From contig NZ_JAIMJB010000011.1 in NCBI RefSeq assembly GCF_021295345.1, positions 96,714-160,713 on the forward strand: a stretch of 64,000 nucleotides of DNA, read 5' to 3'. The DNA is from Motilimonas eburnea. Lineage in GTDB: Bacteria > Pseudomonadota > Gammaproteobacteria > Enterobacterales > CBDFNC01. Of the stretch, positions 1 through 64,000 are shown piece by piece. The translations under genes and the position numbers were made by a program. Under the pieces are notes generated by a model. That model saw only the letters and a list, made by a program, of their open reading frames with translations, made no database searches and had not been told where the DNA came from. Position 1 is the first letter of the stretch. Every line of letters starts with the position of its first letter.

Positions 1-179
1 TTAGTGGTATCAATGACAGAGTGACCATAAGTTTAGGCTATGTGTGTATGAAACCGGTTAATGGCATGTCATTTAAAAACTTAGTCTGCATTGCCGATCA
101 GGCGCTCTATCAGGCTAAACAAACGGGCCGTAATCTCTCGGTACAAGCCGACTACAGCCTAAGGGATAAAATTAAATAA
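1..179 (+). CDS. GGDEF-domain protein, C-terminal fragment (5' end outside window)
   Basis: Reading in frame 3 from base 3 to the TAA at 177-179 gives the last 58 residues of a diguanylate cyclase-type domain. Two landmarks support this: a V-T-I-S-L-G-Y strand near the start, and the final helix I-A-D-Q-A-L-Y-Q-A-K followed by T-G-R-N, which is the classic end of GGDEF domains (the A-D-x-A-L-Y-x-A-K-x-x-G-R-N pattern). GGDEF domains make cyclic di-GMP from two GTP. The catalytic GGDEF motif lies upstream of the window, so activity cannot be judged. The gene lies directly before the S10 operon, where str-operon genes often sit in related bacteria. Confidence 0.85.
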   Translation, partial: SGINDRVTISLGYVCMKPVNGMSFKNLVCIADQALYQAKQTGRNLSVQADYSLRDKIK

Positions 180-193
180 ATCACTTAGAGCAT

Positions 194-221
194 TTGCAAC
201 CCGCCACAATATCTGTATAAT
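194..221 (+). promoter_or_regulatory. Sigma70 promoter of the S10 operon
   Basis: TTGCAA (194-199), a 16-bp spacer and TATAAT (216-221), followed by a C-rich discriminator (ACGCCCCAC). Transcription should start near 228, giving a leader of about 165 nt before rpsJ. Confidence 0.75.
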
Positions 222-227
222 ACGCCC

Positions 228-704
<477 letters not shown>

Positions 705-728
705 ACGGAAGAGAAAGAGGTTATAACA

Positions 729-1367
729 ATGACAATCGGTCTAGTTGGTCGTAAAGTTGGTATGACTCGCATCTTCACTGAAGATGGCGTTTCTATTCCA
801 GTTACGGTAATCGAATGTACTGCTAACCGCGTCACTCAGGTTAAAGGCCTAGAGACTGACGGTTACAGCGCAATTCAAGTGACCACCGGCACCAAAAAAG
901 CAAGTCGCGTAAACAAGCCTCAAGCAGGTATTTTCGCGAAAGCAGGTGTTGAAGCAGGTCGCGGTTTGTGGGAATTCCGTCTTGCAGACAATGAAGGCGC
1001 AGACATCCAAGTGGGTGCTGAGCTAAACGTTGATACATTCAACGAAGTAAATAAAGTAGACGTTACTGGTCAATCTAAAGGTAAAGGTTTCCAAGGCGCT
1101 GTTAAGCGTTGGAACTTCCGTACTCAAGATGCGACTCACGGTAACTCTCTTGCCCATCGTGCACCAGGTTCTATTGGCCAATGTCAAACTCCTGGTCGTG
1201 TATTCAAAGGCAAGAAAATGGCTGGTCACATGGGTGCTGTTCGTGTAACGACTCAAAACCTAGAAGTTGTTCGTGTTGACGCTGAGCGTAACCTTATCCT
1301 TGTAAAAGGTGCGGTACCTGGCTCAATCAACGCTGACGTCATCATCAAACCTGCCGTAAAAGCGTAA
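729..1367 (+). CDS. rplC: 50S ribosomal protein L3
   Basis: 212 residues of the L3 family, starting [16 protein letters not shown] with the central [11 protein letters not shown] segment. That segment is the extension reaching toward the peptidyl-transferase centre, and it contains the glutamine that PrmB methylates in E. coli. L3 is an early assembly protein of the 50S subunit. The gene lies 24 bp after rpsJ with AAGAGG upstream of its ATG. Confidence 0.97.
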
Positions 1368-1379
1368 CAGGAGATAGTA

Positions 1380-1985
1380 ATGGAATTGGTATTGAAAGAC
1401 GCGAACAGCGCTCTTGAAGTTTCCGAAACTACCTTCGGACGTGAGTTCAACGAAGCTCTGATTCATCAAGTTGTCGTTGCATACGCTGCAGGTGCTCGTC
1501 AAGGTTCTCGTAAACAAAAGACTCGTGCAGAGATCGTGGGTACGGGTAAGAAACCTTGGCGTCAAAAGGGTACTGGTCGCGCACGTTCTGGTAGCCAAGC
1601 GAGCCCAATCTGGCGTTCTGGTGGTGTAACTTTTGCTGCGCGTCCACAGGACCACAGCCAAAAAGTTAACAAGAAGATGTACCGTGGTGCTGTTCAAAGC
1701 ATCCTGTCTGAACTTGTTCGCCAAGATCGTCTAGTGGTAGTAGAAAGTTTCGGTGTTGAAACACCTAAAACTAAAGAGCTAGTAGCTAAGCTAAAAGAGC
1801 TTGAGCTAAACGATGTTCTAATCATCACTGAAGAAGTAGATGAGAACTTGTTCCTAGCCGCGCGCAACTTGTACAAAGTTGACGTACGTGATGCTGCTGG
1901 TATCGACCCTGTTAGCCTAATCGGCTTTGACAAAGTGCTTGTTACTGCGGCTGCAGTTAAGAAGATTGAGGAGACTTTAGCATGA
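1380..1985 (+). CDS. rplD: 50S ribosomal protein L4, likely autoregulator of the S10 operon
   Basis: 201 residues typical of L4: a globular fold plus the long basic loop around residues 40-95 ([10 protein letters not shown], then [12 protein letters not shown]) that lines the exit tunnel. In E. coli, L4 also binds the S10 leader and causes premature termination and translational repression. A leader of fitting length is present at 228-392. AGGAG precedes the ATG. The stop overlaps the rplW start by ATGA, suggesting translational coupling. Confidence 0.97.
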
Positions 1986-2281
1986 TCAGTGAAGAGCGTT
2001 TACTGAAAGTTCTGAGTGCTCCACACATCTCTGAAAAGAGCACTCGTTCTGCTGAAATAGACAACACAGTTGTATTTAAAGTTGCAAAAGATGCAACTAA
2101 AGCAGAAATCAAAGCAGCAGTTGAAAAACTGTTTGAAGTTGAAGTGACTGGCGTTAGCACTCTTGTTGTTAAGGGTAAAACCAAGCGTCATGGTCAACGT
2201 GTAGGCCGTCGTTCTGATTGGAAGAAGGCTTACGTGACTCTGGCAGACGGTGCTGAAATCGATTTCGCTGGCGCTGAGTAA
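1982..2281 (+). CDS. rplW: 50S ribosomal protein L23
   Basis: 99 residues beginning [20 protein letters not shown], the standard L23 start, with the tip segment [22 protein letters not shown]23 sits at the mouth of the exit tunnel and is the docking point for trigger factor and SRP. The start overlaps the rplD stop (ATGA). Confidence 0.97.
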
Positions 2282-2295
2282 GAGGAACTTTATCA

Positions 2296-3123
2296 ATGGC
2301 TATTGTAAAATGTAAGCCTACATCTCCAGGTCGTCGCCACGTCGTTAAAGTGGTTAACAACGACCTGTACAAAGGCAAGCCATACGCGCCACTACTTGAG
2401 ACTAAGTCTAAGTCTGGTGGTCGTAACAACGGCGGTCGTATTACAGTTCGTCACATCGGTGGTGGTCACAAGCAACACTATCGTGTAATCGACTTTAAAC
2501 GTAATAAAGATGGCATCCCTGCAAAAGTTGAGCGTTTGGAATATGATCCAAACCGTACTGCGAATATCGCATTAGTACTTTATGCAGACGGTGAGCGTCG
2601 CTACATCCTGGCACCTAAAGGTGTTCAAGCTGGCGATGCACTACTATCTGGTATCGAAGCACCTATCAAAGCAGGTAACGCATTACCTATGCGTAACATC
2701 CCTGTAGGTTCAACTGTTCACGCAGTAGAAATGAAGCCTGGTAAAGGTGCTCAACTAGCTCGTTCAGCAGGTGCTTACGCACAGATCGTTGCTCGTGATG
2801 GTGACTATGTAACACTACGTCTTCGCTCTGGCGAAATGCGTAAAGTTCAGTCTGACTGTCGCGCGACAATCGGTGAAGTAGGTAACGCAGAGCACATGCT
2901 ACGCCGTCTAGGTAAAGCTGGTGCAAGCCGCTGGCGCGGTGTTCGCCCAACAGTACGTGGTGTGGTAATGAACCCGGTTGATCACCCACACGGTGGTGGT
3001 GAAGGTCGTACTTCTGGTGGTCGTCACCCTGTATCACCTTGGGGCGTACCAACCAAGGGCTACAAGACTCGTTCGAATAAACGTACTGATAAGTACATTG
3101 TTCGTCGTCGTAACAAGAAATAA
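2296..3123 (+). CDS. rplB: 50S ribosomal protein L2
   Basis: 275 residues with the L2 hallmarks: N-terminal T-S-P-G-R-R-H-V, central OB and SH3-like folds, and the C-terminal [13 protein letters not shown] segment carrying the conserved histidine near the peptidyl-transferase centre. L2 is a primary 23S rRNA binder needed for subunit association. The gene lies 14 bp after rplW with AGAGGA before the ATG. Confidence 0.97.
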
Positions 3124-3417
<294 letters not shown>

Positions 3418-3427
3418 GGAGTAGATG

Positions 3428-3763
3428 ATGGAAGCTATCGCTAAACATAAATTTGCTCGTACTTCGGCGCAAAAAGCACGTCTAGTTGCTGACCAGATCC
3501 GTGGTCTACCAGTTGAAACAGCGCTTAACATCTTAACTTTCAGCGACAAAAAAGCTGCTGACCTAGTTAAGAAAGTTCTTGATTCTGCTATTGCTAACGC
3601 TGAGCACAATGAAGGCGCTGATATTGATGAACTAAAAGTTGCCAAAATTTTTGTTGATGAAGGTCCGACCATGAAGCGTATCATGCCTCGTGCAAAAGGC
3701 CGTGCTGATCGCATTCTTAAGCGTTCTAGCCACATCACTATTGTGGTATCGGACAGGGGATAA
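3428..3763 (+). CDS. rplV: 50S ribosomal protein L22
   Basis: 111 residues of the L22 family. The long beta-hairpin near residues 80-100 ([12 protein letters not shown]) lines the nascent-chain tunnel at the macrolide constriction. Two ATGs stand in tandem (3425 and 3428). The second gives the family-typical start M-E-A-I-A-K-H and better spacing from AAGGAG at 3416-3421. Confidence 0.95.
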
Positions 3764-3766
3764 GTA

Positions 3767-4456
3767 ATGGGTCAGAAAGTACATCCTAACGGTATTCGCC
3801 TAGGTATCACTAAGCCTTTTAGCTCTACCTGGTATGCCGAAAAAGATTTCGCTGCTAACCTATACGGCGATTTCGAAGTGCGTCAGTTCCTTACTAAAGA
3901 ACTGAAAAACGCGTCTGTTTCTAAAATTACCATTGAGCGTCCAGCTAAGAGCATTCGTGTGACTATTCACACTGCTCGTCCAGGCGTTGTAATCGGTAAG
4001 AAAGGCGAAGACGTAGAAAAATTGCGTAACCGCGTCGCTAAAATGGCTGGCGTACCTGCGCAAATCAACATTTCAGAAGTTCGTAAGCCTGAATTAGATG
4101 CCAAGCTTGTTGCTGATAGCATCTCTTCTCAGCTAGAGCGTCGTGTTATGTTCCGTCGCGCAATGAAGCGTGCAGTTCAAAATGCAATGCGTCTTGGTGC
4201 TAAAGGTATCAAAGTTGAAGTAAGTGGTCGTCTTGGTGGTGCTGAAATCGCACGTACTGAGTGGTATCGTGAAGGCCGTGTGCCTCTACATACACTACGT
4301 GCAGACATCGATTACTCGACGTCTGAAGCTTTAACTACTTACGGTATCATTGGTGTTAAGGTTTGGATCTTTAAAGGTGAAGTTCTAGGTGCACTACCTC
4401 TAGGTAATGAACCAGAAGCACCTGCCAAGCCTAAACGCAAAGGCCGTGGTAAGTAA
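3767..4456 (+). CDS. rpsC: 30S ribosomal protein S3
   Basis: 229 residues: [14 protein letters not shown] at the N-terminus, a KH type 2 domain with V-I-G-K-K-G-E near residues 76-82, and a C-terminal domain with [12 protein letters not shown]3 forms part of the mRNA entry channel and contributes to ribosomal mRNA helicase activity together with S4 and S5. The gene starts 3 bp after the rplV stop, so coupling is likely. Confidence 0.97.
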
Positions 4457-4878
<422 letters not shown>

Positions 4879-4879
<1 letters not shown>

Positions 4880-5070
4880 TGAAAGCAAGCGAACTTAAAG
4901 ATAAGAGCGTTGAAGAGCTGAATGCTGAGCTGTTAAGCCTATTACGCGAGCAGTTCAACCTACGCATGCAAGCGAGCACTGGCCAATTGGCTCAAACTCA
5001 CTTGCAAAAAGAAGTACGCCGTAATATCGCGCGCGTGAAAACTGTGCTAACTCAGAAGGCAGATGCGTAA
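4879..5070 (+). CDS. rpmC: 50S ribosomal protein L29
   Basis: 63 residues, two long helices ([10 protein letters not shown] and [10 protein letters not shown]), the usual small L29 fold next to L23 at the tunnel exit. The start overlaps the rplP stop and the stop overlaps the rpsQ start by one base (TAATG), so three genes are translationally chained. Confidence 0.96.
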
Positions 5071-5318
5071 TGAGCGAAAATATCCGTACTTTGCAAGGTA
5101 AAGTCATCAGTGACAAGATGGACAAGTCCATCACAGTAGCGATTGAGCGTAAAGTGAAACATCCGATCTACGGTAAGTTCATCAAGCGTACTACTAAGCT
5201 ACACGTACATGATGAGAACAATCAGTGTGTTGTTGGCGATTTCGTGTCTATTCGCGAATGTCGTCCACTATCTAAGACTAAGTCTTGGACATTGGTTGAA
5301 GTAATTGGAAAAGCTTAA
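5070..5318 (+). CDS. rpsQ: 30S ribosomal protein S17
   Basis: 82 residues with an OB fold and the family signature [14 protein letters not shown] and [12 protein letters not shown]17 is a primary 16S rRNA-binding protein needed for early 30S assembly. It is the last gene of the S10 operon, and a strong terminator follows 23 bp later. Confidence 0.97.
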
Positions 5319-5341
5319 TTTTTAAGCGTTTTCAAAGTAAG

Positions 5342-5367
5342 CGGCTCCTTAATTGGAGCCGTTTTTT
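5342..5367 (+). terminator. S10 operon intrinsic terminator
   Basis: A 7-bp perfect stem, CGGCTCC (5342-5348) with GGAGCCG (5355-5361), a 6-nt loop, then six T. It separates the S10 operon from the spc promoter. Confidence 0.85.
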
Positions 5368-5395
5368 ATTTATACTACCTTTTTCCAGAATGTGG

Positions 5396-5404
5396 TGTTA
5401 TAAT
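5396..5404 (+). promoter_or_regulatory. spc operon promoter (extended -10)
   Basis: TGT followed by TATAAT (5399-5404) makes a perfect extended -10, with a G+C-rich discriminator (GCGCCGCCC). No good -35 is visible at 17 bp, which fits an extended -10 promoter. It lies after the S10 terminator and 81 bp before rplN. Confidence 0.7.
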
Positions 5405-5484
5405 GCGCCGCCCTCTAAAAGGGAAGGTAGCCCATGATTTCAGATTAGGCTGGAATCTTGTTGTAATAATAGCGGAGCACTGAA

Positions 5485-5853
5485 ATGATCCAGATGCAAA
5501 GTATGCTTGACGTGGCTGATAACTCAGGCGCACGTAGCGTAATGTGTATTAAGGTCCTTGGTGGCTCGCACCGCCGTTATGCAGCGATTGGCGATATCAT
5601 CAAAGTTACTGTTAAGGAAGCAATTCCTCGCGGTAAAGTTAAAAAAGGTGATGTTTACAATGCTGTGGTAGTGCGTACCAGAAAAGGTGTACGTCGTCCT
5701 GATGGTTCTTTGATTCGTTTTGACCGCAATGCTGCGGTAATCCTAAACGCAAACAAACAACCAATTGGTACACGTATCTTTGGGCCTGTGACTCGTGAAC
5801 TTCGTTCAGAGCAATTTATGAAAATTGTGTCTCTGGCACCTGAAGTACTGTAA
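5485..5853 (+). CDS. rplN: 50S ribosomal protein L14
   Basis: 122 residues starting [19 protein letters not shown], the L14 signature, and ending [12 protein letters not shown]14 lies at the subunit interface (bridge B8) and is the docking site of the silencing factor RsfS. It is the first gene of the spc operon. Confidence 0.97.
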
Positions 5854-5869
5854 AAAGGCGGAGTCAATA

Positions 5870-6184
5870 ATGGCAGCAAAAATTATTCGTGACGACGAAG
5901 TAATCGTACTAGCCGGTAAAGATAAAGGTAAAACTGGTAAAGTTACCAAAGTTCTACCTAACGGCAAAGTGTTCGTCGAAGGCGTAAATATTATCAAGAA
6001 GCACACCAAGCCAAACCCACAATTGGGCGTAGCAGGTGGCATCGTTGAGAAAGAAGCAGCGATTGATGCTTCAAATGTTGCGGTAGTTAACCCTTCAACG
6101 GGTAAAGCTGACCGTGTTGGTTTTAGAATTGAAGACGGCAAAAAAGTACGTTTCTTCAAATCTAATAATGAAACTGTGAAGTAA
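5870..6184 (+). CDS. rplX: 50S ribosomal protein L24
   Basis: 104 residues with a KOW motif ([20 protein letters not shown]). L24 is an assembly-initiator of the 50S subunit near the tunnel exit. The ORF is open upstream to 5825, but the start at 5870 (M-A-A-K-I-I-R-D) follows GGCGGAG and avoids overlapping rplN. Confidence 0.96.
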
Positions 6185-6196
6185 TTGGAGTTTACG

Positions 6197-6736
6197 ATGG
6201 CGAAACTGCATGATTTTTACAAAGAGACAGTAGCGTCTGATCTTCAAAAGAAGTTCGGTTACAAATCTGTCATGCAAGTCCCTCGGATTGAAAAGATCAC
6301 CCTAAACATGGGTGTTGGTGAAGCTCTGGCTGACAAAAAAGCACTAGAGAACGCGGCTGCTGATATGGCTGCAATTTCTGGTCAAAAGCCACTTATCACC
6401 AAAGCACGCAAATCTGTTGCGGGCTTCAAGATCCGTGAGGGCTACCCTATTGGTTGTAAAGTGACCTTACGCGGAGAACGGATGTGGGAATTTTTCGAAC
6501 GCTTGGTTAGCATTTCGCTACCACGTGTACGTGACTTCCGCGGCTTGAATCCTAAGTCATTCGACGGCCGTGGTAACTACAGCATGGGTGTACGTGAGCA
6601 AATCATCTTCCCTGAAATCGATTACGATAAAGTCGATAAAGTACGTGGTCTTGATATTACTATCACTACTACTGCTGCTTCAGATGAAGAAGGTCGTGCA
6701 CTGTTAGCTGCATTCAACTTCCCATTCCGTAAATAA
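6197..6736 (+). CDS. rplE: 50S ribosomal protein L5
   Basis: 179 residues, start [20 protein letters not shown], with the conserved L-N-M-G-V-G-E-A and [11 protein letters not shown] segments. L5 binds 5S rRNA and contacts S13 across the subunit interface. In E. coli the rplE start region is the target of S8 repression. The start at 6197 follows TTGGAG, so an upstream ATG at 6185 is less likely. Confidence 0.96.
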
Positions 6737-6747
6737 GGTGTAGGGTT

Positions 6748-7053
6748 ATGGCTAAACAATCCATGAAAGCACGTGAAGCAAAGCGTGAAAAACTGGTTAG
6801 CAAGTACGCTGAAAAACGTGCGGCATTAAAAGCGACTATCGCAGATGTAAACTCATCAGACGAAGATCGTTGGGCTGCAGTGCTTAAGCTACAAACGCTA
6901 CCTCGTGATTCCAGTAAGAGTCGTCAGCGTAACCGCTGTAACGTTACTGGTCGCCCACATGGTTACCTGCGTAAATTCGGCCTAAGCCGTATTAAGCTGC
7001 GTGAACACATGATGCGCGGTGAAGTTCCTGGCCTGAAAAAGGCTAGTTGGTAA
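6748..7053 (+). CDS. rpsN: 30S ribosomal protein S14 (long, zinc-free form)
   Basis: 101 residues, the long S14 type. The C-terminal [11 protein letters not shown] segment is present, but the paired CxxC zinc ligands of the short paralogue are absent, so this is the C-minus form used by most proteobacteria. S14 sits in the 30S head beside S3 and S10. Confidence 0.97.
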
Positions 7054-7078
7054 TCCACATATCACGGAGTAAGCAAAT

Positions 7079-7471
7079 ATGAGCATGCAAGATCCTATTG
7101 CTGATATGCTAACACGCATTCGCAACGGTCAAGCGGCCAACAAAGTTGCAGTGAAAATGCCGTCTTCTAAGCAAAAAGTGGCGATTGCCAAAGTGCTTAA
7201 AGAAGAAGGTTACATCGCTGATTTTGCTGTAGTTGGTGAAGCTAAACCAGAATTGGAAGTGACTCTAAAATACTTCCAAGGTAAAAAAGTTATCGACAGC
7301 ATTAAACGTGTTAGTCGTCCAGGTCTGCGTATCTATAAGAGCTCTTCAGAACTGCCTAAAGTTCTTGATGGCCTAGGTATCGCAGTTGTTTCAACTTCAC
7401 AAGGTGTAATGACTGACCGTGCTGCGCGTAAAGCGGGTATCGGCGGTGAGATCATCTGTTACGTAGCTTAA
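7079..7471 (+). CDS. rpsH: 30S ribosomal protein S8
   Basis: 130 residues starting [18 protein letters not shown], with the C-terminal S-T-S-Q-G-V-M-T-D signature. S8 is a primary 16S rRNA binder of the central domain. In E. coli it is the translational repressor of the spc operon, so it may act on the rplE start here too. CGGAG lies ahead of the ATG. Confidence 0.97.
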
Positions 7472-7480
7472 GGAGTAGAT

Positions 7481-8014
7481 ATGTCTCGCGTTGCTAAATC
7501 GCCTGTTGCTATTCCTGCTGGCGTAGAAGTGAAGATTGATGGCCAGGAAATTACTGTTAAAGGTAGCAACGGCTCTCTAAGTCGTGTTATCAACAACGCT
7601 GTTGTTGTTAAAGAAGAAGAAGGCAAGCTAGTTTTCACTTGGACTGATGGCGCTACTGGCGCTAGTGCTCAAGCTGGTACTGCTCGCGCTCTTGTTAACA
7701 GCATGGTAGAAGGTGTTTCGAAAGGTTTCGAACGCAAACTTGTACTAAATGGTGTTGGTTACCGTGCCGCTGTACAGGGTAAAGTTGTAAACCTAACCTT
7801 AGGTTTCTCTCACCCAGTTGAGCACACTCTACCTGAAGGTATCACTGCTGAGTGTCCAACAAATACTGAAATCGTACTGAAAGGTATTGATAAACAGTTG
7901 ATTGGACAAGTTGCCGCCGACATTCGTGGTTACCGTCCACCAGAGCCTTACAAAGGTAAAGGTGTTCGTTACGCTGACGAAAACGTGCGTCGTAAAGAGG
8001 CTAAGAAGAAGTAA
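7481..8014 (+). CDS. rplF: 50S ribosomal protein L6
   Basis: 177 residues made of two similar alpha/beta halves, with the C-terminal signature [13 protein letters not shown]6 sits at the base of the stalk near the sarcin-ricin loop and is needed for late 50S assembly. AAGGAG lies before the ATG, 9 bp after rpsH. Confidence 0.97.
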
Positions 8015-8023
8015 GGTAACACT

Positions 8024-8374
8024 ATGGATAAGAAAGCATCTCGTCTACGTCGTGCAACTCGCACGCGTAAGAAATTGCAAGAGTTGGGAGCAACTCGCCT
8101 GGTGATCCACCGTACTCCGCGCCACACATACGCGCAGGTGATTTCGCCAGAAGCAAAAGTTATTGCAACTGCATCGACAGTTGAAAAAGACGTTGCTAGT
8201 CAAGTTAAACACGGCGGTAATGTTGAAGCTGCTAAGCTAATCGGTAAATTGGTTGCTGAGCGTGCTACAGAGAAAGGTGTTTCTAAAGTATCTTTCGATC
8301 GTAGCGGTTTTCAATATCACGGTCGCATTGCAGCACTAGCTGAAGCGGCACGTGAAGCTGGTCTTCAGTTCTAA
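8024..8374 (+). CDS. rplR: 50S ribosomal protein L18
   Basis: 116 residues starting [18 protein letters not shown], with an arginine-rich N-terminus and the end [18 protein letters not shown]18 binds 5S rRNA and delivers it with L5 to the 50S central protuberance. Confidence 0.97.
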
Positions 8375-8384
8375 GGGGCGGATC

Positions 8385-8885
8385 ATGGCAAAAGAACAAT
8401 CTCAAGCCGGTGAACTGAATGAAAAACTTATTGCAGTTAACCGTGTTTCTAAAGTAGTTAAAGGTGGTCGCATCTTTAGCTTTACCGCACTAACCGTAGT
8501 TGGTGATGGTAATGGTCGTGTAGGTTTTGGTTACGGTAAAGCACGTGAAGTGCCAGCAGCTATCCAGAAAGCAATGGAAAAAGCGCGTCGTAATCTAACG
8601 ACTGTACAGCTTAACGGCACTACACTTCAGCACCCTATCAAGGGTCGTCACTCTGGCTCTAAAGTTTACATGCAGCCAGCGTCTGAAGGTACAGGTATCA
8701 TCGCCGGTGGTGCGATGCGTGCAGTACTAGAAGTAGTAGGTGTACAAAACGTACTTGCTAAAGCTTACGGTTCTACTAACCCAATCAACATCGTTCGCGC
8801 TACTATCGACGCGCTTGAGAGCATGAGTGCTCCTGAGCAAGTTGCTGCTAAGCGTGGTCTGACTGTTGACCAGATTTTAGGGTAA
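8385..8885 (+). CDS. rpsE: 30S ribosomal protein S5
   Basis: 166 residues. The double-stranded RNA-binding N-terminal domain contains [12 protein letters not shown] and [15 protein letters not shown]5 contributes to decoding accuracy and mRNA helicase activity at the entry channel. The ORF is open upstream to 8352 inside rplR. The start at 8385 (M-A-K-E-Q-S-Q) follows AAGGGGCGG and matches family length. Confidence 0.96.
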
Positions 8886-8891
8886 TTGACC

Positions 8892-9071
8892 ATGGCTAAG
8901 ACGATTAAAGTAACACAAACTAAAAGCGCGATCGGCCGTTTACCGAAGCATAAAGCGACGCTAACGGGTCTAGGTCTACGCCGCATTGGCCACACTGTTG
9001 AACTAGAAGACACACCTTCTGTTCGCGGTATGGTTAATTCAGTTTACTACATGGTTAAAGTGGAGGATTAA
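8892..9071 (+). CDS. rpmD: 50S ribosomal protein L30
   Basis: 59 residues with the L30 signature [17 protein letters not shown]. It is a small 50S protein near 5S rRNA. The start at 8892 matches the family (M-A-K-T-I-K-V), 6 bp after rpsE ends. Confidence 0.96.
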
Positions 9072-9074
9072 TTG

Positions 9075-9509
9075 ATGAAACTTAATACTCTATCTCCAGC
9101 AGCTGGCGCTAAGCCAACTGCAAAACGTGTAGGTCGTGGTATCGGTTCTGGTCTAGGTAAAACCTGTGGCCGCGGACACAAAGGTCAGAAGTCTCGTTCT
9201 GGCGGTAGTGTTCGTCCAGGTTTTGAAGGTGGTCAAATGCCTTTGAAACAACGTCTACCTAAGTTCGGCTTTACTTCTCGTAAGAGTCTTGTAAGTGCTG
9301 AAATTCGCCTAAGTGAATTGGCGAAAGTTGAAGGTGATGTAGTTTCTCTAGAAACTCTGAAAAAAGCCGGTATTATTGCAGACAACATTCAGTTCGCGAA
9401 AATTGTACTTTCTGGCGAAGTTTCTCGCCAAGTAACAGTACAAGGCCTTAAGGCAACTAAAGGCGCGCGTGCTGCAATCGAAGCTGCCGGCGGAAAAATC
9501 GAGGAATAA
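9075..9509 (+). CDS. rplO: 50S ribosomal protein L15
   Basis: 144 residues starting M-K-L-N-T-L-S-P-A, with the glycine/arginine-rich N-terminal extension ([11 protein letters not shown]) that threads into 23S rRNA. L15 is a late-assembly organiser of the 50S core. An in-frame TTG directly precedes the ATG, but the ATG at 9075 has GGAGG at 9062-9066 at good distance. Confidence 0.96.
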
Positions 9510-9515
9510 GATTAA

Positions 9516-10841
9516 ATGGCTAAGAAACCAGGGTTAGAAGGAAAGGGCTCTCAAGGCGGATTAAGTGAGCTTAAAACGCGCTTGCTATTTGTACTAGGTG
9601 CCATATTGGTGTTTCGTGCAGGTTCCTTTATTCCAATTCCTGGTATTGACGCCGCTGTCCTCGCTGAGCTGATGCAACAGCAAAAAGGCACCATCATTGA
9701 AATGTTCAACATGTTCTCTGGTGGTGCACTTGAGCGTGCATCGATTCTTGCGTTAGGTATCATGCCGTACATTTCGGCATCGATCATCGTACAGCTACTT
9801 ACGGTTGTACATCCACCCCTTGCCGAATTGAAAAAAGAAGGCGAGTCAGGTCGACGCAAGATTAGCCAATATACCCGATACGGTACGTTGGTGCTTGGTA
9901 CGTTCCAAGCAATAGGTATTGCAACAGGTCTGCCAAATATGATTCCTGGTCTGGTTGTTAACCCAGGCATGAGCTTCTATTTGACAGCTGTTATTAGTTT
10001 GGTCACAGGAACCATGTTCCTTATGTGGCTAGGTGAACAAATCACTGAACGTGGCATTGGTAATGGTATCTCGATTCTTATTTTCGTGGGTATTGTTGCT
10101 GGTCTACCGTCGGCTATTGGCCAAACGGCAGAACAAGCCCGTCAAGGTGAGTTGCACTTGTTACTGTTATTCTTGCTAGCAGCAATCGTTTTCGCAGTAA
10201 CTTACTTTGTAGTATTTGTAGAGCGTGGTCAGCGTCGTATCGTTGTTAACTATGCTAAACGTCAGCAAGGCCGTAAGGTGTTTGCAGCTCAAAGTACGCA
10301 CTTACCATTGAAGCTAAACATGGCGGGTGTAATCCCTGCAATCTTCGCTTCAAGTGTTATTTTGTTCCCAGGTACCATTGCTCAATGGTTTGGACAAACT
10401 GAAGGTTTTAGCTGGTTAGGTGAAGTATCCCTTGCGTTACAACCTGGTCAACCGCTACATGCTATGTTGTATGCAGCTGCTATCATCTTCTTCTGCTTCT
10501 TCTACACAGCGCTTGTGTTTAACCCACGCGAGACGGCTGACAACTTGAAGAAAAGCGGTGCCTTTATTCCAGGTATACGTCCCGGAGAACAAACTTCGCG
10601 CTATATAGACAAAGTTATGACGCGCTTGACATTAGCTGGCGCTTTATATATAACCTTCGTCTGTTTGGTTCCCGAGTTCATGATGATTACAATGAACACA
10701 CAATTTTACTTCGGTGGTACATCGTTGTTGATTATTGTTGTAGTAATCATGGATTTTATGGCTCAGGTTCAGACTCATTTGATGTCTCATCAATATGAAT
10801 CCGTCCTGAAAAAGGCAAATCTTAAAGGTTATGGTCGCTAA
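9516..10841 (+). CDS. secY: Preprotein translocase subunit SecY
   Basis: 441 residues with ten hydrophobic segments, typical of the SecYEG channel. Diagnostic parts are [13 protein letters not shown] in TM1, the N-M-F-S-G-G-A plug region, and the cytosolic loop with Y-A-K-R-Q-Q-G-R, where SecA and the ribosome bind. It exports unfolded preproteins and inserts membrane proteins. It is the second-last gene of the spc operon, and SecE is encoded at 45208-45591. Confidence 0.97.
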
Positions 10842-10884
10842 GACTGACTTTTTAAGGTAAGCTATCTGTTTACGGAGTTATGCA

Positions 10885-10998
10885 ATGAAAGTTCGTGCAT
10901 CCGTTAAGAAAATCTGTCGTAACTGTAAGGTTATCAAGCGCCACGGTGTGGTTCGTGTAATCTGCAGTGAGCCTAAGCACAAACAACGCCAAGGCTAA
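10885..10998 (+). CDS. rpmJ: 50S ribosomal protein L36, zinc-binding form
   Basis: 37 codons, [14 protein letters not shown] to the end H-K-Q-R-Q-G, TAA at 10996-10998. The zinc ligands of the C-plus form are all present (Cys11, Cys14, Cys27, His32), so synthesis should be replaceable by a zinc-free paralogue under zinc starvation if one exists elsewhere. ACGGAG precedes the ATG. As in E. coli, it follows secY. Confidence 0.95.
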
Positions 10999-11024
10999 GT
11001 CAGAGATTTCATCGAGATGAATTG

Positions 11025-11060
11025 CAGCCTGATGGTGAATGCACCATCAGAGCTGTTTTT
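11025..11060 (+). terminator. spc operon terminator
   Basis: A 9-bp stem CTGATGGTG (11029-11037) with CACCATCAG (11042-11050), extended by CAGC/GCTG across a one-base bulge, and a run of T at 11054-11061. It divides the spc and alpha units. Confidence 0.8.
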
Positions 11061-11063
11061 TGC

Positions 11064-11092
11064 TTGCAATTTTGTCATCTGTTGAGTATCCT
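11064..11092 (+). promoter_or_regulatory. Alpha operon promoter
   Basis: TTGCAA (11064-11069), 17 bp, TATCCT (11087-11092). The -35 hexamer is the same as at the S10 promoter. It lies between the spc terminator and rpsM. Confidence 0.55.
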
Positions 11093-11137
11093 ACCGGGCT
11101 TTTCGCAGATGGCCTTTAATATTACTAGGAGTGCATA

Positions 11138-11494
11138 GTGGCCCGTATCGCTGGCATTAACATTCCTGATCAAAAACATGCTGTAATTGCCTTAACTGCA
11201 ATCTACGGCATCGGTAAAACTCGCGCACAACAAATCTGTGCAAACGCGGGTGTTGCTGAAAGTGTTAAGATCAAGGAATTAGACGAAGCTCAAATTGAGT
11301 CTCTTCGTACTGAAGTAGCTAAGTTCACCGTTGAGGGTGACTTACGCCGTGAAATTTCCATGAGCATCAAGCGTCTAATGGACCTTGGTTGTTATCGTGG
11401 TCTTCGCCACCGTCGCAGCTTGCCTGTACGTGGTCAGCGTTCTAAAACGAATGCTCGTACCCGTAAAGGTCCACGTAAACCGATTAAGAAGTAG
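11138..11494 (+). CDS. rpsM: 30S ribosomal protein S13
   Basis: 118 residues, GTG start, [10 protein letters not shown], with the helix-hairpin-helix G-I-G-K-T-R-A and the basic C-terminal tail [10 protein letters not shown]13 contacts P-site tRNA and L5 across the subunits. It is the first gene of the alpha operon. TAGGAG precedes the GTG. Confidence 0.97.
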
Positions 11495-11504
11495 GGGTTA
11501 AGTA

Positions 11505-11894
11505 ATGGCTAAAGCTCCAACTCGCGCTCGTAAGCGCGTCAAAAAGCAGGTTGCTGACGGCATGGCTCACATCCATGCATCTTTCAACAACACAATCGTT
11601 ACCATCACCGATCGTCAAGGTAATGCTCTATCTTGGGCTACTGCAGGTGGTTCTGGCTTCCGTGGTTCACGTAAGTCTACTCCATTTGCTGCGCAGGTCG
11701 CTTCTGAGCGCGCTGCTGAAGCTGCAAAAGAGTATGGACTCAAAAACGTTGAAGTTTTTGTTAAAGGTCCCGGTCCGGGTCGTGAGTCTTCAATCCGTGC
11801 GTTAAATGCTGCGGGCTTCCGCATCACTAACATTACTGATGTGACTCCGATTCCACACAACGGTTGTCGTCCACCTAAGAAACGTCGCGTATAA
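11505..11894 (+). CDS. rpsK: 30S ribosomal protein S11
   Basis: 129 residues with [15 protein letters not shown] and the C-terminal signature [13 protein letters not shown]11 shapes the 30S platform near the E site and the Shine-Dalgarno/anti-Shine-Dalgarno helix. Confidence 0.97.
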
Positions 11895-11923
11895 ACGTTT
11901 TTTAGACCTGTTGGAGAAAGAAA

Positions 11924-12544
11924 ATGGCAAGATATATTGGGCCTAAGCTCAAGCTTAGCCGTCGTGAAGGCACCGACCTGTTCCTTAAGTCTGGTGTTCG
12001 AGCAATCGACTCTAAGTGTAAAATTGATAATGCACCTGGTGTACACGGTGCACGTAAACCTCGTCTGTCTGACTACGGTTTACAATTACGTGAAAAGCAA
12101 AAAGTACGTCGTATGTACGGTGTACTAGAAAAGCAATTCCGTAACTACTATAAAGAAGCAGCACGTCTTAAAGGTGCTACAGGTTCTAACCTGTTACAAC
12201 TTCTTGAAAGTCGTCTAGATAACGTTGTTTACCGTTTCGGTCTAGGTGCTACTCGCGCCGAGTCTCGTCAGCTAGTTAGCCACAAAGCTATCCTAGTTAA
12301 CGGTAAAGTGGTAAACATTCCATCATACAACGTTAAACCAAACGACGTTATCAGCGTTCGCGAAAAAGCTAAGAGCCAAGCTCGTATTAAAGCTGCTCTA
12401 GAAATCGCTCAACAGCGTGAACTACCTACTTGGGTAGAAGTTGACGCTAACAAGATGGAAGGCACTTTCAAGCGCTACCCAGAACGTTCTGATTTGTCTG
12501 CGGACATTAATGAACAGCTGATCGTCGAACTTTACTCTAAGTAA
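11924..12544 (+). CDS. rpsD: 30S ribosomal protein S4
   Basis: 206 residues starting [16 protein letters not shown], with the S4 RNA-binding domain around residues 95-155 ([11 protein letters not shown]). S4 nucleates 30S assembly and takes part in decoding fidelity. In E. coli it represses the alpha operon through a pseudoknot in the rpsM leader. That structure was not resolved here. Confidence 0.97.
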
Positions 12545-12568
12545 AGTTAACTGCTAAGAGAGGACATA

Positions 12569-13555
12569 ATGCAGGGTTCTGTAACTGAATTTCTTAAACC
12601 TAGACTAGTTGACATCGAGCAGGTTACCGCTAATCGTGCACGAGTTACACTCGAGCCGTTAGAGCGTGGTTTTGGCCACACTTTAGGTAACGCTTTACGT
12701 CGCATTCTACTTTCATCTATGCCTGGTTGTGCTGTGACTGAAGTTGAGATCGACGGTGTAATGCATGAATACAGTACTAAGGAAGGCGTTCAAGAAGATG
12801 TTCTTGAGATCCTACTTAATCTTAAAGGTCTTGCAGTTAAGCTGGAAGGCAAAGATGAAGCACTGCTAACGCTTACAAAGTCTGGTGAAGGCCCTGTACT
12901 AGCGGGAGACATCACCCATGATGGTGATGTAGAGATTGTTAACCCTGAGCACGTTATCTGTACTTTGACTAGCAATGCTGAAGTAAGCATGCGTATTCGA
13001 GTGCAACGTGGTCGTGGTTACGTTCCAGCTTCAACTCGCGTCCATTCAGAAGATGAAGAGCGTCCAATTGGTCGTCTACTTGTTGATGCGGCTTATAGCC
13101 CTGTTGAGCGTATTGCTTACAGCGTAGAAGCAGCTCGTGTAGAACAACGTACCGATTTAGACAAGCTTGTCATCGATATGGAAACTAACGGCACGTTAGA
13201 TCCTGAAGAAGCGATCCGTCGCTCTGCTACCATTCTAGCTGAACAGCTAGATGCATTTGTAGATCTTCGTGATGTAACTGAACCGGAAGAGAAAGAAGAG
13301 AAGCCAGAGTTCGATCCAATCCTGCTTCGTCCTGTAGATGATCTAGAACTAACGGTCCGTTCTGCTAACTGTTTGAAAGCAGAATCGATCCATTACATCG
13401 GTGATCTGGTCCAACGTACTGAAGTTGAACTACTGAAAACGCCTAACCTTGGTAAGAAGTCTCTGACTGAAATCAAGGACGTATTAGCGTCTCGTGGTTT
13501 ATCTCTAGGCATGCGTCTGGAAAATTGGCCGCCAGCAAGTATTGCTGACGAATAA
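12569..13555 (+). CDS. rpoA: RNA polymerase alpha subunit
   Basis: 328 residues. The N-terminal dimerisation domain ([16 protein letters not shown]) assembles beta and beta'. The C-terminal domain carries the 265-type arginine patch (V-R-S-A-N-C-L-K) that touches UP elements and activators, plus [10 protein letters not shown]. Core polymerase partners rpoB and rpoC lie at 48946-57273. AGAGAGG precedes the ATG. Confidence 0.98.
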
Positions 13556-13597
13556 TCAGGTTAACTGAGTTAACGTATTAGTTATAAGGATTAGGTT

Positions 13598-13990
13598 ATG
13601 CGCCATCGTAAGAGTGGACGTCAACTTAACCGAAACAGCAGTCATCGTCAGGCTATGTTTCGTAACATGGCAAGTTCTCTAGTAACTCATGAAGTTATTA
13701 AGACAACTTTGCCAAAAGCTAAAGAACTACGTCGTGTAATTGAACCGCTAATTACACTAGCTAAACAAGATAGCGTTGCTAATCGTCGTTTAGCGTTTGC
13801 TCGTACTCGCGATAACAGCGTAGTAGGCAAACTTTTCAATGAATTGGGTCCACGTTACGAGTCACGCCCAGGTGGTTACACTCGTATTCTAAAATGTGGT
13901 TTCCGTGCCGGTGATAATGCTCCTATGGCATACATCGAGCTAGTAGAACGCCCAGTAGTTGAAGCAGCAGAAGACGCTGTAGAAGAATAA
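13598..13990 (+). CDS. rplQ: 50S ribosomal protein L17
   Basis: 130 residues starting [17 protein letters not shown], with [11 protein letters not shown]17 lies near the exit tunnel. The C-terminus is extended by an acidic run ending E-D-A-V-E-E. It is the last gene of the alpha operon, directly before a strong terminator. Confidence 0.97.
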
Positions 13991-13995
13991 AAAAA

Positions 13996-14021
13996 GGCCG
14001 GGTTTTCCCGGCCTTTTTTTT
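13996..14021 (+). terminator. Alpha operon terminator
   Basis: GGCCGGG (13996-14002), TTTT loop, CCCGGCC (14007-14013), then eight T. An A-run on the 5' side also allows termination of minus-strand transcripts from the bacterioferritin genes. Confidence 0.92.
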
Positions 14022-14048
14022 ATCCCCACCTTGTCAATCAGCAGTGCG

Positions 14049-14531
14049 CTAGCTTACATCTCCCCCCATTTGAGATTGAATGTAGTTTTGCACCCCAATT
14101 TTGTTGATCAATCCAAGGTGTTGCTCGAGCCAATAAATGTGGTCCATTTCTGTGTCATCAAGCAGCTCAGTGAGAATATCGCGGCTGACGTAATCTTGTT
14201 CTTTCTCACAAATACCAATGATTTCACGTAGGCTTTTTGCCACGGTGTACTCTGCAGCCAGATCGTTCTTGAGCATGGCCTCAACATTATCCCCAACATG
14301 AATAGGCAGCCTTGACGCGGTATCAGGCGTACCTTCAAGGAAAAGGATCCGCTCGATCAGTTTTTGAGCGTGCTCCAGCTCTTCTTCATACTCATGGGCA
14401 AGCTTTTCATGAAGCTTCTTTATGCCCCAATCTTCATACATTTTTGAATGGGCTAAGTATTGGTCCATAGAGGTTAGCTCGAGTGTGAGCTGTTTATTTA
14501 AGTTGTCGATAACTATCTGTTTACCTAACAT
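14049..14531 (-). CDS. bfr: Bacterioferritin subunit with intact ferroxidase centre, no haem methionine
   Basis: 160 residues, ferritin-like four-helix bundle. Aligned to E. coli Bfr, the di-iron ligands are kept: Glu18, Glu51, His54, Glu94, and Glu128/His131 (shifted one by an insertion). The haem-ligating Met52 is Leu. This is the iron-oxidising partner of the adjacent subunit, forming iron-storing 24-mers. Its start lies one base after the upstream bfr stop, so the two genes are cotranscribed. Paired Bfr subunits with split roles are known in Shewanella, Neisseria, Magnetospirillum and others. Confidence 0.93.
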   Translation of the reverse strand: MLGKQIVIDNLNKQLTLELTSMDQYLAHSKMYEDWGIKKLHEKLAHEYEEELEHAQKLIERILFLEGTPDTASRLPIHVGDNVEAMLKNDLAAEYTVAKSLREIIGICEKEQDYVSRDILTELLDDTEMDHIYWLEQHLGLINKIGVQNYIQSQMGGDVS

Positions 14532-14532
14532 G

Positions 14533-15003
14533 TTAATCCTCCATCATAGATTGCTGATAATTTTGGATGCCGGTTGCATTGATTAGGAACTGTTGTGATT
14601 CAATCCAATCAATGTGCTCTTCTTCGTACTCAAGAATGTCTTCGAGGAGTTCTCGACTTATGTAGTCCTGTTGCTGTTCACAGAGCTCAATGGCTGTACG
14701 TAACGCGGCAACCTGTTCGGTTTGAAATGCCATATCACATGCCAGCATCTCCTCGGTGTGCTCACCAATGCGTAATTTACCTAGCTGCTGTAAGTTGGGT
14801 AACCCTTCTAAGAAAAGGATACGTTCGATAAGGTCGTCGGCCTGCTTCATATCTTTAATGGATTTTTTATAGTCTTTTTCGTCCAGTTCTTCTAAACCCC
14901 AGTTCTTAAACATTCTGGCGTGGAGGAAGTACTGGTTTATTGAAGTGAGCTCTAAGGTTAAGATTTTATTGAGTTCACTAAGGACGAGGTTATTGCCTTT
15001 CAT
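14533..15003 (-). CDS. bfr: Bacterioferritin subunit with haem methionine, degraded ferroxidase centre
   Basis: 156 residues starting MKGNNLVLSELNKILTLEL. Met52, the axial ligand of the inter-subunit haem, is present (D-M-K-Q at 51-54). The ferroxidase positions are changed: Glu51 to Asp, His54 to Gln, Glu94 to Gln, while Glu18, Glu127 and His130 remain. It should therefore bind haem, which serves iron release, but oxidise iron poorly, and needs the downstream subunit. First gene of the pair; GGAG stands before the ATG, and a perfect FNR-type box lies 20-34 bp upstream. Confidence 0.93.
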   Translation of the reverse strand: MKGNNLVLSELNKILTLELTSINQYFLHARMFKNWGLEELDEKDYKKSIKDMKQADDLIERILFLEGLPNLQQLGKLRIGEHTEEMLACDMAFQTEQVAALRTAIELCEQQQDYISRELLEDILEYEEEHIDWIESQQFLINATGIQNYQQSMMED

Positions 15004-15023
15004 ATTTTAGCTCCAAATACTGA

Positions 15024-15037
15024 TTGATCTAGATCAA
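15024..15037 (-). promoter_or_regulatory. FNR/EtrA-type operator before the bacterioferritin pair
   Basis: TTGATCTAGATCAA is a perfect match to the FNR consensus TTGAT-N4-ATCAA, inside a 16-bp palindrome (15023-15038). It ends 20 bp upstream of the bfr ATG, so it lies at or downstream of any promoter. That would suit repression under low oxygen, but no clear -10/-35 could be fixed. Confidence 0.6.
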
Positions 15038-15210
15038 TTAAGTTTGGTTCAAATCGAAAGAAGTGCAAATGAATTTAAGAAAAAATCTTTAAAAATCAGC
15101 GGGATGCTATTGATAATGAGAGAGCTTTGTATTTTTAACAAAGGACTGGTTGACGTATTGTTCTTCACGAGAAGCGCTAGACTTCATTGAAATCTAGCGC
15201 CTTAGTTTGA

Positions 15211-16242
15211 TTAATTATTGCTGTGTAATTCTGAGTTCAACTCAACCGCAGATTTATTGGTTAGGCACTCAATTTTACCTGTGATGGAATTACGACGGAA
15301 CAGTAGATCACTTTTACCCGTAAGGTCACGCGCTTTCACTACTTCTACCTCGTTACCTGACGCGTCTAACATGGTCACTTTAGTACCTGCGGTGACATAT
15401 AGACCAGATTCCAGCGTACAGCGATCGCCTAGTGGGAAACCTAGGCCAGCGTTAGCGCCTAGTAAGCAGTTCTCACCCATAGACACGACCACATTACCGC
15501 CACCGCTTAGGGTACCCATGATAGATGCGCCGCCACCGACATCACTGCCGTTACCAACAACAACACCGGCAGAGATGCGGCCTTCAACCATGCTGACTGC
15601 CTCGGTACCGGCATTAAAGTTCACAAAACCTTCGTGCATTACTGTGGTGCCTTCGCCAATATGAGCGCCTAAGCGTACGCGAGCGGTATGTGCAATGCGA
15701 ACACCGCTTGGCACAACGTAGTCCGTCATCTTAGGGAATTTGTCTACGCAATTAACACTCAAGGTTCGTCCTGCCAAACGCGCTTCAATCTGACGCTCTG
15801 CTAGTTCAGGTAAATCAATTGGGCCTTCATTGGTCCAAGCGATGTTATGCAGCAGGCCAAAAATACCGTCTAGCACCACTCCATGTGGCTTAACAAGGCG
15901 GTGAGAGAGTAGTTGTAGCTTAAGGAAACCTTCTGCCACACTCGATGGCTTTTCATCTGTGGCTAGGATCACGAGCACTAATGGTTGCTCTGAGGCAGCC
16001 GCTTGCTGAGCGAAAGTGGCATTGCGGCTATCTTCCGCTTGACTAAATGCTGCCGCAAGCGCTTCACACTGGTTACTTTCGATTGCGAAAACTTCATTGC
16101 CGCCTTGATAATCAACAACACTTGATAACGCATCAACAAGCTCTTGAGCAGGGTTTAATACTGGGTTAGGAAAAAAAGCTTCGATGATCTTACCGCTATT
16201 ATTTTTAGTTGCGGTGCCAAAAGCTAATGAAAAACTGGCCAT
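15211..16242 (-). CDS. dapD: 2,3,4,5-tetrahydropyridine-2,6-dicarboxylate N-succinyltransferase (long class)
   Basis: 343 residues of the long DapD class seen in Pseudomonas and Actinobacteria. An alpha/beta N-terminal domain is followed by a left-handed beta-helix of hexapeptide repeats (about 190-300; G-A-H-I-G-E-G-T-T-V-M-H-E-G-F-V-N-F-N). The enzyme transfers succinyl from succinyl-CoA to tetrahydrodipicolinate in lysine and diaminopimelate synthesis. The ORF extends upstream to 16341, but the start at 16242 (M-A-S-F-S-L-A-F-G) has GGAGAAG 10 nt before it. Confidence 0.9.
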   Translation of the reverse strand: MASFSLAFGTATKNNSGKIIEAFFPNPVLNPAQELVDALSSVVDYQGGNEVFAIESNQCEALAAAFSQAEDSRNATFAQQAAASEQPLVLVILATDEKPSSVAEGFLKLQLLSHRLVKPHGVVLDGIFGLLHNIAWTNEGPIDLPELAERQIEARLAGRTLSVNCVDKFPKMTDYVVPSGVRIAHTARVRLGAHIGEGTTVMHEGFVNFNAGTEAVSMVEGRISAGVVVGNGSDVGGGASIMGTLSGGGNVVVSMGENCLLGANAGLGFPLGDRCTLESGLYVTAGTKVTMLDASGNEVEVVKARDLTGKSDLLFRRNSITGKIECLTNKSAVELNSELHSNN

Positions 16243-16399
16243 GTTAAATACTTCTCCAATCATGTTTAGTATTGCAATACTCGGCTGCAAAAGAGAGGGG
16301 GTTGAAAATTTGAGGCTACATGATAATGGTCTGATAGCCACAATTGAAGTCTTTTTGAACGATAAGATCTATTGACTCAAACTCTGGCCGGCGAGATGA

Positions 16400-17050
16400 C
16401 TACATCTCACGACTGTAACGCTCATAATATCCCATTACCTTTTTTACATAGGTTTGGGTCTCTTTATAAGGTGGGATGGTATATTTGTATTTCTTAACCG
16501 CGCCGGGACCGGCATTGTAAGCGGCTAATGCAAGCCGCTTGTTATTGAAGGTATCTAACATCATCCGTAGATATTTTGCGCCACCTTCCATGTTTTGAAC
16601 AACGTCATAGCGATTATTCACCCCCAGCATTTTCGCCGTGCCTGGCATTAATTGCATGATACCTACTGCACCAGCGCGAGAAACAGCTTGAGGGTTGTAG
16701 CCAGATTCAGCACTGATCACGGCATGAAGTAGGGCGGGCTCAAGTTGATAGCGCGCCGCTATGTCAACGATAGTGGGGTGATAATGCTGACGAAGTTTTT
16801 TATTAACCTTATAGATTTTGACACGCTTGGCAGGTGCATCGGTCCAATTGCCAAAGCTGGCTGGTTTCGTTTGTTTGGGGGTGCGCATTAACAGCTTGTA
16901 ATTCTTATTCAACTTTTTTTGCGCGAAGTGGGTGGTCCCGTTGCTGTCCACCCACATGTAGACATCGCTATAACAAGCGAACGGCCATAATGCAGCCATC
17001 AAAAAACCGATGCTCATTAAGCTATATCGTGTAGATTTTAGGTGCTTCAT
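16400..17050 (-). CDS. Periplasmic lytic transglycosylase (SLT family) with N-terminal DUF4124-like segment
   Basis: 216 residues. A signal peptide (about 1-28) leads to a short [13 protein letters not shown] motif typical of DUF4124, then a goose-type lysozyme/SLT domain from about residue 90. The catalytic glutamate is in I-S-A-E-S-G-Y-N-P, followed by [13 protein letters not shown] and [10 protein letters not shown]. It should cleave peptidoglycan glycan strands to 1,6-anhydro-muramyl products. The cysteine near residue 26 is not in a clear lipobox. Confidence 0.88.
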
Positions 17051-17196
17051 CTATGTTAACCTATGGTGTCCAATGCTAAATAACATCTTCGGATAATCAT
17101 TACCATCATGCCCGCGAATGCAATATACCAGCTTCTAAATCTATGTAGGCACTGACCCAAACAATTTTCAAAATATGCATAATACATTCCAGTGTA

Positions 17197-18933
17197 TTAA
17201 GGAGCGAGTTCATTATCTGTTTCCTGGATACCCGATGGTGTTTTTTCCACATCACGCACGACGGTTTGTAGCTCTTTTCTCAGCAGCCCATTATTTGGGT
17301 AAAGCCAGCGCGCATGCGCTAAGGTTTCGTCTGCTTGTGATTGATATCCTAACAATTTGTTTGCGAGGGCTAAATTATAGTAAATGTTGGCTCTGGGTGT
17401 ATGTTCTACAAATTTGGTCGCCCAATCTATATAGGCTTTAAGTTCCTCTGGTTTGTCTAGCCTTTCACCCACAAGCATCCTTAGGGTAAAAATATTAAAT
17501 TCTAGGCGTGTCGTAAGCGCCAAGGGATTGACGACTTGCATGAGCAGATCGATGTTGGTTCGCCCTGTTCGTTCAAATTTAGTCACCAGGTAATTAGTGT
17601 GCACAGCAGTGATCATAAAGGTACAAGTGATGAGCACTATCAAGATTGCATTCGTTCTAATTAATAATGTCGGCCTAAACTGGATTTCCTTTTTGCAATT
17701 AGACAAATAACTGACAAAAGCGGCCAACACTATAAACATGACCCAAGTAGCAACAGCATGATAGAACGGGTATTCGGTTTGGGTATGTAAGGTGAGAGGA
17801 AATACGAGGGCTAGCAAGGCAAGGGCGTGTCGCCAATCAAACTTGGTGAGCAAGCTGATAAAAACCGCAGCCATTGTGAGTAAACCCAATATTGGAAGGA
17901 TACCGCCTTCGACTCCCCAAAGCATGAGTTCGTTGTGTGGGTGGGTGAGGTTCTCTAATACAAAAGGCACCCCCTCATTGGCAATGCGTTCGGCGCGGTC
18001 ATGTAGAAAGCTCACTTCAAAGCTGCCATAGCCCCATCCTAATAGGGGCTTTTGTTGCATCATATGCCAGCTTTGCTCATATTGGAGCGTTCTTGCTCCA
18101 GCATTAGCAAGTTGAGCACCGTCGCGTGAAACCGCGCCATCAGCAATGATAAAGTGCATGCTTACACCACACGCAATCACGGCCATCAGCATCATACACC
18201 GCTGTTTAGACCGTTGCCAAAGCCATGGGGCCATTAATGCTAATCCAATGGTTACACCAAGATAGCCGGTGCGAGAAACACAGATGTAGATAACCCATGC
18301 GGCTATAAAGCAATGCAGAGTGAGAAAGCCAAATAGCCATTTAGCTTTGCCTTGTGGTTGCCATGCCATGAGTAAATAAGCTGCAATAATAAGGCTAGTC
18401 GCTAGAAAGCTAGCCAATACATTAGGCTGTTGGAAGATGCCATAGGGTCGACCATAATCGACGTTAAAGCCTAAGGGATTGCCAGCTTTGAAGATATACA
18501 TTTGCACTAGGCTATATATCCCTTCGATAAACCCTGCGATCACTAAAAAAAGGAGTAAACGGCACCATTGTGCCTTATTCATTGCCAGTTGCTGTAAAGC
18601 AAACAACAATAGTATGCCACCTAAAAAGCCCAGAATTCTAGGGTAGCTCGCTTCAGCCAGCTCGGCATTTGGGTAAAATATCGGTACGAGTAGGAGTAAA
18701 AACGCAATCAAACCTGCTAAGGAAAGACGATTATAGACAATGCGCTGGCTAAGGGTTATCTGCCAAAGGCCAATGGCAATTAAAATCGAGGTGAAAGCCC
18801 AAGCAATGGGATTAATCGGTAGATCCAGTCCCGCTCCGCCTTGATTGTGTTGAAAGTAGTGCATCCCCACAAGACAAAAAAGAGCAAACACCCAAGTAAA
18901 AATTGAATTTAACTTTGTCTTGCTCGTTTCCAT
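17197..18933 (-). CDS. PglL/Wzy-type O-oligosaccharyltransferase, multi-pass membrane protein
   Basis: 578 residues with about twelve hydrophobic helices and a soluble tail. The large periplasmic loop holds the Wzy_C hallmark L-T-H-P-H-N-E-L-M-L-W-G-V-E-G-G (about 330-345), whose histidine is essential in PglL and WaaL enzymes. C-terminal residues 440-570 resemble the PglL_A/tetratricopeptide tail. It probably moves lipid-linked glycans to pilins or other periplasmic proteins. A role as O-antigen ligase cannot be excluded. It starts 20 bp after the uvrA stop, so it may read through from uvrA. Confidence 0.8.
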   Translation of the reverse strand: METSKTKLNSIFTWVFALFCLVGMHYFQHNQGGAGLDLPINPIAWAFTSILIAIGLWQITLSQRIVYNRLSLAGLIAFLLLLVPIFYPNAELAEASYPRILGFLGGILLLFALQQLAMNKAQWCRLLLFLVIAGFIEGIYSLVQMYIFKAGNPLGFNVDYGRPYGIFQQPNVLASFLATSLIIAAYLLMAWQPQGKAKWLFGFLTLHCFIAAWVIYICVSRTGYLGVTIGLALMAPWLWQRSKQRCMMLMAVIACGVSMHFIIADGAVSRDGAQLANAGARTLQYEQSWHMMQQKPLLGWGYGSFEVSFLHDRAERIANEGVPFVLENLTHPHNELMLWGVEGGILPILGLLTMAAVFISLLTKFDWRHALALLALVFPLTLHTQTEYPFYHAVATWVMFIVLAAFVSYLSNCKKEIQFRPTLLIRTNAILIVLITCTFMITAVHTNYLVTKFERTGRTNIDLLMQVVNPLALTTRLEFNIFTLRMLVGERLDKPEELKAYIDWATKFVEHTPRANIYYNLALANKLLGYQSQADETLAHARWLYPNNGLLRKELQTVVRDVEKTPSGIQETDNELAP

Positions 18934-18953
18934 TGTGGGGCTATGTCCAAAAA

Positions 18954-21776
18954 TTATTTAAGTAAAGGCGCTAAAAAACGCGCCGTATGGCTGCGTTGTT
19001 CTTGGCAGATTTCTTCCGGTCTGCCGCAGACTAATATTTCACCGCCGCCACTGCCACCTTCTGGACCTAAATCTACGATCCAGTCAGCAGTTTTTATGAC
19101 ATCGAGGTTATGCTCGATAATCACTATGGTATTACCTTGATCTCTAAGCTTATTTAAAACTTCTAGTAAATGCTTAATGTCATGAAAGTGCAGGCCCGTT
19201 GTCGGCTCATCAAGAATATATAAGGTTTTGCCTGTACTGCGTTTTGATAGCTCCTTGGCCAACTTAACTCGTTGTGCCTCACCACCTGATAAGGTGGTGG
19301 CGGCTTGACCAAGACAGATATAACTCAACCCGACATCTAACAAGGTTTGCAATTTACGTTGAATGGCTGGGACTGCCGCGAAAAAGGCCAACGCATCTTC
19401 CACTGTCATATCCAATACTTCATTAATATTCTTACCCTTGTATTTTACCTCTAGGGTTTCACGGTTGTAGCGCTTACCAGCACAAACATCGCAAGGGACA
19501 TAAACGTCAGGTAAAAAGTGCATTTCTACCTTGATCACCCCGTCACCTTGGCAGGCTTCACAGCGGCCACCCTTGACGTTAAAGCTAAAGCGGCCCGGCT
19601 TATAACCGCGGCTACGCGCTTCTTGTGTGCCAGCGAATAAATCACGAATACCGGTAAAAATGCCGGTGTAAGTCGCAGGGTTAGACCGGGGAGTTCGTCC
19701 AATTGGACTTTGGTCGATGTCGACCACTTTATCGAGATGCTGCAATCCACTGATGCTCTTGTACGGAGCTGGCGTCGCCAAGCTTGCGTTGTTCAGGGTT
19801 TTTTGTGCAATACGGTAAAACGTATCATTGATCAGGGTGGATTTCCCTGAGCCAGACACCCCTGTCACACACGTCATGACGCCAATGGGGATAGCGAGGT
19901 CTACTTTTTTCAGGTTATTACCACTGGCCCCTTTTAGCTTGATCCACTTTTTGGTTAATGGGGTCCTTGTGGCTGGCACGGCAATGCTTTTTCGACCACT
20001 TAAGTAATCGGCTGTAAGTGAGTCTTCACTTTCTAGTATTTGCTGATAACTGCCCTGGGCGACAACATGACCGCCGTGAACACCCGCGCCGGGACCGATA
20101 TCAATAATGTGGTCTGCGGTGCGAATAGCATCTTCATCATGCTCGACCACTAATACCGTGTTTCCTAAATCGCGCAAGTGATTTAAGGTTGCGAGTAGCC
20201 TCTCGTTATCTCTTTGATGTAGACCTATGGAAGGCTCATCCAGTACATACATGACGCCCACTAAGCCGGCTCCGATTTGGCTGGCGAGGCGGATCCGTTG
20301 GGCTTCTCCACCCGATAGGGTTTCAGCACTGCGTTCAAGGCTTAAGTAATTCAAGCCAACATTGACCAAAAAGCTCAATCGTTCGATGATTTCTTTGAGG
20401 ATCTTATCGGCAATTTGACCACGTTGGCCGCTAAAGTTGAGCTGGCTAAAGAAACTGGCCGCTTCACCGATCGACATGCTGGCCACTTGCGGCAAGTTCG
20501 TATTTTCAACAAACACATTACGCGCTTCTTCACGCAAGCGACTACCGTGACAACTTGGACAGGGTTGGCTATTAAGGTACTTGGCCAGTTCCTCACGAAC
20601 GGCATTGGATTCGGTATCTTTATAGCGCCGCTGCATATTGGGGATCACGCCTTCAAATGGGTGTTTACGAACCACGACGTCCCCGCGGTCATTCATGTAT
20701 TTGAATTCAATCTCTTGAGTTCCGCTACCGTGAAGTACCGCTTGTTGTGCTGTTTTATCCAGATCGCAAAAAGGCATGTTAACGTCGAATTGGAAGTGGT
20801 CAGCAAGGGAAGTGAGCATTTGAAAATAGTAAAAATTCTTCTTATCCCAGCCCTTAATCGCGCCATTAGTTAAGCTATTTTGGGGGGCAGTGAGTACTCG
20901 CTCACTATCAAAAAATTGCTCAACACCTAAGCCATCACAGGTGCCACAGGCACCGGCCGGATTATTGAATGAGAAAATACGAGGCTCTAATTCTTGCATA
21001 CTGTAGCCACAAAGTGGGCAGGCAAAATTGGCCGAGAAAATCATTTCTTCTTGTTCCGGCGCATCCATCCAGCTGATGATCGCGGTGCCTTCCGATAAGC
21101 CCAGTGCTGTTTCAAATGACTCGGCTAAACGTAGCTGTAAATCATCACGCACTTTAAAGCGGTCGATGACCACTTCTATGGTGTGCTTTTTATGTAAATC
21201 TAAGGTCGGGGGATCGGAAAGGTCGCATACTTCACCATCGATACGGGCTCGAATAAAGCCCTGTGCCGCTAAGCCTTGTAAGGTTTTAACGTGTTCACCT
21301 TTGCGCTCTTTGACCACAGGTGCGAGTAACATTAATTTACTACCAGCAGGTAATTCCAACACCTTATCGACCATCTGGCTAATGGTTTGGGCATTCAGCG
21401 CAATATCATGAGTAGGGCAGCGAGGCTCACCGACACGGGCGAATAAAAGACGCAAATAGTCGTAAATTTCGGTGATGGTACCGACAGTAGAGCGAGGGTT
21501 GTGTGACGTTGACTTTTGCTCAATTGAGATGGCAGGAGACAAGCCTTCAATATGGTCTACATCGGGCTTTTCCATTAAAGATAAAAACTGGCGCGCATAG
21601 GCAGATAATGATTCAACATAACGACGTTGGCCTTCGGCATATAAGGTATCAAATGCCAATGAAGATTTGCCTGAACCCGATAAGCCAGTGATCACCACAA
21701 GCTTATCTCTGGGGATGGTTAGATTGATATCTTTTAAGTTATGAGTGCGTGCGCCTCTGACTTCAATGTTTTCCAT
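18954..21776 (-). CDS. uvrA: Excinuclease ABC subunit A
   Basis: 940 residues, the same length as E. coli UvrA. Two ABC ATPase modules are visible: Walker [13 protein letters not shown] (about 31-42) and [12 protein letters not shown] (about 643), each with an L-S-G-G-E-A-Q-R signature. Two zinc modules (C-P-L-C-G-Y and C-E-A-C-Q-G-D-G, with C-D-V-C partner) read DNA damage. UvrA2 loads UvrB at lesions in nucleotide excision repair. A LexA box lies 50 bp upstream. Confidence 0.98.
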
Positions 21777-21825
21777 GTTGCCACTCTGTAAACAAAATCA
21801 AACCCTAAGTATCGCACAGTGTTAA

Positions 21826-21841
21826 CTGTATGAATAGACAG
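21826..21841 (-). promoter_or_regulatory. LexA (SOS) box upstream of uvrA
   Basis: CTGT-ATGAATAG-ACAG fits the gammaproteobacterial LexA consensus CTGT-N8-ACAG exactly, extended to AACTGT...ACAGTT. It is 50 bp upstream of the uvrA ATG, so uvrA (and perhaps the downstream PglL gene) should be SOS-induced. Confidence 0.85.
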
Positions 21842-21890
21842 TTGTGGTTGCAATTTGCCTCCCCACAGAGCCAACGCGATGCCTAAACAA

Positions 21891-21918
21891 AAAAAGCCAG
21901 CATCCTTGCTGGCTTTTT
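21891..21918 (-). terminator. Terminator after the LuxR-family gene (bidirectional)
   Basis: A perfect 12-bp stem, arms 21891-21902 (AAAAAGCCAGCA) and 21907-21918 with a TCCT loop. It ends in a T-run on either strand and lies between the LuxR-family gene and uvrA, both on the minus strand. Confidence 0.9.
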
Positions 21919-21935
21919 AATGTTAGTGATAAAGA

Positions 21936-22574
21936 TTAAATATATTCTCTTGCCCAGCTCACCGCTTGCAATCGATTTTTAACTTTTAGCTTTTTGAACA
22001 CATTGTAAAGATGAGACTTAACCGTGTGCTCACTTAAAAACAAGTTATCGGCGATCTGCATGTTTGATGCTCCCGTCATCACTTGTTTCAATATTTCCAC
22101 TTCACGACTGGTCAGTTTTGCGTAAGGCTGGTACTGACGGTGTAGTCGGGTACGTAGCGTTGCGAGCTGTGAGGTCATGGTTGAGCGGCTAAACCAGTAT
22201 TCACCGGCAAAGACACACTTGATGCCTTTGATTAGTTGCTCTTGATCTGCCGATTTTTGGAAAATGCCTACGCATAACGGCCAAGCTTGTAGCAATTGTG
22301 TTTCTAACTCTGGGTCAGTATTGAAAAGAATAATGCTGGTGTTGGTGGTCCATTGATTGATTTCATGGTGCCAGTCTTGCTCATTTGCGCCTGAAATGTA
22401 CTGCAAATTTGCAAGTAGAAAGAATTCGGTATCCGCCTCTTGAGTAATACTCAATTGTTCTGGTCGGCTTACCAATTCTACCTCTACAGCCAGTTTTAAC
22501 TTTAGAAAATGAACCAGGGCAGCCGACTCGATAGAGTCTTCTGAGATGAGATATAAATGCTGTTTTTTGTTCAT
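21936..22574 (-). CDS. LuxR/CsgD-family regulator with VpsT-type c-di-GMP motif
   Basis: 212 residues. The N-terminal receiver-like domain (about 1-130) lacks an evident phospho-acceptor aspartate pocket. Residues 127-130 read W-F-S-R, matching the W-[FLM]-[TS]-R cyclic di-GMP motif of Vibrio VpsT at the same place (end of the receiver domain). A LuxR helix-turn-helix follows (L-T-S-R-E-V-E-I-L-K, then S-E-H-T-V-K-S-H-L-Y-N-V-F-K-K-L). VpsT and CsgD control biofilm matrix genes; such a role here is inference. AGGGAAAG stands before the ATG. Confidence 0.82.
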   Translation of the reverse strand: MNKKQHLYLISEDSIESAALVHFLKLKLAVEVELVSRPEQLSITQEADTEFFLLANLQYISGANEQDWHHEINQWTTNTSIILFNTDPELETQLLQAWPLCVGIFQKSADQEQLIKGIKCVFAGEYWFSRSTMTSQLATLRTRLHRQYQPYAKLTSREVEILKQVMTGASNMQIADNLFLSEHTVKSHLYNVFKKLKVKNRLQAVSWAREYI

Positions 22575-22885
22575 AATGTCTTTCCCTGATAGCTTTTCAG
22601 CGCGACTAGACTAATACATCTATCAAAATTAAGTGAAGCATGAAAAAAGTATTAGCCTTGTCATATCAGCTGTCAATACCGAATAGCGCTTTGTTATTTG
22701 GCTTGTTTATAACCAATTAGATTACATAAAATTATTTTTTTTAACAATTTTTTGGTAGATATTTATTGCTGATGTGCAACTTGTTTCACTATTTTGACTG
22801 GTGTAGTGGGTTTCGATTTTGTTTTTTCTCATGCTAGCATCCCGTGCTATTATCCCGCTTCCTGTTTTTTAGCCAAAAAGTTTTG
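22575..22885. other. Intergenic region between the CsgD-like regulator and the MFS gene
   Basis: 311 bp, divergent, strongly A+T-rich with long A and T runs (for example 22733-22752). It should hold promoters for both genes. TATTAT at 22847-22852 could be the -10 of the transporter, but no matching -35 is convincing. A 26-codon ORF at 22640-22720 (plus) has a weak ribosome site and is not called. Confidence 0.5.
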
Positions 22886-24256
22886 ATGAATCAGACCGCA
22901 TTAAATGCAACTGAAAAGCGAGCTTCTATTAGTCTGGCCATGGTATTTGGCTTGAGAATGCTTGGCTTATTCATGATCATGCCAGTGTTTGCTTATTACG
23001 GCCAATCCCTAGAAGGATACTCGCCTTTATGGGTTGGGCTAGCGATAGGGGCTTATGGCCTCACTCAAGCCTTGTTTCAGATCCCCATGGGTATTTTATC
23101 TGACCGCATTGGGCGCAAGCCTGTTATTGTCATGGGCCTATTGATCTTTGCCTTGGGAAGCTTAATTGCTGCCTGGTCTGATTCTGTCTATGGGGTGGCC
23201 TTGGGTCGCGCAATCCAAGGACTCGGTGCCATTGCCAGCGCTATTTTAGCGTTAGCTGCAGACACTAGCCGTGAAGAGCAACGTTCTAAGGTGATGGCGA
23301 CCATAGGCGTTTCAATTGGCCTCGCGTTTGCTGTGGCCATGGTTGTGGGTCCTATTGTCACCCAGTTCATCGGATTAGCTGGTTTGTTTTATTTTACCGC
23401 GGTGATGGCTTTATTGGGGATCGTGATCGTCAGGTTTTCGGTGCCGAATGTGACACATAAAGCGCCGCCAGGTGACACGGTTGCGACGCCAAGATTACTC
23501 AAATCTTTGCTTGCTAAGCCAGAACTGCTGCGCTTAGATGCGGGTATTTTCATTCTGCATCTGACGTTAACTGCCATGTTTGTGGTGTTGCCACTCAAAC
23601 TAGTGGCGGCAGGAATGTTGGTCGAGCATCATTGGATGCTATATTTTCCTGCGCTGATCCTTTCCTTTCTATTTATTGTGCCCATGCTGATTTATGGTGC
23701 GCGCAAACAAAAAAATAAGCAGCTATTTATCTTTTCTATTATGCTAATGGCGCTTAGCCTGTTGTTATTAGCGTTGCAGCAGAGCCCACTTTGGTTGATC
23801 TTACTCGCCGTATTTTTGTATTTCACCGCATTTAACTTCTTAGAGGCCTCCTTACCTGCATTTATCTCTATGCTGGCACCCGCAGGCGCCAAAGGCACGG
23901 CCATGGGGGTTTATTCAACCAGCCAGTTCTTAGGTGCATTCCTTGGCGGTGTGCTGGGGGGTTATGCCTATAATTATTTTGGCGACCAAGGTTTGTTTAT
24001 CCTTATCGCAGGTTTAATGTTATGCTGGATGGTTATTGCATTGGGAATGAGTAACCCAAGCCAGATTCGTAACCATGTTTTTTCGGTTGACCTATCAGAT
24101 AGTCAGCGTGCGCAAGTGCTGACACAACAACTGGCCAAGTTACAAGGCGTATTAGAGGCGGTTGTGGTTGTCGAAGAGCATGCAGTGTATTTAAAAGTAA
24201 AACATACAGAGTTTGAACTTAATCAAGCCCAAGTGCTGATTAATAGTGGAAATTAA
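22886..24256 (+). CDS. YajR-like major facilitator transporter
   Basis: 456 residues, twelve predicted membrane helices. The MFS motif A is clear between TM2 and TM3 ([13 protein letters not shown]). The start [12 protein letters not shown] and the soluble C-terminal segment of about 65 residues (ferredoxin-like YAM domain, F-S-V-D-L-S-D to V-Y-L-K-V-K-H) match E. coli YajR, a drug:proton antiporter-like protein of unknown substrate. The start at 22886 fits YajR length; no strong ribosome site is seen. The ssb gene follows after 14 bp. Confidence 0.82.
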
Positions 24257-24270
24257 CGGGAGTTGAGATT

Positions 24271-24891
24271 ATGGCCACTCGTGGAGTGAACAAAGTTATT
24301 TTGGTTGGCAACTTAGGTCAAGATCCTGAAGTTCGCTACTTACCTAATGGTGGTGCGGTGGCTAACATTACTATCGCGACCTCTGAATCATGGCGCGATA
24401 AAGCGACCGGTGAGCAGCGTGAAAAAACCGAATGGCACCGTGTGTCTTTGTTCGGCAAACTGGCTGAAGTTGCTGGGGAATATCTACGTAAAGGTTCACA
24501 GGTTTACATTGAAGGTCAATTGCAAACGCGTAAATGGCAAGATCAGCAAGGACAAGATCGTTACACCACAGAGGTTGTTGTACAAGGTTATAGTGGCGTA
24601 ATGCAAATGCTAGGTGGCCGTCAAGGTGGTCAGCAAGGTGGCCAAGGTGGATATGGCCAACAAGGTGGCCAAGGCAACTATGGCGGTCAAGCCAATCAGG
24701 GGCAAGGTGGCCAGCAAAGTTGGGGTCAGCCGCAGCAACCTAATATGGCACCGCCTTCACAACCATCACCTCAGGGCGGCTATAATCAAGCGCCTCCAGC
24801 ACCTGCGCCACAATCAGCCCCACAAAAGCCAGCTGCACAACCTAGCTACAATGAGCCGCCAATGGATTTTGATGACGATATCCCGTTCTAG
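24271..24891 (+). CDS. ssb: Single-stranded DNA-binding protein
   Basis: 206 residues: OB fold 1-112 (starting [20 protein letters not shown]), then a long disordered linker rich in Gly, Gln and Pro (about 113-195), and the acidic tip D-F-D-D-D-I-P-F that recruits replication and repair proteins. The linker is longer than in E. coli SSB (178 residues). CGGGAG precedes the ATG. The close spacing to the MFS gene suggests a shared transcript. Confidence 0.97.
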
Positions 24892-24927
24892 GTTAGAATT
24901 TTAATAAAGAGTAAAGACAGATTTCAG

Positions 24928-24949
24928 GCCGCAGTCATGCGGCTTTTTT
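24928..24949 (+). terminator. ssb terminator
   Basis: GCCGCA (24928-24933), loop GTCA, TGCGGC (24938-24943) and six T. It stands between convergent ssb and rtcR. Confidence 0.82.
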
Positions 24950-24954
24950 GTGCC

Positions 24955-26571
24955 TTATTGTTCACGCCGCTGTTTGTGTAACTCGGACCACTTCAAGCCG
25001 AATTTGGCTAGGTATTTTTGCAGTCTGGTCGAGTCATTGACTTGCGCCTTCTTCTCTCGGCTCTTATCGAATAATTCACGCCCTGCAGAGGCCATATTAT
25101 GATGGCGTAAACAGACAGTGAGCACATAGTTCAGTTGGTGTGCATCAAATTGATCAAGCTCGGCGATGCTTTGCTCGTTCAGGTAATCACCTAATCTATT
25201 TATCGATTTTAATGCAGTAGGATTTTGCCAACAAAGTCGCAACCTTGCTATCTCTTCTTCTACATCGTCGAGTGTGATTCTTGACGAATCGGCTAAGGTG
25301 CACAGACGGGTAATGGCAGAGCTTAAATCGCGAAAGTTCCCTGACCAGATAGCTTCGCCCGACATGGCAAATTTTTCAAAGGTTAACCTCGCTTCCTTGT
25401 TAAAACGAACTTGTCGCCCATGCTTTTGCGCATATAGGCTTATCTCATAATCGATATTGGCAGGCAGATCTTCTTTACGTTCAGTCAGGGCTGGTAATTT
25501 ATAGGTCCACAGGTTGATCCTAGCGAATAAGTCCTCACGAAACATACCTTTGGCTATTTCGGCTGCTAACTCCTTGTTGGTTCCAGCGATAAGCTGGAAG
25601 TCACTGCTGACGGTTTTGTCACTGCCAACTGGGTGAAAGGTTTTATTTTCTATAGCATGCAAAAGCATCGCTTGCTCTTCTAAACCAAGCTCACCAATTT
25701 CATCAAGGAATAATATGCCTTGATTAGCCGTGAGTAGATATCCATTTCGCTCTTTTTGCGCGCCGGTAAATGCACCTTTGGTATGGCCAAAAAGCGCCGC
25801 CATGGCGTTTTCGCCCTTTAATGTGGCACAGTTGACGCTGACTAAATCTCCTTTAATCATTGAGCGGCGTTTCTTCAGTTGAAAAATGCGCATAGCGAGT
25901 TGGCTTTTACCGGCGCCAGTTGGGCCCGTGAGTAAAATCGGGTCGTTAGAGCGAATCGCCACCTTTTCGACTTGCGATATAAGATGATTAAAGTTGGCAT
26001 TCTTAGTTGCGATTCCGCCTTTTAAGAATGCCTTACCTTCTAAATGTTCCCGATCAAAGCGTGTGGCGAGTTGGTCATATTTAGATAGATCTAAGTCTAT
26101 GATATGCACTCGGCCGATGGACTTATTGGTGGCATATTTATCCGGAGATGTTTGAATCAGTCGACCAGGAAAGTGGCGGCTTTCAGTCAATAAATAGCTA
26201 CATATCTGTACAACATGAGTGCCTGTTGTGATGTGAAATAGATAATCACAGTGTTCTGTATCAAACGCTTGTTGTTGGCACCAATCATAAAGCTTGGCAT
26301 ACACTTCTTCAAAATCCCATGGATCACGAAAGTTTAGGTTATGTAGGGTGACGGTTGTTTCTGGTGAGACACTTTCAATATCAACCGCCACATTGTTAGC
26401 AAGGCGCTCAGAGTGATTGTCATGCAGCATATGCAAATGATCTATGACTAAATCATCTTGGCTACACAAGCTAATGTTGGGCCGCCAGCGAGCCCAGCGA
26501 TCAACGCGCTTACCGACAAAATCTAGCTTTGTGCCAATCAAACTGACCGCAATGGTTTTCTTTCTATTCAT
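24955..26571 (-). CDS. rtcR: RtcR, CARF-domain sigma54 activator of the RNA repair operon
   Basis: 538 residues. The N-terminal 180 residues form the RtcR CARF domain (I-A-V-S-L-I-G-T-K-L-D to H-I-T-T-G-T-H-V), a fold that binds RNA-derived or cyclic nucleotide ligands. The AAA+ domain has Walker A G-P-T-G-A-G-K-S (216-223), the sigma54-contact loop G-A-F-T-G-A (266-271) and Walker B I-L-F-L-D-E (about 286-291). A Fis-like helix-turn-helix closes the protein. In E. coli, RtcR silences itself through CARF until a ligand from damaged RNA appears. It is divergent from its likely target operon starting near 26752. Confidence 0.96.
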   Translation of the reverse strand: MNRKKTIAVSLIGTKLDFVGKRVDRWARWRPNISLCSQDDLVIDHLHMLHDNHSERLANNVAVDIESVSPETTVTLHNLNFRDPWDFEEVYAKLYDWCQQQAFDTEHCDYLFHITTGTHVVQICSYLLTESRHFPGRLIQTSPDKYATNKSIGRVHIIDLDLSKYDQLATRFDREHLEGKAFLKGGIATKNANFNHLISQVEKVAIRSNDPILLTGPTGAGKSQLAMRIFQLKKRRSMIKGDLVSVNCATLKGENAMAALFGHTKGAFTGAQKERNGYLLTANQGILFLDEIGELGLEEQAMLLHAIENKTFHPVGSDKTVSSDFQLIAGTNKELAAEIAKGMFREDLFARINLWTYKLPALTERKEDLPANIDYEISLYAQKHGRQVRFNKEARLTFEKFAMSGEAIWSGNFRDLSSAITRLCTLADSSRITLDDVEEEIARLRLCWQNPTALKSINRLGDYLNEQSIAELDQFDAHQLNYVLTVCLRHHNMASAGRELFDKSREKKAQVNDSTRLQKYLAKFGLKWSELHKQRREQ

Positions 26572-26591
26572 AACTTACTGGTTATCTATAT

Positions 26592-26607
26592 GGATATAAA
26601 TATATCC
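26592..26607. promoter_or_regulatory. Candidate RtcR upstream activator site
   Basis: Inverted repeat GGATAT-AAAT-ATATCC, ending 118 bp upstream of the -24 element, the usual distance for a sigma54 enhancer. It lies in an A+T-rich stretch just 5' of rtcR. The binding is inferred. Confidence 0.35.
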
Positions 26608-26725
26608 TTAAGGTTACTTTTATGTCTTTCGGTGCGCTAGCTTAAAATTGCTTCATTTTGCTGATCGGTTGTTTTTTTATTTAAATTCAGTTGTTTATTT
26701 GTATTTTAATTATTTTTTATTCAGT

Positions 26726-26741
26726 TGGCACGCAACTTGAT
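26726..26741 (+). promoter_or_regulatory. Sigma54 (-24/-12) promoter of the Rtc operon
   Basis: TGGCAC-GCAAC-TTGAT fits the consensus TGGCAC-N5-TTGCW except for A in place of the -12 C. Start is expected near 26752, exactly where a terminal RNA stem begins. Confidence 0.75.
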
Positions 26742-26751
26742 ATCTATAAAG

Positions 26752-26828
26752 TGCTGGCCATTTAGGTAGTGACTCAACCATCACTCCGGTGCACTGAACG
26801 TTGTGACTGTGTATTCCAAGCCCAGCAT
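26752..26828 (+). ncRNA. 5' domain of the Rtc leader RNA (closed stem)
   Basis: Directly at the predicted start, TGCTGG (26752-26757) pairs with CCAGCA (26822-26827), enclosing 64 nt. Inside is a hairpin with arms AGTGA (26768-26772) and TCACT (26781-26785), extended by GG/CC across a one-base bulge. No reading frame or ribosome site is evident. The folding was done by eye, and function is unknown. Confidence 0.5.
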
Positions 26829-26830
26829 AC

Positions 26831-26898
26831 ATTTAAGTAGCTCAATGGTAGAGCAACGGTTTTCCGTACGCGGAGGTTCGAATCCTTCCTTAAATGCA
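26831..26898 (+). ncRNA. tRNA-like element 1 in the Rtc leader (shrunken anticodon arm)
   Basis: Cloverleaf by eye: acceptor ATTTAAG (26831-26837) pairs fully with CTTAAAT (26889-26895). D arm GCTC/GAGC has loop AATGGTA (26840-26854). T arm GGAGG/CCTTC has the canonical loop TTCGAAT (26872-26888). In place of a 5-bp stem with 7-nt loop, the anticodon position is a 4-bp stem ACGG/CCGT closed by a TTTT tetraloop (26856-26867), so it cannot decode. The 3' end is GCA, not CCA. Total 65-68 nt, shorter than a tRNA. It lies downstream of a sigma54 promoter and upstream of rtcB, so it is probably a tRNA mimic induced by RtcR. Confidence 0.7.
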
Positions 26899-26967
26899 CA
26901 GGTAGCTCAACGGTAGAGCCGCGGTCATGCCGCTTGTTGTGGGTTCGATTCCCACCCTAATAAACCA
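26899..26967 (+). ncRNA. tRNA-like element 2 in the Rtc leader (shrunken anticodon arm)
   Basis: It immediately follows element 1. D arm GCTC/GAGC has loop AACGGTA (26905-26919). T arm GTGGG/CCCAC has loop TTCGATT (26939-26955). The anticodon position holds GCGG/CCGC with the 5-nt loop TCATG (26921-26933). The acceptor is reduced to AGG/CCT (26900-26902 with 26956-26958), and the tail runs AATAAACCA. The T arm is fully canonical, so tRNA-elbow binding proteins could recognise it, but it cannot act as a normal tRNA. The two elements share D-arm sequence, suggesting duplication. Confidence 0.6.
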
Positions 26968-26972
26968 AAAGC

Positions 26973-27121
26973 GAAAACCAAGGTTAGCAAGCCGAGGTTG
27001 CCTATGGCAGGTAAACGTAAGAGATAAAAAGTTAACAGCAAGCCGGATGCTCCCTGTTAATGGCAAACCTCAAACCTTTGCATGTTAAGCATTGCCCCCT
27101 TGCTAACAACACCCTGGTTTC
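26973..27121 (+). ncRNA. Long-range-stem RNA domain before the slipin gene (Y-RNA-like architecture)
   Basis: The two ends pair: AAACCA (26975-26980) with TGGTTT (27115-27120), then, after an asymmetric internal loop, GTTAGCAAG (26983-26991) with CTTGCTAAC (27099-27107). Nested inside are GAGGTT+GCC (26994-27002) with GGC+A+AACCTC (27062-27071), and TTAACAG (27032-27038) with CTGTTAA (27054-27060). A closed terminal stem with a bulge resembles bacterial Y RNAs encoded in Rsr-Rtc operons of other bacteria, but no Ro/TROVE gene is in this window and the known Ro-binding sequence was not recognised. It ends 15 nt before the slipin ATG. Confidence 0.55.
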
Positions 27122-27135
27122 AATAAGGAAAAGAC

Positions 27136-28290
27136 ATGTTTAGAACGACTCAGGTAATTTCAGAAAATGAACGCGTACTCGTGTTTAAAAATCAAGTGAT
27201 GAAGGATGTACTGCTACCGGGCAAGCATCAGCTCTGGGATCTGAAGCAAGAGCTTAACTTTATTCGATACGATATCAATGAACTCTTTTTTAGTGAGCCC
27301 AACGCGGAGCGTTTGTATCGCGATCATGACGTATTAAAGCCACATATTTTCTATCGCAAGTTACAGCCAAGTGAAGTGGGTTTACTTTATATCAATGAGC
27401 AATTAAGAGGCATTGTTGCACCGGGTGAGCATTTATATCTTTGGCAAGATGCGGGGGATATCCGTTTGGATACCTTGACCATAGATCAAAACATCGAAGT
27501 GGATGAACAACTGATGTTTTTAATTAAGCGAGCGGGGGCGAACAGTGCATCGCGATTAATTCGCAGTGTTCATAGCGTAGCGAGTAAGCCCATTGCCGAA
27601 GTGGTGGTAGCAAGAGAGCAGGTTGGTTTGTTGTATATCGATGGCCGGTTTAGCCAACGCTTATCGCCAGGGCAATACGCTTTCTGGCAGTTTAATCATG
27701 CCATTGAACTCAAGACCTTAGATTGTCGAACTCAGATGATAGAGATATCGGGGCAAGAGATCTTAAGTAAAGATCGCGTGACCTTGCGTATTAACCTTAC
27801 CGCCAGCATCAAGATCAGGGATGCTGAGTTGGTGGCGACAAGCGTCGAGAAGGTCGACGAGTTTATTTATAAAACCTTACAGCTTGCGCTGAGAGAGTCG
27901 GTTGGTACTAAGGCGTTAGACGATATCCTGTTAGACAAACTTTATGTTAACGAAACCGTCAAGGAGCTAGTGGCCGGGCAACTTGAAGCCATCGGCGTCA
28001 CTCTGGCTAACGTGGGCGTAAAAGACATTATTTTACCGGGTGAAATGAAAGCGATTTTGAATCAAGTGGTAGAAGCGCAAAAAGCGGCTGAAGCGAATGT
28101 GATCAAACGGCGTGAGGAAACCTCAGCGACGAGAAGTTTACACAATACAGCCAAGGTAATGGAAAACAACCCAACCTTAATGCGTTTAAAAGAATTGGAG
28201 GCCCTTGAAAAAGTGGCAGACCGTATTGGCAGCTTAACCGTGTTTAATGGCCTAGATGGACTGACTAACGGGCTGATTAAAATAGGTTAA
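27136..28290 (+). CDS. Soluble slipin/SPFH-family protein of the RNA repair operon
   Basis: 384 residues. A Band-7/SPFH domain covers about 155-300 (V-V-V-A-R-E-Q-V-G-L-L-Y-I-D-G and T-L-R-I-N-L-T-A-S-I-K-I), followed by a helical, coiled-coil-prone tail. There is no N-terminal membrane helix, unlike stomatins. The segment normally found once before the SPFH core appears three times: residues 9-34, 78-103 and 158-184, each ending P-G-x-x-x-x-x-W. AAGGAAA lies before the ATG. First protein of the operon; its role beside RtcB is unknown, possibly an oligomeric scaffold. Confidence 0.85.
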   Translation: MFRTTQVISENERVLVFKNQVMKDVLLPGKHQLWDLKQELNFIRYDINELFFSEPNAERLYRDHDVLKPHIFYRKLQPSEVGLLYINEQLRGIVAPGEHLYLWQDAGDIRLDTLTIDQNIEVDEQLMFLIKRAGANSASRLIRSVHSVASKPIAEVVVAREQVGLLYIDGRFSQRLSPGQYAFWQFNHAIELKTLDCRTQMIEISGQEILSKDRVTLRINLTASIKIRDAELVATSVEKVDEFIYKTLQLALRESVGTKALDDILLDKLYVNETVKELVAGQLEAIGVTLANVGVKDIILPGEMKAILNQVVEAQKAAEANVIKRREETSATRSLHNTAKVMENNPTLMRLKELEALEKVADRIGSLTVFNGLDGLTNGLIKIG

Positions 28291-28365
28291 TTGCAAATTT
28301 ACTGAGAATGAAGAAGTGCTCAAGCTCAGCTTGACGAGCAGCAAACAGAATGAATAGGAAAGACC

Positions 28366-29592
28366 ATGTGTAAAAATTATAACGTAATTGAACAGGAAGG
28401 AATGGCAACCATCAAGGCATGGACTAAGGGGGTGCCTTTTGAAGAGCAAGCGCAACAACAGTTAAGAAATATTGCCGGTATGCCATTGGTACATTCTCAT
28501 ATCGCCGTGATGCCTGATGTGCATTTGGGTAAAGGGGCCACCATAGGAAGTGTGATCCCTTCGGTTGATGCCGTGATTCCTGCGGCGGTTGGGGTTGATA
28601 TTGGCTGCGGTATGGTTGCGACAAAAACCACCCTGACGGCTAGTCAGTTGCCTGATAATTTGGCGGGTATTCGCCACGCATTTGAATCGGCTGTGCCCCA
28701 TGGCCGCACTCCAACGAGTCGCGGCCGCACCGATAGAGGGGCGTGGCATAACATTCCTGATGTGGTTGCAGGCGAATGGCAAAAGTTAGCGACACGCTTT
28801 GAAAAAATATGTGCTAAGCATCCTGCGATCCGTAACTGTAATCACGTGAATCATTTGGGAACCATGGGAACGGGTAATCACTTTTTAGAGCTGTGCTTAG
28901 ATGAAAACGATGCGGTTTGGATCATGTTGCATTCAGGTAGTCGCGGGGTAGGGAATCGAATTGGGACCTACTTTATCGAATTGGCCAAGAAAGAAATGCA
29001 GCGTCACCAAATTAATTTGCCCGATATGGACTTAGCTTATCTTTCAGAAGGAAGTGAATACTTTGATGACTATGTCGAGGCGGTGGAATGGGCGCAAGAT
29101 TTTGCTGCCAAAAATAGAGAGATCATGATGTTTAATGCCATAGCCGCCTTGCGTAAGCAACTGCCTGTTGACTTCTCTACCGCTGAGCTCGCTGTGAATT
29201 GCCATCACAACTATATCTCGCGAGAGCATCACTTTGGTAAAGACTGTTTTGTGACTCGAAAGGGTGCAGTGAGAGCACAAAAAGGCGAAATGGGGATCAT
29301 TCCTGGCAGCATGGGTGCGCGCTCATTTATTGTTCGTGGGCTTGGCAATCCAGAGAGTTTCAATAGTTGCAGTCATGGTGCGGGTCGGGTGATGTCGCGA
29401 ACACAAGCGAAAAAAGTGTACAACGTAAAGGATCAAATTGAGGCGACTCGCGGAGTTGAGTGTCGCAAAGATGAAGCCGTGATTGATGAGATCCCACATG
29501 CATACAAAGATATAGATAAGGTGATGGCCGCGCAGCAAGACTTGGTTGAGGTGGTATATACCTTGAAGCAAGTGGTGTGTGTCAAAGGATAA
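28366..29592 (+). CDS. rtcB: RNA-splicing ligase RtcB (GTP-dependent 3'-phosphate/5'-OH ligase)
   Basis: 408 residues matching E. coli RtcB throughout: H-I-A-V-M-P-D-V-H-L-G-K-G-A-T-I-G, V-G-V-D-I-G-C-G-M (manganese-binding Asp and Cys), G-N-H-F-L-E-L, H-S-G-S-R-G-V-G, N-C-H-H-N-Y, and C-S-H-G-A-G-R, whose histidine is guanylylated. RtcB seals broken RNAs bearing 2',3'-cyclic phosphate or 3'-phosphate, such as tRNAs cut by anticodon nucleases or toxins. TAGGAAAG precedes the ATG. A hairpin at 28317-28340 (TGCTC..GAGCA) sits between slipin and rtcB. Confidence 0.98.
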   Translation: MCKNYNVIEQEGMATIKAWTKGVPFEEQAQQQLRNIAGMPLVHSHIAVMPDVHLGKGATIGSVIPSVDAVIPAAVGVDIGCGMVATKTTLTASQLPDNLAGIRHAFESAVPHGRTPTSRGRTDRGAWHNIPDVVAGEWQKLATRFEKICAKHPAIRNCNHVNHLGTMGTGNHFLELCLDENDAVWIMLHSGSRGVGNRIGTYFIELAKKEMQRHQINLPDMDLAYLSEGSEYFDDYVEAVEWAQDFAAKNREIMMFNAIAALRKQLPVDFSTAELAVNCHHNYISREHHFGKDCFVTRKGAVRAQKGEMGIIPGSMGARSFIVRGLGNPESFNSCSHGAGRVMSRTQAKKVYNVKDQIEATRGVECRKDEAVIDEIPHAYKDIDKVMAAQQDLVEVVYTLKQVVCVKG

Positions 29593-29602
29593 GGAAAACA
29601 AG

Positions 29603-30637
29603 ATGTCTTGGTTAGTGATAGATGGTGCCCAAGGAGAAGGCGGAGGACAAGTGTTACGCACGGCGATGACCTTGTCGGTATTAACACAAACGCCCATTGA
29701 AGTGATCAATATTCGCGCGAACCGAAATAAACCCGGCCTGCTGCGCCAGCATTTAACGTCAGTCAATGCGGCACGAGAAATCTGTAACGGCACATTAGAG
29801 GGAGGCGTTTTAGGTTCGTCGCGAATCAAATTTTCCCCTGGCAAAGTCAAATCGGGTGATTATCACTTTGTTATCGGTACGGCGGGAAGCACAGTGCTCG
29901 TTTGTCAAACCATATTACCGTTACTTGCTCTTGCTGATTCCCCTTCTAGGGTGACATTTGAAGGAGGAACACATAATGGTATGTCGCCGTCCCTTTGTTT
30001 TTTTAATGAGTCTTACTTGCCCGTGCTAAAGGCAATGGGCCTGAATTGTCGTGTACAGATCTCGAGTCTGGGCTTTTATCCTGCGGGTGGCGGCAAGTGG
30101 CAACTGACCGTAGAGCCAACGATGTCGCTTAAACCCGTTGAGCTGCTCACGTCGGTTGAGGCAGTGGGTCAAATTCAAAAACAAGGGCATTTGAGTGCTC
30201 TGATGAGTGCCTTGCCGGATGTGATTGGCCAAAAAGAAGTGACCGAAGCAAGAAAGCTACTAGGCTGGGATGAAGCCACTGCCGATGTCTTGCGATTTAA
30301 AACCAATGGGCCAGGAAATAGTTTCCAGGTAAAGATAAAAGGTGCACTACACACTAGCTTATTTGAGCAAGTCGGTCAGTTCGGTGTGTCGGCCGAGCGG
30401 GTGGCTAAACGTTGTGTTGGCCGTGTTAAGAAGTTTTTAAAGGCGGAAGTCGCGGTGGAGCAGCATTTAGCCGATCAATTACTCGTGCCTATGGCTTTGG
30501 CTGGTGGCGGGCAGTTTACGACCACTCAACCCAGTTTACATATGACGACCAATATCGACGTAATTAAGCAGTTTTTATCCATCGATATCAATGTAGTCGA
30601 AGTCGATAGCGGATTTTGGCAGGTCAAGGTTGGTTAG
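29603..30637 (+). CDS. rtcA: RNA 3'-terminal phosphate cyclase RtcA
   Basis: 344 residues with the RtcA hallmarks: D-G-A-Q-G-E-G-G-G-Q-V-L-R-T at the start, N-I-R-A-N-R-N-K-P-G-L, and G-G-T-H-N-G-M-S-P-S, plus the histidine-containing C-terminus (H-M-T-T-N-I). It adenylates RNA 3'-phosphates and makes 2',3'-cyclic ends, which RtcB accepts, and can also adenylate 5'-phosphates. An upstream ATG-like start would overlap rtcB. The ATG at 29603 has AAGGAAAAC before it and lies 10 bp after the rtcB stop. Confidence 0.96.
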   Translation: MSWLVIDGAQGEGGGQVLRTAMTLSVLTQTPIEVINIRANRNKPGLLRQHLTSVNAAREICNGTLEGGVLGSSRIKFSPGKVKSGDYHFVIGTAGSTVLVCQTILPLLALADSPSRVTFEGGTHNGMSPSLCFFNESYLPVLKAMGLNCRVQISSLGFYPAGGGKWQLTVEPTMSLKPVELLTSVEAVGQIQKQGHLSALMSALPDVIGQKEVTEARKLLGWDEATADVLRFKTNGPGNSFQVKIKGALHTSLFEQVGQFGVSAERVAKRCVGRVKKFLKAEVAVEQHLADQLLVPMALAGGGQFTTTQPSLHMTTNIDVIKQFLSIDINVVEVDSGFWQVKVG

Positions 30638-30663
30638 CGAGATGAATTATGCAAGGTACTAAA

Positions 30664-31494
30664 ATGGATACGAAGAGGGTTGTCAGCGCCGACGTTATTA
30701 AGCCCAGCGTCAAGGCGGAGATAATGCGCCGAATTGCCAAGGCGGAGCAAGAACATGATGTTAAGGTGTTGTTTGCTGTGGAATCGGGTAGTCGGGCTTG
30801 GGGATTTGCTAGTCCAAACAGTGATTATGATGTGCGCTTTATTTATGCCCATCGTCAGGAGTGGTATCTCACCCTAGATCTTGAAAGTAAAAGAGATGTG
30901 ATTGAATACCCCATAGTCGATGAAATCGATATTAACGGCTGGGATGTGCGAAAAGCCCTTAAGCTATTATGTAAGTCTAACCCATCCTTTATTGAGTGGC
31001 TTCACTCACCGATTGTGTACGTGGATGATGGTGTGTTTGCCAAGCAAGTAAGGGAGCTACTCCCTCAGGTAGTTTCTTCACAGAAAGGTATTTACCATTA
31101 CCTGCACATGGCTCAGGGGAATTATCGTGGTTATTTGAAGCAAGCACGTGTGCCATTGAAAAAGTACTTTTACGTACTCAGACCCCTGTTGGCCATTATG
31201 TGGTTAGAAAGGTACCAGCAGCCTGCGCCAATCGAGTTTGATGTGTTAAGGCAGCTGATATCAAACAATAGCGCGCTAGATGAGGCGATTAGTGATTTGG
31301 TGGCGAAAAAACGTCAAAGCGCTGAAAAAGAATACGGGACGAGTATTCCTATCATTAATCAGTTTATTGAAGCTGAGTTGGCAAGGAATCTGGCGCCTGT
31401 TTCACGCCATAGGGATCCAGAAGCTAGCTTCGCGCAATTGAATGCGTTGTTCCAATGCACTATTTGTCATCCAGCGGAAAAGGTTGTCGCTTGA
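30664..31494 (+). CDS. RlaP-type nucleotidyltransferase (RNA repair-associated)
   Basis: 276 residues of the DNA-polymerase-beta superfamily. The active site is readable: E-S-G-S-R-A-W-G-F (Gly-Ser pair) followed by S-P-N-S-D-Y-D-V-R-F with the two metal-binding aspartates, and a third acidic strand D-E-I-D-I-N. The C-terminal helical region ends with a C-x-x-C-H segment. The RlaP family (PF10127) recurs beside RtcB and other RNA ligases and is proposed to add nucleotides to damaged RNA ends; this is not proven. A longer start at 30649 exists, but AAGG sits 8 nt before the ATG at 30664. Last gene of the operon. Confidence 0.85.
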   Translation: MDTKRVVSADVIKPSVKAEIMRRIAKAEQEHDVKVLFAVESGSRAWGFASPNSDYDVRFIYAHRQEWYLTLDLESKRDVIEYPIVDEIDINGWDVRKALKLLCKSNPSFIEWLHSPIVYVDDGVFAKQVRELLPQVVSSQKGIYHYLHMAQGNYRGYLKQARVPLKKYFYVLRPLLAIMWLERYQQPAPIEFDVLRQLISNNSALDEAISDLVAKKRQSAEKEYGTSIPIINQFIEAELARNLAPVSRHRDPEASFAQLNALFQCTICHPAEKVVA

Positions 31495-31540
31495 GCCTTG
31501 TATCATAAGGCTAATACGTGCTTATTAAAGTGAAATTACA

Positions 31541-33232
31541 CTAGCTCTTAAAAACTAATTTAGGTTGGTTGGGTCGCACCTGTAAATTCAGCTGTAACAG
31601 GGTTTGTGCGCCTGCGATCCCATCGACATCGAGGGTTTGCTGCTGCTGGAATAATTTCAAGCTACGTTCAAGCTGGTGATCAAAGGTATCGGTGACTTGA
31701 GTTTGTTTGGGATCAAGCTGCGCTAAACTTTCACTTAACCAAGTGACAGCAGGGCCTTGATCGCCTCGTTGCAAGGGACCGTCAAAGTGCAGTGGTGCTT
31801 TCCACAGTAAGGTGAATTCTCCCTGCCAGTGGCGCGTGAACCAATCTTCACTGACTCGAATATGTTGGCCTGCGATGAGTAACTCAACGCCACGGTAGAT
31901 TTTCGCGAGAGTGACATAATAGTCTTGTTGATTCGGATCACGCATCTTCACTACCACGGGGTGATTCATTTTTTTTAGCTGTGCTATGTTTGCATGGCTT
32001 GCTTGAACACAATGTAAACCAACAATGCTCCCCGTATCACAGTCTGCTCGTTCGGCGGGTAACGAATATCCCCAGATTTGATATAAGCTTTGCATGGCGG
32101 GGGCCATGCTATGGCTTTGTGCGATGAGTTTATTCAGAAATTCCCTTTGCTGGTCGTGGGAAGGCTTGTCTTTGCCCTCGTTTTGCGTGTTGCTAGATAG
32201 GCTCTGGTTTTGCTGTTGCGACGCGGCTAATGAGGGCGTGACCGACATCGCTTGCCATGAGGGGATAAACCAAGAGTTGTTTTGACTTAGTTGGGTCAAT
32301 GCGGGTGGCGTGGAGGTGGGTGTTAAGCCGATAATAGCGCTGCCAATGACAGCCCCCAGCGCTAACGCTGATATGGCTTCTTGGTAAGGCTCTAGCAACT
32401 GACGCCACACTCCCTGATGTTGGATCCCTTGCAGCTCATTGGCAACTTGGCGAACCATGCGAGCAGAGACTTGATGTTTACCTTGCGCAAAGGCGGCCAA
32501 CATGGATTGATCACAAATCAAATTAACTATGCGGGGGACGCCATTACTGTGTAATTGCAACTCCTTCAGTGCCATACGGCTAAACACCTTGAAGCGGCAT
32601 CCCGCCACCTTTAAACGGTGCGCGACATAGTGGCAAATATCTTGATAGTTAAGTGGCAATAAGTGGTAACGCGTGTTGATTCCCTGTGCCAAGGTGAGTA
32701 ATGACTCTTGGCGTAATAATGCTAATAGTTCGGGCTGGCCGATTAACACCACCTTTAATAGCTTTTGATCTCGATACTCGATTTGTGTGAGTAACTTTAA
32801 CAGCTCAAGGGAAAGGGGGGTCAATAATTGCGCTTCGTCAATCAATAAAACCGAATGCAGCCCCTGTTGGTGATTGTGATTGAGGTAGTCGGTTAGCAGC
32901 TCGAATAGGCTTTTTAGATCGTCTTGGCCAGCGGTATAAGGAATAGCAAACTCGTCACAAATGGTTTCGAGTAACTCAATTTCATTGACGGAGGGATTCA
33001 GAATGTAAGCCAGGGCTGTTTGGTCGTTCAACTGGCTTAGCCAAGTTCGACAGACGGTTGTTTTACCTGTGCCTACTTCTCCTGTCAGCAATACAAAGCC
33101 ACCCGTCCCGCCAGGCAGGCTGTACATTAAGTGAGTTAAGGCTTGCTGATGGCGCTCACTTAGGTAGAAATAATCGGGTGCGGGGACAATGGAAAACGGG
33201 TTTTCACTGAGCCCAAAAAAGTCAAAATACAT
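31541..33232 (-). CDS. GspA/ExeA-like AAA+ ATPase with peptidoglycan-binding domain
   Basis: 563 residues. It starts M-Y-F-D-F-F-G-L-S-E-N-P-F, with Walker A G-E-V-G-T-G-K-T-T (about 53) and Walker B S-V-L-L-I-D-E-A-Q. One membrane helix lies near 290 (A-L-A-L-G-A-V-I-G-S-A-I-I-G). A periplasmic C-terminal peptidoglycan-binding repeat follows (G-D-Q-G-P-A-V-T-W-L to D-G-I-A-G-A-Q-T-L). In Aeromonas, ExeA with ExeB moves secretin subunits through the peptidoglycan. No gspB or other secretion gene is adjacent, so the partner is unknown. A longer start at 33256 is possible. Confidence 0.85.
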   Translation of the reverse strand: MYFDFFGLSENPFSIVPAPDYFYLSERHQQALTHLMYSLPGGTGGFVLLTGEVGTGKTTVCRTWLSQLNDQTALAYILNPSVNEIELLETICDEFAIPYTAGQDDLKSLFELLTDYLNHNHQQGLHSVLLIDEAQLLTPLSLELLKLLTQIEYRDQKLLKVVLIGQPELLALLRQESLLTLAQGINTRYHLLPLNYQDICHYVAHRLKVAGCRFKVFSRMALKELQLHSNGVPRIVNLICDQSMLAAFAQGKHQVSARMVRQVANELQGIQHQGVWRQLLEPYQEAISALALGAVIGSAIIGLTPTSTPPALTQLSQNNSWFIPSWQAMSVTPSLAASQQQNQSLSSNTQNEGKDKPSHDQQREFLNKLIAQSHSMAPAMQSLYQIWGYSLPAERADCDTGSIVGLHCVQASHANIAQLKKMNHPVVVKMRDPNQQDYYVTLAKIYRGVELLIAGQHIRVSEDWFTRHWQGEFTLLWKAPLHFDGPLQRGDQGPAVTWLSESLAQLDPKQTQVTDTFDHQLERSLKLFQQQQTLDVDGIAGAQTLLQLNLQVRPNQPKLVFKS

Positions 33233-33386
33233 CCTAGACCTACATCCTTGAAGCAATACGCGGATCCATGCGTAAAATAAAGCTCAATCAATTCGGAATG
33301 TTCGGTAAGGATTTTACTGAGTTGTTAGTGATATTGGAATCATTAGCGAGAAAATGACATAAATTTGTCTATTTTTCACACGAAAA

Positions 33387-33406
33387 CGCCCAGCGATAGC
33401 TGGGCG
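33387..33406 (-). terminator. Terminator after the 48-codon ORF
   Basis: CGCCCAGC/GCTGGGCG, an 8-bp perfect stem with GATA loop. On the minus strand a short T4 tract follows (33383-33386). It lies 35 bp beyond the stop of the small gene. Confidence 0.55.
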
Positions 33407-33441
33407 AATCATGTTTGCAAGTGTGCTTTGCAGGCAAAGAA

Positions 33442-33588
33442 CTAATTTTCAGGTACTTGAAGGTATTTTTCACGTGTATCTGATTCTGTGATTTCTTCGG
33501 CTTTTACGCCTAACTGCTCACACGCTTCTTCAAAGCTTACACCACAATGACACATCAAAACGTCGATGGCAGGTAAATATGCATGCAT
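33442..33588 (-). CDS. Small hypothetical protein with C-x-C and third cysteine
   Basis: 48 codons, M-H-A-Y-L-P-A-I-D-V-L-M-C-H-C-G-V-S-F-E at the start, ending Y-L-Q-V-P-E-N. Support comes from a good ribosome site (AGGGAG, about 8 nt before ATG), a following hairpin and an acidic, helix-compatible composition. Three cysteines (13, 15, 23) with a histidine at 14 could bind a metal. No family was recognised. It stands alone between the gspA-like gene and the beta-barrel gene, in the same direction as both. Confidence 0.6.
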   Translation of the reverse strand: MHAYLPAIDVLMCHCGVSFEEACEQLGVKAEEITESDTREKYLQVPEN

Positions 33589-33752
33589 CTTTATATCTCC
33601 CTATATGTTACGACTATGTTATGCAGTTTTTTCGTTTCTGTGTATATTCGACTTTAGGATTAGATCGAGAGCACTCAGTCACTCTCTAACTGTAGACCAC
33701 TTTTTAATCAACACTAAAACAATTTGTTATAAGTAATTGTTGATTTAATCGA

Positions 33753-34928
33753 TTAAAAATAATAAGCCAATTGGACACTGATGTGGTCGTCTTTACGCAA
33801 GGCATAAAGGGGATCCGTGTCAACATTACTGTGAAATAGCCATGCATCAATGTTTAACCGCCAGTGTTGACCAAAACGCGTGCTGCCTTGTAAACGCCCT
33901 GAATAGCTCATTTGTTCTAGGTCTCGTGCCAGACCAATTAATAAGCTTGAGCCATCCTCATCGTTGAAAGCAAGGCGTGAGCCGATAAATAGGTCATTTT
34001 GATAGGGGGTTGGGGCATCTAAACCACGCTGATCCCAGTTATACTCTAGCAATAAGCCAAGGTCGTAGCGGGTTTGCGCTAGCCCTACTAGGGTGTATTC
34101 AAAGCCTGCCACTAAGGCGCGATAGCTTTGCTCTTGTTCTTCTTTGTGTAATGCTTCAAGTTTCCATAGCCATTCGTTAAAGGTGGCTTGAACATCGGTA
34201 CTGAGTTGCCACATTTGCTGATAATAAGGTTGCAAGGTAGCATTCGCGCTAGGCTGCAAAATAGGTGTTCTATCCGTGCCTTTAAAGCCTGCAACGCCGA
34301 TGTCCCATTGATCGAATGAGTGACTCCAGCGCAGTGCCCAATCGACATGTTTTTGCTTGGCCGATGATTGATAGCGTGCAGCATCCGTATCCACGACCCA
34401 AGGTGTACGCAAGCGGCCCTTTTTACCAGCGAACGTGCGTTCACGAAAACCGGGCAGGATAAATGCGTCAATCACTCCCCAATCTCGGATCAAGCTTAAA
34501 TGGGCCATGGGTTGGCCCAGTTTACGATCGCCGTTGACGGTTTCCACTTGGTCGGTTTGATTAATGATGTCCACTAGGTATTGTGACTCGGTGACACCCC
34601 AATAGACGATGCCAATACCGAGTTCAAATTCCCAACTGTCTTGTAGGTGTACCCACTTAGCCTGCTGTATGTCCCAGTGACTACGTTCATTGTCTAGGCT
34701 GTCTAAGCGTGCGTAAGGTGTAAAAATAAAGGCGTCTTGCTGATCATTCCAAGACCAATATAACTCGGGCTCAATGGTGAGCGAAGTCTGGTGGTTTCCT
34801 TGCTCTGGAAATTGTGCGTTAGATATAAAGCTACGTTGTTCGATACCGATTGAGCCTTGTATGTCCATGGCGTAGCTTGAGGTCACTTGACCTGCAACGG
34901 CCAAGCTTATTAACAAAGGGGCTTTCAT
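33753..34928 (-). CDS. Outer-membrane beta-barrel protein of an export cluster
   Basis: 391 residues with a signal peptide ending about residue 20 (S-S-Y-A-M-D). Alternating hydrophobic strands run through to a terminal phenylalanine (V-Q-L-A-Y-Y-F), the outer-membrane insertion signature. It resembles uncharacterised barrel proteins (DUF1302-like) that travel with MMPL transporters and LolA-like proteins. The substrate is unknown. It is the third gene of a minus-strand operon with the genes at 34997-38220. Confidence 0.7.
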   Translation of the reverse strand: MKAPLLISLAVAGQVTSSYAMDIQGSIGIEQRSFISNAQFPEQGNHQTSLTIEPELYWSWNDQQDAFIFTPYARLDSLDNERSHWDIQQAKWVHLQDSWEFELGIGIVYWGVTESQYLVDIINQTDQVETVNGDRKLGQPMAHLSLIRDWGVIDAFILPGFRERTFAGKKGRLRTPWVVDTDAARYQSSAKQKHVDWALRWSHSFDQWDIGVAGFKGTDRTPILQPSANATLQPYYQQMWQLSTDVQATFNEWLWKLEALHKEEQEQSYRALVAGFEYTLVGLAQTRYDLGLLLEYNWDQRGLDAPTPYQNDLFIGSRLAFNDEDGSSLLIGLARDLEQMSYSGRLQGSTRFGQHWRLNIDAWLFHSNVDTDPLYALRKDDHISVQLAYYF

Positions 34929-34996
34929 AGGATTTCCTTCTGCCTAATCCAATTGCAAAGGAACAGCAAAGATCACCCTTGCCGTTCCTGTCAGGC

Positions 34997-35836
34997 TTAG
35001 CGTGCGCGTTTGAGCTTGCTCTTGTTAAAATCGGCTTCACTTAAGCCCGTATTGAAGCGGTATTCTTTGAAAATCAGTTGGGTTGCTTTGCCGGTTTGGT
35101 GATTTTCTATGCTCAATTGATTGGCGCGCCAAAACGATTTACGCTCGCCGTTCGGTGTGTCGACGGGATGAGCTTGGTAGTCACTAAATTGTAAGGTTTT
35201 TAAGAGTGCCGACTTACGATCGTAATATTGCGTTTTCAAGACGCGGTATTCTTGCTGATCGATCCAGCTAACCAGTTTGCTGTATCCTGAATATTCATCG
35301 TTGGGAATATTTTCGATTTTCCAGGTTGCTTGGCCGGCAATTTCTTCTTCGCCAAGGTAGCGATATTGGTACTTAGGCACTTCAAATGAGCTTAAATCTT
35401 CGTAGGCGAATTCACTGCCCATAAAGGGGCCCGATTTATTGCGTGATGAAATACGCTTAACACGCTTTAAAGCCGGCAAGTAAAGCCATTGGTCATCGGC
35501 CGTGTTAACGTGAGAAAAACTTAAAAAAGCCGTGCCTTTTACATCGAGCGGGGTATCAAAGATACTTAATGATTTATCACCATCTCCGGCAACTTCTAGG
35601 TTTTTCATTCTTAACTGGCGTGAACTCGTTTGCCCTTGCGCATTGGTTAACAGCATTTCTAAGCTTGCCTCACTGCTTTGCCAGCCGGTATCTCTTGCTT
35701 TACGCTCTTGCATAATGCTCAGCCCTCGCGCCGCCGGATCGTCGGTTTGTTCTGTCGTGCCTTGGTCTGCTACAGCAAGGGTGGTAAAGCCAACTAACGT
35801 GGCACCAAACAGTAATGTTGTCATCGATTGTTTCAT
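34997..35836 (-). CDS. Periplasmic outer-membrane lipoprotein-sorting (LolA-like) protein
   Basis: 279 residues with a signal peptide (about 1-23, ending T-L-A-V-A-D). The remainder matches the LolA-like fold found beside RND/MMPL transporters: R-G-L-S-I-M-Q-E-R-K-A-R-D, then F-L-S-F-S-H and G-P-F-M-G-S-E-F-A-Y-E-D-L. It is not LolA itself, which is shorter. It probably carries a hydrophobic ligand across the periplasm between the MMPL transporter and the barrel protein. Confidence 0.8.
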   Translation of the reverse strand: MKQSMTTLLFGATLVGFTTLAVADQGTTEQTDDPAARGLSIMQERKARDTGWQSSEASLEMLLTNAQGQTSSRQLRMKNLEVAGDGDKSLSIFDTPLDVKGTAFLSFSHVNTADDQWLYLPALKRVKRISSRNKSGPFMGSEFAYEDLSSFEVPKYQYRYLGEEEIAGQATWKIENIPNDEYSGYSKLVSWIDQQEYRVLKTQYYDRKSALLKTLQFSDYQAHPVDTPNGERKSFWRANQLSIENHQTGKATQLIFKEYRFNTGLSEADFNKSKLKRAR

Positions 35837-35856
35837 GTGGATTCCTTATTAATAAA

Positions 35857-38220
35857 TTAAGCTTGGGTCGCGGCGTTGATATTGAGTTGCGTGGATGGCT
35901 CCGTGCTGGGCTTAGCCGTTGCAGGTGTGCGGTCAAACACCAATAAAAAGGCCGGTAGAATAAGTAGGTCAATCACTAGGGCAATAAACACCACAATAGC
36001 GGTTAATAGGCCCATATCGGCGTTGAGTGCAAAGTTCGATTGAGTGAGGACGGCAAAACCAACACAGATCACTAAGGTGGTAATGAGTAATGCACGGCCA
36101 ACGTTGTTAAAGGCGTAGATAACGGCTTGTTCACTTGACTGGCCTTGTTTACGGGCGTGTTGGTACTTACTTAAAAAATGCACCGTGTCATCAACGACTA
36201 TGCCTAAGGTTAAACTTGAGACAATCGACAGCGCGAGATTGATTTCACCACTGACTAAAGACCATAAACCAAACCCTGCTAATCCCGGCAGGATATTAGG
36301 CAATAAGCTAATAAAGCCTAAGCGCCATGAACGCAGTGCAAAACCTAACAGGGCAGAGATTAAAACCAGTGCGAAAGCGGTGCCCATTAGCATACTTGAC
36401 ATGTTGCGTTCGCCAACATGAGCAAACATTGAGCTGGTGCTTGATATCGATACCTTAATGTGAGGGGCTTGAGTGGCAAACCAGTCATTAGCACGCTGTT
36501 CAAGGGCTAGGATCTCGTTGCTGCCTAAGTTTTTAAAGGTGGCAACAACACGAGTGGCCGACTTATCTATGTTGATCTGGTTATTAAGATCCAAGCCGTA
36601 TGGCAGGCTCATTTCATACATTAATAAGTATTGCGCGGCTAATTCCTGCTGGGTAGGCAGGCGATATTGGGCAGGATCGTCGCCGTGCATATTCTTATTC
36701 AAACGGGCCACGGTATCGCTGAGGGAGCTAACGTGATCCGTTTCCGGCTGCTGGCGTAACCAAGTGGTGAACGCGGCTAAATCGGCTAGAAATTCAGGGT
36801 GGTTAATGCCATTGCTTTGACCACTTTCGAGGCTGAATTCTAAGCTTGTCATCCCAGAAATATGCTGCGCCATGTAGTCTGAATCTTGGCGAAAAGTGGT
36901 GTCGGTGCTGAAGTACTTCAAAGAGTCATCATTGACTTGGTTATTAGGGACCTGAGAGGCAAGCCCCGCCACGATCAATAGGCCACAAACTAACACGGGC
37001 TTTTGTTTGGCGATCACCCAGTTGGCAAATCGTGTCATGGCATTGGAAGGTTTGGTTTTAGCCGCCACCTTGATTGGCATTAAACTTAATAAAGCGGGTA
37101 GTAAGGTTACTGAAAACAAGAAGGCAAATAACATTCCCACTGCCACTAGGTTACCTAAATCGCGCAGTGGCGGCGAATCGGAAAAGTTTAGGGACAAAAA
37201 GCCGATGGCTGTGGTTGCACTGGTGATAAAGACGGGCTTAACGTTTTGTGCCAAGCTCGTGTAAATAGCCTGCTGTTTAGTTTGTCCATTGCGCATAGCC
37301 AACAGCAAGCTACTGATGATATGCACACAGTCGGCCACGGCCAAGGTCATCACTATGGTGGGAACATTAACCGTCGGCGTGGTGAGAGCAATGCCAAGCC
37401 AGCCCGAAACGCCTAAGGTGGCCGCAATGGTGGTGATAATGACGGCAAGTGAAGCCAAGGTGCCCAACACGGAGCGCAGCAAAATAGCCAGCATGATTAA
37501 AATCAACAAGAACATAGCTGGCACTAAGGTGCTTGAATCGTTTTGTGCATAAGTTGCAAAGGCATCGTTAAGCATCACTAACCCGGAAAGTCGGATCTCG
37601 GTATCAGGATAGCGCTGGTGGAACTGTGCTTGTAGCTCTTTGGCAAAATGAGCAACGGCCGGGCCTTCGGTCAGCGGATCGATTTCGGGGAGTTGAACGG
37701 TAACATTGATGATGGTGACATCGCCTGCCGAGCCGATAAGCTTATTGACTAAGTTGGGTTCGGTGAGGGCAATCTGGCGGATCTGTTCGATCTTGGCTGG
37801 ATCTAAGGTTTCAGGCTCAAGTAATAAATCTTCAACTAACAGATCGTCGGCTTCAGCTTGGGTATGTTGGTAATTGGTAATGGAATCTACCCGAGTGGAA
37901 TAGGGGGTTTGCCATGCTGCTTCCGTCATCTCGTGAACTTGATTTAAGGTTTCACGGGTAAACACCTTGCCTGATTTTGGGGCAATGATAAAACTGACCG
38001 AATCGGATTTGCTATAGACGTTTTGCATCTGCTCAAATGCAAGAAGTTGTGGATTATCATCTCCGAAAAAAACGCGATAATCACCATCAAAGAATAACTT
38101 ACTTGTGCCAAAGCCGAAGCTAAAGACGATAAGCATGGTGATAAGTAAGCTGATGATGGGTCGTTCTACGACCCAGTACTGCCAGCGACTTGGAGCCGCA
38201 GAGTTAAAATTTTGCATCAT
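35857..38220 (-). CDS. RND-superfamily (MMPL-type) transporter
   Basis: 787 residues with two repeated halves. Each has one membrane helix, a periplasmic loop of about 180 residues, and five clustered helices (for example A-M-F-L-L-I-L-I-M-L-A-I-L-L, and the second set near 625-760 with G-I-V-V-D-D-T-V-H-F). The V-D-D-T-V-H motif and V-A-D-C-V-H in the first half are proton-relay acidic sites of MMPL/HpnN-like exporters of lipids or other hydrophobic compounds. An operator shared with tetR lies 45 bp upstream. Confidence 0.88.
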   Translation of the reverse strand: MMQNFNSAAPSRWQYWVVERPIISLLITMLIVFSFGFGTSKLFFDGDYRVFFGDDNPQLLAFEQMQNVYSKSDSVSFIIAPKSGKVFTRETLNQVHEMTEAAWQTPYSTRVDSITNYQHTQAEADDLLVEDLLLEPETLDPAKIEQIRQIALTEPNLVNKLIGSAGDVTIINVTVQLPEIDPLTEGPAVAHFAKELQAQFHQRYPDTEIRLSGLVMLNDAFATYAQNDSSTLVPAMFLLILIMLAILLRSVLGTLASLAVIITTIAATLGVSGWLGIALTTPTVNVPTIVMTLAVADCVHIISSLLLAMRNGQTKQQAIYTSLAQNVKPVFITSATTAIGFLSLNFSDSPPLRDLGNLVAVGMLFAFLFSVTLLPALLSLMPIKVAAKTKPSNAMTRFANWVIAKQKPVLVCGLLIVAGLASQVPNNQVNDDSLKYFSTDTTFRQDSDYMAQHISGMTSLEFSLESGQSNGINHPEFLADLAAFTTWLRQQPETDHVSSLSDTVARLNKNMHGDDPAQYRLPTQQELAAQYLLMYEMSLPYGLDLNNQINIDKSATRVVATFKNLGSNEILALEQRANDWFATQAPHIKVSISSTSSMFAHVGERNMSSMLMGTAFALVLISALLGFALRSWRLGFISLLPNILPGLAGFGLWSLVSGEINLALSIVSSLTLGIVVDDTVHFLSKYQHARKQGQSSEQAVIYAFNNVGRALLITTLVICVGFAVLTQSNFALNADMGLLTAIVVFIALVIDLLILPAFLLVFDRTPATAKPSTEPSTQLNINAATQA

Positions 38221-38264
38221 TCCCTCGCAAAGGTGGCTTGCATTTATGGCAAAGCGACAATAAA

Positions 38265-38277
38265 TGACGAATCGTCA
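38265..38277. promoter_or_regulatory. Palindromic operator before the MMPL operon
   Basis: TGACGAATCGTCA, perfect 6+1+6 palindrome, 45 bp upstream of the transporter ATG. The same 13-mer recurs at 39169-39181 before tetR, so both should be bound by that TetR protein. Confidence 0.8.
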
Positions 38278-38332
38278 ACTTTTGTTATAAAAAAACCAGT
38301 AAATGGCGCTAGACAATTTACCGGCATGGTCG

Positions 38333-39067
38333 CTAGCTGCGTTGTGACAGCTGAGCTAATTCGTCTGCAAACATCTCTTTGGCTATTCGTTGCCAACTGG
38401 CGTGATAATCAAACTCCCAAGAGTAAGGTTGCCACTGCAAACCGTCGAGTACAATAGACGCATTGGTGAGTACTGCCGAGTCATGATCGATACGCTCAAG
38501 ACAAGGCGCTGGGGTTGAATTACGCATAATGGTCACCGAGCCAAAGCTCATTGCCCAAATCGCAAAGGTAATCTGATACAAATTGTCTTGGTAACGGCGA
38601 CTCAATTCACCTTTGTCCATGGCAACTTCTATCATCCCTTTCAACATTTGCACCATTTCATCTTCGGTTTCTGACAACACCTTGATCCTAGCGGGTGAGG
38701 CTTTTTCAAACACCGCTGGGCTCATGACCCTTAATGACACCATAGTGAGGGTGGGATAGCATAAGGTAAACAGTTCGTAACCAAAACTTAAGGCTAAAAT
38801 AGCTTCTCGGCTATTGCCTTGAAACTGAGCCAACTTACCAAACATACTTCGCTGTATCCGCAATCCCCGGGCACATAATGCACACCATAGATCTTCTTTA
38901 CTCGAAAAATGGTTATACACCGTGCCTTTAGAGTATTCGGAGCGCGCTGTTAACTTATCCATGGTCAACTGAGCAAAACCATGTTGCTCAATGATCTCGA
39001 TAGCTAAATCAATCAGTAATTCTTCGCGCTCTGCCACCTCTCTGGCTTTTCGGGTCTGTGTTGTCAT
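38333..39067 (-). CDS. TetR-family transcriptional regulator
   Basis: 244 residues. The N-terminal helix-turn-helix is typical: I-E-Q-H-G-F-A-Q-L-T-M-D-K-L, then Y-S-K-G-T-V-Y-N-H-F-S-S-K-E-D-L. A large ligand-binding domain follows. It lies upstream of, and in the same direction as, the MMPL/LolA-like/barrel genes. Identical 13-bp palindromes precede both units, indicating autorepression and control of the export genes. The inducer is unknown. Confidence 0.9.
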   Translation of the reverse strand: MTTQTRKAREVAEREELLIDLAIEIIEQHGFAQLTMDKLTARSEYSKGTVYNHFSSKEDLWCALCARGLRIQRSMFGKLAQFQGNSREAILALSFGYELFTLCYPTLTMVSLRVMSPAVFEKASPARIKVLSETEDEMVQMLKGMIEVAMDKGELSRRYQDNLYQITFAIWAMSFGSVTIMRNSTPAPCLERIDHDSAVLTNASIVLDGLQWQPYSWEFDYHASWQRIAKEMFADELAQLSQRS

Positions 39068-39168
39068 ATATTGTTACGCTCTAATGATCTTAGGTGGATT
39101 ATACCAGTTTGATCTAGGTGAACCACGATCTGCTGCATAATCTGCGACTTTGACCAAGAGACATTTTT

Positions 39169-39181
39169 TGACGAATCGTCA
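39169..39181. promoter_or_regulatory. Palindromic operator before tetR
   Basis: Second copy of TGACGAATCGTCA, 102 bp upstream of the tetR ATG. The rest of the 322-bp gap between amtB and tetR (39068-39389) is A+T-rich, with an 8-G run at 39309-39316 and the amtB terminator. Confidence 0.8.
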
Positions 39182-39342
39182 CAAATTTAGTTTTACTTAT
39201 TCTTGATGTCAATTTTTATTTACATTTTTTATCGTTTTTTTTTCAGTATGGAATCGTGATCTGAAGGTTAATTTAAACTAAAACAATGGCTTTCTGTTTT
39301 TGATGGGAGGGGGGGGCTGTCAGATTCAGGAGGGAGGCATTG

Positions 39343-39368
39343 AAAACGGGCATTATCATGCCCGTTTT
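39343..39368 (-). terminator. amtB terminator (bidirectional)
   Basis: AAAACGGGCAT (39343-39353), loop TATC, ATGCCCGTTTT (39358-39368): an 11-bp perfect stem with T-runs on both strands, 22 bp after the amtB stop. Confidence 0.85.
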
Positions 39369-39389
39369 ACGATGAATGTAAGGGTTAAC

Positions 39390-40598
39390 TTAATCTTCGT
39401 TGATAGAGCCAATCTTGTGAATGCTCAAATCCGCACCTTGATATTCATCTTCCTGATCCATACGTAATCCGACTGTTTTTGCCAAGATGCCGTAAACGAT
39501 GATACCACCAATAACGGCAACGACAATGCCAGCGAAGGTGCCAATCAATTGCGCCATTAAGCTAACGCCACCTAGGCCACCTAAGGCTTCGCTGCCAAAG
39601 ATACCGGCTGCAATACCACCCCAAGCACCACACACACCGTGGAGAGGCCAAACACCGAGCACGTCATCAAGTTTCATGCGGTTTTGTAGGTAAGTGAATA
39701 ACACCACAAACAAGCCGCCAGCAACACCGCCTGTGATTAATGCACCAACAGGATGCATCAGATCTGAGCCTGCACAGACGGCAACTAAACCAGCTAACGG
39801 GCCATTGTGGATAAAGCCAGGGTCATTTTTACCCATGAGTAATGAGACGATAATGCCGCCGACCATGGCCATTAACGAGTTCACCGCGACAAGGCCTGAA
39901 ATGCCATCCATGGTTTGTGCTGACATCACGTTAAAGCCAAACCAGCCTACGGTTAAGATCCATGCACCGAGCGCAAGAAAAGGAATGTTTGACGGGGCGA
40001 ACGCAACCAACTTGCCATTGCGGTAACGACCATTACGTATGCCTAAAAACAATACTGCAACTAAGGCTAACCATCCGCCTACGCCATGGACGACGACAGA
40101 GCCAGCAAAGTCATGGAAACCAGCACCAAAGCTGGCTTCTAGCCAAGCTTGGAAGCCATAGTTACCGTTCCAGATCAGGCCTTCAAAGAAGGGGTAGATG
40201 AAGCCAACAATTAAGCCTGAGGCCGCTAACATCGGATAAAATCTTGCTCGCTCGGCAATACCTCCAGAAATAATGGCTGGGATAGCGGCAGCAAAAGTGA
40301 GTAAGAAGAAAAACTTAACTAACTCGTACCCGTTGTTTTGTGCAAGCTCACTCGCGGGAGCAAGGAACGTGGTGTCGTAAGCGATCCAGTAGCCGATAAA
40401 GAAGTAGATCACGGCCGAAAAGCCGAAATCAGCAATAATTTTAACCAAGGCGTTGACTTGGTTTTTCTTGCGTACTGTCCCTACTTCTAAGAAGGCAAAA
40501 CCGGCGTGCATGGCAAGCACCATGATGGCGCCCATAAGAATAAACAGTGTGTTAGAACTTTGTACTAACGTCTCTACTGCGCTGTTGATGTTGTCCAC
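39390..40598 (-). CDS. amtB: Ammonium transporter Amt
   Basis: 402 residues with eleven hydrophobic helices. Family landmarks are the twin-histidine pore helix region (V-V-V-H-G-V-G-G-W) preceded by the structural aspartate in F-H-D-F-A-G-S, plus G-V-C-G-A-W-G-G-I-A-A-G. The C-terminal tail Y-Q-G-A-D-L-S-I-H-K-I-G is the part that contacts GlnK in other species, but no glnK gene is adjacent. A sigma54 promoter lies about 130 bp upstream, consistent with nitrogen-limitation control through NtrC. Confidence 0.93.
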   Translation of the reverse strand: MDNINSAVETLVQSSNTLFILMGAIMVLAMHAGFAFLEVGTVRKKNQVNALVKIIADFGFSAVIYFFIGYWIAYDTTFLAPASELAQNNGYELVKFFFLLTFAAAIPAIISGGIAERARFYPMLAASGLIVGFIYPFFEGLIWNGNYGFQAWLEASFGAGFHDFAGSVVVHGVGGWLALVAVLFLGIRNGRYRNGKLVAFAPSNIPFLALGAWILTVGWFGFNVMSAQTMDGISGLVAVNSLMAMVGGIIVSLLMGKNDPGFIHNGPLAGLVAVCAGSDLMHPVGALITGGVAGGLFVVLFTYLQNRMKLDDVLGVWPLHGVCGAWGGIAAGIFGSEALGGLGGVSLMAQLIGTFAGIVVAVIGGIIVYGILAKTVGLRMDQEDEYQGADLSIHKIGSINED

Positions 40599-40735
40599 TT
40601 TCTCTCCCTTGCTTTGCTGCTTATGATCTTGTGTTTGTCATTTTGGCAGCTAATAAAGCGATGTTGTCATGTTTGTAAGATACACAATTAGATTGCCATT
40701 AAACGACGAGGTTGCCGTTTAGGTTGGTAAGGACA

Positions 40736-40753
40736 CAGCAGAAATCATGCCAA
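40736..40753 (-). promoter_or_regulatory. Sigma54 promoter of amtB
   Basis: On the minus strand TTGGCATGATTTCTGCTG has the invariant GG and GC exactly ten bases apart (YTGGCA...TGC). Start near 40725 gives a leader of about 125 nt. The other part of the 411-bp gap (40599-41009) holds a repeated GGGCGCTAA (40795-40803 and 40807-40815, the first with one base changed) and the murB promoter. Confidence 0.72.
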
Positions 40754-40972
40754 AATCGTATTAAGCGTTATTTTAGTGCGAATGCTGTAAGATGGGGCGC
40801 TAACTGGGCGCTAAATGAATGGGTTGCAGTGAATAATAGCTAGAGCGTGCATTAATATGGTGCAACTGCGGCACCTAATGCTCTTATCTGGTGCTTGTAG
40901 TGTGTTTTGCTTATATGGCCAAGTTTGCTTTGCAAGTTTGCTTTCATTCGCGCTTTAAGTGATTATTTTCCG

Positions 40973-40978
40973 TATAAT
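40973..40978 (+). promoter_or_regulatory. -10 element of the murB promoter
   Basis: TATAAT 32 bp upstream of the murB start codon. The -35 is weak (GCGCTT at 17 bp), so strength is uncertain. Confidence 0.45.
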
Positions 40979-41009
40979 CACTCGCTGACATTCGATTTAG
41001 GCCTTCTTT

Positions 41010-42080
41010 ATGTATATTTCCTCCCAGCAATCATTAGTCTCATTTAATTCATTTGCCCTTAACGTAACTGCCCAACAGTTGGCAGTGGTGACTTGTGAAG
41101 CCGATTTAGAACAGTTTGAGTTACCTCAAGATAAGCCTCACTTTATTCTCGCAGGTGGAAGCAACCTTTTGTTTTGTGAAAACTTTGATGGGGTGTTGCT
41201 GAAACCTGAATTGACCGGCAAAGAAGTGATTGATGATGGTGACGCTTGGCTGATCCGCGTAGGGGCGGGAGAAAATTGGCATGAATTTGTCACTTGGTGT
41301 TTAGCGCAGGGCTATTTCGGGCTGGAAAACCTCGCCTTGATTCCAGGTTGCGTAGGCGCAACACCGGTGCAAAATATTGGTGCCTATGGCGTAGAAGTTA
41401 AGGACTTTATTGAGCAAGTGAAGGCCTTTGACCTAACCCAGCGGCAATGGCAATGGATGTCTAAGGATGATTGCCAATTTGGGTATCGAGATAGTGTGTT
41501 CAAGCATGCGTTCAAAGATTCTCATGTGATTGTCGAAGTCACTTACCGATTACCAAAACAGTGGCAGCCTGTTATCAGTTATGGTGATCTAAAGGCTCTG
41601 ACTCCATCGGCATCGGCCAGCGAAATCTATGATTTAGTTTGCCAAGTTCGCAGTCAAAAGTTACCTGATCCAAGTGAGTTAGGTAACGCCGGTAGCTTTT
41701 TTAAGAATCCAGCCGTGCCAGAAGCGCAAGCGCAAGCCTTAGCCATTGCATATCCAGATATGCCGATTTACGACACCGCCATCGCTGGACAAAAAAAGCT
41801 CGCGGCGGGCTGGTTGATTGATCAGTGTGGCTTAAAGGGCCGTAAGGTGGGCGGTGCGCAAGTTCACCAACAGCAAGCGCTAGTCCTAGTGAATACAGGG
41901 GCTGCGAGCGCAAAAGACGTCGTGGAATTAGCTTGGTTGGTACGCACTCAGGTAGCAGAGCGCTTCGGTGTGCTGTTAGAGCATGAAGTGCGCTTTATCG
42001 GTGCACAAGGCGAAACGAATTTGGATGAAATGATGCTCAAATACGAGCACCAAGCGCTCGAGGCAGAATGTGGTGAGTAA
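41010..42080 (+). CDS. murB: UDP-N-acetylenolpyruvoylglucosamine reductase
   Basis: 356 residues of type I MurB. The FAD-binding part has I-L-A-G-G-S-N-L-L and L-E-N-L-A-L-I-P-G-C-V-G-A-T-P-V-Q-N-I-G-A-Y-G. The catalytic serine lies in G-N-A-G-S-F-F-K-N-P, and the closing glutamate in E-H-E-V-R-F-I-G. It reduces UDP-GlcNAc-enolpyruvate with NADPH to UDP-MurNAc in peptidoglycan synthesis. It precedes birA, as in Shewanella and E. coli. Confidence 0.96.
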   Translation: MYISSQQSLVSFNSFALNVTAQQLAVVTCEADLEQFELPQDKPHFILAGGSNLLFCENFDGVLLKPELTGKEVIDDGDAWLIRVGAGENWHEFVTWCLAQGYFGLENLALIPGCVGATPVQNIGAYGVEVKDFIEQVKAFDLTQRQWQWMSKDDCQFGYRDSVFKHAFKDSHVIVEVTYRLPKQWQPVISYGDLKALTPSASASEIYDLVCQVRSQKLPDPSELGNAGSFFKNPAVPEAQAQALAIAYPDMPIYDTAIAGQKKLAAGWLIDQCGLKGRKVGGAQVHQQQALVLVNTGAASAKDVVELAWLVRTQVAERFGVLLEHEVRFIGAQGETNLDEMMLKYEHQALEAECGE

Positions 42081-42101
42081 CTTAGAAAAGGAAGTAGAGC
42101 G

Positions 42102-43067
42102 ATGGCAAGGGATCAGGTAAATCGACTTATTCAACTGCTCGCGGACGGCCAGTTCTATTCAGGTGAATGGTTAGGTGAGCAACTGAGTGTGAGCCGCACC
42201 ACGATCAGCAATTATATTAAACAGGCGCAGCAACTCGGATTAGACATTCACACCGTCAAAGGCAAAGGTTACAAGTTAGCTGATGCGATAGAGCTACTTG
42301 ATGTGGATGTTATTAAACGTGAATCAGGGCAAGAGGCGGTCGAGGTTTTTACTGAAATTGACTCAACCAACCAATACTTGATGGATAGGTTAGACCAATT
42401 AAGCTCAGGTGCAACGTGTTTGGCGGAGTGTCAAAGTGCCGGTCGCGGCCGTCGAGGGCGCAAATGGGTATCGCCTTTTGGCTCTCATTTATACTTATCC
42501 ATGTATTGGCAGCTTGAATCCGGTGTTGAGGCCGCGATGGGGTTGAGCTTAGCTGCTGGGATTGCGGCCGTTAATGCGTTAACCGCATTAGGCGTGACGG
42601 GTGTCAAACTCAAATGGCCCAATGATATCTATGTCAATGATAAGAAGCTGGCAGGCATTTTAGTGGAGATGTCAGCGCAGGCTGCGGGGCCATGCCAACT
42701 CGTAGTGGGTCTGGGTTTAAATATAAAAATGCCCAGCCAAATGGCCGCTGAAATTGATCAGCCTTGGGCCGACTTAAGTCAAATTTGCGGCGTTGAAATT
42801 AGCCGAAATACCTTGGCTGCACATATTATTATGGCGCTAGAGCAAACCTTAACCTTGTATGAACAAGCAGGCTTAGCGCCATTTTTACCTCGATGGCAGG
42901 AGCTAGATGCGTTTATCAACCGACCCGTTAATTTGATCATGGGACCAAAAACCCTGAGTGGGATAGCCCGCGGTGTGGATCAGCAAGGGGCGTTATTGGT
43001 TGAACAACACGGAATCGTCAAGGCGTTTATTGGTGGCGAGATATCGTTACGTTTGGCCAATCAATAA
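42102..43067 (+). CDS. birA: Biotin-protein ligase / biotin operon repressor
   Basis: 321 residues. An N-terminal winged helix (Y-S-G-E-W-L-G-E-Q-L-S-V-S-R-T-T-I-S) is followed by the ligase domain with the biotinyl-AMP loop G-R-G-R-R-G-R-K-W and K-W-P-N-D-I-Y, and a C-terminal SH3-like domain. It attaches biotin to AccB and, with biotinyl-AMP bound, represses biotin synthesis genes. It begins 21 bp after murB. Confidence 0.95.
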   Translation: MARDQVNRLIQLLADGQFYSGEWLGEQLSVSRTTISNYIKQAQQLGLDIHTVKGKGYKLADAIELLDVDVIKRESGQEAVEVFTEIDSTNQYLMDRLDQLSSGATCLAECQSAGRGRRGRKWVSPFGSHLYLSMYWQLESGVEAAMGLSLAAGIAAVNALTALGVTGVKLKWPNDIYVNDKKLAGILVEMSAQAAGPCQLVVGLGLNIKMPSQMAAEIDQPWADLSQICGVEISRNTLAAHIIMALEQTLTLYEQAGLAPFLPRWQELDAFINRPVNLIMGPKTLSGIARGVDQQGALLVEQHGIVKAFIGGEISLRLANQ

Positions 43068-43184
43068 AGTCGGCCAAAGGAACAAAATATCAGCAAAACG
43101 TGCCCTTAGGTTTAATCCAACTAACGATTTTTGTATGAACTTTATCCATTCACGCATTTTCTCGTATTTTTTCGTGTTTTAGTG

Positions 43185-43213
43185 TTGCAACCACGAAAAC
43201 TATTACATAGAAT
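43185..43213 (+). promoter_or_regulatory. Promoter of the tRNA-tufB operon
   Basis: TTGCAA (43185-43190), 17 bp, TAGAAT (43208-43213), then the GC-rich discriminator GCGCCTC typical of stringently controlled stable RNA promoters. Confidence 0.8.
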
Positions 43214-43231
43214 GCGCCTCACTTAAATGAC

Positions 43232-43307
<76 letters not shown>

Positions 43308-43325
43308 TTTAATCATTTAAGTAAT

Positions 43326-43409
43326 GGGGGGGTTCCCGAGTGGCCAAAGGGAGCAGATTGTAAATCTGCCGCGAAAGCTTCGATGGTTCGAATCCGTCCC
43401 CCCCCACCA
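43326..43409 (+). tRNA. tRNA-Tyr (anticodon GTA)
   Basis: 84-nt class II tRNA with a long variable arm and seven-G acceptor strand (43326-43332) pairing with C7. Anticodon loop TTGTAAA; CCA encoded. Confidence 0.97.
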
Positions 43410-43453
43410 TCTATGGTTTGAAGTAGTTCTAAATGAACAACTAGAAGCATGAT

Positions 43454-43528
<75 letters not shown>

Positions 43529-43538
43529 ATTAAAAAAT

Positions 43539-43614
43539 GCTGATATAGCTCAGTTGGTAGAGCACACCCTTGGTAAGGGTGAGGTCGGCAGTTCAAATCT
43601 GCCTATCAGCACCA
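43539..43614 (+). tRNA. tRNA-Thr (anticodon GGT)
   Basis: 76 nt, anticodon loop TTGGTAA, T loop TTCAAAT, CCA encoded. It lies 74 bp before tufB and is probably cotranscribed. Confidence 0.97.
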
Positions 43615-43688
43615 CTTTCTAGTACTTTAATCCTTTTTATATTTGCTAGTGTGAAATCTTTCACCGTATCTGTCTCTGAGGGGCGATC

Positions 43689-44873
43689 ATGTCTAAAGAA
43701 AAATTTGAACGTAGTAAGCCTCACGTAAACGTGGGCACTATCGGTCACGTTGACCATGGTAAAACAACTCTAACTGCTGCAATCTCTGCAGTACTTACTA
43801 AAGCTTACGGTGGTGAAACTAAAGATTTCGCATCTATCGATAATGCTCCAGAAGAGCGTGAGCGCGGTATTACGATCAATACTTCTCACATCGAGTACGA
43901 CACACCGACTCGTCACTACGCACACGTAGACTGTCCAGGACACGCCGATTATGTTAAAAACATGATCACTGGTGCTGCACAAATGGACGGTGCAATCCTA
44001 GTAGTAGCTGCGACAGATGGCCCAATGCCACAAACTCGTGAGCACATCCTACTTTCTCGTCAAGTTGGTGTACCTTACATCATCGTATTCATGAACAAAT
44101 GTGACATGGTTGACGACGAAGAGCTACTAGAGCTAGTAGAAATGGAAGTTCGTGAACTTCTATCTGAGTACGACTTCCCAGGTGATGACCTACCACTAAT
44201 CCAAGGTTCAGCGCTTAAAGCCCTAGAAGGCGACGAAGCGTGGGAAGCGAAAGTACTAGAGCTAGCTGAAGCACTAGACACTTACATCCCAGAGCCAGAG
44301 CGTGAAATCGATAAGCCATTCATCATGCCTATCGAAGACGTATTCTCAATCCAAGGTCGTGGTACAGTAGTAACTGGCCGTATCGAAGCTGGTATCATCA
44401 AAGTACAAGACGAAGTAGAAATCGTAGGTATCCGCGAAACTACTAAGACAACTTGTACAGGTGTTGAGATGTTCCGTAAGCTGCTAGACGAAGGTCGTGC
44501 AGGTGAGAACTGTGGTATCCTACTACGTGGTACTAAGCGTGAAGACGTAGAGCGTGGTCAAGTACTAGCTAAGCCTGGTTCAATCACTCCACACACTAAG
44601 TTTGAATCAGAAGTATACGTACTATCTAAAGATGAAGGTGGTCGTCACACGCCATTCTTCAAAGGTTACCGTCCACAGTTCTACTTCCGTACAACTGACA
44701 TCACTGGTGCAGTAGAGCTACCAGAAGGTGTAGAAATGGTAATGCCTGGCGACAACCTTAAGTTTGTTGTTGAGCTAATCGCTCCAGTAGCAATGGACGA
44801 AGGTCTACGTTTCGCAATCCGCGAAGGTGGCCGTACAGTTGGTGCTGGTGTTGTATCTTCAATCATCGAATAA
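43689..44873 (+). CDS. tuf: Elongation factor Tu, first copy
   Basis: 394 residues. G1 G-H-V-D-H-G-K-T-T (18-26), G2 R-G-I-T-I, G3 D-C-P-G-H, G4 N-K-C-D, and the C-terminal barrel domains ending V-V-S-S-I-I-E. It delivers aminoacyl-tRNA to the A site with GTP. ATG start after GAGGGGCG. Over the shared stretch the nucleotide sequence is almost identical to the second copy at 63205-64000; the first codon differs (ATG against GTG). Confidence 0.98.
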
Positions 44874-44897
44874 GTTCGATTGAGTTGAAAGATTAAA

Positions 44898-44919
44898 AAG
44901 GTCGCTTCGGCGGCCTTTT
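44898..44919 (+). terminator. Terminator after tufB
   Basis: AAGGTCGC, TTCG tetraloop, GCGGCCTT and four T (44916-44919), 25 bp after the stop. Confidence 0.8.
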
Positions 44920-44982
44920 GTGGTAGATAGACCCGTAAAAGGGTCAGTATCTTAGTGATAGGATGTTAACCAAGTTTAGTTG

Positions 44983-45011
44983 GTTACATTTGCAGTAAAA
45001 AACCCTATACT
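44983..45011 (+). promoter_or_regulatory. Probable promoter of tRNA-Trp-secE-nusG
   Basis: GTTACA (44983-44988), 17 bp, TATACT (45006-45011), followed by AGGGCC. It starts transcription just ahead of tRNA-Trp. Confidence 0.5.
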
Positions 45012-45024
45012 AGGGCCGAATTAA

Positions 45025-45100
45025 AGGGGTGTAGTTCCAACGGCAGAACGTCGGATTCCAAATCCGAATGTTGGGAGTTCGAATCTCTCCACCCCTGCCA
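45025..45100 (+). tRNA. tRNA-Trp (anticodon CCA)
   Basis: 76 nt: acceptor AGGGGTG/CACCCCT, anticodon loop TTCCAAA, T arm GGGAG TTCGAAT CTCTC, encoded GCCA end. It lies upstream of secE as in E. coli-like genomes. Confidence 0.97.
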
Positions 45101-45207
45101 ATTTTGATCTCAGCAGATCAACAAGGTTACCTGGCCAATGGTTATTTGGCAGGTCTGATACCTCGCAATGCGGGGCTTTTGCATTTACGAAAAGTGGATT
45201 TGGTTGT

Positions 45208-45591
45208 ATGACAACGAGCAATGAAAGTACCAGTAGTTCAATGGATGGACTAAAGTGGTGTACAGTAGCACTACTTTTAGTCGGTGCCGTAGTAGGTAAC
45301 TATTTTGCAGGTGAGGCTGACGCTCACTTCTTAGCACGTGTAGTTGGGGTTATTTTCCTCGTTGTCGCTGCCCTCGGTGTTGCAGCAACTACGACTAAAG
45401 GTAAGACCTTTATCAGTTTTGCCAAAGAGGCACATATTGAAGTGCGTAAAGTGGTCTGGCCGACACGCCAAGAAGCCATGCAAACCACTTTTATTGTGCT
45501 TGCCGTATCTGCTATCACCGCACTGATTTTGTGGGGCCTTGATGGCATCTTTGTTCGTATTGTGGCGTGGATAACTGGAGCTGGTCTTTAA
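45208..45591 (+). CDS. secE: Preprotein translocase subunit SecE
   Basis: 127 residues with three membrane helices, the enteric-type long SecE. The conserved amphipathic stretch [19 protein letters not shown] lies before the last helix. It stabilises SecY (9516-10841). The nusG start is 3 bp after the stop. Confidence 0.95.
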
Positions 45592-45593
45592 TC

Positions 45594-46145
45594 ATGACTG
45601 AGATTGCAGAACAAAAAATGAGATGGTACGTGGTGCAAGCGTTTTCTGGCTATGAAGCACGCGTAAGCAAAACCCTCAAAGAATACATTAAAATGCATGA
45701 CATGGAAGACTACTTCGAAGAGGTACTTGTGCCTACTGAAGAAGTGGTTGAAATGCGCTCTGGACAAAAACGCAAAAGTGAGCGTAAGTTTTTCCCTGGT
45801 TATGTACTAGTGAAAATGGTGATGAACGATGATACTTGGCACTTGGTGCGCAGTATTCCTCGTGTAATGGGCTTTATAGGTGGTACGACCGAACGTCCTG
45901 CGCCGATTTCACAAAAAGAAGCCGATGCGATCCTTAATCGTCTACAAGATGCGATTGATAAGCCAAGACCGAAAACCTTGTTTGAACCAGGTGAGGTGGT
46001 GCGTGTTATCGATGGCCCATTTGCTGACTTTAATGGTGTGGTGGAAGAAGTCGACTACGAGAAGAGCCGCGTGAAAGTATCGGTATTGATCTTTGGTCGT
46101 TCAACACCGGTAGATTTAGAATTTGGTCAGATTGAAAAATCATAA
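45594..46145 (+). CDS. nusG: Transcription termination/antitermination protein NusG
   Basis: 183 residues: NGN domain ([12 protein letters not shown]) and C-terminal KOW domain ([19 protein letters not shown]). It bridges RNA polymerase to Rho or to ribosomal S10. The ORF extends upstream into secE, but the ATG at 45594 gives family length. A terminator follows 35 bp later. Confidence 0.96.
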
Positions 46146-46180
46146 TACCGTATTGAACTAGGCTGATAGCTAAACGGAAA

Positions 46181-46206
46181 AAGGTCTCAACAGAGACCTT
46201 TTTTTT
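46181..46206 (+). terminator. Terminator after nusG
   Basis: AAGGTCTC (46181-46188), AACA loop, GAGACCTT (46193-46200), then six more T. Confidence 0.9.
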
Positions 46207-46242
46207 CGGCTGCGATTTTCTTTCAAGGAACGGCTATTTTGT

Positions 46243-46271
46243 TTGAAATTGCGCCATTTTTAACCTAGAAT
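46243..46271 (+). promoter_or_regulatory. Promoter of rplK-rplA
   Basis: TTGAAA (46243-46248), 17 bp, TAGAAT (46266-46271) with GC-rich ACGCGC after it. The leader to rplK is about 135 nt. Confidence 0.78.
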
Positions 46272-46412
46272 ACGCGCTCTTTTATGTCTGGGTTGTTTGT
46301 AATCTAAACAAAGCGGACCAAAGTGACAAATAAACAAGGCTTTATTTGTTTTTGTAATAGGGAAGCAAGCGCTAAGGCGCTGGCGTTATCACCCACCCAC
46401 GAGGTATTTAAA

Positions 46413-46841
46413 ATGGCTAAAAAAGTCACGGCTTATATTAAGCTACAAGTAGCGGCTGGTGCTGCTAACCCAAGTCCACCGGTTGGTCCTGCGCTAGGTC
46501 AACACGGTGTAAACATCATGGAATTCTGTAAAGCGTTCAACGCAAAAACAGATTCTCTTGAAAAAGGTGCACCAGTACCAGTAGTTATTACTGTATATGC
46601 TGACCGTTCTTTCACGTTCGAAACTAAGACTCCACCTGCTTCTTACTTGCTTAAGAAAGCGGCTGGCATCAAGTCTGGTTCAGCAGTACCTAACAAAACT
46701 AAAGTAGGTACAGTAACTAACGCACAACTAGAAGAAATCGCGAAAATGAAAGAACCAGATCTAACTGGTGCTGATTTAGAAGCGAAGGTTCGTTGTATCG
46801 CTGGATCTGCCCGTTCAATGGGCTTGGTAGTAGAGGGCTAA
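46413..46841 (+). CDS. rplK: 50S ribosomal protein L11
   Basis: 142 residues starting [13 protein letters not shown], with the proline-rich N-terminal turn [13 protein letters not shown]. It forms the GTPase-associated centre and is needed for RelA activation. The ORF is open upstream to 46323, but ACGAGG sits correctly before the ATG at 46413. Confidence 0.97.
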
Positions 46842-46844
46842 GAC

Positions 46845-47549
46845 ATGGCTAAATTATCTAAGCGCATGCGCGCTATCAAAGAAAAAGTTGACGGTACTAA
46901 AGAGTACGAAATCAACGAAGCTATTGCTCTACTACAAGAATTAGCGACAGCTAAATTCGTAGAAAGCGTTGATGCAGCAGTAAACCTAGGTATCGATGCG
47001 CGTAAATCAGACCAAAACGTACGTGGTGCAACTGTACTACCACACGGTACTGGTCGTGAAGTACGTGTAGCGGTATTCACTCAAGGTGCAAATGCTGAAG
47101 CGGCGAAAGAAGCGGGTGCTGACATCGTTGGTATGGAAGACCTAGCTGAGCAAGTTAAAGCTGGCGAAATGAACTTCGACGTTGTTATCGCATCTCCTGA
47201 TGCCATGCGCGTTGTTGGTCAACTTGGCCAAATCTTAGGTCCACGCGGCCTAATGCCTAACCCGAAAGTGGGTACTGTAACTCCTGACGTAGCTGGCGCG
47301 GTTAAGAACGCGAAAGCAGGTCAAGTACGTTACCGTAACGACAAGAATGGTATCATCCATACCACTATCGGTAAGGCAACTTTCTCTCCTGAGCAAATCA
47401 AAGAGAACCTTGAAGCACTGCTTATTGCTGTGAAGAAAGCCAAGCCTTCTTCTGCTAAAGGTCAGTTCATCAAGAAAGTGACCATTTCTACTACCATGGG
47501 CGCAGGTGTTTCTGTAGACCAGTCGACACTTGTAACCGTAGTAGCATAA
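46845..47549 (+). CDS. rplA: 50S ribosomal protein L1
   Basis: 234 residues with the L1 signature around [16 protein letters not shown]1 forms the mobile stalk at the E site. In E. coli it represses rplK-rplA translation. It begins 3 bp after rplK. Confidence 0.97.
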
Positions 47550-47550
47550 T

Positions 47551-47578
47551 TTGACAAGGCGTGAAATTGTTGTATAAT
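47551..47578 (+). promoter_or_regulatory. Consensus promoter of rplJ-rplL-rpoB-rpoC
   Basis: Perfect hexamers TTGACA (47551-47556) and TATAAT (47573-47578) with a 16-bp spacer, beginning right after the rplA stop. One of the strongest promoters in the window. Confidence 0.88.
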
Positions 47579-47584
47579 TTTGCG

Positions 47585-47806
47585 CCTTGATTTGGAAAGG
47601 GCCATTGGTCCCCTCCAAGACCGTTGGTGTTAGTCCACAAGATATATTTTTAATCTATCCTTAGGGCAACTTAATTCCCAACGTAGATGGTGTACCGGAC
47701 CCCAGATAGAATTATTCTGCTGGTTCCGATTTACCGTATTAAGCCCCTCTGTAAAGAGGTTATTTTTCCAGACATTTGTCTGGTATGGAATCCAGGAGTA
47801 AAGCCA
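47585..47806 (+). promoter_or_regulatory. L10 leader (autoregulatory region)
   Basis: About 220 nt untranslated between the consensus promoter and rplJ, with several local inverted repeats such as CAGAC/GTCTG (47770-47774 with 47780-47784). Position and length match the E. coli leader where L10-(L7/L12)4 represses translation. Binding elements were not resolved in detail. Confidence 0.6.
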
Positions 47807-48310
47807 ATGGCAATCAGACTCGAAGACAAAAAAGCAATTGTTGCTGAAGTCAACGAAGCTGCCCAGGCTGCCCTATCTGCTGTAGTTGCTGACTCACGTG
47901 GCGTTACAGTAGGTAAGATGACTAGTTTACGTGCGCAAGCGCGTGCTGCTGGTGTTACATTACGTGTTGTACGTAATACACTAGCTCGCCGTGCTGTTGA
48001 AGGTACTTCTTTTGAGTGTCTTCAAGAAGTGTTCACTGGTCCTACTTTGATTGCATTCTCTCTAGAGCACCCAGGTGCAGCAGCGCGTCTTCTAAAAGAC
48101 TTCGCTAAAGAAGAGAAGAAATTCGAAGTTAAAGGGTTAGCCTTTGAGGGTGAATTCATCCCTGCAGAGCAAATTGACCGCTTAGCGAAACTACCAACTT
48201 ACGACGAAGCTATTGCACAGCTAATGATGACGATGAAAGAAGCGTCTGCTGGCAAACTTGTACGTACTCTGGCAGCACTTCGCGAACAGAAAGAGCAAGA
48301 AGCAGCTTAA
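47807..48310 (+). CDS. rplJ: 50S ribosomal protein L10
   Basis: 167 residues starting [12 protein letters not shown], with [11 protein letters not shown] and a C-terminal helix that binds L7/L12 dimers. It is the base of the ribosomal stalk. The upstream extension of the ORF to 47687 runs through the leader and is rejected; CAGGAG stands before the ATG at 47807. Confidence 0.96.
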
Positions 48311-48358
48311 TCAGCTTGCTTATTTTTAAAAATTTCAAATATTTAGGAAATTTGAGTC

Positions 48359-48727
48359 ATGTCTATCACTAAAGACCAAATCTTAGAAGCAGTTGCAGCT
48401 ATGTCTGTAATGGAAGTTGTTGAACTAGTTGAAGCAATGGAAGAGAAATTCGGCGTATCTGCTGCAGCAGCAGTAGTAGCTGGCGGCGGCGACGCTGGCG
48501 GTGCAGCTGAAGAGCAAACAGAATTCACAGTAATTCTTAAGTCTGCTGGTGCTAACAAAGTTGCTGCTATCAAAGCAGTACGTGGCGCTACAGGTCTAGG
48601 CCTGAAAGAAGCTAAAGCTGTAGTTGATGGTGCTCCAGCACCAATCAAAGAAGGTGTTGACAAAGCTGAAGCTGAAGCCCTAAAAGCGGCTCTAGAAGAA
48701 GCTGGTGCTGAAGTTGAACTTAAGTAA
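48359..48727 (+). CDS. rplL: 50S ribosomal protein L7/L12
   Basis: 122 residues: N-terminal dimer helix ([11 protein letters not shown]), Ala/Gly hinge ([10 protein letters not shown]), and a C-terminal domain with [11 protein letters not shown]. It recruits translational GTPases. TTTAGG precedes the ATG. Confidence 0.97.
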
Positions 48728-48763
48728 TCTATTATTAGATTACTAGTCGATTATTCGGCTAGA

Positions 48764-48792
48764 GGCTGGTGCTTAATGGCACCGGCCTTTTT
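48764..48792 (+). terminator. Attenuator between rplL and rpoB
   Basis: GGCTGGTGC (48764-48772) with GCACCGGCC (48779-48787), one G-T pair, six-base loop and T5. A partial terminator at this place is known in E. coli and sets the ratio of ribosomal protein to polymerase. No new promoter was obvious before rpoB. Confidence 0.7.
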
Positions 48793-48945
48793 GCGCTATA
48801 GGAATAGTTGAAATTTCGTCTCGTTTGTTCGACTATGCTAAAGCCTAAATGTGTTGTTTAACATTTAGCACTACAAAACGATACAACTAAGATCTGTCCC
48901 ACGGTTGGACAGAGTGGGTCACTTATCAGCGAGCTGAGGAACCAT

Positions 48946-51900
48946 ATGGTTTACTCTTATACAGAGAAAAAACGTATTCGTAAGGACTTTGGTAAGCGTC
49001 CGCAGGTTATTGAGACTCCTTACCTATTGTCTATCCAGCTTGATTCGTTTAAACGTTTCATCAACGTTGATCCTGAAGGCGAAGTTGGACTAGAAGCTGC
49101 ATTTCGTAGCGTATTTCCGATCAAGAGCTATTCTGGTACATCGGAATTACAATATGTGAGTTTCCGCTTAGGCGAACCTGTGTTTGACGTGAAAGAATGT
49201 CAAATCCGTGGTGTTACATATTCCGCCCCCCTTCGAGTCAAGCTACGTCTAGTGCTTTATGATAGAGACGCACCAGCGGGCACTGTAAAGGATATTAAAG
49301 AGCAAGAAGTGTACATGGGTGAAATGCCACTCATGACAGAGAACGGTACTTTCGTTATCAATGGTACTGAGCGCGTAATAGTATCTCAGCTACATCGTTC
49401 TCCGGGTGTCTTCTTCGACCATGACAAGGGTAAAACCCATAGCTCTGGTAAAGTTCTTTATAATGCTCGAGTTATTCCTTACCGTGGATCTTGGTTAGAT
49501 TTTGAGTTCGATCCAAAAGACAACCTATTTGTCCGTATTGACCGTCGTCGTAAACTACCAAGTACGATCATTCTTCGTGCCTTAGAGTACAGCACGGAAG
49601 AAATCTTGGATATGTTCTTCGAGAAAGTACATTTCGAGATCAAAGACGGTAAATTAACGTTAGATCTGATCGCTGATCGTCTACGTGGTGAAGTCGCAAC
49701 CTTCGATATTATGGTTGATGGCGAAGTACTGGTAGAAACCGGTCGCCGTATCACTGCACGCCATATTCGCGAGTTGCAGAAAAAAGACGTTAAGCGCTTA
49801 GAAGTGCCAGCTGAGTACATCGTCGGTAAAGTGGCAGCAAAAGATTACATCAATGCTGAAACTGGCGAAGTTATCGTACCTGCGAACACTGAGCTAACCC
49901 TTGAAATGGTTGCTGAAATGTCACTGGCTGGCATTAAAGAGTTTGAAACGCTTTACACGAGCGAATTAGACAGCGGTGCATACATTTCAAATACCCTACG
50001 CATTGATGCTTCGACTAACCGTCTTGAAGCGCTCGTAGAAATTTATCGCATGATGCGTCCTGGTGAGCCACCAACGCGTGATGCAGCTGAAGCCTTATTT
50101 GAAAACCTGTTCTTCAATGACGATCGTTACGACCTATCTAAAGTAGGCCGTATGAAGTTTAACCGTCGTGTTGATTTTGAAGACGAGCAAGGCGCAGGCA
50201 CATTAAGCAAAGAAGATATTGTTGCGGTCATGAAGACCTTGATCAATATCCGCGATGGTAAAGGCGAAGTGGACGATATCGATCACTTAGGCAACCGTCG
50301 TATCCGTTGTGTTGGTGAAATGGCTGAAAACCAATTCCGTGTTGGCCTTGTTCGCGTAGAACGTGCCGTGCGTGAGCGTCTGTCACTGGGTGATCTAGAC
50401 GCGGTAATGCCACAAGATCTGATCAACGCTAAACCGATCTCGGCCGCTGTGAAAGAATTCTTTGGTTCTTCTCAGTTGTCACAATTTATGGACCAAAACA
50501 ACCCGCTATCAGAAGTCACGCACAAGCGTCGTATTTCTGCATTAGGTCCAGGTGGTCTAACACGTGAACGTGCAGGCTTTGAAGTGCGCGACGTACATCC
50601 GACCCACTACGGTCGTTTATGTCCGATCGAAACGCCTGAAGGTCCAAACATCGGTCTAATTAACTCGTTATCTACCTTCTCACGTACCAATTCGTATGGT
50701 TTCTTAGAAACACCATACCGTAAAGTGGTTGATGGGGTGATGACCGATGACGTTGAGTACCTGTCGGCAATCGAAGAAGGTAACTATGTTATCGCACAGG
50801 CAAATGCCGCGGTTGACGAAGAAGCTAACTTGATTGATGAGTTGATCCCATGTCGTCACAAAGGTGAATCTACCTTTATGACAGCGGATCAAATTCAATA
50901 CATGGACGTTTCTCCACAGCAGATCATTTCTGTGGCGGCATCGCTTATCCCGTTCCTAGAACACGATGATGCGAACCGTGCATTGATGGGCTCGAACATG
51001 CAACGTCAAGCTGTACCTACGCTAATCGCTGATAAGCCGTTAGTAGGTACCGGTATTGAGAAGCGTATCGCGGTTGACTCTGGTGTTACTGTGGTCGCGA
51101 AACGTGGTGGTGTGGTTGATTACGTGGATGCATCTCGCATCGTAATCAAGGTAAATGAAGAAGAAATGGTACCAGGCGAAGCCGGTATCGACATTTACAA
51201 CCTAAACAAGTACACCCGTTCGAACCAAAACACCTGTATTAACCAACGTCCAACTTGTAAGTTGGGTGAGCCAATTGTTAAAGGTGACGTACTCGCTGAC
51301 GGTCCTTCTACCGACTTGGGTGAATTAGCCCTAGGCCAAAACATGAAGATTGCCTTCATGCCTTGGAACGGTTACAACTTCGAGGACTCGATCACTGTAT
51401 CTGAGCGCGTAGTTAAAGAAGATCGCTTTACCACGATCCACATTCAAGAGCTTTCTTGTATCTCTCGTGATACTAAGTTAGGTCCAGAAGAGATCACAGC
51501 GGACATCCCGAACGTAGGTGAATCAGCCCTAAGCAAACTAGATGAATCTGGTGTTGTTTATGTCGGCGCTGAAGTTAAGCCTGGTGACATCCTAGTGGGT
51601 AAAGTAACACCTAAAGGTGAGACCCAGCTAACCCCAGAAGAGAAGCTACTACGTGCTATCTTCGGTGAGAAAGCGTCGGATGTGAAAGACAGCTCACTAC
51701 GTGTATCTAACTCGGTTTACGGTACGGTTATCGACGTTCAAGTCTTCACGCGTGATGGTGTAGAAAAAGATAAGCGTGCAATCGAAATCGAAGAGATGCA
51801 GCTGAAAGAAGCGAAGAAGGACTTAACCGAAGAGTTTAAGATCCTTGAAGACGGCATCTTCTCTCGTGCTAAGAACCTATTAATTGCAGCAGGCAAATCA

Positions 51901-52977
51901 GAAGAAACCCTGGTTAAGACCTCACGCGATAAGTGGTTTGAAATTGCACTGGCTGACGAAGAAGTACAAAACCAATTAGAACAAATTGGTGAACAGTACG
52001 ACGAATTGAAAGCCGAATTCGACAAGAAATTCGATATCAAGCGTCGCAAGATCATCCAAGGTGATGACCTAGCACCAGGCGTATTGAAGATCGTTAAAGT
52101 TTACCTAGCGGTTAAACGTCGTATTCAACCGGGTGATAAGATGGCGGGTCGTCACGGTAACAAAGGTGTTATCTCGACTATCGTACCTATCGAAGACATG
52201 CCTCATGACGAGCATGGTGAACCGGTTGACATCGTACTAAACCCATTGGGTGTACCGTCACGGATGAACATAGGTCAGGTACTTGAAACCCACTTAGGTC
52301 TTGCGGCCAAAGGGGTGGGCGAGAAAATTGATCGCATGCTTAAAGAGCAGCGTGAAGTTGAAATCGCTAAGTTACGTGAGTTTATCCAGCAGGTTTATGA
52401 TTTAGGTAATACTCGCCAGGAAGTGGATCTAACCACCTTTACCGATGATGAAGTATTACGCTTAGCGCACCATTTACGTAAAGGTCTGCCGACGGCAACA
52501 CCTGCGTTTGATGGCGCCAAAGAAGCAGAAATTAAAGAGCTACTGCGCTTAGCTGATTTACCTGATTCAGGTCAGCTACAGTTGTTCGATGGCCGCACTG
52601 GTAACCCATTCGAGCGTCCAGTGACTGTTGGTTACATGTACATGCTGAAACTTAACCACTTGGTTGATGACAAGATGCATGCGCGTTCTACGGGCTCTTA
52701 CAGCCTAGTAACTCAACAACCTCTGGGTGGTAAAGCTCAGTTCGGTGGTCAACGTTTCGGTGAGATGGAAGTATGGGCACTAGAAGCATACGGTGCCGCT
52801 TATACGCTTCAAGAAATGCTGACGGTGAAGTCAGATGATGTGAACGGTCGTACTAAGATGTATAAGAACATCGTTGACGGCGACCACAGAATGGAACCAG
52901 GCATGCCTGAATCATTCAACGTATTGTTGAAAGAAATCCGTTCTCTAAGCATCAACATCGAGCTAGACGAGAGTTAA
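48946..52977 (+). CDS. rpoB: RNA polymerase beta subunit
   Basis: 1343 residues starting [16 protein letters not shown]. The rifampicin pocket is wild type ([14 protein letters not shown], then [10 protein letters not shown]). Catalytic-core segments such as [15 protein letters not shown] are intact. It forms the polymerase core with RpoC and RpoA. Confidence 0.99.
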
Positions 52978-53055
52978 GCAGGGCTTTAGCCTGAAGTGAG
53001 TAAAGCGCTTTCATCGCGAAAGCGCTTTTAGCGTCGTTCCCAGTGGGAGAAAAAC

Positions 53056-57273
<4,218 letters not shown>

Positions 57274-57295
57274 TCATCCAGTTTAGCTCAGTCTT

Positions 57296-57320
57296 AAGGC
57301 ACCTTCGGGTGCCTTTTTTT
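57296..57320 (+). terminator. Terminator after rpoC
   Basis: AAGGCACC (57296-57303), TTCG tetraloop, GGTGCCTT (57308-57315) and a T-run to 57320. Confidence 0.92.
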
Positions 57321-57440
57321 ATGCTTGTTGTATGGCCTGTGTAGTTTGGTATCGAAATAGTAGGCTGATTGCCTTGTCACAATTGGTTCATCTGTGATTG
57401 TTAACTTGAACAAGTAACTTGCTAATAACAGAGAAGCAAT

Positions 57441-58235
57441 ATGGCAAAAGTGATTCACACCTATCGTACGGTTTGGCTTTCTGATGTTCATTTGGGCTTT
57501 AAAGATTGTAAGGCAGAATATCTGATTGAGTTTTTGCAGAACATGCGCTGTGAAAAGCTCATACTGGCAGGCGATATCGTCGACTTTTGGGCGTTGAAAC
57601 GGCAAGCCTATTGGCCTGCGTCGCACATGCAAGTGGTACAATTGCTGTTTGACCTCGCGCGCCAAGGCACCAAAATCATTTATGTTCCCGGTAACCACGA
57701 TGCCGCCATTCGTCAGCTTGGCCAACCCGAGCTAAATTTGGCAGAAATCCATCATCAATACCAGCACACAACCAGCGCCGGTTTGAAGGTGCTGGTGCTG
57801 CATGGGGATGAATTTGATGCCATGGTCTGCTATTCCAAGCTGACGGCGTTCATTGGCGATTTGTCTTATGACCTATTACTGTTTCTAAATCGCCATGTTT
57901 ATCGCTGGCGTAAGCGCCTAGGGCTCAATTACTGGTCACTTGCTGGCTATATTAAAGAGCGGATCCCAAAAGCCAATGTCGCTATTGCTCGGTTTCGTCA
58001 AGCCGCGATCACCTACGCAAAACGCAAACAAGTCGATATGTTAGTTTGTGGCCATATCCACCACCCTGAAGTGGTGTCGGAACAGGGCATTATTTACGCG
58101 AATTTAGGCGATTGGGTCGAAAACTGCAGCGCCTTGGTTGAGGAGCTCGATGGGCGGTTGCACTTGGTTCGCAGCACCGAAAATACCGAGTCTTTGGAGC
58201 GGTTGGAGGAATCCAATTGGTCGGGCGTGGCATAG
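57441..58235 (+). CDS. Metallophosphoesterase, UDP-2,3-diacylglucosamine hydrolase-like
   Basis: 264 residues of the calcineurin-like fold. The metal ligands are all visible: S-D-V-H-L-G (D15, H17), G-D-I-V-D-F-W, P-G-N-H-D-A-A, L-H-G-D-E-F-D, and G-H-I-H-H-P. It resembles LpxH-type enzymes, which cleave UDP-2,3-diacylglucosamine to lipid X in lipid A synthesis, but it is longer than E. coli LpxH (240) and could be an LpxH2-like paralogue. It has its own position between the rpoC terminator and ridA. Confidence 0.78.
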   Translation: MAKVIHTYRTVWLSDVHLGFKDCKAEYLIEFLQNMRCEKLILAGDIVDFWALKRQAYWPASHMQVVQLLFDLARQGTKIIYVPGNHDAAIRQLGQPELNLAEIHHQYQHTTSAGLKVLVLHGDEFDAMVCYSKLTAFIGDLSYDLLLFLNRHVYRWRKRLGLNYWSLAGYIKERIPKANVAIARFRQAAITYAKRKQVDMLVCGHIHHPEVVSEQGIIYANLGDWVENCSALVEELDGRLHLVRSTENTESLERLEESNWSGVA

Positions 58236-58295
58236 CTGCGTTTTGTGTTGGATTAAGTTAAGATACTTGCCTGTTTAATTAACGAGTCCAACCAC

Positions 58296-58679
58296 ATGAC
58301 TAAGCAAATTGTTGCCACTAACGATGCTCCTGCCGCTATCGGCCCCTACTCACAAGCCAATAAACTCGGCGATTTGGTCTTTACTTCGGGTCAAATCCCC
58401 TTGCAGCCCGACACCATGGAAGTGTTGCAAGGTGATGTGACAGCGCAAGCTGAATTAGTAATGAAAAACCTGATGGCAGTATTGGCAGAAGCAGGCGCTG
58501 ACGCGACGACGGTTGTTAAAACGACTTGCTTTCTAAGTGATATGAACGACTTTGTGGCATTTAACGAAGTTTATGGTCGTTACTTCCCAAGCAATGCGCC
58601 AGCACGCAGCTGTGTTGAAGTTGCCCGCCTACCAAAAGACGTATTAGTTGAAGTTGAAGCCATCGCTTACGTTAAATAA
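58296..58679 (+). CDS. ridA: RidA-family enamine/imine deaminase
   Basis: 127 residues. Start I-V-A-T-N-D-A-P-A-A-I-G-P-Y-S-Q-A, F-T-S-G-Q-I-P-L, and the catalytic arginine in A-P-A-R-S-C-V-E-V-A-R-L-P-K, ending V-E-V-E-A-I-A. RidA hydrolyses reactive 2-aminoacrylate-type intermediates made by serine/threonine dehydratase. It is monocistronic in appearance. Confidence 0.92.
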   Translation: MTKQIVATNDAPAAIGPYSQANKLGDLVFTSGQIPLQPDTMEVLQGDVTAQAELVMKNLMAVLAEAGADATTVVKTTCFLSDMNDFVAFNEVYGRYFPSNAPARSCVEVARLPKDVLVEVEAIAYVK

Positions 58680-58717
58680 TCCACCTCGGCCCATTTAACG
58701 AAGAGGTAAGAGGAACC

Positions 58718-59104
58718 ATGCGACTTGCAATATTAGTGAATTCACCCGCCTATGGCACACAAGGCTCAGCAACGGCTTACCGCTTTTGCCAAGCTGCGAT
58801 CACCAAGGGGCATCAGATTGCTGGTGTTTTTTTCTATCAGCAAGGCGTCGCTAATGCCAATGCATTGACCTTGCCTGCCAGTGATGAAACTAACCTGGTG
58901 CAGTTATGGGCCGATTTAGCCAGTCAACACCAATTCCCGTTAGATGTTTGTATTGCTGCGGCCCTTCGGCGCGGGGTCGTTGATGAGGTGAGTGCCCAAG
59001 AACAACGATTACCTGCTAACAACTTAATGGCACCTTTTGCCATGACAGGGCTAGGTCAACTCGCTGAATTAGTCGGCCGTGCTGACCGCTTAGTTCAGTT
59101 CTAG
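58718..59104 (+). CDS. tusD: Sulfur transfer protein TusD
   Basis: 128 residues of the DsrE-like fold. S-P-A-Y-G-T-Q-G-S-A-T-A-Y is the nucleotide-like loop. The sulfur-accepting cysteine lies in V-C-I-A-A-A-L-R-R-G-V-V-D-E, as in E. coli TusD Cys78. It works in TusBCD, which relays persulfide sulfur from TusA to TusE/MnmA for 2-thiouridine in tRNA. AAGAGGAACC precedes the ATG. Confidence 0.95.
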   Translation: MRLAILVNSPAYGTQGSATAYRFCQAAITKGHQIAGVFFYQQGVANANALTLPASDETNLVQLWADLASQHQFPLDVCIAAALRRGVVDEVSAQEQRLPANNLMAPFAMTGLGQLAELVGRADRLVQF

Positions 59105-59129
59105 CTTGACCCTAAAATCTGAGAAACCT

Positions 59130-59483
59130 ATGAAACTTGCTATCCTCAATACTCAAGCGCCCCATGGTAATGCTAATGCGAGAGAATCCCTTGATGCGGT
59201 TCTCGCCTTGTCGGCATTCACTGAGCAGCTAACCGTATTGTTCAGCGGCGATGGCGTATATCAATTGCAACCTAACCAGCAGCCGCAGGCTATCATGCAG
59301 CGCCACATTGAGCCCATGTTTAAGCTACTGGACTTGTACGATGTTGAGTCGGTTTTTGTGTCACTAGAAGACTGTCAACAACGTCACCTTGATCCTACCC
59401 AGTTGGCAATCCCAGTGACAGCGTTATCGGCGAGCGACTTTAATCAGGTGTTACAGCAACAACAATACCTGATCAAATTTTAG
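59130..59483 (+). CDS. tusC: Sulfur transfer protein TusC
   Basis: 117 residues, M-K-L-A-I-L-N-T-Q-A-P-H-G, DsrF-like with G-D-G-V-Y-Q-L. The ATG at 59130 is preferred over a TTG at 59106. It lies between tusD and tusB as a subunit of the TusBCD hexamer. Confidence 0.92.
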   Translation: MKLAILNTQAPHGNANARESLDAVLALSAFTEQLTVLFSGDGVYQLQPNQQPQAIMQRHIEPMFKLLDLYDVESVFVSLEDCQQRHLDPTQLAIPVTALSASDFNQVLQQQQYLIKF

Positions 59484-59491
59484 GAGCAGCC

Positions 59492-59782
59492 ATGATTTTA
59501 CATACTGTTAAACAATCACCCCATAGTGATCTGAGCCTTAGTCAAGCTTTAGCAAAGATGGGCCCGCAAGATGTGTTATTGCTACTTGAAAATGCGGTCC
59601 TTGCCATTGCTGGTCAGCACCCTTGGGAGTCTGAACTGGCGGCCCTCGCCAAGCAAGGCCGTTTATATTTGATTAAAGCAGACTTAGATGCCCGTGGTAT
59701 TACCGCAGGTTACGGCCATGTTATCGATTACCCGGATTTTGTTGAGTTAGTGGTGGAAGCCGACACTAGCCTAGCTTGGTAA
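59492..59782 (+). CDS. tusB: Sulfur transfer protein TusB
   Basis: 96 residues, start M-I-L-H-T-V-K-Q-S-P, DsrH-like, with D-V-L-L-L-L-E-N-A-V. AGGAGC before the ATG. The tusDCB-rpsL order is the same as E. coli tusDCB upstream of the str operon, although here a new promoter separates them. Confidence 0.92.
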   Translation: MILHTVKQSPHSDLSLSQALAKMGPQDVLLLLENAVLAIAGQHPWESELAALAKQGRLYLIKADLDARGITAGYGHVIDYPDFVELVVEADTSLAW

Positions 59783-59886
59783 TAGCAGTCTATGTAAGGC
59801 TGTTATCAGGCCCGTGCGTGATGGGGTAAATCTCGGCTCAAAGGAAAGCCAAGGCAAAATGGTTTACTTTATGAGCAGAGTTGTCC

Positions 59887-59915
59887 TTGACACACCTTAA
59901 CAAGGGTAATAAAAT
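59887..59915 (+). promoter_or_regulatory. str operon promoter
   Basis: TTGACA (59887-59892), 17-bp spacer, TAAAAT (59910-59915). Both hexamers are near consensus. The leader to rpsL is about 55 nt. Confidence 0.82.
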
Positions 59916-59922
59916 TTCGCGT

Positions 59923-59945
59923 CCCCAGTTTTGGGGCCGATTTTT
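59923..59945 (+). promoter_or_regulatory. Leader hairpin before rpsL
   Basis: CCCCA (59923-59927), GTTT loop, TGGGG (59932-59936), then CCGA and T5. It begins almost at the start site, so it is either a 5'-stabilising hairpin or a weak attenuator. Confidence 0.45.
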
Positions 59946-59976
59946 CACGTTATATAAGTATCAGGAGCTATTTTTA

Positions 59977-60351
59977 ATGGCAACAATTTCACAGCTGGTT
60001 CGCAAACCACGTAAAGCACCGGTTAAAAAAACCAACGTGCCTGCGCTGCAAGCGTGCCCACAAAGACGTGGTGTATGTACTCGCGTATATACTACTACTC
60101 CTAAAAAACCTAACTCGGCACTACGTAAAGTTGCTCGTGTTCGTTTAACTAACGGCTTCGAAGTAACTTCTTACATCGGTGGTGAAGGTCACAACCTACA
60201 AGAGCACAGCGTAATCCTAATTCGCGGTGGTCGTGTAAAAGACTTACCGGGTGTTCGTTACCACACAGTACGTGGTGCACTAGATACTTCTGGTGTAACT
60301 GCACGCCGTCAAGGTCGTTCTAAGTACGGTGCTAAACGTCCTAAGGGTTAA
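59977..60351 (+). CDS. rpsL: 30S ribosomal protein S12
   Basis: 124 residues starting [12 protein letters not shown]. Residue 43 is lysine (K-K-P-N-S-A-L-R-K) and residue 88 is lysine (G-G-R-V-K-D-L-P-G), the wild-type, streptomycin-sensitive state. S12 monitors codon-anticodon pairing. The ORF is open upstream to 59881 but overlaps the promoter; CAGGAG supports 59977. Confidence 0.97.
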
Positions 60352-60377
60352 TGGTTCTTCGTAAAGTAAGGCCAAGC

Positions 60378-60425
60378 ATAAACAATTTTAATTAATCGTT
60401 TATAAACAATTTTAAATAATCGTTT
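60378..60425 (+). repeat. Tandem 24-bp duplication between rpsL and rpsG
   Basis: Two adjacent 24-bp units (60378-60401 and 60402-60425), ATAAACAATTTTAA followed by T or A, then TAATCGTTT, differ at one base only. They lie in the intercistronic gap where S7 regulates translation in E. coli. Confidence 0.9.
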
Positions 60426-60432
60426 TGGGTAA

Positions 60433-60930
<498 letters not shown>

Positions 60931-60936
60931 TATTAT

Positions 60937-61000
60937 GGCGTGGCTAGTAGGCCACGCCGTTAGTTGTTATCTGAAGAAACGCTTAGTTGTTAAGCGTTTC
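60937..61000 (+). other. Two consecutive hairpins between rpsG and fusA
   Basis: Stem 1 is GGCGTGGC (60937-60944) with GCCACGCC (60951-60958). Stem 2 is GAAACGCTTA (60976-60985) with TAAGCGTTTC (60991-61000). Both are perfect. Stem 2 is followed by only TTTAG, so these look more like processing or mRNA-stabilising structures than a full terminator. Confidence 0.7.
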
Positions 61001-61020
61001 TTTAGTTAAGAGGAAATATT

Positions 61021-63114
61021 GTGGCTCGTACAACTCCCTTAGAGCGTTACCGAAATATTGGTATTTGTGCTCATGTTGACGCAGGCAAAACTACCACTAC
61101 TGAACGCGTGCTTTTTTACACCGGCTTATCTCACAAAATTGGTGAGGTACATGACGGTGCTGCCACCATGGACTGGATGGAACAAGAGCAAGAGCGTGGT
61201 ATCACTATCACTTCTGCTGCCACCACCACCTTCTGGCGTGGTATGGAAGCGCAATTCGACGAACATCGCATTAACATCATTGATACCCCTGGACACGTAG
61301 ACTTCACCATTGAAGTTGAGCGTTCTTTGCGTGTACTCGATGGGGCGGTGGTTGTGTTTTGTGGCTCCTCAGGTGTTGAACCTCAATCAGAGACAGTATG
61401 GCGTCAAGCTGACAAATACGAAGTGCCTCGCATGGTATTTGTGAACAAGATGGACCGTGCAGGGGCTAACTTTGAGCGTGTTGTGGACCAAATCCGCGAT
61501 CGTTTGGGTGCCAACTGTGTTCCGATCCAACTTAATATTGGTGCCGAAGAAGAGTTTCGTGGTGTTATCGACTTAATTAAAATGAAGGCGATTAACTGGA
61601 ACGAAGCCGATCAGGGCATGACCTTTGAATATGCAGATATCCCGGCCGATCTACAAGATCAGGCAGAGGAAATGCGTGAATTCATGGTTGAAAGTGCCGC
61701 TGAAGCCTCTGATGAGCTGATGGAAAAGTACCTTGAAGAAGGTGAACTGTCAGAACAAGACATCAAAGCAGGCCTGCGCAAACGCACCATTAATAATGAA
61801 ATCGTTTTAGCTTGCTGTGGTAGTGCCTTCAAAAACAAAGGCGTACAAGCCGTATTGGATGCAGTAGTGGAATACCTACCTGCGCCCAACCAAGTTAAAG
61901 CCATCACAGGTGTTGATGAGCAAGAAAACGAAGTCAGCCGACAATCGTCTGACGATGAACCTTTTGCAGCCTTAGCATTTAAGATTGCCACCGACCCCTT
62001 TGTGGGCACGCTGACTTTTTTACGTGTCTATTCGGGTGTCGTAAATACAGGTGATGCTGTTTACAACTCGGTCAAGCAAAAGCGTGAGCGTTTTGGTCGT
62101 ATCGTGCAAATGCACGCCAATGACCGTAAAGAATTGAAAGAAGTCCGTGCGGGCGACATAGCAGCTGCGATAGGGCTAAAAGATGTCACTACCGGTGACA
62201 CGCTATGTGATATGGATAATAAAGTTATCCTTGAACGCATGGAGTTTCCTGAGCCAGTGATTCAAATCGCGGTTGAGCCAAAAACCAAGGCCGACCAAGA
62301 GAAGATGGCCATTGCGTTACAAAAGTTAGCGGCTGAAGATCCTTCATTCCGTGTGGAAACTGACGAAGAGTCTGCACAAACCTTGATTTCTGGTATGGGT
62401 GAACTACACCTAGATATCATCGTAGACCGAATGAAGCGTGAGTTCAGTGTTGACTGTAACGTCGGTAAACCTCAAGTTGCTTACCGTGAAGCCATTCGCA
62501 AGGCGGTAGAAGTTGAGGGCAAATTCATTCGTCAATCAGGTGGTCGTGGTCAATACGGTCATGTTTGGTTGAAGATGGAGCCGTTAGAGCCAGGTTCGGG
62601 TTACGAATTTGTCAACGAAATCGTGGGCGGTGTGGTACCAAAAGACTACATTCCTGCCGTTGATAAAGGCTGTAAAGAACAAATGGACCAAGGGGTATTA
62701 GCTGGGTTCCCTATGCTAGATGTCAAAGTCACCCTGTTTGATGGTTCATTCCACGATGTTGACTCCAATGAAATGGCGTTTAAGATCGCTGGAGCAATGG
62801 GCTTTAGAGCGGGTGCGCTAAAAGCAGATCCTGTTATTCTAGAGCCGATGATGAAGGTTGAAGTGACCACCCCTGAAGACTGGATGGGCGATGTAGTTGG
62901 TGACTTGAATCGTCGTCGCGGTATGATTGAAGGCATGGATGAAGGTCCAGCTGGTCTAAAAATCATCCGAGCTAAGGTTCCGTTAGCAGAAATGTTCGGT
63001 TATGCTACCGATGTGCGTTCTGCCACACAGGGCCGCGCTTCGTACTCGATGGAATTCAAAGAGTACAATGAAGCACCTAAAAACATCGCTGACGCTATCA
63101 TTGAAGCGAAGTAA
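61021..63114 (+). CDS. fusA: Elongation factor G
   Basis: 697 residues, GTG start after AGAGG. G1 [28 protein letters not shown], then domains II-V with G-Q-Y-G-H-V in domain IV. Catalyses ribosomal translocation and, with RRF, recycling. Last-but-one gene of the str operon. Confidence 0.98.
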
Positions 63115-63204
63115 TCGGAGAGGGGAATCGTCCCATCTCTGTTTAATGTAATTTTGATGGTCCATAACAAATGGGCTAACACTTAGATAAAGAAGGTACA
63201 CGTC

Positions 63205-64000
63205 GTGTCTAAAGAAAAATTTGAACGTAGTAAGCCTCACGTAAACGTGGGCACTATCGGTCACGTTGACCATGGTAAAACAACTCTAACTGCTGCAATC
63301 TCTGCAGTACTTACTAAAGCTTACGGTGGTGAAACTAAAGATTTCGCATCTATCGATAATGCTCCAGAAGAGCGTGAGCGCGGTATTACGATCAATACTT
63401 CTCACATCGAGTACGACACACCGACTCGTCACTACGCACACGTAGACTGTCCAGGACACGCCGATTATGTTAAAAACATGATCACTGGTGCTGCACAAAT
63501 GGACGGCGCAATCCTAGTAGTAGCTGCGACAGATGGCCCAATGCCACAAACGCGTGAGCACATCCTACTTTCTCGTCAAGTTGGTGTACCTTACATCATC
63601 GTATTCATGAACAAATGTGACATGGTTGACGACGAAGAGCTACTAGAGCTAGTAGAAATGGAAGTTCGTGAACTTCTATCTGAGTACGACTTCCCAGGTG
63701 ATGACCTACCACTAATCCAAGGTTCAGCGCTTAAAGCCCTAGAAGGCGACGAAGCGTGGGAAGCGAAAGTACTAGAGCTAGCTGAAGCACTAGACACTTA
63801 CATCCCAGAGCCAGAGCGTGAAATCGATAAGCCATTCATCATGCCTATCGAAGACGTATTCTCAATCCAAGGCCGTGGTACAGTAGTAACTGGCCGTATC
63901 GAAGCTGGTATCATCAAAGTACAAGACGAAGTAGAAATCGTAGGTATCCGCGAAACTACTAAGACAACTTGTACAGGTGTTGAGATGTTCCGTAAGCTGC
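63205..64000 (+). CDS. tuf: Elongation factor Tu, second copy (3' end outside window)
   Basis: 265 codons visible, GTG start (63205-63207) with AAAGAAGG about 10 nt upstream. The nucleotide sequence repeats that of 43689 onward with only a few silent differences (such as GGT to GGC near 63508, ACT to ACG near 63551 and GGT to GGC near 63873). The first codon also differs, GTG against ATG. Such near-identity 19 kb apart indicates ongoing gene conversion. This gene normally ends the str operon and is followed by rpsJ in many relatives; what follows here is not visible. Confidence 0.98.

What the first reader, a model, noticed from the sequence alone, without database searches (positions are those of the whole stretch)
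26752..27121. RtcR-controlled operon begins with about 370 nt of fully structured, apparently non-coding RNA
Between a sigma54 promoter (26726-26741) and the slipin gene lie four consecutive folded modules: a closed 5' domain, two tRNA-like elements and a long-range-stem domain. Paired segments recur from the expected start site to 15 nt before the first ORF, which a random leader would not show. Co-induction of RNA modules with the ligase, cyclase and nucleotidyltransferase suggests the RNA is a substrate, decoy, sensor or guide for RNA repair. Y-RNA-plus-Rtc operons are known from Salmonella, but this arrangement (two tRNA mimics, slipin, RlaP, no Ro protein in view) is not one I recognise as described.
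Basis: partly seen in the sequence, partly recalled or inferred. Interest (0 to 1): 0.93.

Follow-up and report, generated by a model that had tools for sequence, protein, structure and literature searches.

The report
Slipin-linked tRNA-mimic RNA in repair operon
The first 360 or so bases of this bacterial RNA-repair operon encode a conserved multi-part RNA structure with two tRNA look-alikes that lack a normal anticodon loop; it sits beside one gene (a slipin), was missing from the slipin-free operons examined, and likely works as that protein's RNA partner in tRNA repair.

Summary
The leader has four conserved modules: a 5' domain at the expected sigma54 start site, two tRNA-like elements and a 3' rod. 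Folding energy alone is unconvincing (z -1.05), but covariation is strong: 20 of 26 pairs (5' domain) and 28 of 35 (3' rod) change on both sides, with 0/500 shuffles as high. The tRNA-like elements keep D and T arms but mostly not a decoding anticodon loop. A tRNA-type T arm precedes slipin in 60 of 61 rtc-linked locus clusters, also where slipin follows rtcB or rtcA; 12 examined rtcR-rtcB operons without slipin have neither tRNA-like element nor 5' domain. The RNA belongs with slipin, which shows no membrane helix and carries extra N-terminal beta units. Most likely it is the RNA partner of a slipin scaffold for tRNA repair, as Y RNA is for Ro; that step is inferred. From recall, Burroughs and Aravind (2016) proposed a tRNA-like RNA for SPFH repair systems, so this is a new variant of a known kind.

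The parts
24955..26571 (-). rtcR: CARF-type RtcR domain plus sigma54 activator
   Evidence: Pfam RtcR 1.2e-78, Sigma54_activat 3.2e-48
26725..26739 (+). sigma54-type -24/-12 promoter TTGGCAC-N5-TTG; start site expected about 12 bases on (rule recalled)
   Evidence: sequence; in 31 of 37 close-group leaders a site of this pattern lies 53-66 bases before the conserved motif of the 5' domain
26748..26831 (+). 5' domain D1: closing stem, GTGA/TCAC hairpin and GGTGC...GTATNCC arm with a small inner stem
   Evidence: model R1 72.9 bits; covariation
26831..26895 (+). tRNA-like element a: canonical D and T arms, 4-bp/4-nt anticodon hairpin
   Evidence: Rfam tRNA 47.0 bits; R3; hairpin parse
26896..26963 (+). 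tRNA-like element b: canonical D and T arms, shortened anticodon loop, weak acceptor stem
   Evidence: Rfam tRNA 36.9 bits over 26900-26958; R3 59.1 bits; hairpin parse
26979..27110 (+). 3' domain D3: long irregular rod closed by GTTAGCAAG/CTTGCTAAC
   Evidence: model R2 115.1 bits; covariation
27136..28290 (+). slipin: two extra N-terminal beta units before the SPFH/Band_7 domain, then a long helix; no membrane-spanning stretch
   Evidence: Pfam Band_7 3.7e-27; hydropathy and repeats; AlphaFold2 model
28366..29592 (+). rtcB RNA ligase
   Evidence: Pfam RtcB 8.1e-128
29603..30637 (+). rtcA RNA 3'-phosphate cyclase
   Evidence: Pfam RTC 1.1e-78
30649..31494 (+). rlaP nucleotidyltransferase
   Evidence: Pfam RlaP 6.6e-87

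Best explanation
The leader of this rtcR-linked operon encodes a conserved four-module RNA structure (5' domain, two tRNA-like elements without a normal anticodon loop, 3' rod) that accompanies the neighbouring slipin gene and likely acts as the RNA partner of that slipin, which would hold the co-encoded repair enzymes together while the tRNA-like elements would occupy or gate their tRNA-binding sites. Shown here: the modules, their covariation, the conserved D and T arms with degraded decoding features, the separate identity of each tRNA-like module, the tie to slipin with absence in the slipin-free operons examined, and a slipin sequence without a membrane-spanning stretch. Inferred: that RtcR, whose operon in Salmonella is regulated by damaged tRNAs, switches on RNA and proteins together; that the RNA is used as an RNA rather than only as a leader, perhaps released by tRNA-type processing; that it binds slipin; and that tRNA mimicry excludes or positions substrates, somewhat as Y RNA does on Ro (recalled).
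For: Covariation of all parts. R1, built on 25 leaders and run unfiltered on 19 more diverged slipin loci, finds the 5' domain in 14 of 19 at E 0.0012 or better, each 6-27 bases before the tRNA-like element (with element positions), and in 12 of 19 class-level loci at E 1e-4 or better (L124 duplicates L039). A T arm precedes slipin in 60 of 61 rtc-linked clusters against 2 of 80 rtcB/rtcR coding segments. Twelve rtcR-rtcB operons without slipin have no R3 or R1 match, including L117, whose rtcR (part) is 78% and rtcB 88% identical to the window's. RNA and slipin stay together when slipin lies after divergent rtcR (40 clusters, one, L042, without a T arm) or after rtcB/rtcA/rlaP (12 clusters). 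Of 47 parsed elements from 24 leaders, 42 are closest to a foreign element of the same position class (last or not last) and none to a sister module. Canonical 5-bp/7-nt anticodon arm with U33: 22 of 22 parsed control tRNAs of this genome (14 of 36 unparsed) against 7 of 56 elements in the close group. Slipin: best 19-residue hydropathy 1.24. The Salmonella operon is regulated by damaged tRNAs (PMC7790460: title and start of abstract in listings; passages).
Against: No expression or binding data. The RNA lies just upstream of slipin in every locus where I found it, so cis control of slipin is not excluded. The 3' rod model does not reach most diverged loci, and tRNA-like copy number varies from one to three in the close group, so no fixed stoichiometry. 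10 of 26 elements in the diverged group keep a canonical anticodon arm with U33, and ARAGORN accepts 46 elements in 30 of 50 upstream stretches as tRNA genes, so not all have lost tRNA features. With default filters R1 missed most diverged loci; unfiltered it still missed 5 of 19 (L070, cut by the contig start, and L077-L080). 4 of 23 slipin clusters without an rtc gene in the fetched stretch showed no T arm within 1100 nt; one of them, L129, has a tRNA-like element further upstream.
Confidence: 0.48

Rival explanations
1. Decoy or bait: the tRNA-like elements would mimic tRNAs to absorb the RNases (toxins, phage or defence nucleases) whose damage turns the operon on.
For: Tandem tRNA-like elements encoded with repair enzymes; anticodon hairpins vary in loop length and sequence. 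For the tRNA-like domain of Salmonella YrlA, competitive inhibition of the nuclease was suggested (PMC7790460 passages).
Against: Most hairpins in the close group are not canonical anticodon arms with U33 (7 of 56 are), a poor lure for anticodon nucleases. Modules are position-specific types. The tie to slipin is not explained.
Confidence: 0.18
2. Cis-acting leader: the RNA would set slipin (and downstream) expression by folding, tRNA-like processing or protein binding in the untranslated region.
For: Directly upstream of slipin wherever found, also inside operons.
Against: The 3' domain ends 25 nt before the window's start codon and 16-68 nt before the first matched slipin residue in the 25 other loci with full R2 matches, so it does not reach the ribosome site at a fixed place; no Rfam cis-regulatory family reaches gathering there. 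Its size and separately maintained tRNA mimics are unusual for a plain leader.
Confidence: 0.19
3. Signal source: cleavage of the tRNA-like elements would yield fragments that feed RtcR's CARF domain, amplifying induction.
For: The Salmonella operon is regulated by damaged tRNAs (PMC7790460); slipin and RNA lie first after divergent rtcR in most clusters.
Against: The 12 examined RtcR operons without slipin lack the RNA, so RtcR does not need it; the RNA also lies after rtcB/rtcA.
Confidence: 0.08
4. Degenerate tRNA genes caught between promoter and slipin, without function.
For: They score as tRNAs and many have lost decoding features.
Against: Double changes in stems, invariant D arm and T-loop columns, module-specific likeness across genera, and conserved flanking domains.
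Confidence: 0.03

Closest known systems
SPFH/Band-7 RNA-repair module with a 'novel tRNA-like molecule' (Burroughs and Aravind 2016; recalled, not read)
   Same: SPFH gene in an RtcB repair operon with a tRNA-like RNA beside it
   Different: Here a 5' domain, two or more non-equivalent tRNA-like modules and a 3' rod are resolved, with a control for slipin-less operons; whether that paper shows these parts could not be checked
rsr-yrlBA-rtcBA operon with Ro60/Rsr and YrlA Y RNAs (Salmonella)
   Same: RtcR-regulated; non-coding RNA with a tRNA-like part encoded with RtcB and RtcA; a binding protein encoded alongside
   Different: No Ro in this assembly; YrlA score 25.7 bits in the window and 32.7 in L003 against a gathering score of 69; slipin in place of Ro; whole cloverleaf-like elements in tandem
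Vault particle (major vault protein plus vault RNA; the RNA from recall)
Anabaena TrcR regulon
   Same: rtcB, a slipin gene and a tRNA operon are under one regulator in translation stress (PMC10272220, passages)
   Different: Unlinked genes, repressor TrcR and no RtcR homologue there

Membership tests
Y RNA (YrlA type) | matches the YrlA covariance model at gathering score | tested here: not met
   25.7 bits against 69; 32.7 in relative L003
Y RNA (YrlA type) | partner Ro/TROVE protein in the genome | tested here: not met
   0 TROVE matches in G000, 99.95% complete
functional tRNA | Rfam tRNA score over gathering | tested here: met
   47.0 and 36.9 bits against 29
functional tRNA | 5-bp stem, 7-nt anticodon loop with U33 | tested here: not met
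   window elements have shortened hairpins; 7 of 56 in the close group are canonical against 22 of 22 parsed controls; ARAGORN calls neither window element
SPFH/Band-7 repair module with tRNA-like RNA | SPFH gene in an RtcB operon | tested here: met
   Pfam
SPFH/Band-7 repair module with tRNA-like RNA | tRNA-like RNA beside the SPFH gene | tested here: met
SPFH/Band-7 repair module with tRNA-like RNA | same RNA as that described in 2016 | not testable with these tools
   paper not held
RtcR/sigma54 RNA-repair operon | divergent rtcR, sigma54-type site, rtcB and rtcA | tested here: met
RtcR/sigma54 RNA-repair operon | induction through RtcR | not testable with these tools
   needs expression data
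T-box or other catalogued riboregulator | match to an Rfam cis-regulatory family at gathering score | tested here: not met
   only tRNA reaches gathering in the leader
vault-like particle | MVP repeat-shoulder-cap architecture | tested here: inconclusive
vault-like particle | closed shell assembly containing RNA | not testable with these tools
   needs purification and electron microscopy

The most novel reading that the evidence does not exclude
Bacteria carry a small vault-like ribonucleoprotein for RNA repair: a soluble, repeat-bearing slipin assembles a ring or cage whose built-in RNA is the 5'-domain/tRNA-mimic/rod transcript, with each tRNA mimic serving a different docking site for RtcB, RtcA, RlaP or broken tRNA.
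Probability: 0.16. Interest if true: 0.9.

Novelty: new variant of a known kind. Interest (0 to 1): 0.64.

Why it matters
RtcB/RtcA repair operons have known enzymes but uncertain substrates and cofactors. A conserved RNA that comes with slipin and was missing where slipin was missing points to a second protein-plus-RNA pair beside Ro and Y RNA, with distinct tRNA mimics that can be deleted one by one. It makes the role of slipins in RNA repair directly testable, and covariance models of the 5' and 3' domains can annotate loci now read as odd tRNA genes.

Tried and rejected
Whole-leader folding energy as proof: rejected, z -1.05. Y RNA: rejected on score and on absence of Ro. Ordinary tRNA genes: rejected for the window's elements. 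RNA as part of every RtcR operon: rejected. That control used 12 of the 16 RtcR-positive, slipin-negative genomes; left out were G019 (RtcR at a contig end) and the weak RtcR matches G025, G221 and G372. In 4 of the 12 the loose T-arm pattern occurs somewhere in the 4.1 kb (L108, L109, L110, L112), none between rtcR and its divergent neighbour. Stand-alone 5' domains: R1 hit 8 of 394 genomes of the order (strict filters); two of the 8 (G064, E 3.9e-4; G227, E 2.9e-5) have no slipin or RtcR match and no T arm or rtc match in 3 kb, so I take them as chance. 3' rod in diverged loci: not convincing (unfiltered, 16 loci: only partial hits in L024 at 6.8e-4 and L079 at 0.0083 are under E 0.01; filtered on 32 loci: L060-L065 hit). 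Vault likeness of the N-terminal units alone: weak. An early strict sigma54 pattern missed most sites and was replaced. Dropped rows: L020 and L040 from the anticodon parse; 14 of 36 distinct control tRNAs unparsed; five weak hits left out of the alignment counted, and L051, whose leader is identical to that of L013, not searched there; 13 near-duplicate loci of 97 removed before the census; L023 left out of the protein alignment. The census pattern is a T-arm regular expression, looser than R3 and able to catch ordinary tRNA genes; in the 19 class-level loci 17 have R3 matches under 1e-4 and two (L125, L131) only 0.045 and 0.063. The split into close and diverged element groups is mine. Literature: ten searches listed no description of this RNA in the held open-access library; subscription papers are mostly missing.

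Full report
What is in the sequence. Between divergent rtcR (24955-26571, minus) and slipin (27136-28290) lies a sigma54-type site (26725-26739) and then, from the expected start site on, four modules: a 5' domain (26748-26831), two tRNA-like elements (26831-26895 and 26896-26963) and a 3' rod (26979-27110). Slipin, rtcB, rtcA and rlaP follow. The leader of L013 (Motilimonas sp. E26) is printed identically in L051, from same-genus genome G003, so the window probably comes from a Motilimonas species; this is an inference.

Is it more than chance? By energy alone, barely: the whole leader has z -1.05 and the 3' part z -2.11. Comparative evidence decides. A search with the slipin gave 49 loci. 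In the 5' domain, aligned to the model over 36 distinct sequences (25 leaders built the model), 20 of 26 pairs change on both sides and the covariation score is 0.310 against 0.143 for shuffles and at most 0.093 for slid partners; its closing stem is the weak part, paired in 66.5% of cells. That alignment was fitted to the structure, which favours it; the 3' domain alignment was not fitted to a model, though the structure was derived from it, and there 28 of 35 pairs change on both sides, with a score of 0.566 against 0.228 and 0.161. The tRNA-like elements show 51 double-change cells against 17.1, while further pair types do not stand out (118 of 500 shuffles). Shuffles do not keep relatedness; the slid controls do. 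The firmest test is placement in loci not used for building. With default filters R1 reaches only L060-L065 and L069 of 32 further loci in place; without filters it finds the 5' domain in 14 of 19 diverged loci at E 0.0012 or better, each 6-27 bases before the tRNA-like element (positions). In 12 of 19 class-level loci it scores E 1e-4 or better: ten lie 6-28 bases before an R3 element, in L125 the element is matched by its T arm only, and in L137 a T-arm-only stretch lies between. L126, L128 and L131 have weaker hits in place (0.0014-0.012) and L133 one at 0.34; a stray hit elsewhere in L126 at 7.7e-4 shows where chance begins; in L129 and L138 the element lies within 60 bases of the stretch's end, so the domain would be cut off; L130 has none in place. 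L081 and L083, also in that call, have hits in place at 6e-4 and 1e-3, and L087 none.

What the tRNA-like elements are. The 25 invariant columns among 20 aligned elements lie almost all in the D and T arms and their junctions, including a D-loop guanine and the T-loop. The anticodon hairpin keeps a stem, but its loop ranges from three to eleven bases in my parse. A 5-bp/7-nt arm with U33 in the canonical place occurs in 22 of 22 parsed tRNAs of this genome (14 of 36 distinct ones unparsed), in 7 of 56 elements of the close group and in 10 of 26 of the diverged group. CCA near the end is inconsistent (14 of 56 and 16 of 26 by a loose test). ARAGORN accepts 46 elements in 30 of 50 upstream stretches, not the window's. 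Within a leader the modules are different types: of 47 parsed elements from 24 leaders, the nearest foreign element is of the same position class (last or not last) in 42, and none is closest to a sister module. By eye the arrays of L003-L005, L010, L012 and L046 hold three types; the window keeps the second and third, and L006, L008 and L014 the first and third. Same-genus L013 has one element only.

What the RNA goes with. After removal of near-duplicates (97 loci to 84 clusters), a T arm lies within 1100 nt upstream of the first matched slipin residue in 60 of 61 clusters with an rtc gene in view (the exception is planctomycete L042) and in 19 of 23 without; 2 of 80 rtcB or rtcR coding segments match the same pattern. 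Slipin follows divergent rtcR in 40 clusters and follows rtcB, rtcA or rlaP in 12, and the RNA moves with it. The converse control: 12 of the 16 RtcR-positive, slipin-negative genomes of the order sample were fetched; their rtcR loci have no R3 match and no R1 match under default filters, all 12 carry rtcB near rtcR, and none shows slipin there. In the order sample slipin is in 31 of 394 genomes (E 1e-20) and RtcR in 43 of 394; in the class sample slipin is in 21 of 369 (E 1e-60). The distribution is patchy.

How it most likely works. Shown: sigma54-type site, modules, covariation, loss of decoding features in the window and most close relatives, tie to slipin. Known elsewhere: the Salmonella repair operon is regulated by damaged tRNAs, and YrlA carries a tRNA-like part that was proposed as a competitor of the nuclease (PMC7790460: title, start of abstract, passages). 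Inferred: tRNA damage activates RtcR here; RNA and slipin are made together; the RNA is bound by slipin or by enzymes on it; the tRNA elbow mimics hold or gate tRNA sites. The RNA's place just upstream of slipin leaves cis control open. The decoy idea is weakened, not excluded, by the changed anticodon loops.

What is known. Of the library I saw passages of PMC7790460, PMC6514570, PMC7824862, PMC10272220 and PMC13086221, and searched the text of PMC2636767 for four terms without a hit. PMC13086221 reports an SPFH gene (PA14_60630) inside the rtc locus of Pseudomonas aeruginosa; the passages report no difference for its deletion in pyocyanin, protease, swimming, biofilm and oxidative-stress assays, and the word tRNA does not occur. 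PMC10272220 reports a slipin gene, rtcB and a tRNA operon under one repressor in Anabaena. From recall, the abstract of Burroughs and Aravind (2016) names SPFH/Band-7 modules with 'a novel tRNA-like molecule' as cognate RNA; I could not read it. I therefore call this a new variant of a known kind: the pairing was probably proposed, while the 5' and 3' domains, the module types and the slipin-less control were not seen by me in print, with the searches named under Tried and rejected.

Noticed in passing
L133 493-3870: A slipin locus with rtcB and the tRNA-like RNA also holds many intact-looking tRNA genes on both sides of slipin (13 ARAGORN calls in 4.1 kb, one of them the likely tRNA-like element), recalling the Anabaena slipin/rtcB/tRNA-operon regulon.
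   Followed up: no
L066, L067 and L073-L075: Ordinary-looking tRNA genes (His, Ser, Leu; Asn, Lys) lie near slipin besides the tRNA-like element.
   Followed up: no
L024 4001-5590 and L026-L032, L034: These Pseudoalteromonas slipins are longer, with a doubled N-terminal match; L024 shows five beta units in place of three.
   Followed up: partly
L117: An operon with rtcR (part) 78% and rtcB 88% identical to the window's lacks both slipin and RNA, while G374, placed in the same genus, has both: loss or gain as one unit.
   Followed up: partly
L023 4001-5148: The slipin frame is shifted near residue 44 in this contig; read as it stands and left out of the protein alignment.
   Followed up: no
L042 and L043 upstream of slipin: Planctomycete and deltaproteobacterial leaders share a GC-rich CCGGCGTCCCGC motif and tRNA-type T-arm remnants, perhaps a far relative of the 5' domain (by eye).
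   Followed up: no
window 48731-48788: Rfam match to the Pseudomonas sRNA P26 just over its gathering score (38.3 against 36).
   Followed up: no
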